Shown: piece after piece, positions 1 to 37,525 of the stretch
Numbering within the stretch: position 1 is the stretch's first letter
How the letters are laid out: every line of letters starts with the position of its first letter
IMG/VR virus record: IMGVR_UViG_3300022204_000010
Coordinates: 1-37,525 of that record
Direction: 5' to 3' (one strand)
Origin: a virus
DNA length: 37,525 nt
Position numbers and translations under genes: made by a program
The notes under the pieces: model-generated
Told to the model about the DNA's origin: nothing
The model's database searches: none
Seen by the model: the letters and a program-made list of their open reading frames with translations, nothing else

Positions 1-1
1 T

Positions 2-289
2 TTCCATATTGACCATATAAAACCGGCCTTTCACAACCATTCCGAAAAACCGGACCGGGCAGGGGACGATTCTGAAGAAAATCTTTTTCCAGCTTGCCCC
101 AGGTGTAACCGATGGAAGAAAACATTCACAATTGAAGAATTCAGGAATGAAATTGAATTGCAGGTGACACGATTGAGGCAGCGATCCCCAGGATTTCAGC
201 TTGCTGAAGATTTTCACCAAATTGTCACAACAACAAACAGGCCGATGTTCTTTTTTGAAAAAAAAGCGGAACCGGGTTCCGGAAAATAA
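2..289 (+). CDS. HNH endonuclease, 5' end cut off by window edge
   Basis: An open frame runs in from the window edge and stops at TAA 287-289, leaving about 95 C-terminal residues. It begins FHIDHIKPAFHNHS, a His/Asp-rich HNH first strand. It continues with ENLFPACPRCNRWKK, where the CPRCN zinc-knuckle pair precedes the second half of the beta-beta-alpha-metal fold. The tail (FRNEIELQ...LRQRSPGFQLAEDF) matches the usual C-terminus of small phage HNH nucleases. Such proteins nick or cut DNA, often during packaging or as homing enzymes. The start codon lies upstream of the window. A terminator at 355-376 closes the unit. Family assignment is confident; the substrate is unknown. Confidence 0.85.
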   Translation, partial: FHIDHIKPAFHNHSEKPDRAGDDSEENLFPACPRCNRWKKTFTIEEFRNEIELQVTRLRQRSPGFQLAEDFHQIVTTTNRPMFFFEKKAEPGSGK

Positions 290-315
290 ACACCTTTTTT
301 TATTGCCTTTTTTTA

Positions 316-325
316 TGTCTCATTA
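316..325 (+). promoter_or_regulatory. TGTCTCATTA element, copy 1 (possible operator)
   Basis: The 10-mer TGTCTCATTA lies between the HNH gene and its terminator. The same 10-mer occurs at 2068-2077 (overlapping the start of the RHH gene) and inverted at 6055-6064 (just after an early -10 box). With flanks, copies 1 and 3 share 16 nt. It could be a binding site for a phage regulator; this is inference from recurrence. Confidence 0.4.
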
Positions 326-354
326 AAAGTTGAATTGTCCAACAAAATCGGTTT

Positions 355-376
355 GCCAGGGAAACCTGGCTTTTTT
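355..376 (+). terminator. Rho-independent terminator after HNH gene
   Basis: A perfect 6-bp stem GCCAGG / CCTGGC with a GAAA tetraloop is followed directly by six T residues (371-376). It sits 66 nt after the HNH stop codon and just before a new promoter. Confidence 0.85.
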
Positions 377-381
377 GTGTC

Positions 382-409
382 TTGACAGTATCCCGCCTTT
401 GAATATTGT
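382..409 (+). promoter_or_regulatory. sigma70-type promoter upstream of possible small RNA
   Basis: A perfect -35 box TTGACA (382-387), a 16-nt spacer and a -10-like TATTGT (404-409) predict a start near 416. No coding frame with a usable start follows on this strand before 532. A terminator-like hairpin lies between, so the product may be a short non-coding RNA. Confidence 0.55.
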
Positions 410-415
410 TAAATT

Positions 416-498
416 TAAGTCACGGGTAGTGACGATTTGATTATCTTGCCTTCTTTACTATTTTTGGCAAAAGGTATACTCGATATACCTTTTTTTTT
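416..498 (+). ncRNA. Candidate phage small RNA of about 80 nt
   Basis: The predicted transcript from the 382-409 promoter would start near 416. It immediately contains an inverted repeat GTCAC-GGGTA-GTGAC (419-433), which could also be a DNA operator. It would end at the hairpin AGGTATA-CTCGA-TATACCT (472-490) followed by T8 (491-498). The segment contains no plausible gene. It could alternatively be an attenuated leader for the lysis operon. Purely inferred from promoter, structure and terminator arrangement. Confidence 0.4.
472..498 (+). terminator. Hairpin plus T-run upstream of lysis operon
   Basis: The stem AGGTATA / TATACCT (7 bp, loop CTCGA) is followed by eight T residues. A flanking GGCAAAA (466-472) and TTTTGCC (495-501) can extend the pairing through the T-run. 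It would insulate the lysis promoter at 501-525 from upstream transcription. Confidence 0.6.
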
Positions 499-500
499 GC

Positions 501-525
501 CCGATAAATTCTTTCCGTTTATACT
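501..525 (+). promoter_or_regulatory. Late promoter P1 (CCGATA class), leaderless
   Basis: CCGATA (501-506), 13-nt spacer, -10 TATACT (520-525), then exactly 6 nt to the ATG at 532. The predicted transcript begins at the start codon, and no Shine-Dalgarno sequence is present. It drives the lysis cassette. It shares its architecture with the sites near 13333, 23930 (minus), 23949, 28153, 30750, 34002 and 37417. Confidence 0.7.
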
Positions 526-531
526 CATTCC

Positions 532-1146
532 ATGAATGAAATAGCTAACCCACAAAACATGATCCGTGGTTACGGAACTGAATTTCACGGACTTCATTAT
601 GAGGAATTTGTTTTTGCCGGAATCAGGGGAGTCACCGTTTCAAACGGGATCTTGAATTTCAATGATAACAAAATTGATGAATGGAATGACACCCTTGCTA
701 TTTTCGGACCAGGCGGATATTTTGCCTTTTATCTGGCGACAATTGACCCTGGGAAGTTTTTCGCTGATAATCCAATGAATCCAGGCGGAACGGCCAGAAT
801 AACGCCACAGCTTGCCTATCATGTCCGTGGGCTTCATTATGGAAAACCGGCCTTCAGGCAGGAAGGTGTAATTTTAACCCAGCGGGATTCAAACGGGAAT
901 TACAACTGGAATGAAGAAAAAGTTGTTACCGATGCCAGCGGAATAAATATTCATGCTGCCCATAATATTTTAAATGTAGGCCGTGATTCGGCCGGTTGTA
1001 TCGTCCCGAAACTATTATGGGAAAATCCATTATGGACAAATGATATTGTAGACAAATTATATTTATCGCCACAAAAAAGATTCCCTACCATGATTCTTGA
1101 TAATGATGAATTTTCAAGATGGATCGGAACACAAAACTGGAGCTAA
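532..1146 (+). CDS. Probable endolysin / peptidoglycan peptidase with HA...SAGC motif
   Basis: A 204-residue protein with no signal peptide. Around residues 138-157 it reads GINIHAA...NVGRDSAGC, with His141 and Cys156 spaced like the catalytic His and Cys of L,D-transpeptidase-like and related cell-wall enzymes that carry an H...S.GC motif. It is followed within 3 nt by a multi-span membrane protein and then a lipoprotein with a C-terminal membrane helix. This is the order endolysin, holin, spanin, and the context supports a lytic role more than the motif alone does. ATG 532 lies 7 nt after the -10 box of late promoter P1, so translation is predicted to be leaderless. A muramidase is unlikely because no E-8-D/T glycosidase motif is visible. 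The exact fold is unconfirmed. Confidence 0.55.
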   Translation: MNEIANPQNMIRGYGTEFHGLHYEEFVFAGIRGVTVSNGILNFNDNKIDEWNDTLAIFGPGGYFAFYLATIDPGKFFADNPMNPGGTARITPQLAYHVRGLHYGKPAFRQEGVILTQRDSNGNYNWNEEKVVTDASGINIHAAHNILNVGRDSAGCIVPKLLWENPLWTNDIVDKLYLSPQKRFPTMILDNDEFSRWIGTQNWS

Positions 1147-1149
1147 AAA

Positions 1150-1563
1150 ATGGATCAATTAAGTTTATCAATGTTCATTTCACTTATAATTAAATGGCTG
1201 GAAGCTGCCTGGACAACGCTTCAATTAAGATATATTTTTATTTCTTATGGTAGTGTTTATATAATTTCTGAAATTTCACCGTTAAAGAAATTTTTTGAAC
1301 CCAGATCTGAAGTAAAAAAACGATTCCGGAAATTCGGGCTGGGATTCCTTGTTTTCTCAGTCTCCGGATATATCTTTTATTTACAGAAAATCAAGGAACT
1401 GAAAGCGATTTCCGCACAAAATGATTATATGGCAAATCTTATTGTCAGTTATATACTGATTATAATTATCCATCATATAGGACTGAAGAAGTTTATCAGG
1501 GGAATAAAAGACGTTCTTTCTTCCAGAAAAGAGAAACCACAAACACCAAAAAACGGAAATTAA
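1150..1563 (+). CDS. Probable holin (multi-span membrane protein)
   Basis: A 137-residue protein with three hydrophobic stretches: roughly residues 5-40 (possibly with a short break), 64-80 (GLGFLVFSVSGYIFYL) and 92-110 (LIVSYILIIIIHHIGL). It has a highly charged C-terminal tail (SSRKEKPQTPKNGN), a common holin feature. It starts 3 nt after the endolysin candidate and ends 2 nt before the spanin candidate. Function is inferred from size, topology and position; no family-specific motif is visible. Confidence 0.55.
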   Translation: MDQLSLSMFISLIIKWLEAAWTTLQLRYIFISYGSVYIISEISPLKKFFEPRSEVKKRFRKFGLGFLVFSVSGYIFYLQKIKELKAISAQNDYMANLIVSYILIIIIHHIGLKKFIRGIKDVLSSRKEKPQTPKNGN

Positions 1564-1565
1564 AA

Positions 1566-1976
1566 ATGAAATCAAAAATTATATTAACATTATTCATTCT
1601 GCTTGTCTTTTCTTGTCATAGCCTTCAGAAAACAAATCCCATGACAGAAGCGGTAAAATACAGCCTGAAGGAAGCAAAAGCGGAAGCAGACAGAAAAGGC
1701 GACCGCCAGACTTCAGTTGCGATAAAATCCTGTATTCTGTCACTGGATGCAATGGAACAGGAAAACCGCGACATAAAGAATGAAAATCGGGATCTCAGGA
1801 AACAGCTTGCTCAGGAACGGGAAGAAAAAGCCCAGATTTCAAGGCAGGCCGGAAAAGGGGATCAGGTTGAAAATCAAATGAACTGGATTCTGTATATTGC
1901 CGGAATTTTGCTTCTTTTCTTCTTTCTATACCTGATTTTAAAGGGAAAAATCCGGATTCCTGGGATTATAGGATAA
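1566..1976 (+). CDS. Probable unimolecular spanin (u-spanin)
   Basis: A 136-residue protein. Residues 1-17 form a lipoprotein signal peptide (charged start, hydrophobic core, LLVFSC with Cys17 as the lipidation site). Residues about 60-100 are a charged heptad-like coiled coil (ENRDIKNENRDLRKQLAQ). Residues about 110-128 are a C-terminal transmembrane helix, with a short basic tail. An outer-membrane lipid anchor and an inner-membrane anchor on one chain is the u-spanin plan known from phage T1 gp11, which is of similar length. It lies last in the lysis cassette. The lipobox has Phe at -2, which is relaxed compared with the E. coli consensus. A cell envelope lipoprotein of other function is possible. 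Confidence 0.65.
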   Translation: MKSKIILTLFILLVFSCHSLQKTNPMTEAVKYSLKEAKAEADRKGDRQTSVAIKSCILSLDAMEQENRDIKNENRDLRKQLAQEREEKAQISRQAGKGDQVENQMNWILYIAGILLLFFFLYLILKGKIRIPGIIG

Positions 1977-1982
1977 TTTATT

Positions 1983-2018
1983 GATGGTATCGGGATCGAC
2001 GATTCCATCGATATTTTT
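1983..2018 (+). terminator. Terminator of lysis operon
   Basis: A 10-bp stem GATGGTATCG (1983-1992) pairs with CGATTCCATC (2000-2009) with a single T-T mismatch and a 7-nt loop. It is followed by GATATTTTT. It lies 7 nt after the spanin stop codon. Confidence 0.65.
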
Positions 2019-2040
2019 CTTACTTCTCTTATTTTTCTTA

Positions 2041-2068
2041 TTGACGATCTGACAAAAGCCTTTATTCT
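2041..2068 (+). promoter_or_regulatory. Early sigma70-type promoter of RHH/BRO operon
   Basis: TTGACG (2041-2046), 16-nt spacer, TATTCT (2063-2068). The predicted start falls at about 2075-2077, on or next to the ATG at 2077, so this transcript is also nearly leaderless. The TGTCTCATTA element overlaps the -10 end and the start codon, an ideal place for autoregulation. Confidence 0.55.
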
Positions 2069-2077
2069 GTCTCATTA
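2068..2077 (+). promoter_or_regulatory. TGTCTCATTA element, copy 2 at early promoter start site
   Basis: TGTCTCATTA spans the end of the -10 box and the first base of the ATG of the RHH gene. A protein bound here would block transcription. The downstream RHH protein is the obvious candidate ligand, but this is untested inference. Confidence 0.4.
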
Positions 2078-2235
2078 TGGAACAGGGAAGAAAAACAACA
2101 ACGGTAAAAGCGGACATTAATTTACTTGATGAAGCAGCTTTAAAAATAGCAAAACTTGACGATATAATTCCGAACCGGAATGAAACTGTAAAAATTGCCC
2201 TGGAATTCTTTGCAAAAAATTACAAAGGGAAATGA
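2077..2235 (+). CDS. Small ribbon-helix-helix-like DNA-binding protein
   Basis: A 52-residue ORF, MEQGRKTTTVKADINLLD..., ending ...TVKIALEFFAKNYKGK. The alternating polar/hydrophobic start (KTTTVKADI) followed by two amphipathic helices, with the second beginning after an NRNET turn, fits the MetJ/Arc ribbon-helix-helix fold. ATG 2077 lies about 8 nt after a sigma70 -10 box and has no Shine-Dalgarno sequence. The stop is 1 nt before the BRO gene start, so the two are co-translated. It is a likely transcriptional regulator, perhaps acting on the TGTCTCATTA element that overlaps its own start. A short antitoxin-type protein is an alternative, though no toxin gene is adjacent. Confidence 0.6.
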   Translation: MEQGRKTTTVKADINLLDEAALKIAKLDDIIPNRNETVKIALEFFAKNYKGK

Positions 2236-2236
2236 A

Positions 2237-3094
2237 ATGGATATTCAAAATTTCTTTTTTGAAGATTGTGAGATTAGGACTTTTGAGAAAGACGGCAATA
2301 TTTGGTTCGTCGCAAAAGACATTTGTAATGCTCTTGGGATATTGAATTCAAGCGATGCTATTTCAGAAATTAATATCAAAAGAAAGGTTTATGTAAATAT
2401 TTATGATTCAATGAATCGTGTCCAGAAAACCGCATGTATAAATGAAGGCGGAATGTGGTCACTTGTATTCAAAAGCCGAAAAGAAAACGCCGAAAAATTT
2501 CAATTTTGGGTTACGGATGATGTTATTCCGTCAATCCGGAAAACGGGATCTTATTCACTGGCAAACAGAAGCCCGCTGGTTATAATTTCTGAAGCCCTGA
2601 TCCTTGCGAATGAAGCACTTCAGGAACAGACAATTCAGATTGCAGAACAAAACCAGTATATTGAAAAACTTGAACCGAAAGCGGAATTATATGACAGGAT
2701 TTTCAATTCAACAAAAGAAGGGATTCTAATTGAGACAGCTTTGAAGGCACTTGGTTATATTCCATATATTGATTCGGATGGGTTTTTTGATCTATTAAGA
2801 AAAGATAAAGTTTTAAGAAGTGAAAAAAATCGAAAATATGAACCGATCACGGAATACTTGCAGAAAGGTTATTTTGTATTCACAGCAGTACCAGAATTCA
2901 GTGACTATCATTCCGGAACTTCAAGATTAACTGGAAGGGGAATGCTCTGGGTAGAGATACAATACTCATATATAAAAGGATGGGAAATGCGGGAGTCATG
3001 GATAAAAGAAGAAAAAAAGCAAATGAAAATAGAAGAAAAACGAAAGAAAGAAAGTCAGCTTTTACTTTTTAATGAAATGAAAAGCCCGGCTTGA
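2237..3094 (+). CDS. BRO-N domain phage antirepressor
   Basis: A 285-residue protein. The start was chosen at ATG 2237, just after AAAGGGAAATGA, because upstream in-frame codons overlap the RHH gene. Residues about 5-105 form a BRO-N domain (IRTFEKDGNIWFVAKDICNA; later WVTDDVIPSIRKTGSY, the usual domain end). A coiled segment follows (about 125-150). The C-terminal half resembles the winged-helix KilAC/ANT region of phage antirepressors. These proteins bind DNA or repressors to switch phage states. Its position, directly after a small DNA-binding protein and before recombination genes, fits early regulation. It could suggest a temperate lifestyle, but no integrase is present in the window. 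Confidence 0.8.
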   Translation: MDIQNFFFEDCEIRTFEKDGNIWFVAKDICNALGILNSSDAISEINIKRKVYVNIYDSMNRVQKTACINEGGMWSLVFKSRKENAEKFQFWVTDDVIPSIRKTGSYSLANRSPLVIISEALILANEALQEQTIQIAEQNQYIEKLEPKAELYDRIFNSTKEGILIETALKALGYIPYIDSDGFFDLLRKDKVLRSEKNRKYEPITEYLQKGYFVFTAVPEFSDYHSGTSRLTGRGMLWVEIQYSYIKGWEMRESWIKEEKKQMKIEEKRKKESQLLLFNEMKSPA

Positions 3095-3186
3095 TGAGGT
3101 GGATTCGGAACAGAATAGACATTCAAGCCGGACTGAAGCAGAAGGGATATTCTCTTGCTTTAAAAGCAGTAACGCTGGATACGTAG
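3094..3186 (+). CDS. 30-residue ORF, possible Ner-like HTH remnant
   Basis: ATG 3094 overlaps the BRO stop codon (TGATG). The 30-residue product MRWIRNRIDIQAGLKQKGYS... resembles the start of Ner/Nlp-type phage regulators (pattern I.AGL...G.SLA). It ends at TAG 3184-3186 before a second helix could form. It may be a genuine micro-protein translated by coupling, or the stump of a decayed regulator. The recognition is weak because so few residues are available. Confidence 0.35.
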   Translation: MRWIRNRIDIQAGLKQKGYSLALKAVTLDT

Positions 3187-3222
3187 AAAATAGCAATTAA
3201 ATTAAATTAAGGAACAGAAAAA

Positions 3223-4197
3223 ATGACAACAAACGGGAACAATTCGGAAAATCTTCCGGAAAAAACACAGGAAAGCAATATTCAGGAAACCCCTGAAGCC
3301 ATTATTGCCAGAATCAAGAATAATCAAACGGTAGTCAGGGAAATGATGAAATCCGTTTTACGAAACGGGGAACATTATGGAACGGTTCCCGGAACCGGCG
3401 ACAAACCGGCCTTGATGAAAAGCGGGGCTGAAGTTATGGCCTTTACTTTCCGCCTTGATCCTGAATATCAAATCAAAATAACAGATCTTAAAGACGGACA
3501 CCGTGACTATTTAATCACTTGTACAATTTATTCAGTCGAAACTGGAAAACGTCTTGGATCTGGTTCCGGATCTTGTTCAACAATGGAGTCAAAATATCGT
3601 TACCGGAATGTTGCTGATTATCAAGTGACGGATCTGCCAATTCCGAAAGACTCAAAAGAAAAAAAAGCCGAATACCGTAAACAGGGATTTGGAATGAAGA
3701 AAGTTGATGGATTGTGGGTATGGGTAAAATTCACTGATTCATCTAAACAGGAAAATCCAGACATTGCCGATGTTTATAATACTGCCTTGAAAATGGGACA
3801 GAAAAGGGCTTTTGTGGCTGCTATACTGACAGTTTTGGCCGTTTCTGATATGTTTACTCAGGATATCGAAGACAGCCTTCCAGAAAAGGAAATACACCCC
3901 CCTTCCGGTCCAATACCTGAAAACATGGACCCGAAAACAGGGGAAGAAATTGAACCAAAAAAGCCGGAGAATGTCCCGAACGAAGAAAAAACACCTGAAG
4001 AAGCCCTGAATATTCTGAAAGCAGCAATTTCAGATTTACGCTTCAGCAAGGAACCAGACGAAAAGAAAATTGAACTTGCTCGAAAATTTCTTGCTAACTG
4101 GAAAACAAGAAAGTATTCAAAAACTATTATGGATTCCGGCCTGAAGGAAATAAAAAACCTTCTGGGTAATCTGGGAGAAGAAGAGGTTCTTTTTTGA
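3223..4197 (+). CDS. Conserved phage protein, candidate single-strand annealing protein
   Basis: A 324-residue protein preceded by AAGGA. It contains the phage-conserved block NGEHYGTVPGTGDKPALMKSG (about 48-68) followed by a Gly/Ser-rich strand (RLGSGSGSCSTMESKYR). It then has an alpha segment TALKMGQKRAFVAAIL, and ends in a low-complexity Pro/Glu tail. I recognise the block as widespread in phage recombination regions but know of no firmly assigned function. It lies two genes upstream of a PD-(D/E)XK nuclease. That pairing is typical of annealing protein plus exonuclease, so a RecT/Erf/Rad52-like role in annealing is a reasonable inference. No catalytic residues can be named. Confidence 0.5.
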   Translation: MTTNGNNSENLPEKTQESNIQETPEAIIARIKNNQTVVREMMKSVLRNGEHYGTVPGTGDKPALMKSGAEVMAFTFRLDPEYQIKITDLKDGHRDYLITCTIYSVETGKRLGSGSGSCSTMESKYRYRNVADYQVTDLPIPKDSKEKKAEYRKQGFGMKKVDGLWVWVKFTDSSKQENPDIADVYNTALKMGQKRAFVAAILTVLAVSDMFTQDIEDSLPEKEIHPPSGPIPENMDPKTGEEIEPKKPENVPNEEKTPEEALNILKAAISDLRFSKEPDEKKIELARKFLANWKTRKYSKTIMDSGLKEIKNLLGNLGEEEVLF

Positions 4198-4469
4198 TGG
4201 ATGCTCAAATGAATAATTTAAAAAATGTGATGGGAAAATTGACCGCTTCCCATCCAAAGGAAATTACAGACCGGAAAAGGGTTTCCGTTCTTGTCGATGC
4301 TTTACGGGATTGTAATGTCACAATTGCAGAACTGAAAAGGCACGTCCGCCAGAACAACGCTGAATTGCACCTGAAGGAAATTGCCCTTCAGGACTGCTAT
4401 GAAACAATTGAACGGCTGGAAAAAGAAAATGGATTATTAAGACAAAAGAGGTTAGAAGTAAAAGTATGA
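4197..4469 (+). CDS. Small coiled-coil protein, unknown function
   Basis: A 90-residue protein starting at ATG 4197, which overlaps the upstream stop (TGATG). An in-frame TTG one codon earlier is less likely. Residues about 45-85 form a continuous heptad-like helix (AELHLKEIALQDCYETIERLE). It lies between the annealing-protein candidate and the nuclease, and its end overlaps the next ATG by 4 nt. It may be an accessory subunit of the recombination pair. No family recognised. Confidence 0.6.
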   Translation: MDAQMNNLKNVMGKLTASHPKEITDRKRVSVLVDALRDCNVTIAELKRHVRQNNAELHLKEIALQDCYETIERLEKENGLLRQKRLEVKV

Positions 4470-5728
4470 ACGGAACAGAAGAAAAAGAAGAAATAAAGGA
4501 CCCGACACGGCAGGAAAAAATTCTGTCAGGGAAACTGGATGATATTGAACTTGAAAGATTCTCAATATCATCCTTGAACCTTTTCAGGACAAACAGGATT
4601 TCATGGTATTTAAGATATATCCTTGATTTTAAGTCTGTTTATCCGATGGAAGGGGCTTGGAGGGGACAGGCGATTGAATCAGCTATAAACAAGATGCTGA
4701 AGGAAAGGGGAAAAAACGCCCCTGAAAATATCGAACCCAGCGGGGAACAGGACTTGATTGATTTTGCCATGAGACACTATCAAAGCAAGATTTTAACTTC
4801 CCTTTTTAAGATCTATGAAGAAACCCTTCCGGGATTCGATAAAGAAAAAATCCCTGTTATGTTACGGGAAAAGGAAATCACTGAATTCCCTGGAATTTTA
4901 AAATTGATTGTCGATGGACATTTCAAAATAAATGAAAAACAAAAACTCCCTGGTTTTTTGGTTCCGGATTCTGAAGATTATCTGAAATTTCTCAGGAAAG
5001 TTGAAAGGCAATATCCAATTATCAATGAAGCTGTAAAATATCTTCATGAATATTTTCTTGAATTGCCTGAAGATTGCCAAATGCAGGGAAAAATAAAATC
5101 AGATCATTATGGAATTGCCATTCCTACAATCGGATATTTTGATTATGAATTTCCGGAATTCGGCCTTGATTTGAAAACTTCAGACGCGGGGAAGATCCCT
5201 AAAAAATGGGAAGATGTTCCAATCGGCTATAAATGCCAGTCAGCCTTTTACTCAGTAGTAAAGGGAAAACCTTGGGGTATTGTTTACGGTTCCAGACTGT
5301 CAAAGGACGATTTAAAAAAGAACGTGATTATTTCCCTTGCAAAGCAGGGACTTGATCCGGCCGGAATTGTCACCGCCTATAAAGAACAGTCGCCAGACGG
5401 AAAAGGAACAACAAAAGGGACAGTTGAAAAGTATCTGGATGGAATCAATCTTCAGGAATGGAAACCGGCAAAAGCCTGTAAAGTTTTCATGATGCCAGCT
5501 GAAGAAGTTGAATATTATGACAGGATTAATCAATTCACTGCAAAGTCAGTTTTAAAGGCAATTGAATCTTCCAAAAAAGGGCAGCTGGAAGAAGACATGA
5601 AATATTTCTGTTTATCCGACACCGAACATATGTTTTTAAGTCCGGATGAATCAGAAAAGATCATGGATTCATTTGGATTCAAAATTCCAACAACGGATGA
5701 AATGGAAAGTGAAAACAGTTACTCTTGA
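4466..5728 (+). CDS. PD-(D/E)XK nuclease of RecB/Cas4-like type
   Basis: A 420-residue protein. The N-terminal SISSLNLFRTNRISWYLRY (33-51) matches the RecB/Cas4-family opening. GAWRGQAIESAINKML (63-78) supplies the first helix and acidic residue. The catalytic core is GYFDYEFPEFGLDLKTS (223-239), with Asp226, Asp235 and Lys237. Gln258 in CQSAFYS is the conserved Q motif. It likely degrades one strand of double-stranded DNA for phage recombination or processes DNA ends, together with the upstream annealing-protein candidate. No Cas4 iron-sulphur cysteine cluster is seen. Its start overlaps the preceding stop (ATGA), and its end overlaps the next gene by 32 nt. Confidence 0.8.
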   Translation: MNGTEEKEEIKDPTRQEKILSGKLDDIELERFSISSLNLFRTNRISWYLRYILDFKSVYPMEGAWRGQAIESAINKMLKERGKNAPENIEPSGEQDLIDFAMRHYQSKILTSLFKIYEETLPGFDKEKIPVMLREKEITEFPGILKLIVDGHFKINEKQKLPGFLVPDSEDYLKFLRKVERQYPIINEAVKYLHEYFLELPEDCQMQGKIKSDHYGIAIPTIGYFDYEFPEFGLDLKTSDAGKIPKKWEDVPIGYKCQSAFYSVVKGKPWGIVYGSRLSKDDLKKNVIISLAKQGLDPAGIVTAYKEQSPDGKGTTKGTVEKYLDGINLQEWKPAKACKVFMMPAEEVEYYDRINQFTAKSVLKAIESSKKGQLEEDMKYFCLSDTEHMFLSPDESEKIMDSFGFKIPTTDEMESENSYS

Positions 5729-5999
5729 TGAATGGAAAAAAGAAGGAAAAGAACTTTTCGGAGAAGATGTCAAGAACTGGGTTTTTCAATGCCCGAACTG
5801 CAAAGGGAAACAAACATACCAGGACTTTGAAGGACTTACCACAGATCCGCAAGATGTTTTTTATTACTCCTGTATAGGAAGATTCAAACAAGGTGTTGGA
5901 TGTAACTGGACACTTGGCGGACTTTTTCAAATTCATGAAAAAGAAGTCATTGGAGAAGACGGGAAGCCGGTTCCAGTAATGGAATTCTTCAGGGAATAA
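5697..5999 (+). CDS. Small zinc-binding phage protein (VVA0879-like)
   Basis: About 100 residues. The conserved N-terminus VKTVTLDEWKKEGKELFG leads into WVFQCPNC, with a second Cys pair SC...GCNW about 35 residues later, forming a four-Cys zinc site. This pattern (TLDEW..EG..LFG....W.F.CP.C) is widespread in phage early regions and is often called VVA0879 family; its function is unknown. Start choice is uncertain: ATG 5697 overlaps the nuclease gene, and GTG 5709 would match the usual family start. A terminator follows 9 nt after the stop. Confidence 0.65.
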   Translation: MKWKVKTVTLDEWKKEGKELFGEDVKNWVFQCPNCKGKQTYQDFEGLTTDPQDVFYYSCIGRFKQGVGCNWTLGGLFQIHEKEVIGEDGKPVPVMEFFRE

Positions 6000-6008
6000 C
6001 AATAAAAC

Positions 6009-6045
6009 CCGCCTGTAATTAATTGACTTTTACAGGCGGTTTTTT
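6009..6045 (+). terminator. Terminator of recombination operon
   Basis: A perfect 10-bp stem CCGCCTGTAA (6009-6018) / TTACAGGCGG (6030-6039) with a short loop is followed by six T residues. The -35 box of the next promoter (TTGACT 6023-6028) is inside its loop. Confidence 0.85.
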
Positions 6046-6050
6046 ATAAT
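6023..6050 (+). promoter_or_regulatory. Strong early sigma70-type promoter nested in terminator
   Basis: TTGACT (6023-6028), 16-nt spacer, perfect TATAAT (6045-6050). The predicted start is near 6057. The spacer is the 3' arm of the upstream terminator. It drives the second early operon from 6081. Confidence 0.75.
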
Positions 6051-6054
6051 ATTT

Positions 6055-6064
6055 TAATGAGACA
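6055..6064 (-). promoter_or_regulatory. TGTCTCATTA element, copy 3 (inverted)
   Basis: TAATGAGACA on the plus strand, immediately downstream of the TATAAT box and at the predicted start site. With flanking bases it matches copy 1 over 16 nt in reverse orientation. The position suits an operator. Confidence 0.45.
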
Positions 6065-6080
6065 TAATAGCGGGGTATAA

Positions 6081-6236
6081 ATGGAAATTTTACTATTAAT
6101 TGTCACTTTTTTAGTTGGGTTTTTGGCCGGATTCGTCTTTTCACTTTCTGTTAAGATTAAAGTTTGCCGGAAAAAAGATTTTATTGTGAACCTTGATAAA
6201 AACAAGGATGGAAGAACTATTTGGAGATTTTTATAA
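6081..6236 (+). CDS. Small single-span membrane protein
   Basis: A 51-residue protein, MEILLLIVTFLVGFLAGFVF..., with one N-terminal hydrophobic helix (about 2-25, containing G...G spacing) and a basic then polar C-terminus ending GRTIWRFL. It is the first gene after the strong early promoter. AGCGGGG lies about 6 nt upstream as a weak ribosome site. Its stop overlaps the next ATG (TAATG). Early small membrane proteins in phages often act in host takeover or superinfection exclusion, but nothing specific can be read here. Confidence 0.65.
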   Translation: MEILLLIVTFLVGFLAGFVFSLSVKIKVCRKKDFIVNLDKNKDGRTIWRFL

Positions 6237-6748
6237 TGGAAGTATATGTAATATCTAAAATTAAATATAGCACTAAGGACAAAAAAATTAGAATTGAGTA
6301 TTCTCAGGGAGAAAATGAATACACAATGTCTTCAGTCAATCCACCGAAACCAGAACTTTTACTTGCTTTGTGGAACATGGCTGAAGATGTAAATGAAATA
6401 TGTGATTTAAATATCCCTGAAGAATCTGTATTGAATTTCATTCAGGTGACAGGAATCACTTTGTCAGATTCGGAAAACGGGACCGGGGTAACTATAACAG
6501 CCCTGAAAACACTTAAAAAATATTCCGCACCGCTTGTAATAAACACACCGCACCTTTTTGATGATTCCCCGAATCCGGAATCAAAACTTCCAGATAGCAC
6601 TTACAGGAAAATTGTGAATCTTGCCATTGAAGCAAATAAATATTTAAACGGTCAGTACGGGGACGGCTACCAATTAGATCTGTTCATGGATGAAAAAGAA
6701 AAGAAGCAGATTGAAAAAGAAATCGAAAAAGAAAAAGCATTTTTATGA
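6236..6748 (+). CDS. Conserved phage early protein, unknown function
   Basis: 170 residues when started at ATG 6236 (TAATG overlap with the upstream gene); a TTG five codons earlier is less likely. It contains a beta-rich core with FIQVTGITLSD...GVTITALKTL (about 68-95). It ends in NGQYGDGYQLDLF followed by a Lys/Glu helix. I recognise the core plus a terminal ..LDLF-type motif from phage early operons, but no biochemical role is known to me. Its end overlaps the next gene by 4 nt. Confidence 0.6.
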   Translation: MEVYVISKIKYSTKDKKIRIEYSQGENEYTMSSVNPPKPELLLALWNMAEDVNEICDLNIPEESVLNFIQVTGITLSDSENGTGVTITALKTLKKYSAPLVINTPHLFDDSPNPESKLPDSTYRKIVNLAIEANKYLNGQYGDGYQLDLFMDEKEKKQIEKEIEKEKAFL

Positions 6749-7329
6749 GTAGAGAATCAGAAAAACCGATTCTTTTTAATACAGAAATGGTAAAAGCGAT
6801 TTTGTCAGGCCAGAAAAAGCAGACAAGACGGATCATAAAACCGCAGCCGATTGAACTGAAAATGAATGATGAAAAAAGTATTATTTCTTTTTTGTCGGAC
6901 AGTCATCTTCTTTTTGGTTCCGTTTTATGGGTTCGGGAAAACTGGAATATTCACAACGGAAAATATTATTATCAGGCAGATAATCCTGAAGGCTTTTATA
7001 AATGGAGGCCTTCAATTCACATGCCCTATGATGCTTGTCGCCTGAAACTGAAAATCAATGATATAAAAATTGAAAGGATAAATGCAATTTCTGATTTTGA
7101 TATATCAAAAGAAGGGGTAAAAGGAGAAAGGGAATATTTTAAATTTCTATGGGATAGTATTTATGCGAAAGCAAAACCAATTGTCAAAAAGGGAACTGTT
7201 TCCCATTATGAAAGTTTTCCTTTTGACAATGAAAGCAAAATAATTTGTAGTGAATCAGTTAATGCTGATTTGATTGATGTTTACGTGAACCCTTATGTTT
7301 ATGTAATACACTTTGAACCGATTGAATAA
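6745..7329 (+). CDS. ASCH/PUA-like phage protein
   Basis: A 194-residue protein. It begins KPILFNTEMVKAILSGQKKQTRRIIKPQP and later has LFGSVLWVRENWN. This pair of motifs (F....V.AIL.G.K.QTRR, G..LWVRE.W) marks a common phage family with an ASCH/PUA-like beta barrel, thought to bind nucleic acid. Its role in phages is unknown; RNA or modified-DNA binding is a possibility. The start overlaps the preceding stop (ATGA). Confidence 0.65.
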   Translation: MSRESEKPILFNTEMVKAILSGQKKQTRRIIKPQPIELKMNDEKSIISFLSDSHLLFGSVLWVRENWNIHNGKYYYQADNPEGFYKWRPSIHMPYDACRLKLKINDIKIERINAISDFDISKEGVKGEREYFKFLWDSIYAKAKPIVKKGTVSHYESFPFDNESKIICSESVNADLIDVYVNPYVYVIHFEPIE

Positions 7330-7340
7330 AAGGAAATTAA

Positions 7341-8009
7341 ATGGAAATGGAAGGGAATGCAGTCTTCAGGTTCGATTATGAAGATGCCGTTAATTATGGA
7401 ACAGATGAAGCAATATTTTTATATAATCTGAAATTCTGGTTAAAAAACAATAAAGGGAAAGGGAAGAATTTCCGTGATGGAAAAACTTGGACTTACAGCA
7501 GCCTTGATAATTATACAGAAATTTTTGGATTCTGGAAAAGAAGTAAAATTTACAGAATAATAAATTCACTGGTAAAGCAGGGAGCTATTATCAAAGGGAA
7601 TTACAACAAATACAAATATGATAAAACAAGTTGGTATTCCATTTCTGATTATTACATAAAACCAGGTCAAAAATCCGAAAATAGGCCTGTTCCGGAAGTG
7701 AAACAGCCTATTCCGGAAATGAAAAAGCCTGTTCTGTTTCCGGAAAATCAGATATTCCAAAAACGGAATGTCAGACGTTCCACAACCGAAACACCTATAC
7801 CAGATATAAATAAAGATAAAAAAAGAAGATATAAAAAGAATATCATCCAACTGTCAGCCTACCGGCCTAAAGGGGAACAGGAAGAAACTGAAAACAGAAT
7901 CCATTCACTGAAAAATCATCCTCTTTTTCCGGAGCCAAAAACAGGAGAATTTAAAATGTCAGATGAAGAATTTGAAATGACATTAAGGGAAGTCGGATTA
8001 TGGGAATAA
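7341..8009 (+). CDS. Winged-helix replication initiator-like protein
   Basis: A 222-residue protein with ribosome site AAAGGAAATTAA before ATG 7341. Residues about 15-105 form a winged helix typical of phage replication organisers: helix (TDEAIFLYNLKFWLKNN), GKTWTYSS, IFGFWKRSKIYRIINSLVKQGAI, then wing ending DKTSWYSISDYY. A Pro-rich linker follows with a repeated 7-residue unit (RPVPEVK, QPIPEMK, KPVLFPE). A basic stretch (DKDKKRRYKKN-like) precedes a C-terminal acidic helix. The linker-coding DNA carries repeats and an AT-rich run that could be the origin, as in lambda O. It likely recruits host replication proteins. No helicase or polymerase gene is in the window. Confidence 0.6.
   Translation: MEMEGNAVFRFDYEDAVNYGTDEAIFLYNLKFWLKNNKGKGKNFRDGKTWTYSSLDNYTEIFGFWKRSKIYRIINSLVKQGAIIKGNYNKYKYDKTSWYSISDYYIKPGQKSENRPVPEVKQPIPEMKKPVLFPENQIFQKRNVRRSTTETPIPDINKDKKRRYKKNIIQLSAYRPKGEQEETENRIHSLKNHPLFPEPKTGEFKMSDEEFEMTLREVGLWE
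7686..7850 (+). other. Candidate replication origin inside initiator gene
   Basis: Two 21-nt direct repeats (7686-7706, 7707-7727) and a partial third (7728-7745) each carry the palindrome TTCCGGAA (7690-7697, 7711-7718, 7738-7745). They are followed by ATTCC-N6-GGAAT-type symmetry (7754-7769) and a purine- and AT-rich run (about 7797-7850). Iterons next to an AT-rich unwinding region within the initiator gene is the lambda O arrangement. The caveat is that the repeats also encode a repeated peptide and TTCCGGAA is common in this genome. Confidence 0.35.
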
Positions 8010-8272
8010 ATCAGGAAGAAACTGAATCAAAAATACCGTGGGAAGACCGCCATGATGGAGGCTATTCAGGAAACGGAAAAATATATTCAAACATTACTGA
8101 AGCTGAAGACTACTGGATTAATCACTGTGAAAGGTTTTATAAAGAAACGGGAAATTTGCCCCGCAGCTGGAAAGAACTTCCAGAATACATTAAAACAGAC
8201 AGGATTAAAAACTATTATTTGGATCTTGCAAAACGGAAAAAGAATGATGAACAGGCCAGCACTAAAATATAA
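8000..8272 (+). CDS. Small hypothetical early protein
   Basis: A 90-residue polar protein (MGINQEETESKIPWEDRHDG...) with an aromatic/charged central helix (EAEDYWINHCERFYKETG). It overlaps the end of the initiator gene by 10 nt and the start of the methylase gene by 29 nt, consistent with the packed early operon. No family recognised. It may be an accessory to the upstream initiator, in the position of lambda P, but it is far too short to be a helicase loader. Confidence 0.5.
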   Translation: MGINQEETESKIPWEDRHDGGYSGNGKIYSNITEAEDYWINHCERFYKETGNLPRSWKELPEYIKTDRIKNYYLDLAKRKKNDEQASTKI

Positions 8273-9110
8273 TGGCGGTAAATTCAGATTAAGGAATTGG
8301 ATAATTTCCAATTTTCCCGATCATAGAAATTATGTTGAAACCTGTTTTGGAGCCGGATCTGTTCTGCTTTCAAAAAAAAGGTCAGGCCTTGAAGTTGCAA
8401 ATGATATTGATGGAAACGTGAATAATTTCTTTACTGTTTTACGTGATAATCCGAAAGAATTAATCAGGATGATTTCTTTCACTGAATATTCTGAAGAATC
8501 ACTTTCTCATTCACTGGAAAATATTTTCAAGGAAGAAGATCCAATTAAAAAAGCATATTATTTCTATGTTATATCATGGCTTAGTTTACGGGCAAATGAT
8601 ATTAGAAAATCCAATTTGAATTTCAGGGTAAAAGGGAACATTGACGGAACAGGCGGACATAACCCAGCAAGACTTTTTTCAGAAACAAAACACCTGAAGA
8701 TGATTTCAGACAGGCTTAAAGGTGTTATTTTCACTAAAAAAGATGCTATTGAAGTTATAAATGAATTCGATAATAAAAATACTTTGTTTTATGTGGATCT
8801 TCCCTATCTGTTTGAATCAAGAGGCAGGGACAGGCTTTATACTGAAGAATTTGGGGAAATTGAAGAACATTCTAAAATTTTAGAACGATTGACTGAAATA
8901 TCCGGAATGGCAGTTGTTTCACATTATAAACATGATCTTTATGATTCTATGTTATCAGGCTGGGAAACCGTTTCCCAGAAAACAAATTCAAATTCATTCC
9001 AGAAAGGACATGGCAAAAAGGAAAAAGCACGGATTGAATATTTATATATAAACCAATCAGCGACGAACAGAATTCAACCAACTTTATTTCAGGAGAAAAT
9101 GACAATATGA
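8244..9110 (+). CDS. D12-class adenine-N6 DNA methyltransferase with DLPY motif
   Basis: 288 residues when started at ATG 8244 (an adjacent ATG at 8247 is equally usable; GGAAAAAG lies upstream). LKYNGGKFRLRNWI (7-20) and CFGAGSVL (34-41) are the AdoMet-binding motifs X and I of Dam-type D12 enzymes. The catalytic motif IV, normally DPPY, reads VDLPY (Asp185-Tyr188, codons 8796-8807) in the usual FYVD..YLF setting. A Pro-to-Leu change there is unusual and could weaken or alter activity. The rest (LSLRANDIRKSNLNFRVKG, GHGKKEKARIEYLYIN) fits the family. The target is probably an adenine site; specificity cannot be read. It protects phage DNA or marks it for replication. Confidence 0.8.
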   Translation: MMNRPALKYNGGKFRLRNWIISNFPDHRNYVETCFGAGSVLLSKKRSGLEVANDIDGNVNNFFTVLRDNPKELIRMISFTEYSEESLSHSLENIFKEEDPIKKAYYFYVISWLSLRANDIRKSNLNFRVKGNIDGTGGHNPARLFSETKHLKMISDRLKGVIFTKKDAIEVINEFDNKNTLFYVDLPYLFESRGRDRLYTEEFGEIEEHSKILERLTEISGMAVVSHYKHDLYDSMLSGWETVSQKTNSNSFQKGHGKKEKARIEYLYINQSATNRIQPTLFQEKMTI

Positions 9111-9319
9111 AAGTTTGCGAAAAAAATCAAAAATGTGTATCACTATGGAAACATAGCGGAAGGGTTTCATGTAGCCAGAAAATATTCCTTGAATGCAGTC
9201 AAAGGGAATATGACAGTGTTGAGATTTCAAAATGTGACTCATACAGGCCGAAAAATCACACACCCAAAAAAAAGCCTAAAAACAAGCGGGAAGAATTTGA
9301 ATCAATTTTCTCAAAATGA
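9107..9319 (+). CDS. Small Cys-rich protein
   Basis: A 70-residue protein whose ATG overlaps the methylase stop (ATGA) and whose stop overlaps the next ATG. Six Cys residues (CEKNQKC, VSC, LEC, SKC) and several His/Lys suggest a metal-binding knuckle. The C-terminus is very basic (KNHTPKKKPKNKREE), consistent with nucleic acid binding. No family recognised. A second reading frame (9135-9329) is open here, but the 4-nt overlaps favour this one. Confidence 0.5.
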   Translation: MKVCEKNQKCVSLWKHSGRVSCSQKIFLECSQREYDSVEISKCDSYRPKNHTPKKKPKNKREEFESIFSK

Positions 9320-9699
9320 AAAAAAATGAAAGTATTAATGTTATCAGTCCGGACCGGGGAAAACATTCCGGCCTTCAAAAACAGGAAAAGGATTTTTCAA
9401 GGAAAGTCGAAGAAGCCATTTTTGGGAACAAAAAAGGAAGTAAAAGAAAGGGTAAAAAAGATAATTCAGCTTCTCGAAGTATCTTATTTATCGTCTTCAA
9501 AGTTTCAGGATATAGAAGAAGAGATATTGACGGAATGGTTTCAACAGTCCTTGATTGTCTTGTTCACTCCGGAATCTTATCGGATGACAACCTGGAAATT
9601 ATACCTGGAGAAATTTCAACTTTTGTTAGAGTCCCAAAAGGGGAAGAAGGATTTGATATAATTATTTCAAAAAGTGAGCCTGAAGATGAAAAAACCTGA
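9316..9699 (+). CDS. RusA-like Holliday junction resolvase
   Basis: A 127-residue protein. After a basic N-terminal third it reads SILFIVFKVSGYRRRDIDGM, then VLDCLVHSGILSDDNLEII. RusA-family enzymes have a strand, D.DN.....DAL....G...DD, with the acidic residues binding magnesium. Asp70, Asp72, Asp90 and Asp91 fit this spacing, although the usual Asn after the second Asp is Gly here. The length matches the family. It likely cleaves four-way junctions from phage recombination before packaging. The ATGA overlap with the preceding gene fixes the start. Confidence 0.65.
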   Translation: MKKNESINVISPDRGKHSGLQKQEKDFSRKVEEAIFGNKKGSKRKGKKDNSASRSILFIVFKVSGYRRRDIDGMVSTVLDCLVHSGILSDDNLEIIPGEISTFVRVPKGEEGFDIIISKSEPEDEKT

Positions 9700-10528
9700 T
9701 AAAATAATGAAAGTTAAAATTTCTTCTTTAAAATTTCACCCGAAAAACAGTGTTCTTTTTAAAAGGAGAACTGAAGAATTTATTGCCGATCTTGCAAAAG
9801 ACATTAATGAAAATGGAATGCTTGAGGCGGTAACGATCAATTCAAAAGGAATTATTTTATCAGGGGAAAACAGGGTTCGGGCTGCCATGCTTCTTCAATG
9901 GGAATTTGTACCGGCAAGGGTTAAAAATCCTGAAAATGAAATAGCATATTTAATCAGCAGGAACACGAGACGGCGACACCTTGTTTTTACAGACAGGGTT
10001 TTGATTTATAAAGATCAATACCCTTTTATTTTTACAGGTGAAAGAATAACCGAAAAACAATATTTAAAAATATCAGGTGAAACGGGCTTCCTACTCCCTA
10101 CAATAAAAAAGGATATTGTCAGAATCAGAAAAGGCGATTTCAAAGAAATTACCATTGAAAACCTGAAAGAAAAATGGATGGAAAAAAACATAAAAGGCCT
10201 GAAGCTGAATTTAATCGACAATGGGAATAATTTTATTCTAAGGATTGAATCAAGGAAATTGAATCTTGAATTCGGTCCAGATCAATTCAAGGAAGTAGTA
10301 AAAGAATCATACAGGGCAGCAGAATCAGATTATTTTTCAAGGAATAAAGTTGAACAGGGAACCAGAAATGATTTAATCCGTGAACATAGAATTTCAATTA
10401 AAATGACTCAATTCCAAATTGGTCAAAAAATAGGTTATTCACAAAGTTATATTGCAGAGCTTGAATCTGGAAGATGGGAAGTTTCCCAAAAACTTTATGA
10501 GCAAATATTAAATATAGGAAGTAAATAA
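9686..10528 (+). CDS. ParB-like N-terminal domain fused to XRE helix-turn-helix
   Basis: About 280 residues from ATG 9686; GTG 9674 and ATG 9707 are alternatives. The N-terminus (VKISSLKFHPKN...) and GIILSGENRVRAAMLLQ form a ParB/Srx-type nucleotide-binding fold with the GENR.RAA signature. A ParB-like helical region follows. The C-terminal 55 residues are an XRE-type helix-turn-helix (IREHRISIKMTQFQIGQKIG, then SQSYIAELESGRWEVS). It is likely a sequence-specific DNA-binding protein acting as transcription or replication regulator, a combination that could serve as the phage's late-gene switch. No ParA partner is in the window. Confidence 0.75.
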   Translation: MKKPDKIMKVKISSLKFHPKNSVLFKRRTEEFIADLAKDINENGMLEAVTINSKGIILSGENRVRAAMLLQWEFVPARVKNPENEIAYLISRNTRRRHLVFTDRVLIYKDQYPFIFTGERITEKQYLKISGETGFLLPTIKKDIVRIRKGDFKEITIENLKEKWMEKNIKGLKLNLIDNGNNFILRIESRKLNLEFGPDQFKEVVKESYRAAESDYFSRNKVEQGTRNDLIREHRISIKMTQFQIGQKIGYSQSYIAELESGRWEVSQKLYEQILNIGSK

Positions 10529-10529
10529 A

Positions 10530-11279
10530 ATGGCAGAAATAGTTTTCATCGACGTGGAAGCAACCGGACTTGATACAGAAAAATCAAGAATTATTGAAAT
10601 CGGATTCCTGAAATGCAGGATCTTGAATAATGGTTATGAATTTGAAGAAATAGATTCAATCAGTGTTCTTGTAAATCCAGGTTTCCAAATTGACGAAACA
10701 ATTCAGGAAATAACCGGAATCACAAATGAAGATTTAAATGAAGCCCCTGGATTTGAAGAAATTGCAGCTGATTTGTTTCTCTTTTTCAAATATACTTCTT
10801 ATATATCAGGACACAATATTTTAAGATTTGATATTCCAATTCTTTCTTCAGAATTTAACAGATCCGGATTTATTTTCCCGATTGATGGAATGAAATATGT
10901 CGATACATATTCAATTTTTGCCGGTAAAGAAAAACGGGATCTTTCAGCAGCTTTGAAGTTTTATCACGGAATTGAAAAAGAAACTTCCCATCGGGCTTTG
11001 TCTGATTCAAAGGATTCACAGCTTGTTTTTTCCGGCCAAATGACACAATATGATGAATTCGGTTCATTGGAAGATGCTGCCAAATTTTCTATGGATGGAA
11101 TGGTTGACTTTGCTGGAAAATTCAAATATTCGGAATCAGGTGAAATTATTTTTAACTTCTCAAAGCATATAGGGAAACCGGCAATATCTGAAATAGGAAT
11201 GCTTAAATGGATGATTGATTCTGAATTTCCTTCCGATACGAAAAAATGGTGTAAAAAGATAATTAACGGGGAAAATTGA
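10530..11279 (+). CDS. DnaQ-like DEDDh 3'-5' exonuclease
   Basis: A 249-residue protein. Exo I: FIDVEATGL with Asp8 and Glu10. Exo II: SGHNILRFDIPIL with Asp101. Exo III: HRALSDSKDS with His154 and Asp159, i.e. a complete DEDDh set. The first 170 residues are the standard exonuclease domain. The remaining 80 form an extra domain of unknown role with two aromatic segments. It likely trims 3' ends in proofreading, recombination or repair. It is the last gene of the early operon, and a possible late promoter lies inside its final 50 nt. Confidence 0.85.
   Translation: MAEIVFIDVEATGLDTEKSRIIEIGFLKCRILNNGYEFEEIDSISVLVNPGFQIDETIQEITGITNEDLNEAPGFEEIAADLFLFFKYTSYISGHNILRFDIPILSSEFNRSGFIFPIDGMKYVDTYSIFAGKEKRDLSAALKFYHGIEKETSHRALSDSKDSQLVFSGQMTQYDEFGSLEDAAKFSMDGMVDFAGKFKYSESGEIIFNFSKHIGKPAISEIGMLKWMIDSEFPSDTKKWCKKIINGEN
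11233..11257 (+). promoter_or_regulatory. Possible late promoter P9 within end of exonuclease gene
   Basis: CCGATA (11233-11238), 13-nt spacer, TAAAAA (11252-11257), predicted start near 11264, 31 nt before the terminase small subunit ATG. The spacing matches the other late promoters, and the -10 matches the one at 23910. It lies in coding sequence, so chance occurrence is more likely than for the intergenic copies. Confidence 0.35.
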
Positions 11280-11294
11280 TAATACTTAACAGCC

Positions 11295-11912
11295 ATGACT
11301 GATATAAAAATTCCGGCAAAAAAGAAAACAGCCAAAAGGAAAAAAGCCGGTGAAAAAAATTTAGACCCCGCTGTAAAATCAGCAATAAAAATTGATTATC
11401 TGAAAGGTATCCAAATAGAAAAGATTTCTAAAAAACATGGACTGCCAAAAAAGAGAATCGAAAATCTAATAATAAATAACAAATGGAAAAAGGAACTTGA
11501 AAAACTAATTTCACTTACTGAAGAAAAAACAATTGAACAGATTGCAGAAAATAAATCAATGATGCTTGCCCAGATGGATTCTCAGGCAGCCGAGATAATT
11601 GATAAAGTCATGACTCAGATCCGGAATGACAATTTGTGGAATCCGGTAACTTACATGGATAAAGAAGAAAATATGCGGATGGATATGAATTTTGACAAAA
11701 TGGAGAAGCTGGGGAAATTGTGGAATACTGCCTGGGCCAGACGGTTACGGGCAATCGGTGAACCGGATGTTATTAAAGATGCCCCTGATAAAGAAAAAGG
11801 CGGGGAAGTCGGAACAAGAAAAATACAGGTTTTAACAATGGTTGGGGTTACTCAGAAAGTTGTTGATGATTATATAAATGGCGAAAGCAAGAACGAAAAA
11901 ACAGTTAACTGA
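11295..11912 (+). CDS. Terminase small subunit
   Basis: A 205-residue protein directly upstream of terL and overlapping it by 35 nt. After a Lys-rich start it has a helix-turn-helix (AIKIDYLKGIQIEKISKKHG, then LPKKRIENLIINNKW), as expected for the DNA-binding domain of small terminases. A long central helix for oligomer formation (IAENKSMMLAQMDSQAAEI) and a flexible tail follow. It would recognise the packaging site and load the large subunit. No clear Shine-Dalgarno precedes ATG 11295. Assignment rests on position plus helix-turn-helix. Confidence 0.75.
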   Translation: MTDIKIPAKKKTAKRKKAGEKNLDPAVKSAIKIDYLKGIQIEKISKKHGLPKKRIENLIINNKWKKELEKLISLTEEKTIEQIAENKSMMLAQMDSQAAEIIDKVMTQIRNDNLWNPVTYMDKEENMRMDMNFDKMEKLGKLWNTAWARRLRAIGEPDVIKDAPDKEKGGEVGTRKIQVLTMVGVTQKVVDDYINGESKNEKTVN

Positions 11913-13329
11913 AAATGTAGAAATTGAAGTCTTGACGCAAAAAGACTATGAAGATGAATTTTCTCCTAAGCAGCTTGAAGCCCTTCAGAATGAATGGATG
12001 TCAGATTGCATTGATGAAATGTGTTATGACGGCGGGGCAAGATCCGGAAAAACATATTTAATTATAAAAGCGATTATTGGCCGTGCGATTCTTTCCCCCG
12101 GATCAAGACATTTAGTTGCCAGATATAGACTGAATCATTTAAGAATGACTGTCTGGAAGCAGACTTTGATTCCATGCTTGCGGGATTTTGGATTAATTGA
12201 AAATTATGATTACTGGATTAATGAATCAGATCATATAATTAAATTTAGGAATGAAGCTGAAATTTACGGGGCTGGCCTGGACGATTCGGACCGTGTTGAA
12301 AAAATTATGGGTTCTGAATTTAATACAATTTTCATTAATGAAGCTACCCAGATTTCCTATAAAACATTCCAGAAACTTGTTACAAGACTTTCCTTTATCC
12401 GTCCAGGAATGCACAACAAGCTAATTGTAGACTCTAATCCAAGAAACAGATTTCACTGGATTTATAAATATTTTGTTTTAAGACAGGACCCGGAGACAGG
12501 GGAACCACTCAGGGAATCCAGAATGAACAGAATGGTTCGGAGAAATTGGAGTCCCCTTGATAATCCGTTTCTTCCTGAAGAATATGTTCAAAGACTTTCT
12601 GAATTAACGGGAGTTGAAAGGCAAAGGCTATATGAAGGCCTATGGGTAGACGTGGAAGGGCTTGTTTATCCCATGTTTGAAGATATTATTGTTGAACCGT
12701 TTAAAATTCCGGACAAATGGCCTTCAGCTGGAACCGTGGATTTTGGTTATACGAATCCTTTCTTTTTCGGTTGGCTTTATTATGATGAATCAAATGAAAT
12801 TTGGTATTTAACGGATGAACTTTATGAAGTCGAAAAAACGGTCCGGCTTCATTGCGAAGAAATAAAAAGCAGGCGACCGCTTCCAACTGAATTTATTGTG
12901 TCGGATCATGATGCTGAAGATCGGGCAACAATGGCAGAAGCCGGAATTCAGACAATTTCAGCCGATAAAGATGTTTCAACCGGAATTCAGGCTTTGATGA
13001 AAATGATGACCGCTAAAAATGGCCTGAAAATAAGAGTCTTCAGAACTTGCGTAAAAACAATTGAAGAATTTTCAGTTTATTCATGGCAACCGGCAAAAGA
13101 CAACCAGAATGCAAAAGAAGTCCCTATCAAAAATATGGATCATGCTATGGATGCCTTGCGATATTTTGCAAACAAGGTAATTGGAAATAAAAAATCAATT
13201 ATAACAAGGGATAAAAACAATCTTGATGATTTAACGTCAAAAAAACCGGAAAACAAAAATGCAGCTGATATTCAGCGGGACAGACTTGAACGGATGGGAA
13301 TAAACCCAGACTTTTTCGTAAAAAGATGA
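11878..13329 (+). CDS. terL: Terminase large subunit
   Basis: A 483-residue protein. ATPase: Walker A GGARSGKT (52-59) and Walker B IFINEAT (151-157). Coupling region: DSNPRNRFHWIYKYF (185-199). RNase H-like nuclease: TVDFGYTNP with Asp288, VSDHDAED with Asp343 and Asp345, and MDHAMDALRY with Asp421 and Asp425. It is the motor and headful or site-specific nuclease for DNA packaging. Length and motif order are normal for terminases of the PBSX/Mu-like type. The start at ATG 11878 overlaps the small subunit; no other in-frame ATG precedes the ATPase domain until residue 41. Confidence 0.92.
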   Translation: MAKARTKKQLTENVEIEVLTQKDYEDEFSPKQLEALQNEWMSDCIDEMCYDGGARSGKTYLIIKAIIGRAILSPGSRHLVARYRLNHLRMTVWKQTLIPCLRDFGLIENYDYWINESDHIIKFRNEAEIYGAGLDDSDRVEKIMGSEFNTIFINEATQISYKTFQKLVTRLSFIRPGMHNKLIVDSNPRNRFHWIYKYFVLRQDPETGEPLRESRMNRMVRRNWSPLDNPFLPEEYVQRLSELTGVERQRLYEGLWVDVEGLVYPMFEDIIVEPFKIPDKWPSAGTVDFGYTNPFFFGWLYYDESNEIWYLTDELYEVEKTVRLHCEEIKSRRPLPTEFIVSDHDAEDRATMAEAGIQTISADKDVSTGIQALMKMMTAKNGLKIRVFRTCVKTIEEFSVYSWQPAKDNQNAKEVPIKNMDHAMDALRYFANKVIGNKKSIITRDKNNLDDLTSKKPENKNAADIQRDRLERMGINPDFFVKR

Positions 13330-13332
13330 TAA

Positions 13333-13357
13333 CCGATAATAACAGATCCGTTACATT
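13333..13357 (+). promoter_or_regulatory. Late promoter P2 (CCGATA class), leadered
   Basis: CCGATA (13333-13338), 13-nt spacer, TACATT (13352-13357). The predicted start is near 13364, giving a 25-nt leader with AAGGA (13377-13381) before ATG 13389. It shares the TGATAACCGATA context with the promoter at 34002. It drives the head-region operon. Confidence 0.6.
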
Positions 13358-13388
13358 CAATGTAATACTTAAATTTAAGGAATAAAAT

Positions 13389-14219
13389 ATGTCAGAAGAA
13401 AAAAAATTAAGTCCGGAAGAAATCGTAAAAGTGAAAGAAGGCCTTTCAGAAGCGATTAAATCCGGTGAACTAAAAAATGAAGCAGAAGCCGTTTCAATAT
13501 GGCTAAAGGAAAAAGGGATTGAATTTTCTGAAATATTCCCTGAAGACGAAGAAGAAGACGAAGAAGACCCTGTGAAAAAAGCCCAGGAAGCTGAAGAGAA
13601 AGCAGAAGCAGAAGCCAAGGAAAAAGCCGACAGGGAAGCTGCTGACAAGGAAGCCCAAAAAGGGGAAGAACTGAAAGCCCAGGAAGAGGCGGACAGAAAG
13701 GCAAGGGAAGAAGCCGATAAAAAGGCAGCTGAAGAAGCCCAGGAAGAAGCCGACAGAAAGGCAAAGGAAAAAGCCGATAAAAAGGCAAAAGAAGAAGCTG
13801 ATAAAAAGGCAAAAGAAGAAGCTGATAAGCAACGCCTGAAAGAAGCCAAAGACAACAAGGAAGGCAACCGCGAACAAACACTTGCCGATATTGTTTATCT
13901 TCTTTCCGCTAAGTCCAAAACAATGATTTCCGATGCAATTAATTCTTATGTTAAGAATGGACTGCAAAGGGACGAATTGATTTTTTCACTTCTTCTTAAA
14001 ATCGGCGGACTACTGATTGAAGAAAAGATAATTGAAGATCAAACAGAACTTGATTTCCTTGCAAAACTTGTTATGGATCTGGAAGAAAAAGACCGTGATA
14101 AAATCATGGATGCAATTTCTTCATATTCAAAAAATGGCCAGTCAGGGGAAGAATTGACATTCAGTGTGATGTTAAGAATCGGTTCAATCCTGAAGGAACA
14201 GGAAAAGAAAGAAGATTGA
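13389..14219 (+). CDS. Coiled-coil repeat protein of head operon, possible scaffold
   Basis: A 276-residue protein preceded by AAGGA. The N-terminal 50 residues are helical. An acidic patch (EDEEEDEED) leads to a long charged Ala/Glu/Lys/Asp coiled coil (about 60-155) built from 8-residue units of the form ADKKAKEE. The C-terminal 110 residues contain two similar segments: IVYLLSAKSKTMISDAINSY...LLLKIGGLL and LVMDLEEKDRDKIMDAISSY...VMLRIGSIL. Being directly after terL and heavily charged, it could be a scaffold or packaged protein. No family is recognised, so this is a guess from position. Confidence 0.55.
   Translation: MSEEKKLSPEEIVKVKEGLSEAIKSGELKNEAEAVSIWLKEKGIEFSEIFPEDEEEDEEDPVKKAQEAEEKAEAEAKEKADREAADKEAQKGEELKAQEEADRKAREEADKKAAEEAQEEADRKAKEKADKKAKEEADKKAKEEADKQRLKEAKDNKEGNREQTLADIVYLLSAKSKTMISDAINSYVKNGLQRDELIFSLLLKIGGLLIEEKIIEDQTELDFLAKLVMDLEEKDRDKIMDAISSYSKNGQSGEELTFSVMLRIGSILKEQEKKED
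13689..13829 (+). repeat. Degenerate 24-nt tandem repeats in coiled-coil gene
   Basis: About five and a half copies of a 24-nt unit beginning GC(C/T/G)GA(T/C)A(A/G)AAAGGC (unit starts 13689, 13713, 13749, 13773, 13797). A 12-nt half unit lies at 13737-13748. Each unit encodes ADxKAxEE. The last two full copies are nearly identical, so copy number may vary between isolates. The repeats create long open frames on the opposite strand that are not genes. Confidence 0.75.
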
Positions 14220-15205
14220 TGAAAAGGGAGTCTCCTTATTCTTCACATAGATTTGTCAGGGAGTTACAATATGCCTGGACATTGCATTTTTTAAATTTAC
14301 AATACGCAATGTTAGGAAATTCCGACAGGTCAATTTTGATTGAAAAAGGCTTCCTTTCCGGTTTGAAAAATATTTTCGGCGGGATTCGGGAAAAGTTTTT
14401 TGGTTCATTGCTGAAAACACCCGAATTCCACGGAGATTCTATTTCAATAAATATTGATTCTGAATTTGATTATTCACTTTATAAAAAAGATATAAAGAAA
14501 CTTGAATTCCCTGAAGGGACAGTCCAGCGGGATCAATTGGAAGAAGCGGACCAGGCCATTTTTGATTTTTTTGCCCATGACTGGAATCAGATATATGAAG
14601 AACACCGCGAAAAGGCCTCATTGATCGGATATATTGCCGAATACATGACAGGGAACGGATATTCTGAAGATGATATAAAAGATATGTCGATCCCTGAATT
14701 ATCAAATGCCTATTCAGAAAATTTTGAAGCTCCTGGAATTGATGAAATTGAAAATATGTCTGAAGTTACCGGACTTGATAAAGACAGGCTTTACGCTTAT
14801 CTTTACGCTGAATCAAAAGGGGCTGAATGGCTTGCAATCTATGATGATGATGGAAACAGATCCGGCCGTGCCTATGAACTTATAACTAAAATGTACAGAA
14901 AACAAATTGCTGAAGCTATGTTGCGGGATGCTCCAATTTCTGAAATACGGTCAATAATGATTTCTCCGGATGATGATGAAATAAAAGAAGCCCTGGGGTT
15001 ATTTGATGACAACTTGCCGGAATTTGAAAGACGACAGCGGGAAGAAGATTATGAAGAACTTGTCAGAACACATTTAAACCGTGATATGCAACGGTTCGCC
15101 TATACCGAAACAATGATTAATTATAATAATGGGAAACTTCTTAGAATGGCCCATGAAAGTAAAAATTCAGGCAGTCCGGTTTATGTCCGGTTCGGGAGAA
15201 TGTAA
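14219..15205 (+). CDS. MuF-type head morphogenesis protein, N-terminal part
   Basis: A 328-residue protein with its ATG overlapping the upstream stop (TGATG). The last 45 residues (LVRTHLNRDMQRFAYTETMI, then NYNNGKLLRMAHESKN...VYVRFGRM) match the central MuF segment, where R.E..R..N.G.L..A..S is followed by a strand. Normally this runs on into D..VC..C and a zinc-like HPNC motif. Here a TAA stop at 15203-15205 interrupts it, and the rest continues in the same frame in the next ORF. MuF proteins are minor head components linked to packaging. The upstream 280 residues are not recognised. Confidence 0.65.
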   Translation: MKRESPYSSHRFVRELQYAWTLHFLNLQYAMLGNSDRSILIEKGFLSGLKNIFGGIREKFFGSLLKTPEFHGDSISINIDSEFDYSLYKKDIKKLEFPEGTVQRDQLEEADQAIFDFFAHDWNQIYEEHREKASLIGYIAEYMTGNGYSEDDIKDMSIPELSNAYSENFEAPGIDEIENMSEVTGLDKDRLYAYLYAESKGAEWLAIYDDDGNRSGRAYELITKMYRKQIAEAMLRDAPISEIRSIMISPDDDEIKEALGLFDDNLPEFERRQREEDYEELVRTHLNRDMQRFAYTETMINYNNGKLLRMAHESKNSGSPVYVRFGRM

Positions 15206-15691
15206 ATGCCAGATCCGGTAATATGCGATAAATGCCTTGAATACGAAAATAAAATTGCCCGTCTTTTTACGACATTTGAAGAGTTACAGGAATCCGGATT
15301 GTGGGCCGGGGACGATCAAATTCAGGGAGATCCGGTAACTACTATTGCTGTATGGATAGGGAAAACAAATGCAGAACGTGGGAGTATGAAAAATTGGTGG
15401 TTTTGTTGTCCCGCACACCCGAACTGTTCCCATATTTATATTATATATTTTCCCAGCGATTCGGAAAATATTTCAGCTGAAGACAGGGAAGAAATCTGGG
15501 GAGCTTTTGGCCTTGTTTCACCTGAAGAAGATATTGAAGATGTCGAAAAAGGGAATTTCCATTCAGGATTCTGGACTGAAAATAATTGTAGCTGCGGTTC
15601 TTCTCATTTTTATGAAAATGACTTTTCCGATAGTTTAGAATGGTTTGATAATTACATTGAAAATAGATTAAAAAAGGATATAATTAAATGA
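15206..15691 (+). CDS. MuF-type protein, C-terminal part split off by a stop codon
   Basis: A 161-residue protein whose ATG directly abuts the upstream TAA, in the same frame. It begins MPDPVICDKC and has WWFCCPAHPNCSHIYI at about 72-87. VC..C and PAHPNC are the metal-binding motifs that normally end a MuF domain, so this looks like the missing half of the preceding protein. A second C-terminal Cys pair (NNCSCGSSHFYEND) is extra. No separate Shine-Dalgarno sequence is obvious, so it is probably translated by reinitiation or by readthrough of TAA. Decay of a single gene is the alternative. Confidence 0.6.
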   Translation: MPDPVICDKCLEYENKIARLFTTFEELQESGLWAGDDQIQGDPVTTIAVWIGKTNAERGSMKNWWFCCPAHPNCSHIYIIYFPSDSENISAEDREEIWGAFGLVSPEEDIEDVEKGNFHSGFWTENNCSCGSSHFYENDFSDSLEWFDNYIENRLKKDIIK

Positions 15692-15933
15692 GCATTGTTT
15701 TCACTGGAAAAATTAAAAAATATATTCCATTCGACGAAAAATTAAAAAAAGGCGGTTACGGATTCATTGAAGGTCCGGACAGAAAGGAATATTTTTTCAA
15801 TATACATCATTCCGAATTAAAAGAAATGGAACACCTTATAGGGCTGGAAGTTGAATTCTGTACACGGGAAGGATTCGACAAAACCAAAAACAAGACTACC
15901 ATTCAGGCAACCGGAGTAAAAGCAGCAAAATGA
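15688..15933 (+). CDS. Cold-shock-domain-like small protein
   Basis: An 81-residue protein with ATGA overlaps on both sides. GKIKKYIP...GGYGFIEGPDRKEYFFN, then IGLEVEF and ATGVKA, follow the cold-shock OB-fold order (G.IK.....GYGFI....EYFFH, then G..V.F, then A..V). The classic RNP2 VFVH is replaced by EYFFNIHHS. It would bind single-stranded nucleic acid. Its presence inside a head-gene operon is odd and suggests it regulates or accompanies late mRNAs, or is packaged. Confidence 0.6.
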   Translation: MSIVFTGKIKKYIPFDEKLKKGGYGFIEGPDRKEYFFNIHHSELKEMEHLIGLEVEFCTREGFDKTKNKTTIQATGVKAAK

Positions 15934-17060
15934 AAAAGCACGGTTCCGGCGGGGAAACCCCGTTTCCCATTCAAACAAAACCGAACCTTTTCACACCTTT
16001 AACAAATGAAGAAGTTATAAATCGACGCGGGGAATCAGCTTTCTGGTTCCGGATGTCCCCTTGCCCTTGCCCACGGGAAGAAATCACAAATGATTGTAAA
16101 TTCTGTATGGAAGGCCAGGTCAGAACATTCCAGGACGATTTGTTAATTCAGGAAGAAGTTTCCTATAAAATCAAAGGGAATAAAATCTATGTCAGATATG
16201 GACCAATCAAGGAAATCAAAAGAGCCGTTCTCTATTCCAGGGGAAAAAGCATTGATCTGGAAATAAAATCAATCCATGAAGATTATTTTACCGTTACGGA
16301 TATTATGCCATATTACAACCAGATAGAAATTGATTATGTCGTGGATCTTGTCGAAACAGAACAGATTGAATTCAGCGGGAAAAATCAATTTGAAATTTTT
16401 CCTGAAATCGGTGACAAATATATAATTGGAGTAAATGAACTTTATAAAATAAATATTGAAGATGAAAAGGAAGTCCCTGAAGAAATAAAATACAGATCTT
16501 TTAACCTAAAAGGAATCACGCTTGAAAGCAGAGCTTCATTCGGTAAATACAGAGCAGTTATTAAAACACTCAATCCGGTTAAAATAGCATACAAAACATT
16601 CACAGTTGAAAAAAGGAAAGGGCTTGATCCTTCTCAAATTGAACTTGCTTCAGGTGAAATGATGGCCGTTATGGGATCTGGCTATAAAATGGGAGAAGGC
16701 GATATAATAACACTTACAAAGTCAACGGCCAGACATTCACAATATATTGCCTTTAAAACCGGCGATTATGACAGGGTTCCTTATTCTCCAATTGCAGACA
16801 TAGATTCAATTTTCTCAAAAGGAAAGAACGGAATTGTTTTTCACAAAAAATATGAAGATTTTATTGTTTTTGGCGATTCACAAATACAATGGCTTTCCGA
16901 TAAACCCCGAACCGGCTACACTGTCATTTATGACTATCATCCAACTTTTGTTGTTTCAGAATTCATTGAAGGTGGATCTGGGGAAAACCGCAAAAAGCCG
17001 ATGCAGTTTAAATTGAAAGTCGCTCCCAGCTTTAACGGGAGACAAGGGGAAATTAAATGA
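15930..17060 (+). CDS. Unknown virion-type protein with zinc-binding Cys cluster
   Basis: A 376-residue protein overlapping the preceding stop (ATGA). Near the N-terminus it has MSPCPCPREE...DCKFCMEGQV (about 42-64), a four-Cys cluster of the CPCP...C..C type that I recognise from phage structural genes. The rest is beta-rich with no named motif. Its place between MuF and the polyvalent protein suggests a head, neck or connector role. It lacks features of portal or major capsid proteins. Confidence 0.5.
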   Translation: MKKHGSGGETPFPIQTKPNLFTPLTNEEVINRRGESAFWFRMSPCPCPREEITNDCKFCMEGQVRTFQDDLLIQEEVSYKIKGNKIYVRYGPIKEIKRAVLYSRGKSIDLEIKSIHEDYFTVTDIMPYYNQIEIDYVVDLVETEQIEFSGKNQFEIFPEIGDKYIIGVNELYKINIEDEKEVPEEIKYRSFNLKGITLESRASFGKYRAVIKTLNPVKIAYKTFTVEKRKGLDPSQIELASGEMMAVMGSGYKMGEGDIITLTKSTARHSQYIAFKTGDYDRVPYSPIADIDSIFSKGKNGIVFHKKYEDFIVFGDSQIQWLSDKPRTGYTVIYDYHPTFVVSEFIEGGSGENRKKPMQFKLKVAPSFNGRQGEIK

Positions 17061-17449
17061 AAGTAATTAAAATGATTTTGGGACCAGTCGTAAACTTCTG
17101 GGGTTCAATAGTGTTCCGCTACCAAATGGATAAATTGGCAAGAGAACTTTTCAAAAACAGAATGGTTCTAAAGGCTTCTTCAGCTTTGCCGGTTATGATT
17201 GTTCACTATGATAAATCAATAATTGATGCTGCAAATGTTTACGAAATTTCACCACAAATTGAAAAAATGATTTCAGAACCGTTTAAGAAAATTCATGGCT
17301 ATCCGCCAGCGGTTATGATGATGCCATTCGGAATGACTTTTTCTTCAGTGAACTGGAATAACTTTGTCGATCTTCTTAATACAGAACAGAGAACTGAAAT
17401 TCAAAACGCTTTATACAGGAAAAAGGGAAAAATCATAACCCTGGATTAA
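17057..17449 (+). CDS. Hypothetical head-region protein
   Basis: A 130-residue protein overlapping the preceding stop (ATGA). It has an amphipathic N-terminus (MILGPVVNFWGSIVFRYQ), basic middle, and a Met/Pro-rich stretch (GYPPAVMMMPFGMTF). It does not look like an integral membrane protein overall. Position suggests a virion or assembly function. No family recognised. Confidence 0.5.
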   Translation: MKVIKMILGPVVNFWGSIVFRYQMDKLARELFKNRMVLKASSALPVMIVHYDKSIIDAANVYEISPQIEKMISEPFKKIHGYPPAVMMMPFGMTFSSVNWNNFVDLLNTEQRTEIQNALYRKKGKIITLD

Positions 17450-17453
17450 AAAC

Positions 17454-19832
17454 ATGGAAAATACGGTTGAAATAAATTTTGATTACTCTGAAAACCTTTT
17501 GAATAAGATACACCTGGCAATGTCGAAAATTGATCCGGCTTGGCAGGAATACGCCATGAAAGGCGATATTGAAGGAACAGTCAAACTTTCAAAATTACTT
17601 TTGGCCGGTTTTAAATGGGTTTCAAAAAGCAATAATCTTGAATTCGATGATTCCCAGAAAAACACACTATCCGGCTTCATGAAACAACTTGGAGCCGGAA
17701 CAATTGCCGAATTTCTTAAATCTGGACCTGAAGAAGAAACTGAAGAAAAACCCGAAGAAGAAGATGTTCAAAAAGCGGAATTATCTGAAGCAATGAAGCA
17801 GGCCGGAAATTATAAAAAGAAGCATGTTCGGGTTCATGGATTTGATATTGCAATTGAAAATAAAAAAAATTCATTCAGATCCGGAATGGACAGGAACGGG
17901 AAAGAATGGAAAACGAAAATATATTTTGATTATGGGTATATAAAAAGGACTGAAGGGGCAGACGGGGACCATTTGGATGTTTTTATTGGAAACGATAAAA
18001 AATCAGAAATAATTTTCATTGTAAACCAGGTCGATCCAAAAACGCAAAAATTTGATGAACATAAAATAATGTTTTGCTTCCCAGATTCGGAATCAGCGAA
18101 AAAGGGATATTTGAAAAATTATGAAAGGGGCTGGAAAGGCCTGGGTTCCGTGATCCCTTTAACCCTGGACCAATTCAGGGAATGGATTGAAAAGGGCAGC
18201 CAGAAGCATGAACTGAAAAATGTAAAAATCAGTTTTATGAAATCGGATCTTGCAAAAGTGAAAAATGAAATGAATGAAAGCATGGAAATAACCAAAGCAT
18301 TCATTGAATCAGGAAAGAAAGATATAAAAGATATTGTAAAATCAACTTTGATTGAAATTCAGAAAGGCGGGAAACGGCGACAGGACGGCGAAACATGGAC
18401 CCAGCCTTCCGGAAGAAGAGTCAAAAAAACAGGCGGGAAAATTATTCCTGTTTCTGAAGGCCGGAAAAAAGCCGGATCTTCTGAAGGGAAACCGGAGAAA
18501 AAAGCAGAAAAGCCGGAATCTTCAGATAAAAAAAGCATTTATGACACGGTTCTTTCTCTTTTTAAAAAGGGAGAAATAAAAGGGGACACAAAGAAGCCCG
18601 AAAAAGCCGAAAAACAGCCCACGGAAGCCCAGGAGAAGCCCAGCAAGCAAACTGAAGGGAATGGAAAGGATACGGCCGAAAAAAGCCCTGAACAGGATTC
18701 TAAAGGCGTTCCTGAAGCAAAAGGGAAGGGAATTTCCGTCCCCGCGGACATTCCATTTAAAGAAATCAAGATTCAGGAACAGTACACGGATAAAAAGGAT
18801 TTTGACAAACAGCAAATCGAAACCCTGAAAAACAGAATTCTTGAAAATGGCTATGATCCGGCCTTTCCGATCATGGTTGACCAACAAAAAGGAGCCTGGA
18901 CGGTTGTTGCCGGTCATCATAGATATATTGCAGTTGCCCAGCTGATAACCGAAGGAAAACTTCCAGGAGATTTTAAAATCCCAGTAGTGACAAAGGAATT
19001 TGCAACAGACAATGATCGGATTGCTGCCCAGGTTGCCGAAAATCAAAGGCGGAACGTCCTTCCAACGGATGAATCAAAAGCCTATGGGAAAATGCTGAAA
19101 AATGGATGGGATGCAAAGCGGATTTCAAAAGAACTTGGAAAAACAACAGGGGAAGTAAATCGTCGCCTTGCCCTGAATAATCTTGAAAAGGATCTTTTTC
19201 AGTTGGTTTCCAGAAAAGACAAATCCCTTCCGCTGGGAGTAGCTGAAGCAATCGGAACGGCCGGAAAGGATGCAAATGGAAATCCGGATCATTCCCTTCA
19301 GCTGAAAGCCTTTAAATGGTATGCAGAGAATCGATCAAAATATCCTGGCCGTGGTCCTTCAGCGGTTCAATCATATATGAAAGATGTTCAGTCCGATGGA
19401 TTCGCAAATATGGATTTTGATTCAGTTGCAACAGACATTCAAAAAGAAGCAATGCGGACAATAGGTTCAACAGATCGGGCAATTGCAAATAAAAAAATGA
19501 TAGATGGAATGATCGATAATTTAATGAAATCGTATCAAAGGATTTTGGGAGAAAATATCAATTCCATTAATCCGGAAACTATAAAAGAACTGGCTGCTTC
19601 CCTTGCCGTTTCAGGCGGTAAAGCAGGGGCAAGCCCGGTCATGAGTAAACTGGATGCTGTAATTTACGATCTATCAAAAATCAAGGAATCAATCAGTCAA
19701 AAAATGGCAGAAATTGAGTCGGATTCTCAGACACCTATGATGTTCGGGCTTGCAAAGTCAACACTGTATCAGACAATTGGATTAATAGATAAATTCACTG
19801 AATTTAAAAATGAAATTGGAGTAACAAAATGA
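17454..19832 (+). CDS. Polyvalent protein: pyrophosphatase-like domain plus ParB domain
   Basis: A 792-residue protein. Residues about 121-250 form the inorganic-pyrophosphatase-like domain of phage polyvalent proteins (KKHVRVHGFDIAIEN, KTKIYFDYGYIKRTEGADGD, HLDVFIG). Residues 286-335 hold IVKSTL and a small basic beta module (KGGKRRQDGETWTQPSGRRV). A Pro/Lys/Glu linker (340-425) follows. A ParB domain covers about 430-560 (VVAGHHRYIAV, then QVAENQRRNVLP) with a helix-turn-helix (DAKRISKELGKTTGEVNRRL). A helical tail completes it. Polyvalent proteins are thought to be packaged and injected with DNA to counter host defences. Spacing to the upstream gene is 4 nt. Confidence 0.75.
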   Translation: MENTVEINFDYSENLLNKIHLAMSKIDPAWQEYAMKGDIEGTVKLSKLLLAGFKWVSKSNNLEFDDSQKNTLSGFMKQLGAGTIAEFLKSGPEEETEEKPEEEDVQKAELSEAMKQAGNYKKKHVRVHGFDIAIENKKNSFRSGMDRNGKEWKTKIYFDYGYIKRTEGADGDHLDVFIGNDKKSEIIFIVNQVDPKTQKFDEHKIMFCFPDSESAKKGYLKNYERGWKGLGSVIPLTLDQFREWIEKGSQKHELKNVKISFMKSDLAKVKNEMNESMEITKAFIESGKKDIKDIVKSTLIEIQKGGKRRQDGETWTQPSGRRVKKTGGKIIPVSEGRKKAGSSEGKPEKKAEKPESSDKKSIYDTVLSLFKKGEIKGDTKKPEKAEKQPTEAQEKPSKQTEGNGKDTAEKSPEQDSKGVPEAKGKGISVPADIPFKEIKIQEQYTDKKDFDKQQIETLKNRILENGYDPAFPIMVDQQKGAWTVVAGHHRYIAVAQLITEGKLPGDFKIPVVTKEFATDNDRIAAQVAENQRRNVLPTDESKAYGKMLKNGWDAKRISKELGKTTGEVNRRLALNNLEKDLFQLVSRKDKSLPLGVAEAIGTAGKDANGNPDHSLQLKAFKWYAENRSKYPGRGPSAVQSYMKDVQSDGFANMDFDSVATDIQKEAMRTIGSTDRAIANKKMIDGMIDNLMKSYQRILGENINSINPETIKELAASLAVSGGKAGASPVMSKLDAVIYDLSKIKESISQKMAEIESDSQTPMMFGLAKSTLYQTIGLIDKFTEFKNEIGVTK

Positions 19833-20062
19833 GTAACGGAACAGAAAATTTTCACCTGGGGATGCACCCAGAACTTTTAAAATTAAGGGCAGTTATAACG
19901 GAATCACTTGCATTCGGCCAGCTGAAGCACGAAACTTTTGATAATGTCTTTAAAGAGATAAATAGCACTTATGTTCATGAAGATCTTTTAATGGATTTCA
20001 TTTCAAAACGTAATCTTAGAGCAGAATTTGAACAGTTTTGTTCTATGAATGAAATGGAATAA
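19829..20062 (+). CDS. Small hypothetical protein
   Basis: A 77-residue acidic-to-neutral protein (MSNGTENFHLGMHPELLKLR...), predicted mostly helical, overlapping the polyvalent gene stop (ATGA). Translational coupling suggests it works with that protein. No recognised family or motif. Confidence 0.5.
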   Translation: MSNGTENFHLGMHPELLKLRAVITESLAFGQLKHETFDNVFKEINSTYVHEDLLMDFISKRNLRAEFEQFCSMNEME

Positions 20063-20072
20063 AGGTGTTTTT

Positions 20073-20630
20073 ATGATTTCAATACTACATTATATCAAAC
20101 TTTTAATAATTTCTCAAATAAATGTCGAGGCTTTGAATATTGCTATTTTCAGGGTAAATTTAAGGAACAGAAGAAGCGACAAGGAAAAGGACCGCAAGCA
20201 CCAGGAAGAATTGAAAAGCAAGGATGCCATTCATTCAAGGGAAACATTCCTTTTAAAAAAGGAGCATAAAGAACAGCGGGAACAGGATGCTGCCAAATAT
20301 CAGATCCAGATAAAAACAGCCAAAAAACTTCATAAAGAAAATGAACAACAGGCTAAATATTTAAGAAAGGAAATAGAAAAAGTTACCATAATAAAGCATT
20401 ATTTGGAATATCTTCAGAATAACTTGGTTCAATCAAAACATGAAGTTATTAGAACTGTTTCAAAAATTGATGATGTCCTTATTGGAAAAAATATAGATGA
20501 TTATAAAGCGGAATTGAAAGTCTTAATTAGTAATCATGAACCAGACAAACCAAAAAAAGAAAAAGATGCAAATGTTTCACTTGTCCCCGAAACCCTTCCC
20601 ATTCGGGAAGTTTTTTCAGAGTCAAAATAA
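20073..20630 (+). CDS. Coiled-coil protein with N-terminal hydrophobic segment
   Basis: 185 residues when started at ATG 20073, which has AAAGGTG at a good distance; an in-frame ATG at 20049 overlaps the previous gene. Residues 1-20 are hydrophobic (MISILHYIKLLIISQINVEA) and could be a membrane anchor. Residues about 35-125 form a highly charged coiled coil (KDRKHQEELKSKDAIHSRE). It ends the plus-strand head operon before a terminator. Function unknown. Confidence 0.55.
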   Translation: MISILHYIKLLIISQINVEALNIAIFRVNLRNRRSDKEKDRKHQEELKSKDAIHSRETFLLKKEHKEQREQDAAKYQIQIKTAKKLHKENEQQAKYLRKEIEKVTIIKHYLEYLQNNLVQSKHEVIRTVSKIDDVLIGKNIDDYKAELKVLISNHEPDKPKKEKDANVSLVPETLPIREVFSESK

Positions 20631-20716
20631 TTTTACCATTTTCCGACAGGGCAAGATTGAGAAGTAATTTTCGTTTTTGCCCTTACGAAACAAAAGCAAG
20701 ATGAACACTGTTCAAA

Positions 20717-20760
20717 GCCTGGAATATGCTTCCATAATAAAGGACATTCCAGGCAAATTT
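20717..20760 (+). terminator. Terminator between convergent operons
   Basis: A perfect 9-bp stem GCCTGGAAT (20717-20725) / ATTCCAGGC (20746-20754) with a 20-nt loop, then AAATTTTT. It ends the plus-strand operon. The minus-strand fibre operon ends at 20782 just beyond, so it may serve both. A second weaker pairing GGGCAA/TTGCCC lies at 20649-20682. The 150-nt gap holds no other gene. Confidence 0.6.
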
Positions 20761-20781
20761 TTAAACGATTTTCAGAATTTT

Positions 20782-21156
20782 TCATGAATAAAATTGCCCA
20801 GAAACTTCATAGCTTCCCAAATATGTCCACTGATTGAATTCATATTTATATCTGTCATAAATAGTAAACCAATTTGAAACATAACAAGTTTTGCATAAAC
20901 CGTCTTCTTGACAGCTTCTCGTCCCAGCCCCGCCAAGGTTTACGTCACATCCAGTTGAATACCCAGGGGAACAACTTGTATTCTCAAGACACCAATGATC
21001 CGTTACAGTCCATGTTCTTGAATATGTTCCACAAAGAACACAATTTGTTTGAAGTCCTCCCCGATCCTCTTGACGATTCACTCTATGCCATTCGTCCCCG
21101 ACAGAATAACTACCAGACGGAAAGACATCATACCTTGTAGATCCTACATTCCCCAC
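20782..21156 (-). CDS. Cys-rich protein, probable tail fibre tip or fibre extension
   Basis: A 124-residue ORF from GTG 21156, with the frame open upstream to 21231, beyond the fibre stop codon. It is Gly/Tyr/Trp/Ser-rich with eight Cys in pairs (NCVLC, WC...SC, GC...SC, LCKTC), resembling a receptor-binding or disulphide/metal-stabilised tip. It may be expressed as a C-terminal extension of the fibre by -1 slippage at CCCTTTC (21213-21207). The joined reading VFRPF-RITPFIGPVV...WVGNVG is smooth and adds 141 residues. Separate translation from GTG would depend on the weak AGCGGA upstream. No known family. Confidence 0.5.
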   Translation of the reverse strand: MGNVGSTRYDVFPSGSYSVGDEWHRVNRQEDRGGLQTNCVLCGTYSRTWTVTDHWCLENTSCSPGYSTGCDVNLGGAGTRSCQEDGLCKTCYVSNWFTIYDRYKYEFNQWTYLGSYEVSGQFYS

Positions 21157-21200
21157 CCAATGTCCGCTGTATGGAGCAACAACGGGGCCAATGAATGGGG

Positions 21201-22055
21201 TTATGCGAAAGGGCGGAATACCCCGTCCCCTCTATCCCACCAGGCGTAATTCCCAGAAGTCCGAACCCTGAAGATAGTGTCATCATAACCCCCGTCAGGA
21301 ATGGTTCTGATAAAATTTTTACTTTGTGAAAAGTTGTAAAGAAAATTCAAAGCGTCAGTAACAGAAGCATTATCTGTAATTCCCGCGACAAGGGCAGCCA
21401 GTGAACCAATTTTCACGTCAGTTGCCATTTGTTGATTATTTATCGTATCTGCCTGGATAGTTGAACCATTCAGGCCGTCCCCTGAATTTTGAATTGTAGT
21501 TAAATATTTCAATTCTGTTAAGGCCCCGTCAGGTATTGCCCGTTTATACTGAAATAATGGGTAAAATCCTGAAGTAATTGCCGGTTCAACGGCGGTTGTT
21601 TCAAATTTTTCCCTGATTTCAAATCTATGAATTTTCCTGGAAGGACCAGTGTCCGGAGTAAAATTTCTGGTAGAAACGTCAAAATATTGTTTAATTGCCG
21701 GTTCACCCAGCTCAGTTACAAGCCGATATTCATATTTACCCCAAAGACCTGAAGGATCTGGGGTAAATGTTTTCCCTGGAAATTTGAAAATCCCATTTGT
21801 CGCAAGAATCACACCTGGTCCCAGCTCAAAAGTTGTTGAAGTTTGAGATAAAACCTTGAATCCCATGACAATCAATTCGCCAGTATTACCGATTGTCGCC
21901 TGAATTGCAGTCAGTAAGGCAGCAAAAGCGGAATCAGTTAATTCCGAACCGGCGACACGGTTCATGTCAACAGCATTCACTTGTTGAAGGACTTCTTGAT
22001 GATAGAATTTTACTTCATTCTCAGTCAGGGGTATTTCTGTAATTGTAACAGCCAT
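21201..22055 (-). CDS. Tail fibre protein
   Basis: A 284-residue protein downstream of baseplate J and tail protein I, the standard place for a fibre. The N-terminus (MAVTITEIPLTENEVKFYHQ) is an attachment-type region. The middle is beta-rich, and SIGSL-like and TDALNFLYNFSQ segments resemble fibre shaft repeats. It ends TSGNYAWWDRGDGVFRPFA. The stop TAA lies at 21203-21201, only 4 nt after a possible slippery heptamer. Receptor specificity cannot be read. Confidence 0.7.
   Translation of the reverse strand: MAVTITEIPLTENEVKFYHQEVLQQVNAVDMNRVAGSELTDSAFAALLTAIQATIGNTGELIVMGFKVLSQTSTTFELGPGVILATNGIFKFPGKTFTPDPSGLWGKYEYRLVTELGEPAIKQYFDVSTRNFTPDTGPSRKIHRFEIREKFETTAVEPAITSGFYPLFQYKRAIPDGALTELKYLTTIQNSGDGLNGSTIQADTINNQQMATDVKIGSLAALVAGITDNASVTDALNFLYNFSQSKNFIRTIPDGGYDDTIFRVRTSGNYAWWDRGDGVFRPFA
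21207..21213 (-). other. Candidate -1 ribosomal frameshift heptamer CCCTTTC
   Basis: In the fibre frame the bases read C CCT TTC, the X XXY YYZ form of a -1 slippery site. The -1 frame is open for 141 codons past the fibre stop and encodes the Cys-rich ORF. Efficiency of this heptamer is not known to me, and no strong downstream stem-loop is obvious. Confidence 0.35.
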
Positions 22056-22056
22056 T

Positions 22057-22653
22057 TTAATATTCTCCTATAAATAAAGCAGTACCGGCAGCAAGGACCC
22101 GGATTATTTTTTCAAGCTGAAGCTCGGTGATGATAGTCGGATCATCGACCAAAACATAGGTTGCGTTTCTTGGAAATGTGAAAACTGAAGAAGGATTTAT
22201 TCCGCCAGTTGTCGGATCAATTACACCCAGATCGGTCACTGAATAATCAGAAACAAAACCAATTTCATCCGAATTAAAAACATGAAAATCCGGTTCTGGG
22301 AAAATTTCAGAAACTTTCGTGATCGTTCCCAGGCTTGAAAGAACATAGCCAATAACATAACCGATAAATTCTTCATCTGTCATTCCACCAGGACGGCGAA
22401 TTCCCAGCAAAGTTGTCCATTTGTCAAGAAACCATGAATCAGCTTGATCGAAAACGGAACAATCTTTTGCATATTCCTGAAATCGTCTATGCCATTCAAT
22501 GACATTGAAAATTGCCCCTTTGTTTATATCGTTTGCATTTGTTATTACATCTAATTCCGGCCGGTCAAGATCCCCGATCAAAGCCCTGAAGACAGGTCCA
22601 GTTGGATTAAATTGCGGAAAATGTTCAAGGAAATCTTCTGCCAATAATGTCAT
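22057..22653 (-). CDS. Baseplate/tail protein I-like protein
   Basis: A 198-residue protein whose ATG overlaps the J stop (ATGA). The core FDQADSWFLDKWTTLLGIRRPGG and DEEFIGYVIGYVL matches tail protein I / Mu gp48-type proteins, where L..W...LGL.R..G.SD..YR..I describes the fold. It would bridge baseplate wedge and fibre. Gene order J, I, fibre is conserved in P2- and Mu-like tails. Confidence 0.7.
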   Translation of the reverse strand: MTLLAEDFLEHFPQFNPTGPVFRALIGDLDRPELDVITNANDINKGAIFNVIEWHRRFQEYAKDCSVFDQADSWFLDKWTTLLGIRRPGGMTDEEFIGYVIGYVLSSLGTITKVSEIFPEPDFHVFNSDEIGFVSDYSVTDLGVIDPTTGGINPSSVFTFPRNATYVLVDDPTIITELQLEKIIRVLAAGTALFIGEY

Positions 22654-23903
22654 AACGGAGTCACCAACTGCCCCGTTCCTTCAACGACACCTGAAGAACT
22701 TCCGACCGTGCGGGGAAGCCATGTTACATCGACAGAAATATCAGCCGGAACGGGAAGCGGTAAAATAAAAGGAACCAAATTGCTATTTGATTTAAAAACA
22801 TTCCCGATCCATTCCCCTTCAGGAAGGGCTTCAGTATCAATGATTCTCCCATGTAATTCAGTAATAGTTACTTTATAAAAGTCAAAATGAGATTTAAGAA
22901 TTGTGGCTTCAATTTGATCGAATAGAATATCATAACCAATCGGCAAGGTGTTCAAATATCGGACAACAGCATTGTTAGCTATACTTATAGCGTCTTCAAT
23001 GGTCAGTTTTGTTGTATCCTGAATATCAAGTGAATATTTTGCAGTAATCCCAATTACAGGGACAGGGGAAACATAAACATAGGTTCCGGCAGCAGCATAA
23101 CCGGGATAATTTACCGGATCTGAAGGGACACCTGTAATTGTATTTTTAACAAGATCAATTAATTCTTGTGGCGGATTTGTTGTTCCGTCAGAAATGTAAA
23201 TATTGATCCATCCTGTTTCAAATAATTTTGAATATGGGTTTAAATTTGTGACAACTTCAGCTCCGGCTATTCCAGGCAATTGGACAACAGCATTATATAT
23301 TCCAATCGGTGTTGCCCTGTTTAATGAAGCGATAAAACCTTGAAACCGCTGAAGTCTTGATTCTTCAGATTCAAATTCAGTCCCGCCAGTAAAATCAAAA
23401 GTATTAACAAAGCGGACCCCTGAAGGAAGCGACAAATTGACCGTCCCCAGGCCGTCCAGCGTATCAATTGAATTTGCCCTGATATTGTAATCTTGCCCTG
23501 GTAAAACAGCTTTTACTTCAATTTCAACAGAAGTTTGACCCAGTTGAATTGTTGTGGCAGCCGAAGACTTGAATTCAAGGCCAAAAAGGTCAATCGTAAA
23601 CACTGGAATGGGAAAATCTGCTTCATGTTGGTCATATTCAATCCGGATAATTCCAGTTGATTCCTTTCCTGGGAGCCTTTTGAAGCCGAAAGCATTATAA
23701 ACACCTTCCAAAATTGCATATTGGAAGCCATTTAATGTATCAATGTCGCCATTTGCAAGAATCCATGAAACAGCGTCAAGAATTGTTGAAATTCTCGAAC
23801 CAGTATCAAAATTTGTAATTCTGGAATTTCTGCTTCTTATGTAGTTTTCCAAAAGGGATCTGTATTCAAGTTGTGTTTTTGGTCTATACGGTCTTGCTGG
23901 CAT
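22650..23903 (-). CDS. Baseplate J-like wedge protein
   Basis: A 417-residue protein. FDTGSRISTILDAVSWILA...YNAFGFKRLPGKESTGIIRI is the Baseplate_J opening (G...R.l.ea.A......A...). IPVFTIDLFGLEFKS and a VKAVLPGQDYNIRANSIDTL segment follow the family order. Its ATG at 23903 lies exactly 7 nt after the -10 box of a late promoter and has no ribosome site, so it is predicted leaderless. It is the first gene of the minus-strand operon. Confidence 0.88.
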   Translation of the reverse strand: MPARPYRPKTQLEYRSLLENYIRSRNSRITNFDTGSRISTILDAVSWILANGDIDTLNGFQYAILEGVYNAFGFKRLPGKESTGIIRIEYDQHEADFPIPVFTIDLFGLEFKSSAATTIQLGQTSVEIEVKAVLPGQDYNIRANSIDTLDGLGTVNLSLPSGVRFVNTFDFTGGTEFESEESRLQRFQGFIASLNRATPIGIYNAVVQLPGIAGAEVVTNLNPYSKLFETGWINIYISDGTTNPPQELIDLVKNTITGVPSDPVNYPGYAAAGTYVYVSPVPVIGITAKYSLDIQDTTKLTIEDAISIANNAVVRYLNTLPIGYDILFDQIEATILKSHFDFYKVTITELHGRIIDTEALPEGEWIGNVFKSNSNLVPFILPLPVPADISVDVTWLPRTVGSSSGVVEGTGQLVTPL

Positions 23904-23909
23904 AACTAT

Positions 23910-23935
23910 TTTTTACCATATTTGCCAAATATCGG
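23910..23935 (-). promoter_or_regulatory. Late promoter P3 (CCGATA class), minus strand, leaderless
   Basis: On the minus strand: CCGATA (23935-23930), 14-nt spacer, TAAAAA (23915-23910), 6 nt, then ATG 23903. It stands back to back with P4, with only 13 bp between the two CCGATA boxes. Confidence 0.65.
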
Positions 23936-23948
23936 AATAATTCTTTTT

Positions 23949-23974
23949 CCGATAGATCCAGAAAGTGATAAATT
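23949..23974 (+). promoter_or_regulatory. Late promoter P4 (CCGATA class), leaderless
   Basis: CCGATA (23949-23954), 14-nt spacer, TAAATT (23969-23974), 6 nt, then ATG 23981. It is divergent from P3, and both have a 14-nt spacer while most other copies have 13. Confidence 0.65.
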
Positions 23975-23980
23975 GATTTC

Positions 23981-25792
23981 ATGCAGATCCCAGGGCTTTA
24001 CAGGCCAAATAATGCTTTTTCCTTTTCATTTTACAAAAGGAAAAATGATGGAACCCTTGACGAATTCTCAAAAGTAGAATATCCATTTGTCAACGGACCC
24101 ACTCAATACACTGAAAATTTCAAATTCCGGATCAGTTATGAACCGACATTCGGCGGAACGGCAGTAACGGATTTTGGTGTTGGAAATTCAGAAATAAAGC
24201 TGGAAGGGGAATTTTACATCTGGCACTCCGGGATTCCATCCGATACGGAAAAAACAGGGGCTTTTTCTTCTGTTTCAAACGCTATTATCGATGCTGGGAA
24301 AGGTTATGCTGAAGGAGTAATGAATAAATATTTGAAATTTATTCCAGGCGTATCAAGGACAGGTGTTCAAGAATTCCATGATTTCATTTTCATGCTTTAT
24401 TCTTCAAAGTTTAAAGATAATTACTATATATCAAGTGATCCATATATAACTAAGCTGAAGACTCTTTATTCAGTAGAAGGCGGATTTGATTTTTCAAATT
24501 TTGGATTTGTCTTTTCCGATTATGACAGGCAGCGATATTCTGAAGTCATTATTCCGGAAAACGGGTTCACAATTACCAGATCCGTAGATGATACGAATAC
24601 TTACAAATTTTCGCTGAATCTTGTGTCCATCCGTGACATGAATAAAATGATGATTTCTCAGCAGGCAATCAGGATAAATCCGGCCTTTGCTATTTCTGGA
24701 CTAATTAATGAACTGGAAACGCTGATTAATTTACCGCTGGAATTATCCGGAGCCTTAGTCCGATTGACTCAATTTGTTGATACAACTATTACAAATTTAC
24801 GGAACCTTGCCCCCGCCTGGGATCGAATGAAAAATTCACTCAATGAAGACGGGATGTTAATGAGAAGAAATTTTCAAAGTATCAGCGAAAACCTGAAAGG
24901 GATAATTGGAGCCAATAAAAAACAATGGACCACTGAAGCGATTTCAGCAGAACTTGACCGGACTTATGACATGGCCAGATCCGCTGAAGCTGGATTTATG
25001 CAGGAAATTGAAAATGCGACAAGCGGACTTGCCGGATTAATGTCGCTTCTGGGAGCATACACAACGCCTGTTTCCGGCGATTCTTCCTATGAATTTGAAG
25101 CCTTACAGCCAGGAGCCGATTTTACCGAATGGATCGACAACGATCTTTATACTTTCATTATAGATGCTCAAAATATTATAATCGAAATGGAAGCTGCAAT
25201 TGCAATTTCCAATTCTGAAGAAAAATACAGAATTTATGAATTACAGCCTGGGGAAAGCTATGATTCAATTGCCGAAAAAGTCCTTGGAACAAAGGATCTT
25301 GGTCAGGCTTTATCAATCTGGAATGAAGACACAAAAGGGAAACTTGCCAGACATTCAATCAGAATTCCGATAGGGACAGAAACCGGAATTTTCACAAAAC
25401 TTCCATTCAATCCGTCCCCGCGGGATCTTGAAATTGGCCTTGTTGGTGTTGACCTGAAATTAACAGTACAAAGGGATTTTGCAGTTGCACCGAATGGAGA
25501 TCTTGCCATTATTTCCGGTGATGAATCACTTATAAACAGTTTGCTTGATCTTGTCGATGTTCCGCAGGGTTCCTGGATTGCAGATTTATCAAAAGGAAAT
25601 CCGGTTCCGATAGGTGAACTTCCGAACACAATAATAAACGGTGGTTTTATTCTGGATCTTCTTTCTCAGATCCAAAAAAATCCAAAGGTTGAAACCGCTG
25701 AATTTACCGGATTAGAACAGGATGGTGATGTTTTAATGTATTTATTTAACGTCTATTCCGTTTCCGGCCGGAGCTATGTGATAGAATTATGA
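23981..25792 (+). CDS. Fused baseplate protein: N-terminal domain, LysM-like, gp25-like wedge
   Basis: A 603-residue protein, predicted leaderless at ATG 23981. The N-terminal 230 residues resemble a tail-tip beta domain (YTENFKFRISYEPTFGGTAV; NGFTITRSVDDTNTYKFSLN). A helical middle (240-390) follows. Residues about 405-455 (YRIYELQPGESYDSIAEKVL ... IRIPIG) are LysM-like, as in tail protein X. The C-terminal 130 residues (VQRDFAVAPNGDLAIISGDE, then SLINSLLDLVDVPQGSW) fit the GPW/gp25 wedge family. In other myoviruses these are separate genes, so this is a fusion. It probably joins tube, spike and wedge. Confidence 0.65.
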   Translation: MQIPGLYRPNNAFSFSFYKRKNDGTLDEFSKVEYPFVNGPTQYTENFKFRISYEPTFGGTAVTDFGVGNSEIKLEGEFYIWHSGIPSDTEKTGAFSSVSNAIIDAGKGYAEGVMNKYLKFIPGVSRTGVQEFHDFIFMLYSSKFKDNYYISSDPYITKLKTLYSVEGGFDFSNFGFVFSDYDRQRYSEVIIPENGFTITRSVDDTNTYKFSLNLVSIRDMNKMMISQQAIRINPAFAISGLINELETLINLPLELSGALVRLTQFVDTTITNLRNLAPAWDRMKNSLNEDGMLMRRNFQSISENLKGIIGANKKQWTTEAISAELDRTYDMARSAEAGFMQEIENATSGLAGLMSLLGAYTTPVSGDSSYEFEALQPGADFTEWIDNDLYTFIIDAQNIIIEMEAAIAISNSEEKYRIYELQPGESYDSIAEKVLGTKDLGQALSIWNEDTKGKLARHSIRIPIGTETGIFTKLPFNPSPRDLEIGLVGVDLKLTVQRDFAVAPNGDLAIISGDESLINSLLDLVDVPQGSWIADLSKGNPVPIGELPNTIINGGFILDLLSQIQKNPKVETAEFTGLEQDGDVLMYLFNVYSVSGRSYVIEL

Positions 25793-26532
25793 AACATGAA
25801 TCTTTTGAAAACAAAAGGCCTGAAGTAAGCCGGAACCGTGGGACAATGGATGATCGGAATTTTCCCACTGCCCTTGCTATGGTTACACTTGTCAGGGAGC
25901 GATTCAGGGCAGATATAATTTTGCAAACAGGTGAAATATATAAAAATGTCCGTTACCCTGGTCCGAGAATAGGAGTAACCAATACCGCACACGGGAGAAC
26001 GGAACCCATTAAAATGAATCAGCTTGTATCAGTTGATTTTGCATTTGGTTCTTATCGATCCCCGATAATTACAAGACTTTACCCGTTTTTCGCAACAGAT
26101 ATTGAACTTGAAAACCTGGACACCTTTTGGAATAAATACAGGGCTTTTTTCGTAAAGGAAACTGATATTGTAGATTTCCATGAATCCGGTTATTTTGTCA
26201 GGCAGACAGTAAACATGATTCAATATTTTGATGCTGCCAATGTTCTAATCGGTCAAATTGATTTTGCGACAAAAACAGTAATGTGGAACATTTCAAATAT
26301 GAATGTCACTGGAAATTTGAATGTCACTGGAAATGTAAATATTACCGGCCAAACTGTAATTACTGGAAATACTGATATTACTGGAAATACAGCGGTAACA
26401 GGTGGAATTTCAGCAACAGGAGAAATATCAAGCGATATTGACGTAAAATCAACTGGTATTTCACTTAAAGGTCACGTTCACCCTTACCAGGATGATCCGA
26501 CAGGGCCAAAAAATACAGGGACACCACAGTAA
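25789..26532 (+). CDS. Baseplate spike protein (gpV-like)
   Basis: A 247-residue protein overlapping the preceding stop (ATGA). The N-terminal OB-like part ends with VSVDFAFGSYRSPIITRLYP, typical of gpV/gp45 spikes. A repeated triple-helix segment (about 170-215) is built from short VTGN/ITGN units. The tip reads SLKGHVHPYQ; the H.H pair is the iron-binding apex motif known from P2 gpV. It punctures the outer membrane, again fitting a diderm host. Confidence 0.85.
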   Translation: MKHESFENKRPEVSRNRGTMDDRNFPTALAMVTLVRERFRADIILQTGEIYKNVRYPGPRIGVTNTAHGRTEPIKMNQLVSVDFAFGSYRSPIITRLYPFFATDIELENLDTFWNKYRAFFVKETDIVDFHESGYFVRQTVNMIQYFDAANVLIGQIDFATKTVMWNISNMNVTGNLNVTGNVNITGQTVITGNTDITGNTAVTGGISATGEISSDIDVKSTGISLKGHVHPYQDDPTGPKNTGTPQ

Positions 26533-26536
26533 TATA

Positions 26537-28138
26537 ATGCCACAAAAAATAGCTAAAAAATTATTTGTAAAACCAGAAATTAAACTGAAGATATTTTCTC
26601 CAATGTTTGATTCTGTAATTGATTTTCCAGTTACCTATCTGGCCGGAACCGTTACTTCAGTCAGATCGATAATTTCAGGGAATGGCAGAATAACTTTAAA
26701 TATAAAAGGATCTTCTTCATACACTGTCCAGATTAACGGGCAGGATCAGCAATTAAGATTCCATGAATTGTTTTGTCCTATGGCTTTCGTCCAGCTTCTT
26801 TCTTTTGACAGCGAATATGGAAAATTCAGACAGATAAATATTACCTATGTTTCAGAAAGACAAGTCACAATTGCAGCTTCTGGATCTGTTTCCAGAAGTA
26901 TAACATTGCCGACAGTTGACAATCTACTGAAGGAAAATGAATTCTTCCTGGACATGCACCATATAGCAAAAGACGGAATTCCCAGGACTTCTGAAAAATT
27001 TGCAGGGCTTCTGAAATCGGCAGCGGATCTTGTCAGCAAATCAACAAATATAAAAATGGCCGTTTCTTCAATATGGGATAATCTTTTTTATAAATTGATT
27101 TTTGGAACCCTGGTTGGCGGTCCGAAACTTTACGGCGGTAAAAAGATCATAGCCACAACAACTGAAGGACAGTCAGGGGCAATCCTTTCCCCTAAAGTGA
27201 CGGGAACTTCATATACTGTAAATTTAGTCATGGAATCAAATTTAATGTCGTCCTTAAATGTCGGGCAAGATGTAAACTTTTTTGACATTCTCAATTCATA
27301 TTCCAGTCCGCCTATGTATGAAAATTTCGCTGATCCACTTGAATCGGTTGGCGGAGAAAATACCCCTGATAAATCAGGCGTTCTTTCAATTGGATTGCCA
27401 AAAACAAAAGCGGAGCTTGCTTCAGGCTGGCAGCCGGTTCAAAAATACACTGTTCCTTCATTTGGAGCCGTTTTAGTTTTCCGGCAAACCCCCTTTTGCT
27501 ATTTTGATAAAGACGGGAAATGGAATAAAAATATTGATCCGTTTTATGAAATTGATGCAAAAGGGATAAAGAATATATCATTTTCGGAAAAAATTTCAGA
27601 AATTTCAAGCGGTGTTCATGTTACAATGAATGTTTATGAAAATGCCGGTTCTGTCATTAATCCACCGAAATATAATTCAAATTTATTAAAAATTTTCGGG
27701 CAAAAACCCCTTCATGTAAAAATGGCCGGACTGTCCCCGCGGGAGAATTTCAAAAAAGCAGATCAAGAAAACTATAAAACAGAACTGGATAAAATCCGGG
27801 ACATGCTTTTTAATATTTTCTGCAATGAAAAGGATCTTAAAATTGCTTCAGGGAGCATTTCAATTCCTTACGGATTTGTCAGGGCTGGAATCCCTTTTTC
27901 AATTACAAATAGATATGATACAGAAATGAACCCAGACGTTTCAAAAGCACTGGAAGAAATCGGGGAATTCGGATATATCACGACCGTGACTGATACATTT
28001 GACCCGAAAGGGAAGGCCGGAACGGATCTTGAATATAAATGGATGGAAAGTCCAATCCAATACGGAACAGCGGACGTTTCGCAGGCTTCAGCCCCCCCTA
28101 TGATGCTATCAATGGGACCAGGCGTATTCCCGCCATAA
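26537..28138 (+). CDS. Baseplate hub protein (gpD/gp27-like)
   Basis: 533 residues from ATG 26537; an in-frame ATG 45 nt upstream overlaps the spike gene and is less likely. The beta-rich body contains FYEIDAKGIKNISFSEKISE, ISSGVHVTMNVYENAG and IASGSISIPYGFVRAGIPFS, typical of the later domains of P2 gpD / T4 gp27-type hubs that carry the spike. It lies directly after the spike gene. The N-terminal 150 residues are less clear. A short TM-like stretch (NLFYKLIFGTLVGG) is probably buried. Confidence 0.6.
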   Translation: MPQKIAKKLFVKPEIKLKIFSPMFDSVIDFPVTYLAGTVTSVRSIISGNGRITLNIKGSSSYTVQINGQDQQLRFHELFCPMAFVQLLSFDSEYGKFRQINITYVSERQVTIAASGSVSRSITLPTVDNLLKENEFFLDMHHIAKDGIPRTSEKFAGLLKSAADLVSKSTNIKMAVSSIWDNLFYKLIFGTLVGGPKLYGGKKIIATTTEGQSGAILSPKVTGTSYTVNLVMESNLMSSLNVGQDVNFFDILNSYSSPPMYENFADPLESVGGENTPDKSGVLSIGLPKTKAELASGWQPVQKYTVPSFGAVLVFRQTPFCYFDKDGKWNKNIDPFYEIDAKGIKNISFSEKISEISSGVHVTMNVYENAGSVINPPKYNSNLLKIFGQKPLHVKMAGLSPRENFKKADQENYKTELDKIRDMLFNIFCNEKDLKIASGSISIPYGFVRAGIPFSITNRYDTEMNPDVSKALEEIGEFGYITTVTDTFDPKGKAGTDLEYKWMESPIQYGTADVSQASAPPMMLSMGPGVFPP

Positions 28139-28152
28139 AAAGAAAAAGTTTT

Positions 28153-28177
28153 CCGATAAAATAGAAGTTGGTATTAT
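28153..28177 (+). promoter_or_regulatory. Late promoter P5 (CCGATA class), leaderless
   Basis: CCGATA (28153-28158), 13-nt spacer, TATTAT (28172-28177), 6 nt, then ATG 28184 with no ribosome site. It drives the sheath-tube operon. Confidence 0.7.
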
Positions 28178-28183
28178 TTAACA

Positions 28184-28480
28184 ATGGGAAAGAAAAAAGA
28201 TCAATTTATAGATACTGAAGAAGAATTGATTCCGGGAGAAACCGGATCTGAAGATGAATCTGGGAATGACCAGGAACCGGATGAAACCGAACCTGAAGAA
28301 GATGGAACCGGATCTGAAGGGAAGAAAGTTAAATTAGATAAATTTGATGACTTCTTTTTGTCAAAAGAAAAGGAAACCGGCAATGTTATTTCCCAGCGAA
28401 CAAGAAATTATATAATTTCCACTACTTTGAAAAGTAAAGGAAAATCAATAAAAGAGATATGGGAGAAAATTTATGGGTAA
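28184..28480 (+). CDS. Small acidic protein preceding sheath gene
   Basis: A 98-residue protein. The N-terminal half is almost entirely Asp/Glu/Gly/Ser/Pro (EEELIPGETGSEDESGNDQE). The C-terminal half is helical and basic (DKFDDFFLSKEKETGNVISQ; TLKSKGKSIKEIWEKIYG). Predicted leaderless from P5. It overlaps the sheath gene by 8 nt. It may be a small assembly factor or terminator/joining protein. No family recognised. Confidence 0.6.
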   Translation: MGKKKDQFIDTEEELIPGETGSEDESGNDQEPDETEPEEDGTGSEGKKVKLDKFDDFFLSKEKETGNVISQRTRNYIISTTLKSKGKSIKEIWEKIYG

Positions 28481-30269
28481 TCGTGCAGTTGAATTCTTAG
28501 GGAGACTTTATAGAATCCCTGGAGCAAGGGGAGCATTTAGAGCAAAGCCCCCAGCTAAGGGACTATCAGAAGATTTTACAACTTTAATCATAATTGGAGC
28601 TTCAGAAAATGGATGGAAATTTTCTAACACAACTTTAGCTGAAGACAAACGAATTATGGAATTCGGGAACGGCGATGAATCAAAAGCAATTCTTCAAAAA
28701 GGTGATCTTGCTGATGCAATTGCAACAGCGTTCAGACCGTCAAAAGATGAAAGATTCTCAGCAGGTCCACAGCTTATCAAAGGGATCAATGTTTCAAATA
28801 CGACCGCTGCTTCAGCTATTCTTGATACTACAATAGCAGCGAACCAGGCAACAATAAAAGCAATGGTTCCTGGTAAAAAAGGGAATGAAACAAGGCTTAG
28901 AATCACTTCCGGCGGTAAAGTTATCGAAATAGGTGATTCTTCAAATATTGAAACTTCCCCTTCATTGATTGCGGATGAAATGACTATCGTTTATACCGGT
29001 GATGCTTCAGCCGCAATAATTGTCATTGATGAAACAAAGATTTCAACCGTATTGACGGCCCCGGGCGATGGGAGTGAAAACCTTTCAATTCCTTTTGCTG
29101 ATTATAAGACGATAGGTGAAGCAGTCGATTTTATCAATTCAAAAGCCGGTTATGTGGCAACCATTGAATCAAACCCAGACAGGTTGACAAGTTGGCTGGA
29201 TCACATTGAAGCAACGGAAAATATTGATATTAAAGCAGTGAAAACATTGACTGCTTTATTTCAGGAACAAAAAACCTATCTTTCCGGTTCCGGACTGGTT
29301 GAAGTTGAATCAGCAACGGTTAAAAAACCCCTTGCGGATATTGCTTCTTTCGTCTACTTGACCGGCGGGAACAGTATAGCACCTACACCAGCGGATTTTA
29401 TCGCAGCTATCAATTATGTTTACGATAATGAATCTAATGGATTTTTCCTTTCTGTTTGCAGTGATGAAACTTCAGTTGGCCTTCATTTGGCGGACAAAAT
29501 TGGTTATGGGAATTCTCCGGACGGATCATTTGAGAAATTCGGAACTTGTGGAACAGACATGACAACACCGATTGAAGATCGTCTTGCAGTCGTAAAATTA
29601 CTGAATACTCAATATGTAACCCCTGGACTGTCTCCCGTGCTTGTCAGACAGGCAGACGGAATTACTGAAAAACTGTTTTCTGGTTGGATGCTGGGAGTAA
29701 TACACAATGCAATCAAGGCAGCTTCCAATTTGCGGGAAACTCCCACTTACAAGGATCTGAATATTCTTGATGCACCCGAAAAATACAGCAAAACGATCAA
29801 GAAAAAGATTATGGCAACAGGCGGGCTTATTGTTGACAGAAAGCCGAATAAAGGTCCATTCAAAATTACTTTTGCTTTGACTTCCTACCAGAAGGAAAAC
29901 TTGATTTTGAATCAAACTTCAACTGTATGTACTGCCTTGGGACTGGTTAAGGACTTCAGGGAATGGATGGAAGTCAATTATCTGGGAGAAGTACCAGTTG
30001 ATCCGGATGCTTTTGGCGGTGAAATTACCGATGCCGATATTAGAACCGACATAAACAACCGATTCAAGAATATTTATATTGCACGTTACGGATGGTTGAC
30101 CCGGAATATTTACACTGGGGAATCAGCATTTGACGAAAACTATACAATTCAACGGGACGGGGACGTGATGTATTTTGTGTTCCCGAATGGAAACATGGTT
30201 TCCCCGATCAATTTCATGTTTTCACTCATGAATCTTGACGTAGTAAAAGGATCTTCAACAGGAGCGTAA
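28473..30269 (+). CDS. Tail sheath protein
   Basis: A 598-residue protein preceded by GGGAGAAAA. It starts as sheath proteins do with an early beta strand (LIIIGASENGWKFSNTTLAE). The C-terminal part (RDGDVMYFVFPNGNMVSPIN; INNRFKNIYIARYGWLTR) and the helix NAIKAASNLRETPTYKD fit the conserved sheath core that wraps the tube. Size and position directly before the tube gene support it. It contracts to drive the tube through the envelope. Confidence 0.82.
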   Translation: MGNRAVEFLGRLYRIPGARGAFRAKPPAKGLSEDFTTLIIIGASENGWKFSNTTLAEDKRIMEFGNGDESKAILQKGDLADAIATAFRPSKDERFSAGPQLIKGINVSNTTAASAILDTTIAANQATIKAMVPGKKGNETRLRITSGGKVIEIGDSSNIETSPSLIADEMTIVYTGDASAAIIVIDETKISTVLTAPGDGSENLSIPFADYKTIGEAVDFINSKAGYVATIESNPDRLTSWLDHIEATENIDIKAVKTLTALFQEQKTYLSGSGLVEVESATVKKPLADIASFVYLTGGNSIAPTPADFIAAINYVYDNESNGFFLSVCSDETSVGLHLADKIGYGNSPDGSFEKFGTCGTDMTTPIEDRLAVVKLLNTQYVTPGLSPVLVRQADGITEKLFSGWMLGVIHNAIKAASNLRETPTYKDLNILDAPEKYSKTIKKKIMATGGLIVDRKPNKGPFKITFALTSYQKENLILNQTSTVCTALGLVKDFREWMEVNYLGEVPVDPDAFGGEITDADIRTDINNRFKNIYIARYGWLTRNIYTGESAFDENYTIQRDGDVMYFVFPNGNMVSPINFMFSLMNLDVVKGSSTGA

Positions 30270-30275
30270 TGAAAG

Positions 30276-30710
30276 ATGCCAGATCAAAGTTTAAAACCAA
30301 ACCCTGAAATTTTAACTGGAAATGATGCAATTATCAAAGTGAACGGCCGAGCAGCCGGTTACATGAAATCAATTTCAGTTAATATTCAGAATAATGTCAG
30401 GCCTGTCAAAGCGATAGGTTACAGAAAGCCAAGAGGCCTGAAGTCGCTGGACTGGGCTGGAACGGCAGACGGGGAATTTCATGTTCTTGTCGCAGAAGAA
30501 GAAGGTGTTATTCCTATTGATACTCATGATGATGCAAAAGCGGATGATCTTTTTGGAATCCTGATTATCCACAAAACAACAGGAAAACGGATCGGACAAC
30601 TTACGGGAGCCGTTCAAACTGAAGGATTTGACATAACAAACAATGATTTCACTGGCCGTCGAGTCTCATTTGAATTAATGGACTGGGAGCCGATGGAAGG
30701 CTATCACTAA
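30276..30710 (+). CDS. Tail tube protein
   Basis: A 144-residue protein directly after the sheath. GNDAIIKVNGRAAGYMKSIS and NVRPVKAIGYRKPRGLKSLDW, followed by GRRVSFELMDWEPMEGYH, fit the beta-barrel tail tube fold of Mu-like phages (DUF3277-like). It forms the inner tube. A terminator follows. Confidence 0.8.
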   Translation: MPDQSLKPNPEILTGNDAIIKVNGRAAGYMKSISVNIQNNVRPVKAIGYRKPRGLKSLDWAGTADGEFHVLVAEEEGVIPIDTHDDAKADDLFGILIIHKTTGKRIGQLTGAVQTEGFDITNNDFTGRRVSFELMDWEPMEGYH

Positions 30711-30720
30711 AAAAAAATAA

Positions 30721-30745
30721 ACCCCTGGCTTTTCAGGGGTTTTTT
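30721..30745 (+). terminator. Terminator of sheath-tube operon
   Basis: A perfect 7-bp stem ACCCCTG (30721-30727) / CAGGGGT (30734-30740) with a 6-nt loop, then five T residues, 10 nt after the tube stop. The next late promoter begins 5 nt beyond it. Confidence 0.9.
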
Positions 30746-30749
30746 CTTT

Positions 30750-30774
30750 CCGATATTTATTCTGGATGTAAACT
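30750..30774 (+). promoter_or_regulatory. Late promoter P6 (CCGATA class), leaderless
   Basis: CCGATA (30750-30755), 13-nt spacer, TAAACT (30769-30774), then GAAGGA and ATG 30781. The AAGGA here abuts the ATG, too close to act as a ribosome site. Confidence 0.7.
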
Positions 30775-30780
30775 GAAGGA

Positions 30781-31401
30781 ATGAACATATTAAATTTAGA
30801 CCGAAGTTTTCAAATTGAAGTTGATAAATTTCAATTCCAGGGCAATATTCCCTTACCAAAAGATGATATTGATATTGATTTAGCGGTTGGCCGTAGATTA
30901 AACGGGGTTCCGATTGAATCTATTCCGAATGCGACCTATGGCTATATTTTGGCTTGCTGTACGCTTGACAAAGCTATCACAAGACGGCCAAGAGAACTTG
31001 AATTCCTTGAATCGTGGGAGGATCATGATGATTATGATTTTGTCATTGAACTTTACAATAAATTTCACGAAAAAAAGGAAGCCTTCTCAGCTTCCCTAAA
31101 AAAAAATAAACACAAAAGAACTGTTAATTCAGAACCCAGAACTGATTCAAGACCTGTTCTTGATGAAGGAAATGAAACTACTTCCAAGCCAGAATTTGAC
31201 TTTGGACAGATTATTCCCGGATCAAAAAAGGGTAATAATCGAAGCAATGTCGATAATGGGGAACTTCCAGAATTATCTTCCAATGATAGAACTATTCCAG
31301 GAGCTTCAGGACCTTCAGAAAGCAAATCCGCTGGAAATGCTTCCGATGGGAGTACGAAATTTTCTGAAGGACGTGGAGCAATACGACCAGGCCAGACTTG
31401 A
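30781..31401 (+). CDS. Tail assembly chaperone, upstream frame
   Basis: 206 residues in the unshifted frame. Residues 1-108 form a compact folded segment (FQFQGNIPLPKDDIDIDLAV, then LEFLESWEDHDDYDFVIELY), typical of the short G/E/gp41-type tail chaperone. After an A9 run at 31098-31106 the frame turns into low-complexity Ser/Gly/Asn/Arg sequence, while the +1 frame becomes a good helical protein. This is the signature of the gene pair between tube and tape measure that normally uses frameshifting. The unshifted tail may be a real short-form C-terminus or only noise. Predicted leaderless from P6. Confidence 0.7.
   Translation: MNILNLDRSFQIEVDKFQFQGNIPLPKDDIDIDLAVGRRLNGVPIESIPNATYGYILACCTLDKAITRRPRELEFLESWEDHDDYDFVIELYNKFHEKKEAFSASLKKNKHKRTVNSEPRTDSRPVLDEGNETTSKPEFDFGQIIPGSKKGNNRSNVDNGELPELSSNDRTIPGASGPSESKSAGNASDGSTKFSEGRGAIRPGQT
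31098..31106 (+). other. A9 slippage site in tail chaperone
   Basis: Nine A residues read CTA AAA AAA AAT in the first frame. A net +1 (or -2) shift continues into the downstream frame (next codons AAA ATA AAC). A -1 shift stops at once (TAA 31107-31109). Both a +1 slip and a -2 slip of a P-site AAA codon keep AAA pairing. Nine A residues are also enough for RNA polymerase slippage. Confidence 0.55.
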
Positions 31402-31471
31402 AAAACATGCCAGCGATTTAAAAGATCAAAAGATCGAAACGCTGAAAAAGAAAATTGGATTTGAAGAATAA
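31103..31471 (+). CDS. Tail assembly chaperone, shifted frame (C-terminal half)
   Basis: About 122 residues in the frame entered after the A9 run: NTKELLIQNPELIQDLFLMK, ..., EQYDQARLEKHASDLKDQ, KIGFEE. The sequence is well-composed and helical, unlike the overlapping first frame. The first in-frame ATG is at 31160 and has no ribosome site, so fusion to the upstream frame is the better model. The expected fusion runs from 30781 to 31471, about 230 residues. In tailed phages the long form recruits the tape measure protein. Mu-like phages are known to use a -2 shift here. Confidence 0.6.
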   Translation, partial: KINTKELLIQNPELIQDLFLMKEMKLLPSQNLTLDRLFPDQKRVIIEAMSIMGNFQNYLPMIELFQELQDLQKANPLEMLPMGVRNFLKDVEQYDQARLEKHASDLKDQKIETLKKKIGFEE

Positions 31472-31477
31472 AAGAAA

Positions 31478-33229
31478 ATGTCAGAAGAAAACGTAAATAT
31501 TAAGATCACACCGAAACTTGATGATTCAGGGCTGAAAAGCCTTGAACGTATTCTTCAGGAAATCAAAAAACCAATTCCAGTAAAAACAAGAACCGGAACA
31601 GATCCAAGATTGCCACAACGACCGGAACCGGCCAGAAGGGACAGCGGAGGAAGCAGGGGCAGGGGAAGAGAATCAAGCGGGGTATCTTCAATATCCACAG
31701 GTAAAAAGGCAGGAGAAACAGCAGCTTCAGGATTTCAGTCAGATCTTGATGAAGGAATGTCCGGCGGTTTTTATAATGCTTTCAGCAAACGGGCAGATAT
31801 TCTTAAAAGTTTTTCAAGAAAGAAAGCAGGCGATAGTAAATCCACTGGATTCAAAAAAGAAAATAATGATGTTTACGATCATGCTAAATATGCAACAGGT
31901 CAGGATAAAAAGGGCAGTTTTGAAAATGCCGTCTTTAAAAATGTAAAAATTGATAAAATGGATGTTCCGAAGTCCGGGGCTACCGGCGGGGCAAGCGGAT
32001 TTGTTCCCCCAGCTGGAGGCGGAGCGACCGGCGGGGCAACGGCCGGAGCAGGCGGGACCGGCGGTAAAATTTTAGGATCTATGGCAAAAGCCGTTCCCTT
32101 TGCCGGTGTTGCGATTGCCGGAATGGTTGCCGGAGCCTTAAAACTTGTCTCAGACGTAGGGAGACGGCACGTACAGGCCATTCAAAGCCAGAAAGGGACA
32201 TTCGGAGCGACCGGCGGTTATGTAAGCGGTGGAAGCGGTTATTTTGCCAGCTCGGAAGTTGCCCAGGCCGGAGTCGCTTCAGGTAAAATTTCCGGACAGG
32301 ATGTTTACAAAAAAGGGAATCTTGTCAGTAAAGATGAAATGAAATTTGCTGCCAGTCAGGGAGCCGGACTTTCTGAAGTTGTCGGATCTATGGCAAAACT
32401 GAAAATGGGAAACGCTGGGAAGGGTATTAATTATTACCGCGGGGCAGCTTCCGAAACCGGATTTTCAGGATTAAGACAAAATGAATATTTAAGCCAGCTT
32501 GCGAACCTTTCGGATTCATTCCGGAAAAAAGGTTTTTCAGGCGACATGACAGGTTTCACGGAATCGGCTGCCGGAATCGGCCGATCAGACGGGGCGACAA
32601 TGGACCCGTCCCGCAGAATGGCAATTACAGAACGGACGACCGGACAGGCCAAAAAGGGTATTTTTGGCGGTGGAATCGGTGGATCTATGGCTATGAGTCT
32701 TGCCCTTCAGAACAACAAAGGCGATTTTCATGCTGCCATGATGGATCTGGAAAAAAATGCTTCTTCCTATGGAATGCAGGGAGAAATGATGCTTCCGAAG
32801 GAATTAAGGGGAATTGAAGCGGTTAAACGTGGCGACAGTTACGCAGAAGCAACAGGCCTTACTTACAAAAAGAAATCCGGAATTAAGGATGCTTCAGCAA
32901 TTGATAAAGTTGGATTCAATCAAATCACTGCTTCAAAAAATGAACAAAATTCTATTTTTGCCGGTAAAGCCGGAGCTTCAGCAGCCCAGATCGGATTTGA
33001 AATGCAGAATCAATTACTGAAAATGTTTGAAAAAAATCAAGGGGCAATTGATTCACTGGCTAAAACAATTCACACCCTGGAAACAGGGGCTTTAAATGGC
33101 TTGAATACAGCAGTTGCCGAAATATCCCCGTCACTTAATGCCATTGTGAAAGGCGATTTCAGCGGAGCCGGAAAGGAAGTCATGGAATTACTGAAGAAAG
33201 GATTAAAAGAAGGACTTAAAATTTTATGA
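31478..33229 (+). CDS. Tail tape measure protein
   Basis: A 583-residue protein 6 nt after the chaperone pair. The start NVNIKITPKLDDSGLKSLER is a typical tape measure opening. A Gly/Ala-rich region (about 165-200) leads to a hydrophobic segment (GSMAKAVPFAGVAIAGMVAG, about 203-222), as in proteins that insert into the inner membrane. The rest is Gly- and helix-rich. It is short for a tape measure, implying a short tail or a second length-determining protein. It overlaps the next gene by 4 nt. Confidence 0.75.
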   Translation: MSEENVNIKITPKLDDSGLKSLERILQEIKKPIPVKTRTGTDPRLPQRPEPARRDSGGSRGRGRESSGVSSISTGKKAGETAASGFQSDLDEGMSGGFYNAFSKRADILKSFSRKKAGDSKSTGFKKENNDVYDHAKYATGQDKKGSFENAVFKNVKIDKMDVPKSGATGGASGFVPPAGGGATGGATAGAGGTGGKILGSMAKAVPFAGVAIAGMVAGALKLVSDVGRRHVQAIQSQKGTFGATGGYVSGGSGYFASSEVAQAGVASGKISGQDVYKKGNLVSKDEMKFAASQGAGLSEVVGSMAKLKMGNAGKGINYYRGAASETGFSGLRQNEYLSQLANLSDSFRKKGFSGDMTGFTESAAGIGRSDGATMDPSRRMAITERTTGQAKKGIFGGGIGGSMAMSLALQNNKGDFHAAMMDLEKNASSYGMQGEMMLPKELRGIEAVKRGDSYAEATGLTYKKKSGIKDASAIDKVGFNQITASKNEQNSIFAGKAGASAAQIGFEMQNQLLKMFEKNQGAIDSLAKTIHTLETGALNGLNTAVAEISPSLNAIVKGDFSGAGKEVMELLKKGLKEGLKIL

Positions 33230-34008
33230 CAACTATCCTGGAAGATCAAAAACGGCGGTCAGACGGCAGGGACAAAGGGGCAATCCTTGTAACTTATGCT
33301 GCCCCGCCAGAAACAGCAGTTATTAACTATCTTAAAGATAATATAAATCTGACCGGCCTTCAGGATCGTCAAATTGATTGTCCGGTTATTCAGGGACACC
33401 CTTTATTTCAGGAAGGTATTTCAGAAGCAGGATTTGACAGTATGTTCCCGAAAGTCGGTGTTGAATGGGTACGGGATCACAGAACTGAATTTCTGGGAAT
33501 GTCCGAAGGCCATTTTAAAAACAATGAAGATTTCAGAAATAAATTAAATCATGTTTCCCAGCAATTTGAAAAATACCGGATGCCCCCGCAAAGGATTTTT
33601 GATGAATTCATGAAAGCCAAAAATTTCCAGAAATTCAGCTGGAAGGTTAATTCAGAAATTGTCATTTGTGGATTTGATGCCGGAAATATCGGCCGGAAAA
33701 ATGCCCACTGGATCTATGAAGTAATCGACGGGCTTCTTCCATTGCTTGCAAATGATTTACCGCATATATATCAGGGAGTCGCAGTTACCCTTTCTGAAGA
33801 TGCCGAACCCAGCCTTTCTTCAACAGATTTTGCAAGGCCTGTTTTCGGTTTTGAAGTGAAATTATTTATAAGCCAAATAAAAACAGTTTTCCGAACAAAA
33901 CCGGATTTCCTTTTTGGCAAGATTAAAAAAATTGATGTTCACCTGGAAAAATCAAGGACTGAATTGAACCTGAATTCTTTCGACAAGGGAAATTTTGATA
34001 ACCGATAA
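33226..34008 (+). CDS. Unknown tail-associated protein
   Basis: A 260-residue protein overlapping the tape measure stop (ATGA). Mixed alpha/beta; no signal or membrane segment. Visible segments include VEWVRDHRTEFLGMSEGHFK and WIYEVIDGLLPLLANDLPHI, none recognised. Position after the tape measure is where baseplate or tail-completion proteins are usually found. It is the last gene of the operon. Confidence 0.55.
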   Translation: MTTILEDQKRRSDGRDKGAILVTYAAPPETAVINYLKDNINLTGLQDRQIDCPVIQGHPLFQEGISEAGFDSMFPKVGVEWVRDHRTEFLGMSEGHFKNNEDFRNKLNHVSQQFEKYRMPPQRIFDEFMKAKNFQKFSWKVNSEIVICGFDAGNIGRKNAHWIYEVIDGLLPLLANDLPHIYQGVAVTLSEDAEPSLSSTDFARPVFGFEVKLFISQIKTVFRTKPDFLFGKIKKIDVHLEKSRTELNLNSFDKGNFDNR

Positions 34009-34026
34009 AACCGGGAACGATACAAT
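34002..34026 (+). promoter_or_regulatory. Late promoter P7 (CCGATA class), leadered
   Basis: CCGATA (34002-34007), 13-nt spacer, TACAAT (34021-34026); start predicted near 34033. It shares the TGATAACCGATA context with P2. The leader contains a 22-bp palindrome and a GAGG ribosome site before ATG 34072. Confidence 0.65.
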
Positions 34027-34030
34027 TAAC

Positions 34031-34052
34031 TCGACGACATGAATGTCGTCGA
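34031..34052 (+). repeat. 22-bp palindrome at predicted mRNA 5' end
   Basis: Arms TCGACGACAT and ATGTCGTCGA separated by GA give a 10-bp perfect inverted repeat. It begins within 2 nt of the predicted start site of P7. It could be a DNA operator or a 5' RNA hairpin protecting the transcript. Its GC-rich CG steps stand out from the AT-rich surroundings. No T-run follows, so it is not a terminator. Confidence 0.7.
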
Positions 34053-34071
34053 CATACAAAAGAGGCAATGA

Positions 34072-37000
34072 ATGAACCCATTTGATAGACTTTCTGAAGT
34101 CGTAAGAGAAAATAAAAAAAAGATTATCAGCAATATTGTAAAGTCAACTTTAAAGATTGAAGTCAGAAAAGCCGGTTCTGTAAAATACTACAAAAAAATA
34201 GCAACAGGGAACCCGAAAACACCCTGGAGATATTTCTACACGAAAGAAGAATTCAAAGCCTATCAGTCGGAAAAAAACAAGGATTCCAAAAAATCATTAT
34301 GGGACAGTGTTGCCGATTATTTCAAAAAAAGCCCGAAAGAAACAAAAGAAGTCCTGAAGAAAGACTATAAAGAAAACAATGTGAAATCTTCTTTCGGTGT
34401 GACTGAATCCATTTTTATGGAACATGCCCTGGAATATTTCAAAAATAAGATAAAATGGGATCTTAAATTTGGAGCCGAACCAAAAGATCCAACCGGAGGC
34501 GGTGGAACTGGAAAGCCAGCAGGAAAACCAACTGGAAAACCGCCAGCGGGAAAACCAAAACTAAACATGAAGTTAATGAAGTTTTTCTATGAAAAATATG
34601 GAAGGCCTTCCCTGGTTATTCCTGAAAGCAAGCCAGCTGAAGATAATTTTGAAACCATGCCGGAACCTGAAGACGGAATTTCCAAACTTAAAAACAAGCT
34701 GGAATCTACAAAAAATTCAAAAATAGAAATACTCGAAAATGACATTTATGAAAACACAATGAAACTTTCAGAACTGGATGAAAGTCACCCGAATTACAGT
34801 GAATTAATTCAGGCGATTGAAGAAGATTCAGCCGAACTTGAAAGACTTCAAAACGGGGAACCGGAAGACAATTTTGAAACCATGCCTGAAGAAGAACCTG
34901 AATATAAAATTCCTTCAGTAGAAACAATGGAAAAACAATTCATTCAGTTACACTTGGAGCAAACAGCAGACTGGCTTATTGGAAGGGGAGATCCTGAATC
35001 AATTTCACAGGCCGAAATGGTAAAGCAGGAATTAAATAATATTTCTTCAAATATTACACCTATGGATATTCAGCAATTGAGATCTTTTTATAAAAGAATC
35101 GGAGTCGATATTGCCATAACAGAAGATCCAGAAATGGAAGGGAGCGACCTGGAAACACAATTTAAAAACAGTGTGGCCGGAGAATATGGAAATGAAGCGG
35201 TAAACCTGATTAAAACAGTAAAAAATCCAGATACATACGCAAGAAATGAGAACATGCCTTCAGCGGTTATGGCAAAAGATTTCCTTGAAGGTAAACTTCA
35301 GGAATATCAAAACATGGTTGATATTGCAAAAAAGAAATCCATGAAGGGAAACCCTATGGCACAGGATATAGCAAATACAGTAAAACCATTAATCCCAAAA
35401 GTAAAAGAAAAACTCGAAAATTTCAACTGGGAAACTGACACAGTTGAATCACTTATAGAATTTTTCAAAAATGAATTAGGTGATGAAACAGCCTCTTTTG
35501 ATGATGCTGTAAAAATGAAAAACAAGGCCGCTAAAAAAAGAGAACAAAGGGATAAACTTGAAGCACTTGGAAAAAAGTTTGATGATGAAAGAAATGAAAA
35601 AATAAAAGAAGATCAGAATAATTTTGAAACCATGCCGGATTCAAACCCAGTAAAAGAAGCCGTCCAGGAAGCGAAGGAAGAAATCGAAAAAGAAAAGGAC
35701 GAAAAACAGAGATTGCTTGATAATGCCGTGAAACCTGGAACGAAAATGATTATGAAAGCAAGCATAATGACAACAGGATTCGGGAAGAAAGCAAGATCAG
35801 TACCAACGCCAGAAGAAGAAGTCATAATCACTGAAGCAATTATAAAAGGGAATACAAATGAATTGGTTTATAAATATAAATCTGAAAGCTCGGCCGGATT
35901 TGCCCCAGCTTCCTCTTTTAAAAATTTACCAGAAACCGATCCCGAAAAAATAGACGAATTGATAAATGAAGCAACGCCAGAAAACAGAAACGAAACAAAA
36001 AAGAAAATAGTAGGAACCGAACTTACTGAAGATGAAGCTGAATTTCTTGTTGAAAAGAATGCTGCCGAAATAGAATTTTTACCCGAAAAAAGGGATTTTG
36101 GAATGAATGAATCTGGTATCAAGTTTAAGGAACCAGTATTAGATTACACTGCTTTCCCAGACAATGAACTGATTTCATTTAAAGAAAAAAATGTTTTAAA
36201 TATTCCGTTCCCGTCTTATTTCCCGAAGATCGATTTAAGATACATTCAGGATCTAAACTATAAACTACATGCAGTTGAGCTTGAAAACGGCAAATTATTA
36301 ATCCAGACCGATGAAGAAAGAATCGGATCTGGACCGGAAGGACTGATAAAACGATATGCCCTTGTTTCTTCAGATATGCTATCTTCTATTGAAAATTATG
36401 CAGTAATGCGGGAACGTGCTTTATATAAACAGGATTATATGAAAGGTTTAAGAGAAGATAATCCTGAAGCGACAGAAAAAGAAATAGAATTGCTATATAA
36501 ATCATACAGGAAAAAGAGAATTGGACCGCGTAAAGCGAAAAATTCAATGTCCTATGATAATTTCAACCATATATCAAACCATATATACGGTAGATATGTT
36601 TCAAAAAATGAAATCGAGAAGTTTAAAAATGTTTTCAATGAATACCGTAAAGTAAGGGAATATTCAGAAACTTCAAAAAGAAATTTAAAATTCAATACTG
36701 ATGACAGGATTAATAATTCAACCTATGTAAAAGGAAGGGAAACTTCCTATGGTGACTCCGGAACAGTTGACGATCTTCTTGATACTCATGGATTTAAAGT
36801 TAAAATGCAGAATGGAGATCCGGTTTCACCTGAAGCACTTGAACAGGTCAAAACAGCAGCCGATTCTGTTTATGGAGTATTTGGCAGTTTAAAAGAAATG
36901 TCTAAAGATTTTGGAATGAAAGTTTCACATTCAGGAAGTATGAGAATGCACGCAAGTAAAGAAGTCGGACTGTTTTTCCCAGCAATGCAGTCCATCGGTG

Positions 37001-37383
37001 TTTCATTTCATGGCGGTGAAAAACGTGCTGGATTAACATTTGCACATGAAGTAGGCCATTTTATCGATTATACAATCGGGAAGAAGTATAATAAATATCA
37101 TGCTTCAGAATCAGTTGGAAGTCTTGAATATGAGATAGCTGAAACCTTCAAATCTGGAATGAAGGGAGACTGGAAGAAAAAAGATTATTGGACCAGATCA
37201 ACTGAATGCTTTGCCAGATCAATGGAATGTTACTGGTTGAAAAAAACAAACCAACGACATAAAGAAAGGGACGGGGCAAACCCAGACGAAAAATACTTTA
37301 ATGAAAAAGTTGTCCCGTTAATTGAACGGTTTTTTGAAGAAAAGAAAGATATTCTTAAATCAATACTTGGGAAGTTGAAATGA
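34072..37383 (+). CDS. Large protein with C-terminal zincin metalloprotease domain
   Basis: An 1103-residue protein. The N-terminus has IVKSTL and a beta module (KAGSVKYYKKIATGNPKTPW, then RYFYTKEEF) like that of the polyvalent protein at 17454. A GKP-rich linker (about 140-165) follows. The motif NFETMP occurs three times (about 192, 267, 517) between charged coiled-coil segments. The C-terminal 150 residues are a zincin: LTFAHEVGHFIDY with His992, Glu993, His996, and downstream TECFARSMECY with Glu1045 as third ligand, as seen in phage polyvalent-type metallopeptidases. It has its own late promoter. Likely a virion protein injected or acting during entry; assembly protease is an alternative. 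Confidence 0.7.
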   Translation: MNPFDRLSEVVRENKKKIISNIVKSTLKIEVRKAGSVKYYKKIATGNPKTPWRYFYTKEEFKAYQSEKNKDSKKSLWDSVADYFKKSPKETKEVLKKDYKENNVKSSFGVTESIFMEHALEYFKNKIKWDLKFGAEPKDPTGGGGTGKPAGKPTGKPPAGKPKLNMKLMKFFYEKYGRPSLVIPESKPAEDNFETMPEPEDGISKLKNKLESTKNSKIEILENDIYENTMKLSELDESHPNYSELIQAIEEDSAELERLQNGEPEDNFETMPEEEPEYKIPSVETMEKQFIQLHLEQTADWLIGRGDPESISQAEMVKQELNNISSNITPMDIQQLRSFYKRIGVDIAITEDPEMEGSDLETQFKNSVAGEYGNEAVNLIKTVKNPDTYARNENMPSAVMAKDFLEGKLQEYQNMVDIAKKKSMKGNPMAQDIANTVKPLIPKVKEKLENFNWETDTVESLIEFFKNELGDETASFDDAVKMKNKAAKKREQRDKLEALGKKFDDERNEKIKEDQNNFETMPDSNPVKEAVQEAKEEIEKEKDEKQRLLDNAVKPGTKMIMKASIMTTGFGKKARSVPTPEEEVIITEAIIKGNTNELVYKYKSESSAGFAPASSFKNLPETDPEKIDELINEATPENRNETKKKIVGTELTEDEAEFLVEKNAAEIEFLPEKRDFGMNESGIKFKEPVLDYTAFPDNELISFKEKNVLNIPFPSYFPKIDLRYIQDLNYKLHAVELENGKLLIQTDEERIGSGPEGLIKRYALVSSDMLSSIENYAVMRERALYKQDYMKGLREDNPEATEKEIELLYKSYRKKRIGPRKAKNSMSYDNFNHISNHIYGRYVSKNEIEKFKNVFNEYRKVREYSETSKRNLKFNTDDRINNSTYVKGRETSYGDSGTVDDLLDTHGFKVKMQNGDPVSPEALEQVKTAADSVYGVFGSLKEMSKDFGMKVSHSGSMRMHASKEVGLFFPAMQSIGVSFHGGEKRAGLTFAHEVGHFIDYTIGKKYNKYHASESVGSLEYEIAETFKSGMKGDWKKKDYWTRSTECFARSMECYWLKKTNQRHKERDGANPDEKYFNEKVVPLIERFFEEKKDILKSILGKLK

Positions 37384-37416
37384 GCGAAAATATAAAAGAA
37401 GCACTGTAAAAATTTT

Positions 37417-37441
37417 CCGATAATTTGAAATTTGCTATCAT
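37417..37441 (+). promoter_or_regulatory. Late promoter P8 (CCGATA class), leaderless
   Basis: CCGATA (37417-37422), 13-nt spacer, TATCAT (37436-37441), 6 nt, then ATG 37448. Another ATG at 37444 is in a different frame, but spacing points to 37448. Confidence 0.65.
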
Positions 37442-37447
37442 GTATGA

Positions 37448-37525
37448 ATGAACAAGATAGCAAATTTCATTTTTCAATTTTTATGGTTTTTTGTAGTTTC
37501 CCCTTTTCACAAGAAAAAGGTTGTT
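37448..37525 (+). CDS. Start of a gene with a hydrophobic N-terminus, runs off the window
   Basis: Twenty-six codons remain open to the window end: MNKIANFIFQFLWFFVV followed by SPFHKKK. The hydrophobic stretch after a single Lys could be a signal peptide or membrane anchor. The ATG falls 7 nt after the -10 box of P8, matching the leaderless geometry. Function cannot be read. Confidence 0.5.
   Translation, partial: MNKIANFIFQFLWFFVVSPFHKKKVV

What the first reader, a model, noticed from the sequence alone, without database searches (positions are those of the whole stretch)
34072..37383. Giant late protein with HEVGH...E zincin and three NFETMP repeats
The C-terminal domain carries HEVGH (992-996) and a downstream TECFAR with Glu1045, a complete gluzincin-like ligand set. 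Three exact NFETMP hexamers in acidic context lie between coiled-coil blocks. Such a repeated linear motif in a protease-bearing protein could be self-cleavage sites or docking points. It has its own late promoter, so dosage or timing differs from the tail operon.
Basis: partly seen in the sequence, partly recalled or inferred. Interest (0 to 1): 0.62.

Follow-up and report, generated by a model that had tools for sequence, protein, structure and literature searches.

The report
Giant phage protein with recurring tag
This phage gene encodes a large multi-part protein, probably carried inside the virus particle, that ends in a zinc-protease domain. The six-letter tag repeated in its flexible linkers (NFETMP) also occurs, almost letter for letter, in many other giant phage proteins, and no paper in the searched library reports it.

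Summary
In detail: ORF 34072-37383 encodes 1103 aa with HEVGH at 992-996, Glu1045, and NFETMP at 192, 267 and 517. The "own late promoter" is not supported. HExxH, Asp999 and the ECFAR motif are invariant in about 20 relatives, from Leptospira phages to other spirochaete and Bacteroidales elements. The modelled C-terminal domain matches the M34 zincins (lethal factor and Pro-Pro endopeptidases, Z about 13 and 10). The relatives fuse it to InPase, NUDIX, RelA/SpoT, ART, ParB and methylase domains. It is therefore a polyvalent-type phage protein, a known kind.

The surprise is NFETMP. No close zincin relative has it, but (D/N)NF(E/D)TMP(E/D) recurs in dozens of giant phage proteins of several unlinked groups (DarB-like, MuF-ART-like, DdrB-ParB). 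These are mostly encoded beside portal and capsid genes, and many carry the motif 2-5 times in flexible linkers. Permuted and reversed controls give 1 and 0 stretches against 47. Synonymous codons vary, so the peptide is what is conserved. No paper in the library prints NFETMP.

Self-cleavage by this zincin is not supported as such. A shared recognition tag fits best: docking is favoured over cleavage, but this is unproven.

The parts
34072..37383 (+). Polyvalent-type giant protein gene, 1103 aa
   Evidence: Open frame; relatives in Leptospira phages and 20 other loci
34159..34476 (+). N-terminal module (residues 30-135): hairpin-like KYYKKIATGNPKTPWRYFY plus helical domain, shared with LE1 gp26, L032, L036, L114 and 32 viral loci
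34183..34239 (+). Hairpin-like element KYYKKIATGNPKTPWRYFY (38-56), which co-occurs with NF[ED]TMP in other giant proteins
34645..34662 (+). NFETMP copy 1 (192-197, context AEDNFETMPEPED)
   Evidence: low-confidence linker in model
34870..34887 (+). NFETMP copy 2 (267-272, context PEDNFETMPEEEP)
35620..35637 (+). NFETMP copy 3 (517-522, context DQNNFETMPDSNP)
35905..36711 (+). Conserved domain upstream of the zincin (residues 612-880), kept with it in the relatives
   Evidence: P714, P718, Y776 invariant; modelled confidently
36754..37365 (+). C-terminal zincin domain, M34-like (residues 895-1098)
   Evidence: AlphaFold2 model and structural matches to lethal factor catalytic domain and PPEP-1/2/3
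37045..37059 (+). HEVGH (992-996), two zinc His and general-base Glu; Asp999 follows
   Evidence: H992, E993, H996, D999 invariant
37186..37188 (+). Tyr1039, nearly invariant, six residues before the third ligand (candidate transition-state Tyr)
   Evidence: role inferred
37204..37218 (+). ECFAR (1045-1049), third zinc ligand Glu1045
   Evidence: E1045 C1046 F1047 A1048 R1049 invariant
17454..19832 (+). Second polyvalent-type protein of the same phage: InPase + ParB_N, no NFETMP

Best explanation
The gene encodes a polyvalent-type phage protein: an N-terminal module, long helical and flexible stretches, a conserved middle domain and a C-terminal M34-like zinc peptidase. It is probably packaged in the virion and injected. 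The three NFETMP copies are instances of a short linear motif, roughly [DN]NF[ED]TMP[ED], that is under peptide-level selection and shared by many giant phage proteins encoded in head-assembly clusters. The most likely role is a recognition tag in flexible linkers, read in trans by a partner common to these phages. I favour docking, meaning loading or tethering of cargo proteins in the head; cutting is the main rival. Shown: zincin ligands, fold, domain fusions, motif recurrence, linker position, genomic context of the other motif proteins. Inferred: protease activity, packaging, and what reads the motif.
For: Zincin: H992, E993, H996, D999 and ECFAR are invariant in 20-21 aligned sequences. 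The model has pLDDT 83.5, and its zincin part aligns with lethal factor (Z 12.9) and PPEP-1/2/3 (Z about 10). Profile match to LPD1-type zincins is 97.4%. Polyvalent: relatives fuse this domain to InPase, NUDIX, RelA_SpoT, ART-PolyVal, ParB_N, methylase and 2H domains, which is the repertoire of Iyer et al. 2017 (PMC5512222). Motif: 47 viral stretches with 65 in-frame DNFETMP sites against 1 for the permuted DNFTEMP and 0 for the reversed peptide. The reversed DNA pattern was found in 0 of 30 motif records. 40 distinct codings occur in 88 contexts, and 14 of 23 multi-copy ORFs mix codings. The motif stays intact while the linker diverges (L058/L059: 6 of 32 flanking residues identical against 56% overall). 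Flanks are less hydrophobic than random positions (p = 5e-14). Most motif ORFs lie on the same strand close to portal, MuF, prohead-protease or MCP genes. Several phages carry it in two different giant proteins. Docking: 12-aa tandem doublets, and P1 DarA/Hdf are needed to pack the other Dar proteins in the head (PMC12810830).
Against: No partner was identified. The motif is absent from the window's sister InPase-ParB protein and from close zincin relatives, so it is not needed for the zincin's basic role. The contig ends 142 bp after the gene, so its head module cannot be seen. Packaging was not tested. Many motif contigs are related, so their counts are not independent. About half of the motif records examined also encode an HExxH protein, so a cleavage role is not excluded.
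Confidence: 0.5

Rival explanations
1. NFETMP is a polyprotein-style cleavage site. A phage protease (a polyvalent zincin in cis or trans, or the prohead protease) cuts giant proteins at these linkers into working pieces, before packaging or after injection.
For: A strict 7-residue motif in inter-domain linkers and in several proteins of one phage looks like a polyprotein cut site. Iyer et al. predict zincin processing of polyvalent proteins. Several motif ORFs carry a zincin themselves (L079, L083, L086, L090, L154) and others have one in the same record. 11 of 20 records (window included) encode a related prohead protease.
Against: Most motif ORFs have no HExxH. The G002/G005/G009/G013 contigs show no convincing zincin. 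Most zincin relatives lack the motif. The motif is not in capsid, scaffold or other genes, as a prohead-protease site would lead one to expect. Sites 12 aa apart are redundant for cutting.
Confidence: 0.3
2. NFETMP binds a conserved host protein after injection, tethering the injected protein to a host machine such as the replisome, polymerase or a chaperone-protease.
For: Strict peptide-level conservation in otherwise unrelated effector proteins, including DarB-like and MuF-ART-like ones.
Against: The motif was not found in frame in 393 Spirochaetota genomes (the single hit was not in an open frame). Its restriction to head-cluster proteins points to a phage partner.
Confidence: 0.12
3. NFETMP is only a spread linker cassette: it travels with the N-terminal module by recombination and has no function of its own. 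The zincin alone matters, as an effector or processing protease.
For: The three window copies share identical codons over 17 nt. The motif co-occurs with an N-terminal hairpin-like element.
Against: 40 synonymous codings, mixed codings within single proteins, and loss of flank similarity around an intact motif show selection on the peptide. Most proteins with the N-terminal domain lack the motif.
Confidence: 0.08

Closest known systems
Leptospira phage LinZ_10 protein AGS80813 (684 aa; also in Lin_34 and LbrZ_5399) and phrog_22901
   Same: Conserved middle domain and zincin, about 37% identical over 490 aa; in LinZ_10 the gene follows homologues of the window's tail genes. A 684-aa viral protein, S5VLA8, is the only strong structural match in BFVD (E 1.4e-38)
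   Different: Shorter; different N-terminus; no NFETMP; unnamed
Polyvalent proteins of phages and conjugative elements with zincin MPTase (Iyer et al. 2017), LPD1-type zincins
   Same: Large multidomain phage protein, zincin hub domain with Asp three residues after HExxH, domain partners InPase/ART/RelA/NUDIX/ParB in relatives
   Different: LPD1 model only 17.7 bits, below its cut-off of 27; that paper does not print an NFETMP motif
M34 peptidases: lethal factor catalytic domain and Pro-Pro endopeptidases PPEP-1/2/3
   Same: Zincin fold, HExxH plus Glu about 50 residues on, Z about 13 and 10
   Different: 13-15% identity; secreted bacterial enzymes; substrate here unknown
Leptospira phage LE1 gp26 (ParB N-terminal domain protein)
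   Same: Shares the N-terminal module (37-135 of the window protein)
   Different: Carries ParB instead of a zincin; no NFETMP
P1 Dar proteins (DarA, DarB, DdrB, Hdf)
   Same: Packaged and injected giant proteins. DarB-like, ddrB-ParB and MuF-ART-like relatives carry the NFETMP motif in other phages
   Different: No NF[ED]TMP was found in the stretch read of Bordetella phage PHB04, around its DarB-like methylase

Membership tests
Zincin metallopeptidase (HExxH + Glu) | HExxH helix and third ligand Glu on a following helix | tested here: met
   Invariant H992, E993, H996, E1045 in 20-21 aligned sequences; HEVGH in helix 983-1005 and E1045 in helix 1043-1058
Zincin metallopeptidase (HExxH + Glu) | Zinc binding and peptidase activity | not testable with these tools
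   Needs protein
M34 (lethal factor / PPEP) fold | Structural match over the catalytic domain standing clear of unrelated folds | tested here: met
   All of the top 50 rows are LF, PPEP or related toxin structures, Z 12.9 down to 8.0. Foldseek E-values are weak (best 8.9e-3), so this is fold likeness, not close kinship
Pfam LPD1 (PF18796) | Score above the curated cut-off of 27 bits | tested here: not met
   17.7 bits and 20.8 bits. Distant kinship by profile comparison, 97.4%
Polyvalent protein (Iyer et al. 2017) | Large multidomain protein of a phage or conjugative element combining unrelated domains, zincin being the commonest | tested here: met
   Multidomain anatomy; relatives fuse the same zincin to InPase, NUDIX, ART, RelA, ParB; sister InPase-ParB gene
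Polyvalent protein (Iyer et al. 2017) | Packaged in the virion and delivered at infection | not testable with these tools
   Needs virion proteomics
NFETMP-bearing giant phage proteins (group defined here) | [DN]NF[ED]TMP in a flexible linker of a large phage protein | tested here: met
   Three copies in linkers
NFETMP-bearing giant phage proteins (group defined here) | Gene beside portal/MuF/prohead protease/MCP genes | tested here: inconclusive
   Most other motif ORFs do. The window contig ends 142 bp after this gene; in LinZ_10 the relative sits between tail genes and a likely head module

The most novel reading that the evidence does not exclude
[DN]NF[ED]TMP is an unreported, widely shared address tag of phage cargo proteins. 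Unrelated giant proteins acquire it in their linkers so that one conserved head component can load, hold or cut them, making it a general sorting or processing code for proteins that phages inject with their DNA.
Probability: 0.42. Interest if true: 0.82.

Novelty: new variant of a known kind. Interest (0 to 1): 0.62.

Why it matters
How phages choose which giant proteins to pack and inject is largely open; for P1 the order is known but no address tag is. A near-invariant seven-residue motif in unrelated injected-type proteins gives a directly testable handle: a peptide bait, a deletable tag, and a search key for uncharacterised cargo proteins. The M34-like zincin also adds a clade to the known polyvalent peptidases.

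Tried and rejected
Own promoter: no sigma-70-like site in the gap before the gene. Chance repeat: rejected by shuffles and by recurrence elsewhere. DNA-level repeat (for example a recombination site): rejected for the motif at large because 40 codings occur; the window's own copies do share codons. Cleavage by the prohead protease shared with capsid proteins: strict or near motif absent from the other genes among the 431 scanned. One-to-one link of motif and zincin: rejected. One-to-one link of motif and N-terminal module: rejected; of 32 module loci, 5 have the motif in the module's own ORF. Spirochaete-host factor: the only match in 393 Spirochaetota genomes is not in an open frame. tblastn of concatenated motifs against phage and plasmid records found nothing useful; such short queries are weak. 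Several DNFDTMP hits (the L076/L084/L088/L089 family, L078, L082, L085) and the short L030/L063 proteins are not in acidic linkers and are probably unrelated. Direct relative searches with the whole protein found nothing; the conserved C-terminus was needed.

Full report
Observation. The ORF 34072-37383 (+) is open and codes for 1103 residues. HEVGH is at 992-996, Glu1045 opens ECFAR, and NFETMP is at 192, 267 and 517. The first 17 nt of the three copies are identical, AATTTTGAAACCATGCC. A hexamer repeated even twice occurs in only 122 of 2000 shuffles. The claimed own promoter is not supported: no sigma-70-like site lies in the 63-bp gap, and the region has no excess of such sites. The whole record is a 37.5-kb virus contig, so the gene sits 142 bp from its end.

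What the C-terminus is. The whole protein finds no relatives by direct scans, but tblastn finds Leptospira phages LinZ_10, Lin_34 and LbrZ_5399, at 37% over 490 residues in the first two. Other window genes (tail sheath, baseplate and others) also match LinZ_10, so the window phage is related to Leptospira phages. An alignment of the conserved end finds 17 viral contigs and 3 genome contigs (two from spirochaetes, one from Bacteroidales). In 20-21 aligned sequences H992, E993, H996, D999 and E1045-R1049 are invariant, and Y1039 nearly so. The model of residues 612-1103 has mean pLDDT 83.5. Its zincin part (895-1098) aligns with the anthrax lethal factor catalytic domain (Z 12.9) and with Pro-Pro endopeptidases PPEP-1/2/3 (Z about 10). 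Foldseek E-values are only 9e-3 and up, so this is fold likeness and not close kinship. A profile comparison with LPD1-type zincins gives 97.4%, although the Pfam LPD1 cut-off is missed (17.7 against 27 bits).

What kind of protein. The same zincin in relatives is joined to InPase, NUDIX, RelA/SpoT, ART-PolyVal, ParB, methylase and 2H domains. That is the repertoire of 'polyvalent proteins' (Iyer et al. 2017, PMC5512222), where zincins are the commonest domain and are predicted to process the polypeptides. A second gene in the window, 17454-19832, has InPase and ParB domains. Residues 37-135 match LE1 gp26, a ParB protein, and 32 viral loci carry this N-terminal domain, nearly all in giant ORFs. 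The window protein is therefore a modular polyvalent-type protein. Packaging and injection are inferred from this kinship and were not tested.

The repeated motif. None of the zincin relatives has NFETMP, so I searched for it elsewhere. The pattern for DNFETMP hits 47 stretches of viral contigs, 65 in-frame sites in 48 ORFs of up to 2923 residues. A same-degeneracy permutation, DNFTEMP, hits one stretch, and the reversed peptide hits none. DNFDTMP hits 17, about half of them in the same linker context. NNFETMP followed by an acidic residue hits 15, about half on contigs already found. Shuffled ORFs give no exact match and 0.24 with two mismatches. The consensus is S-[AE]-[DN]-N-F-[ED]-T-M-P-[ED]-x-E. 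The 88 contexts use 40 codings (both E and D forms counted), and 14 of 23 multi-copy ORFs mix codings, so selection acts on the peptide. Flanks are poor in hydrophobic residues (0.195 against 0.260, p = 5e-14). In the window protein all three copies fall in low-confidence linkers between helical blocks. In L058 and L059 the motif is identical while only 6 of 32 aligned flanking residues match (56% identity overall), and other homologous pairs show motif gain and loss.

Where motif proteins occur. Those with recognisable parts are DarB-like methylase-helicases (L111), MuF-ART-like proteins (L107), a ddrB-ParB protein (L067) and an LPD25 protein (L031). In 19 other records most motif ORFs lie on the same strand within a few kb of portal, MuF, prohead-protease or capsid genes. 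Phages G002, G005, G009, G013, G027 and the L154 contig each carry the motif in two different giant proteins. The motif is not in other gene products of these contigs. Many contigs are related, so counts overstate independence: single-linkage clustering of the ORFs gives five groups, one of which (L030/L063) is probably unrelated.

An associated N-terminal element. Many motif proteins begin with a hairpin-like stretch K-Y-x-[KR]-[KR]-x-P-(x)n-G-x-Y-x-[YF]-Y. In 20 records 13 of 14 genes with it were motif genes. That pattern was drawn from motif genes, so the count is partly circular. In the later NNFETMP set, which was not used to define it, 5 of 6 new contigs have it as well, though several of these are close relatives.

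Mechanism. Three readings are open: docking tag, cleavage site, host-binding peptide. Against simple self-cleavage: most zincin relatives lack the motif, most motif ORFs lack HExxH, and doublets 12 residues apart are pointless as cuts but natural for multivalent binding. For cleavage: a strict linker motif resembles polyprotein sites, and about half of the motif records encode an HExxH protein. In P1, DarA and Hdf line the inner capsid and the other Dar proteins depend on them for packaging (PMC12810830), which makes a cargo-docking tag plausible. I favour docking at about 0.5 and cleavage at about 0.3.

Novelty. The protein is a new variant of a known kind. No paper in the searched library prints NFETMP. 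That covers open-licence full text only, so it is not proof that the motif is unreported.

Noticed in passing
window 34183-34239; L097, L098, L099, L100, L101, L114, L150, L152, L153, L155, L157: Hairpin-like N-terminal element KYxKRxPKxxGxxYxYFY recurs in NF[ED]TMP giant proteins, often in two proteins of one phage; it may be a second shared signal.
   Followed up: partly
window 17454-19832: Second polyvalent-type protein (InPase + ParB_N) in the same phage, without NFETMP.
   Followed up: partly
window 37427-37468: Inverted repeat GAAATTTGCTATC...GATAGCAAATTTC followed by T-rich sequence just after the gene, read by eye; possible terminator with a 16-base loop.
   Followed up: no
window 34031-34052: Perfect hairpin TCGACGACATTCATGTCGTCGA (as read on the minus strand) in the gap before the gene; T-rich tail only on the minus strand.
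   Followed up: no
L009, residues 1210-1613 of ORF 7073-12160: InPase domain of a zincin polyvalent protein appears interrupted by an intein with LAGLIDADG endonuclease.
   Followed up: no
L027 ORF 9038-14323: 1761-aa relative with zincin, ParB and a 2H phosphoesterase domain with weak similarity to the anti-CBASS protein Acb1.
   Followed up: no
L154: Motif and zincin (HEWGHFMD) in one 1695-aa ORF, and a second motif ORF (1459 aa) with a 12-aa NNFETMP/NNFDTMP doublet.
   Followed up: partly
L118-L149 (loci): The N-terminal domain is nearly always followed by a basic linker and a short conserved helix (N-R-S-L-M-R-K-V-W-x-I-Y or L-S-V-M-x-x-I-x-x-L-Y).
   Followed up: no
window 2195-3094, 8052-9110: Bro-N/KilAC antirepressor and D12 adenine methylase genes, suggesting a temperate or defence-evading phage.
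   Followed up: no
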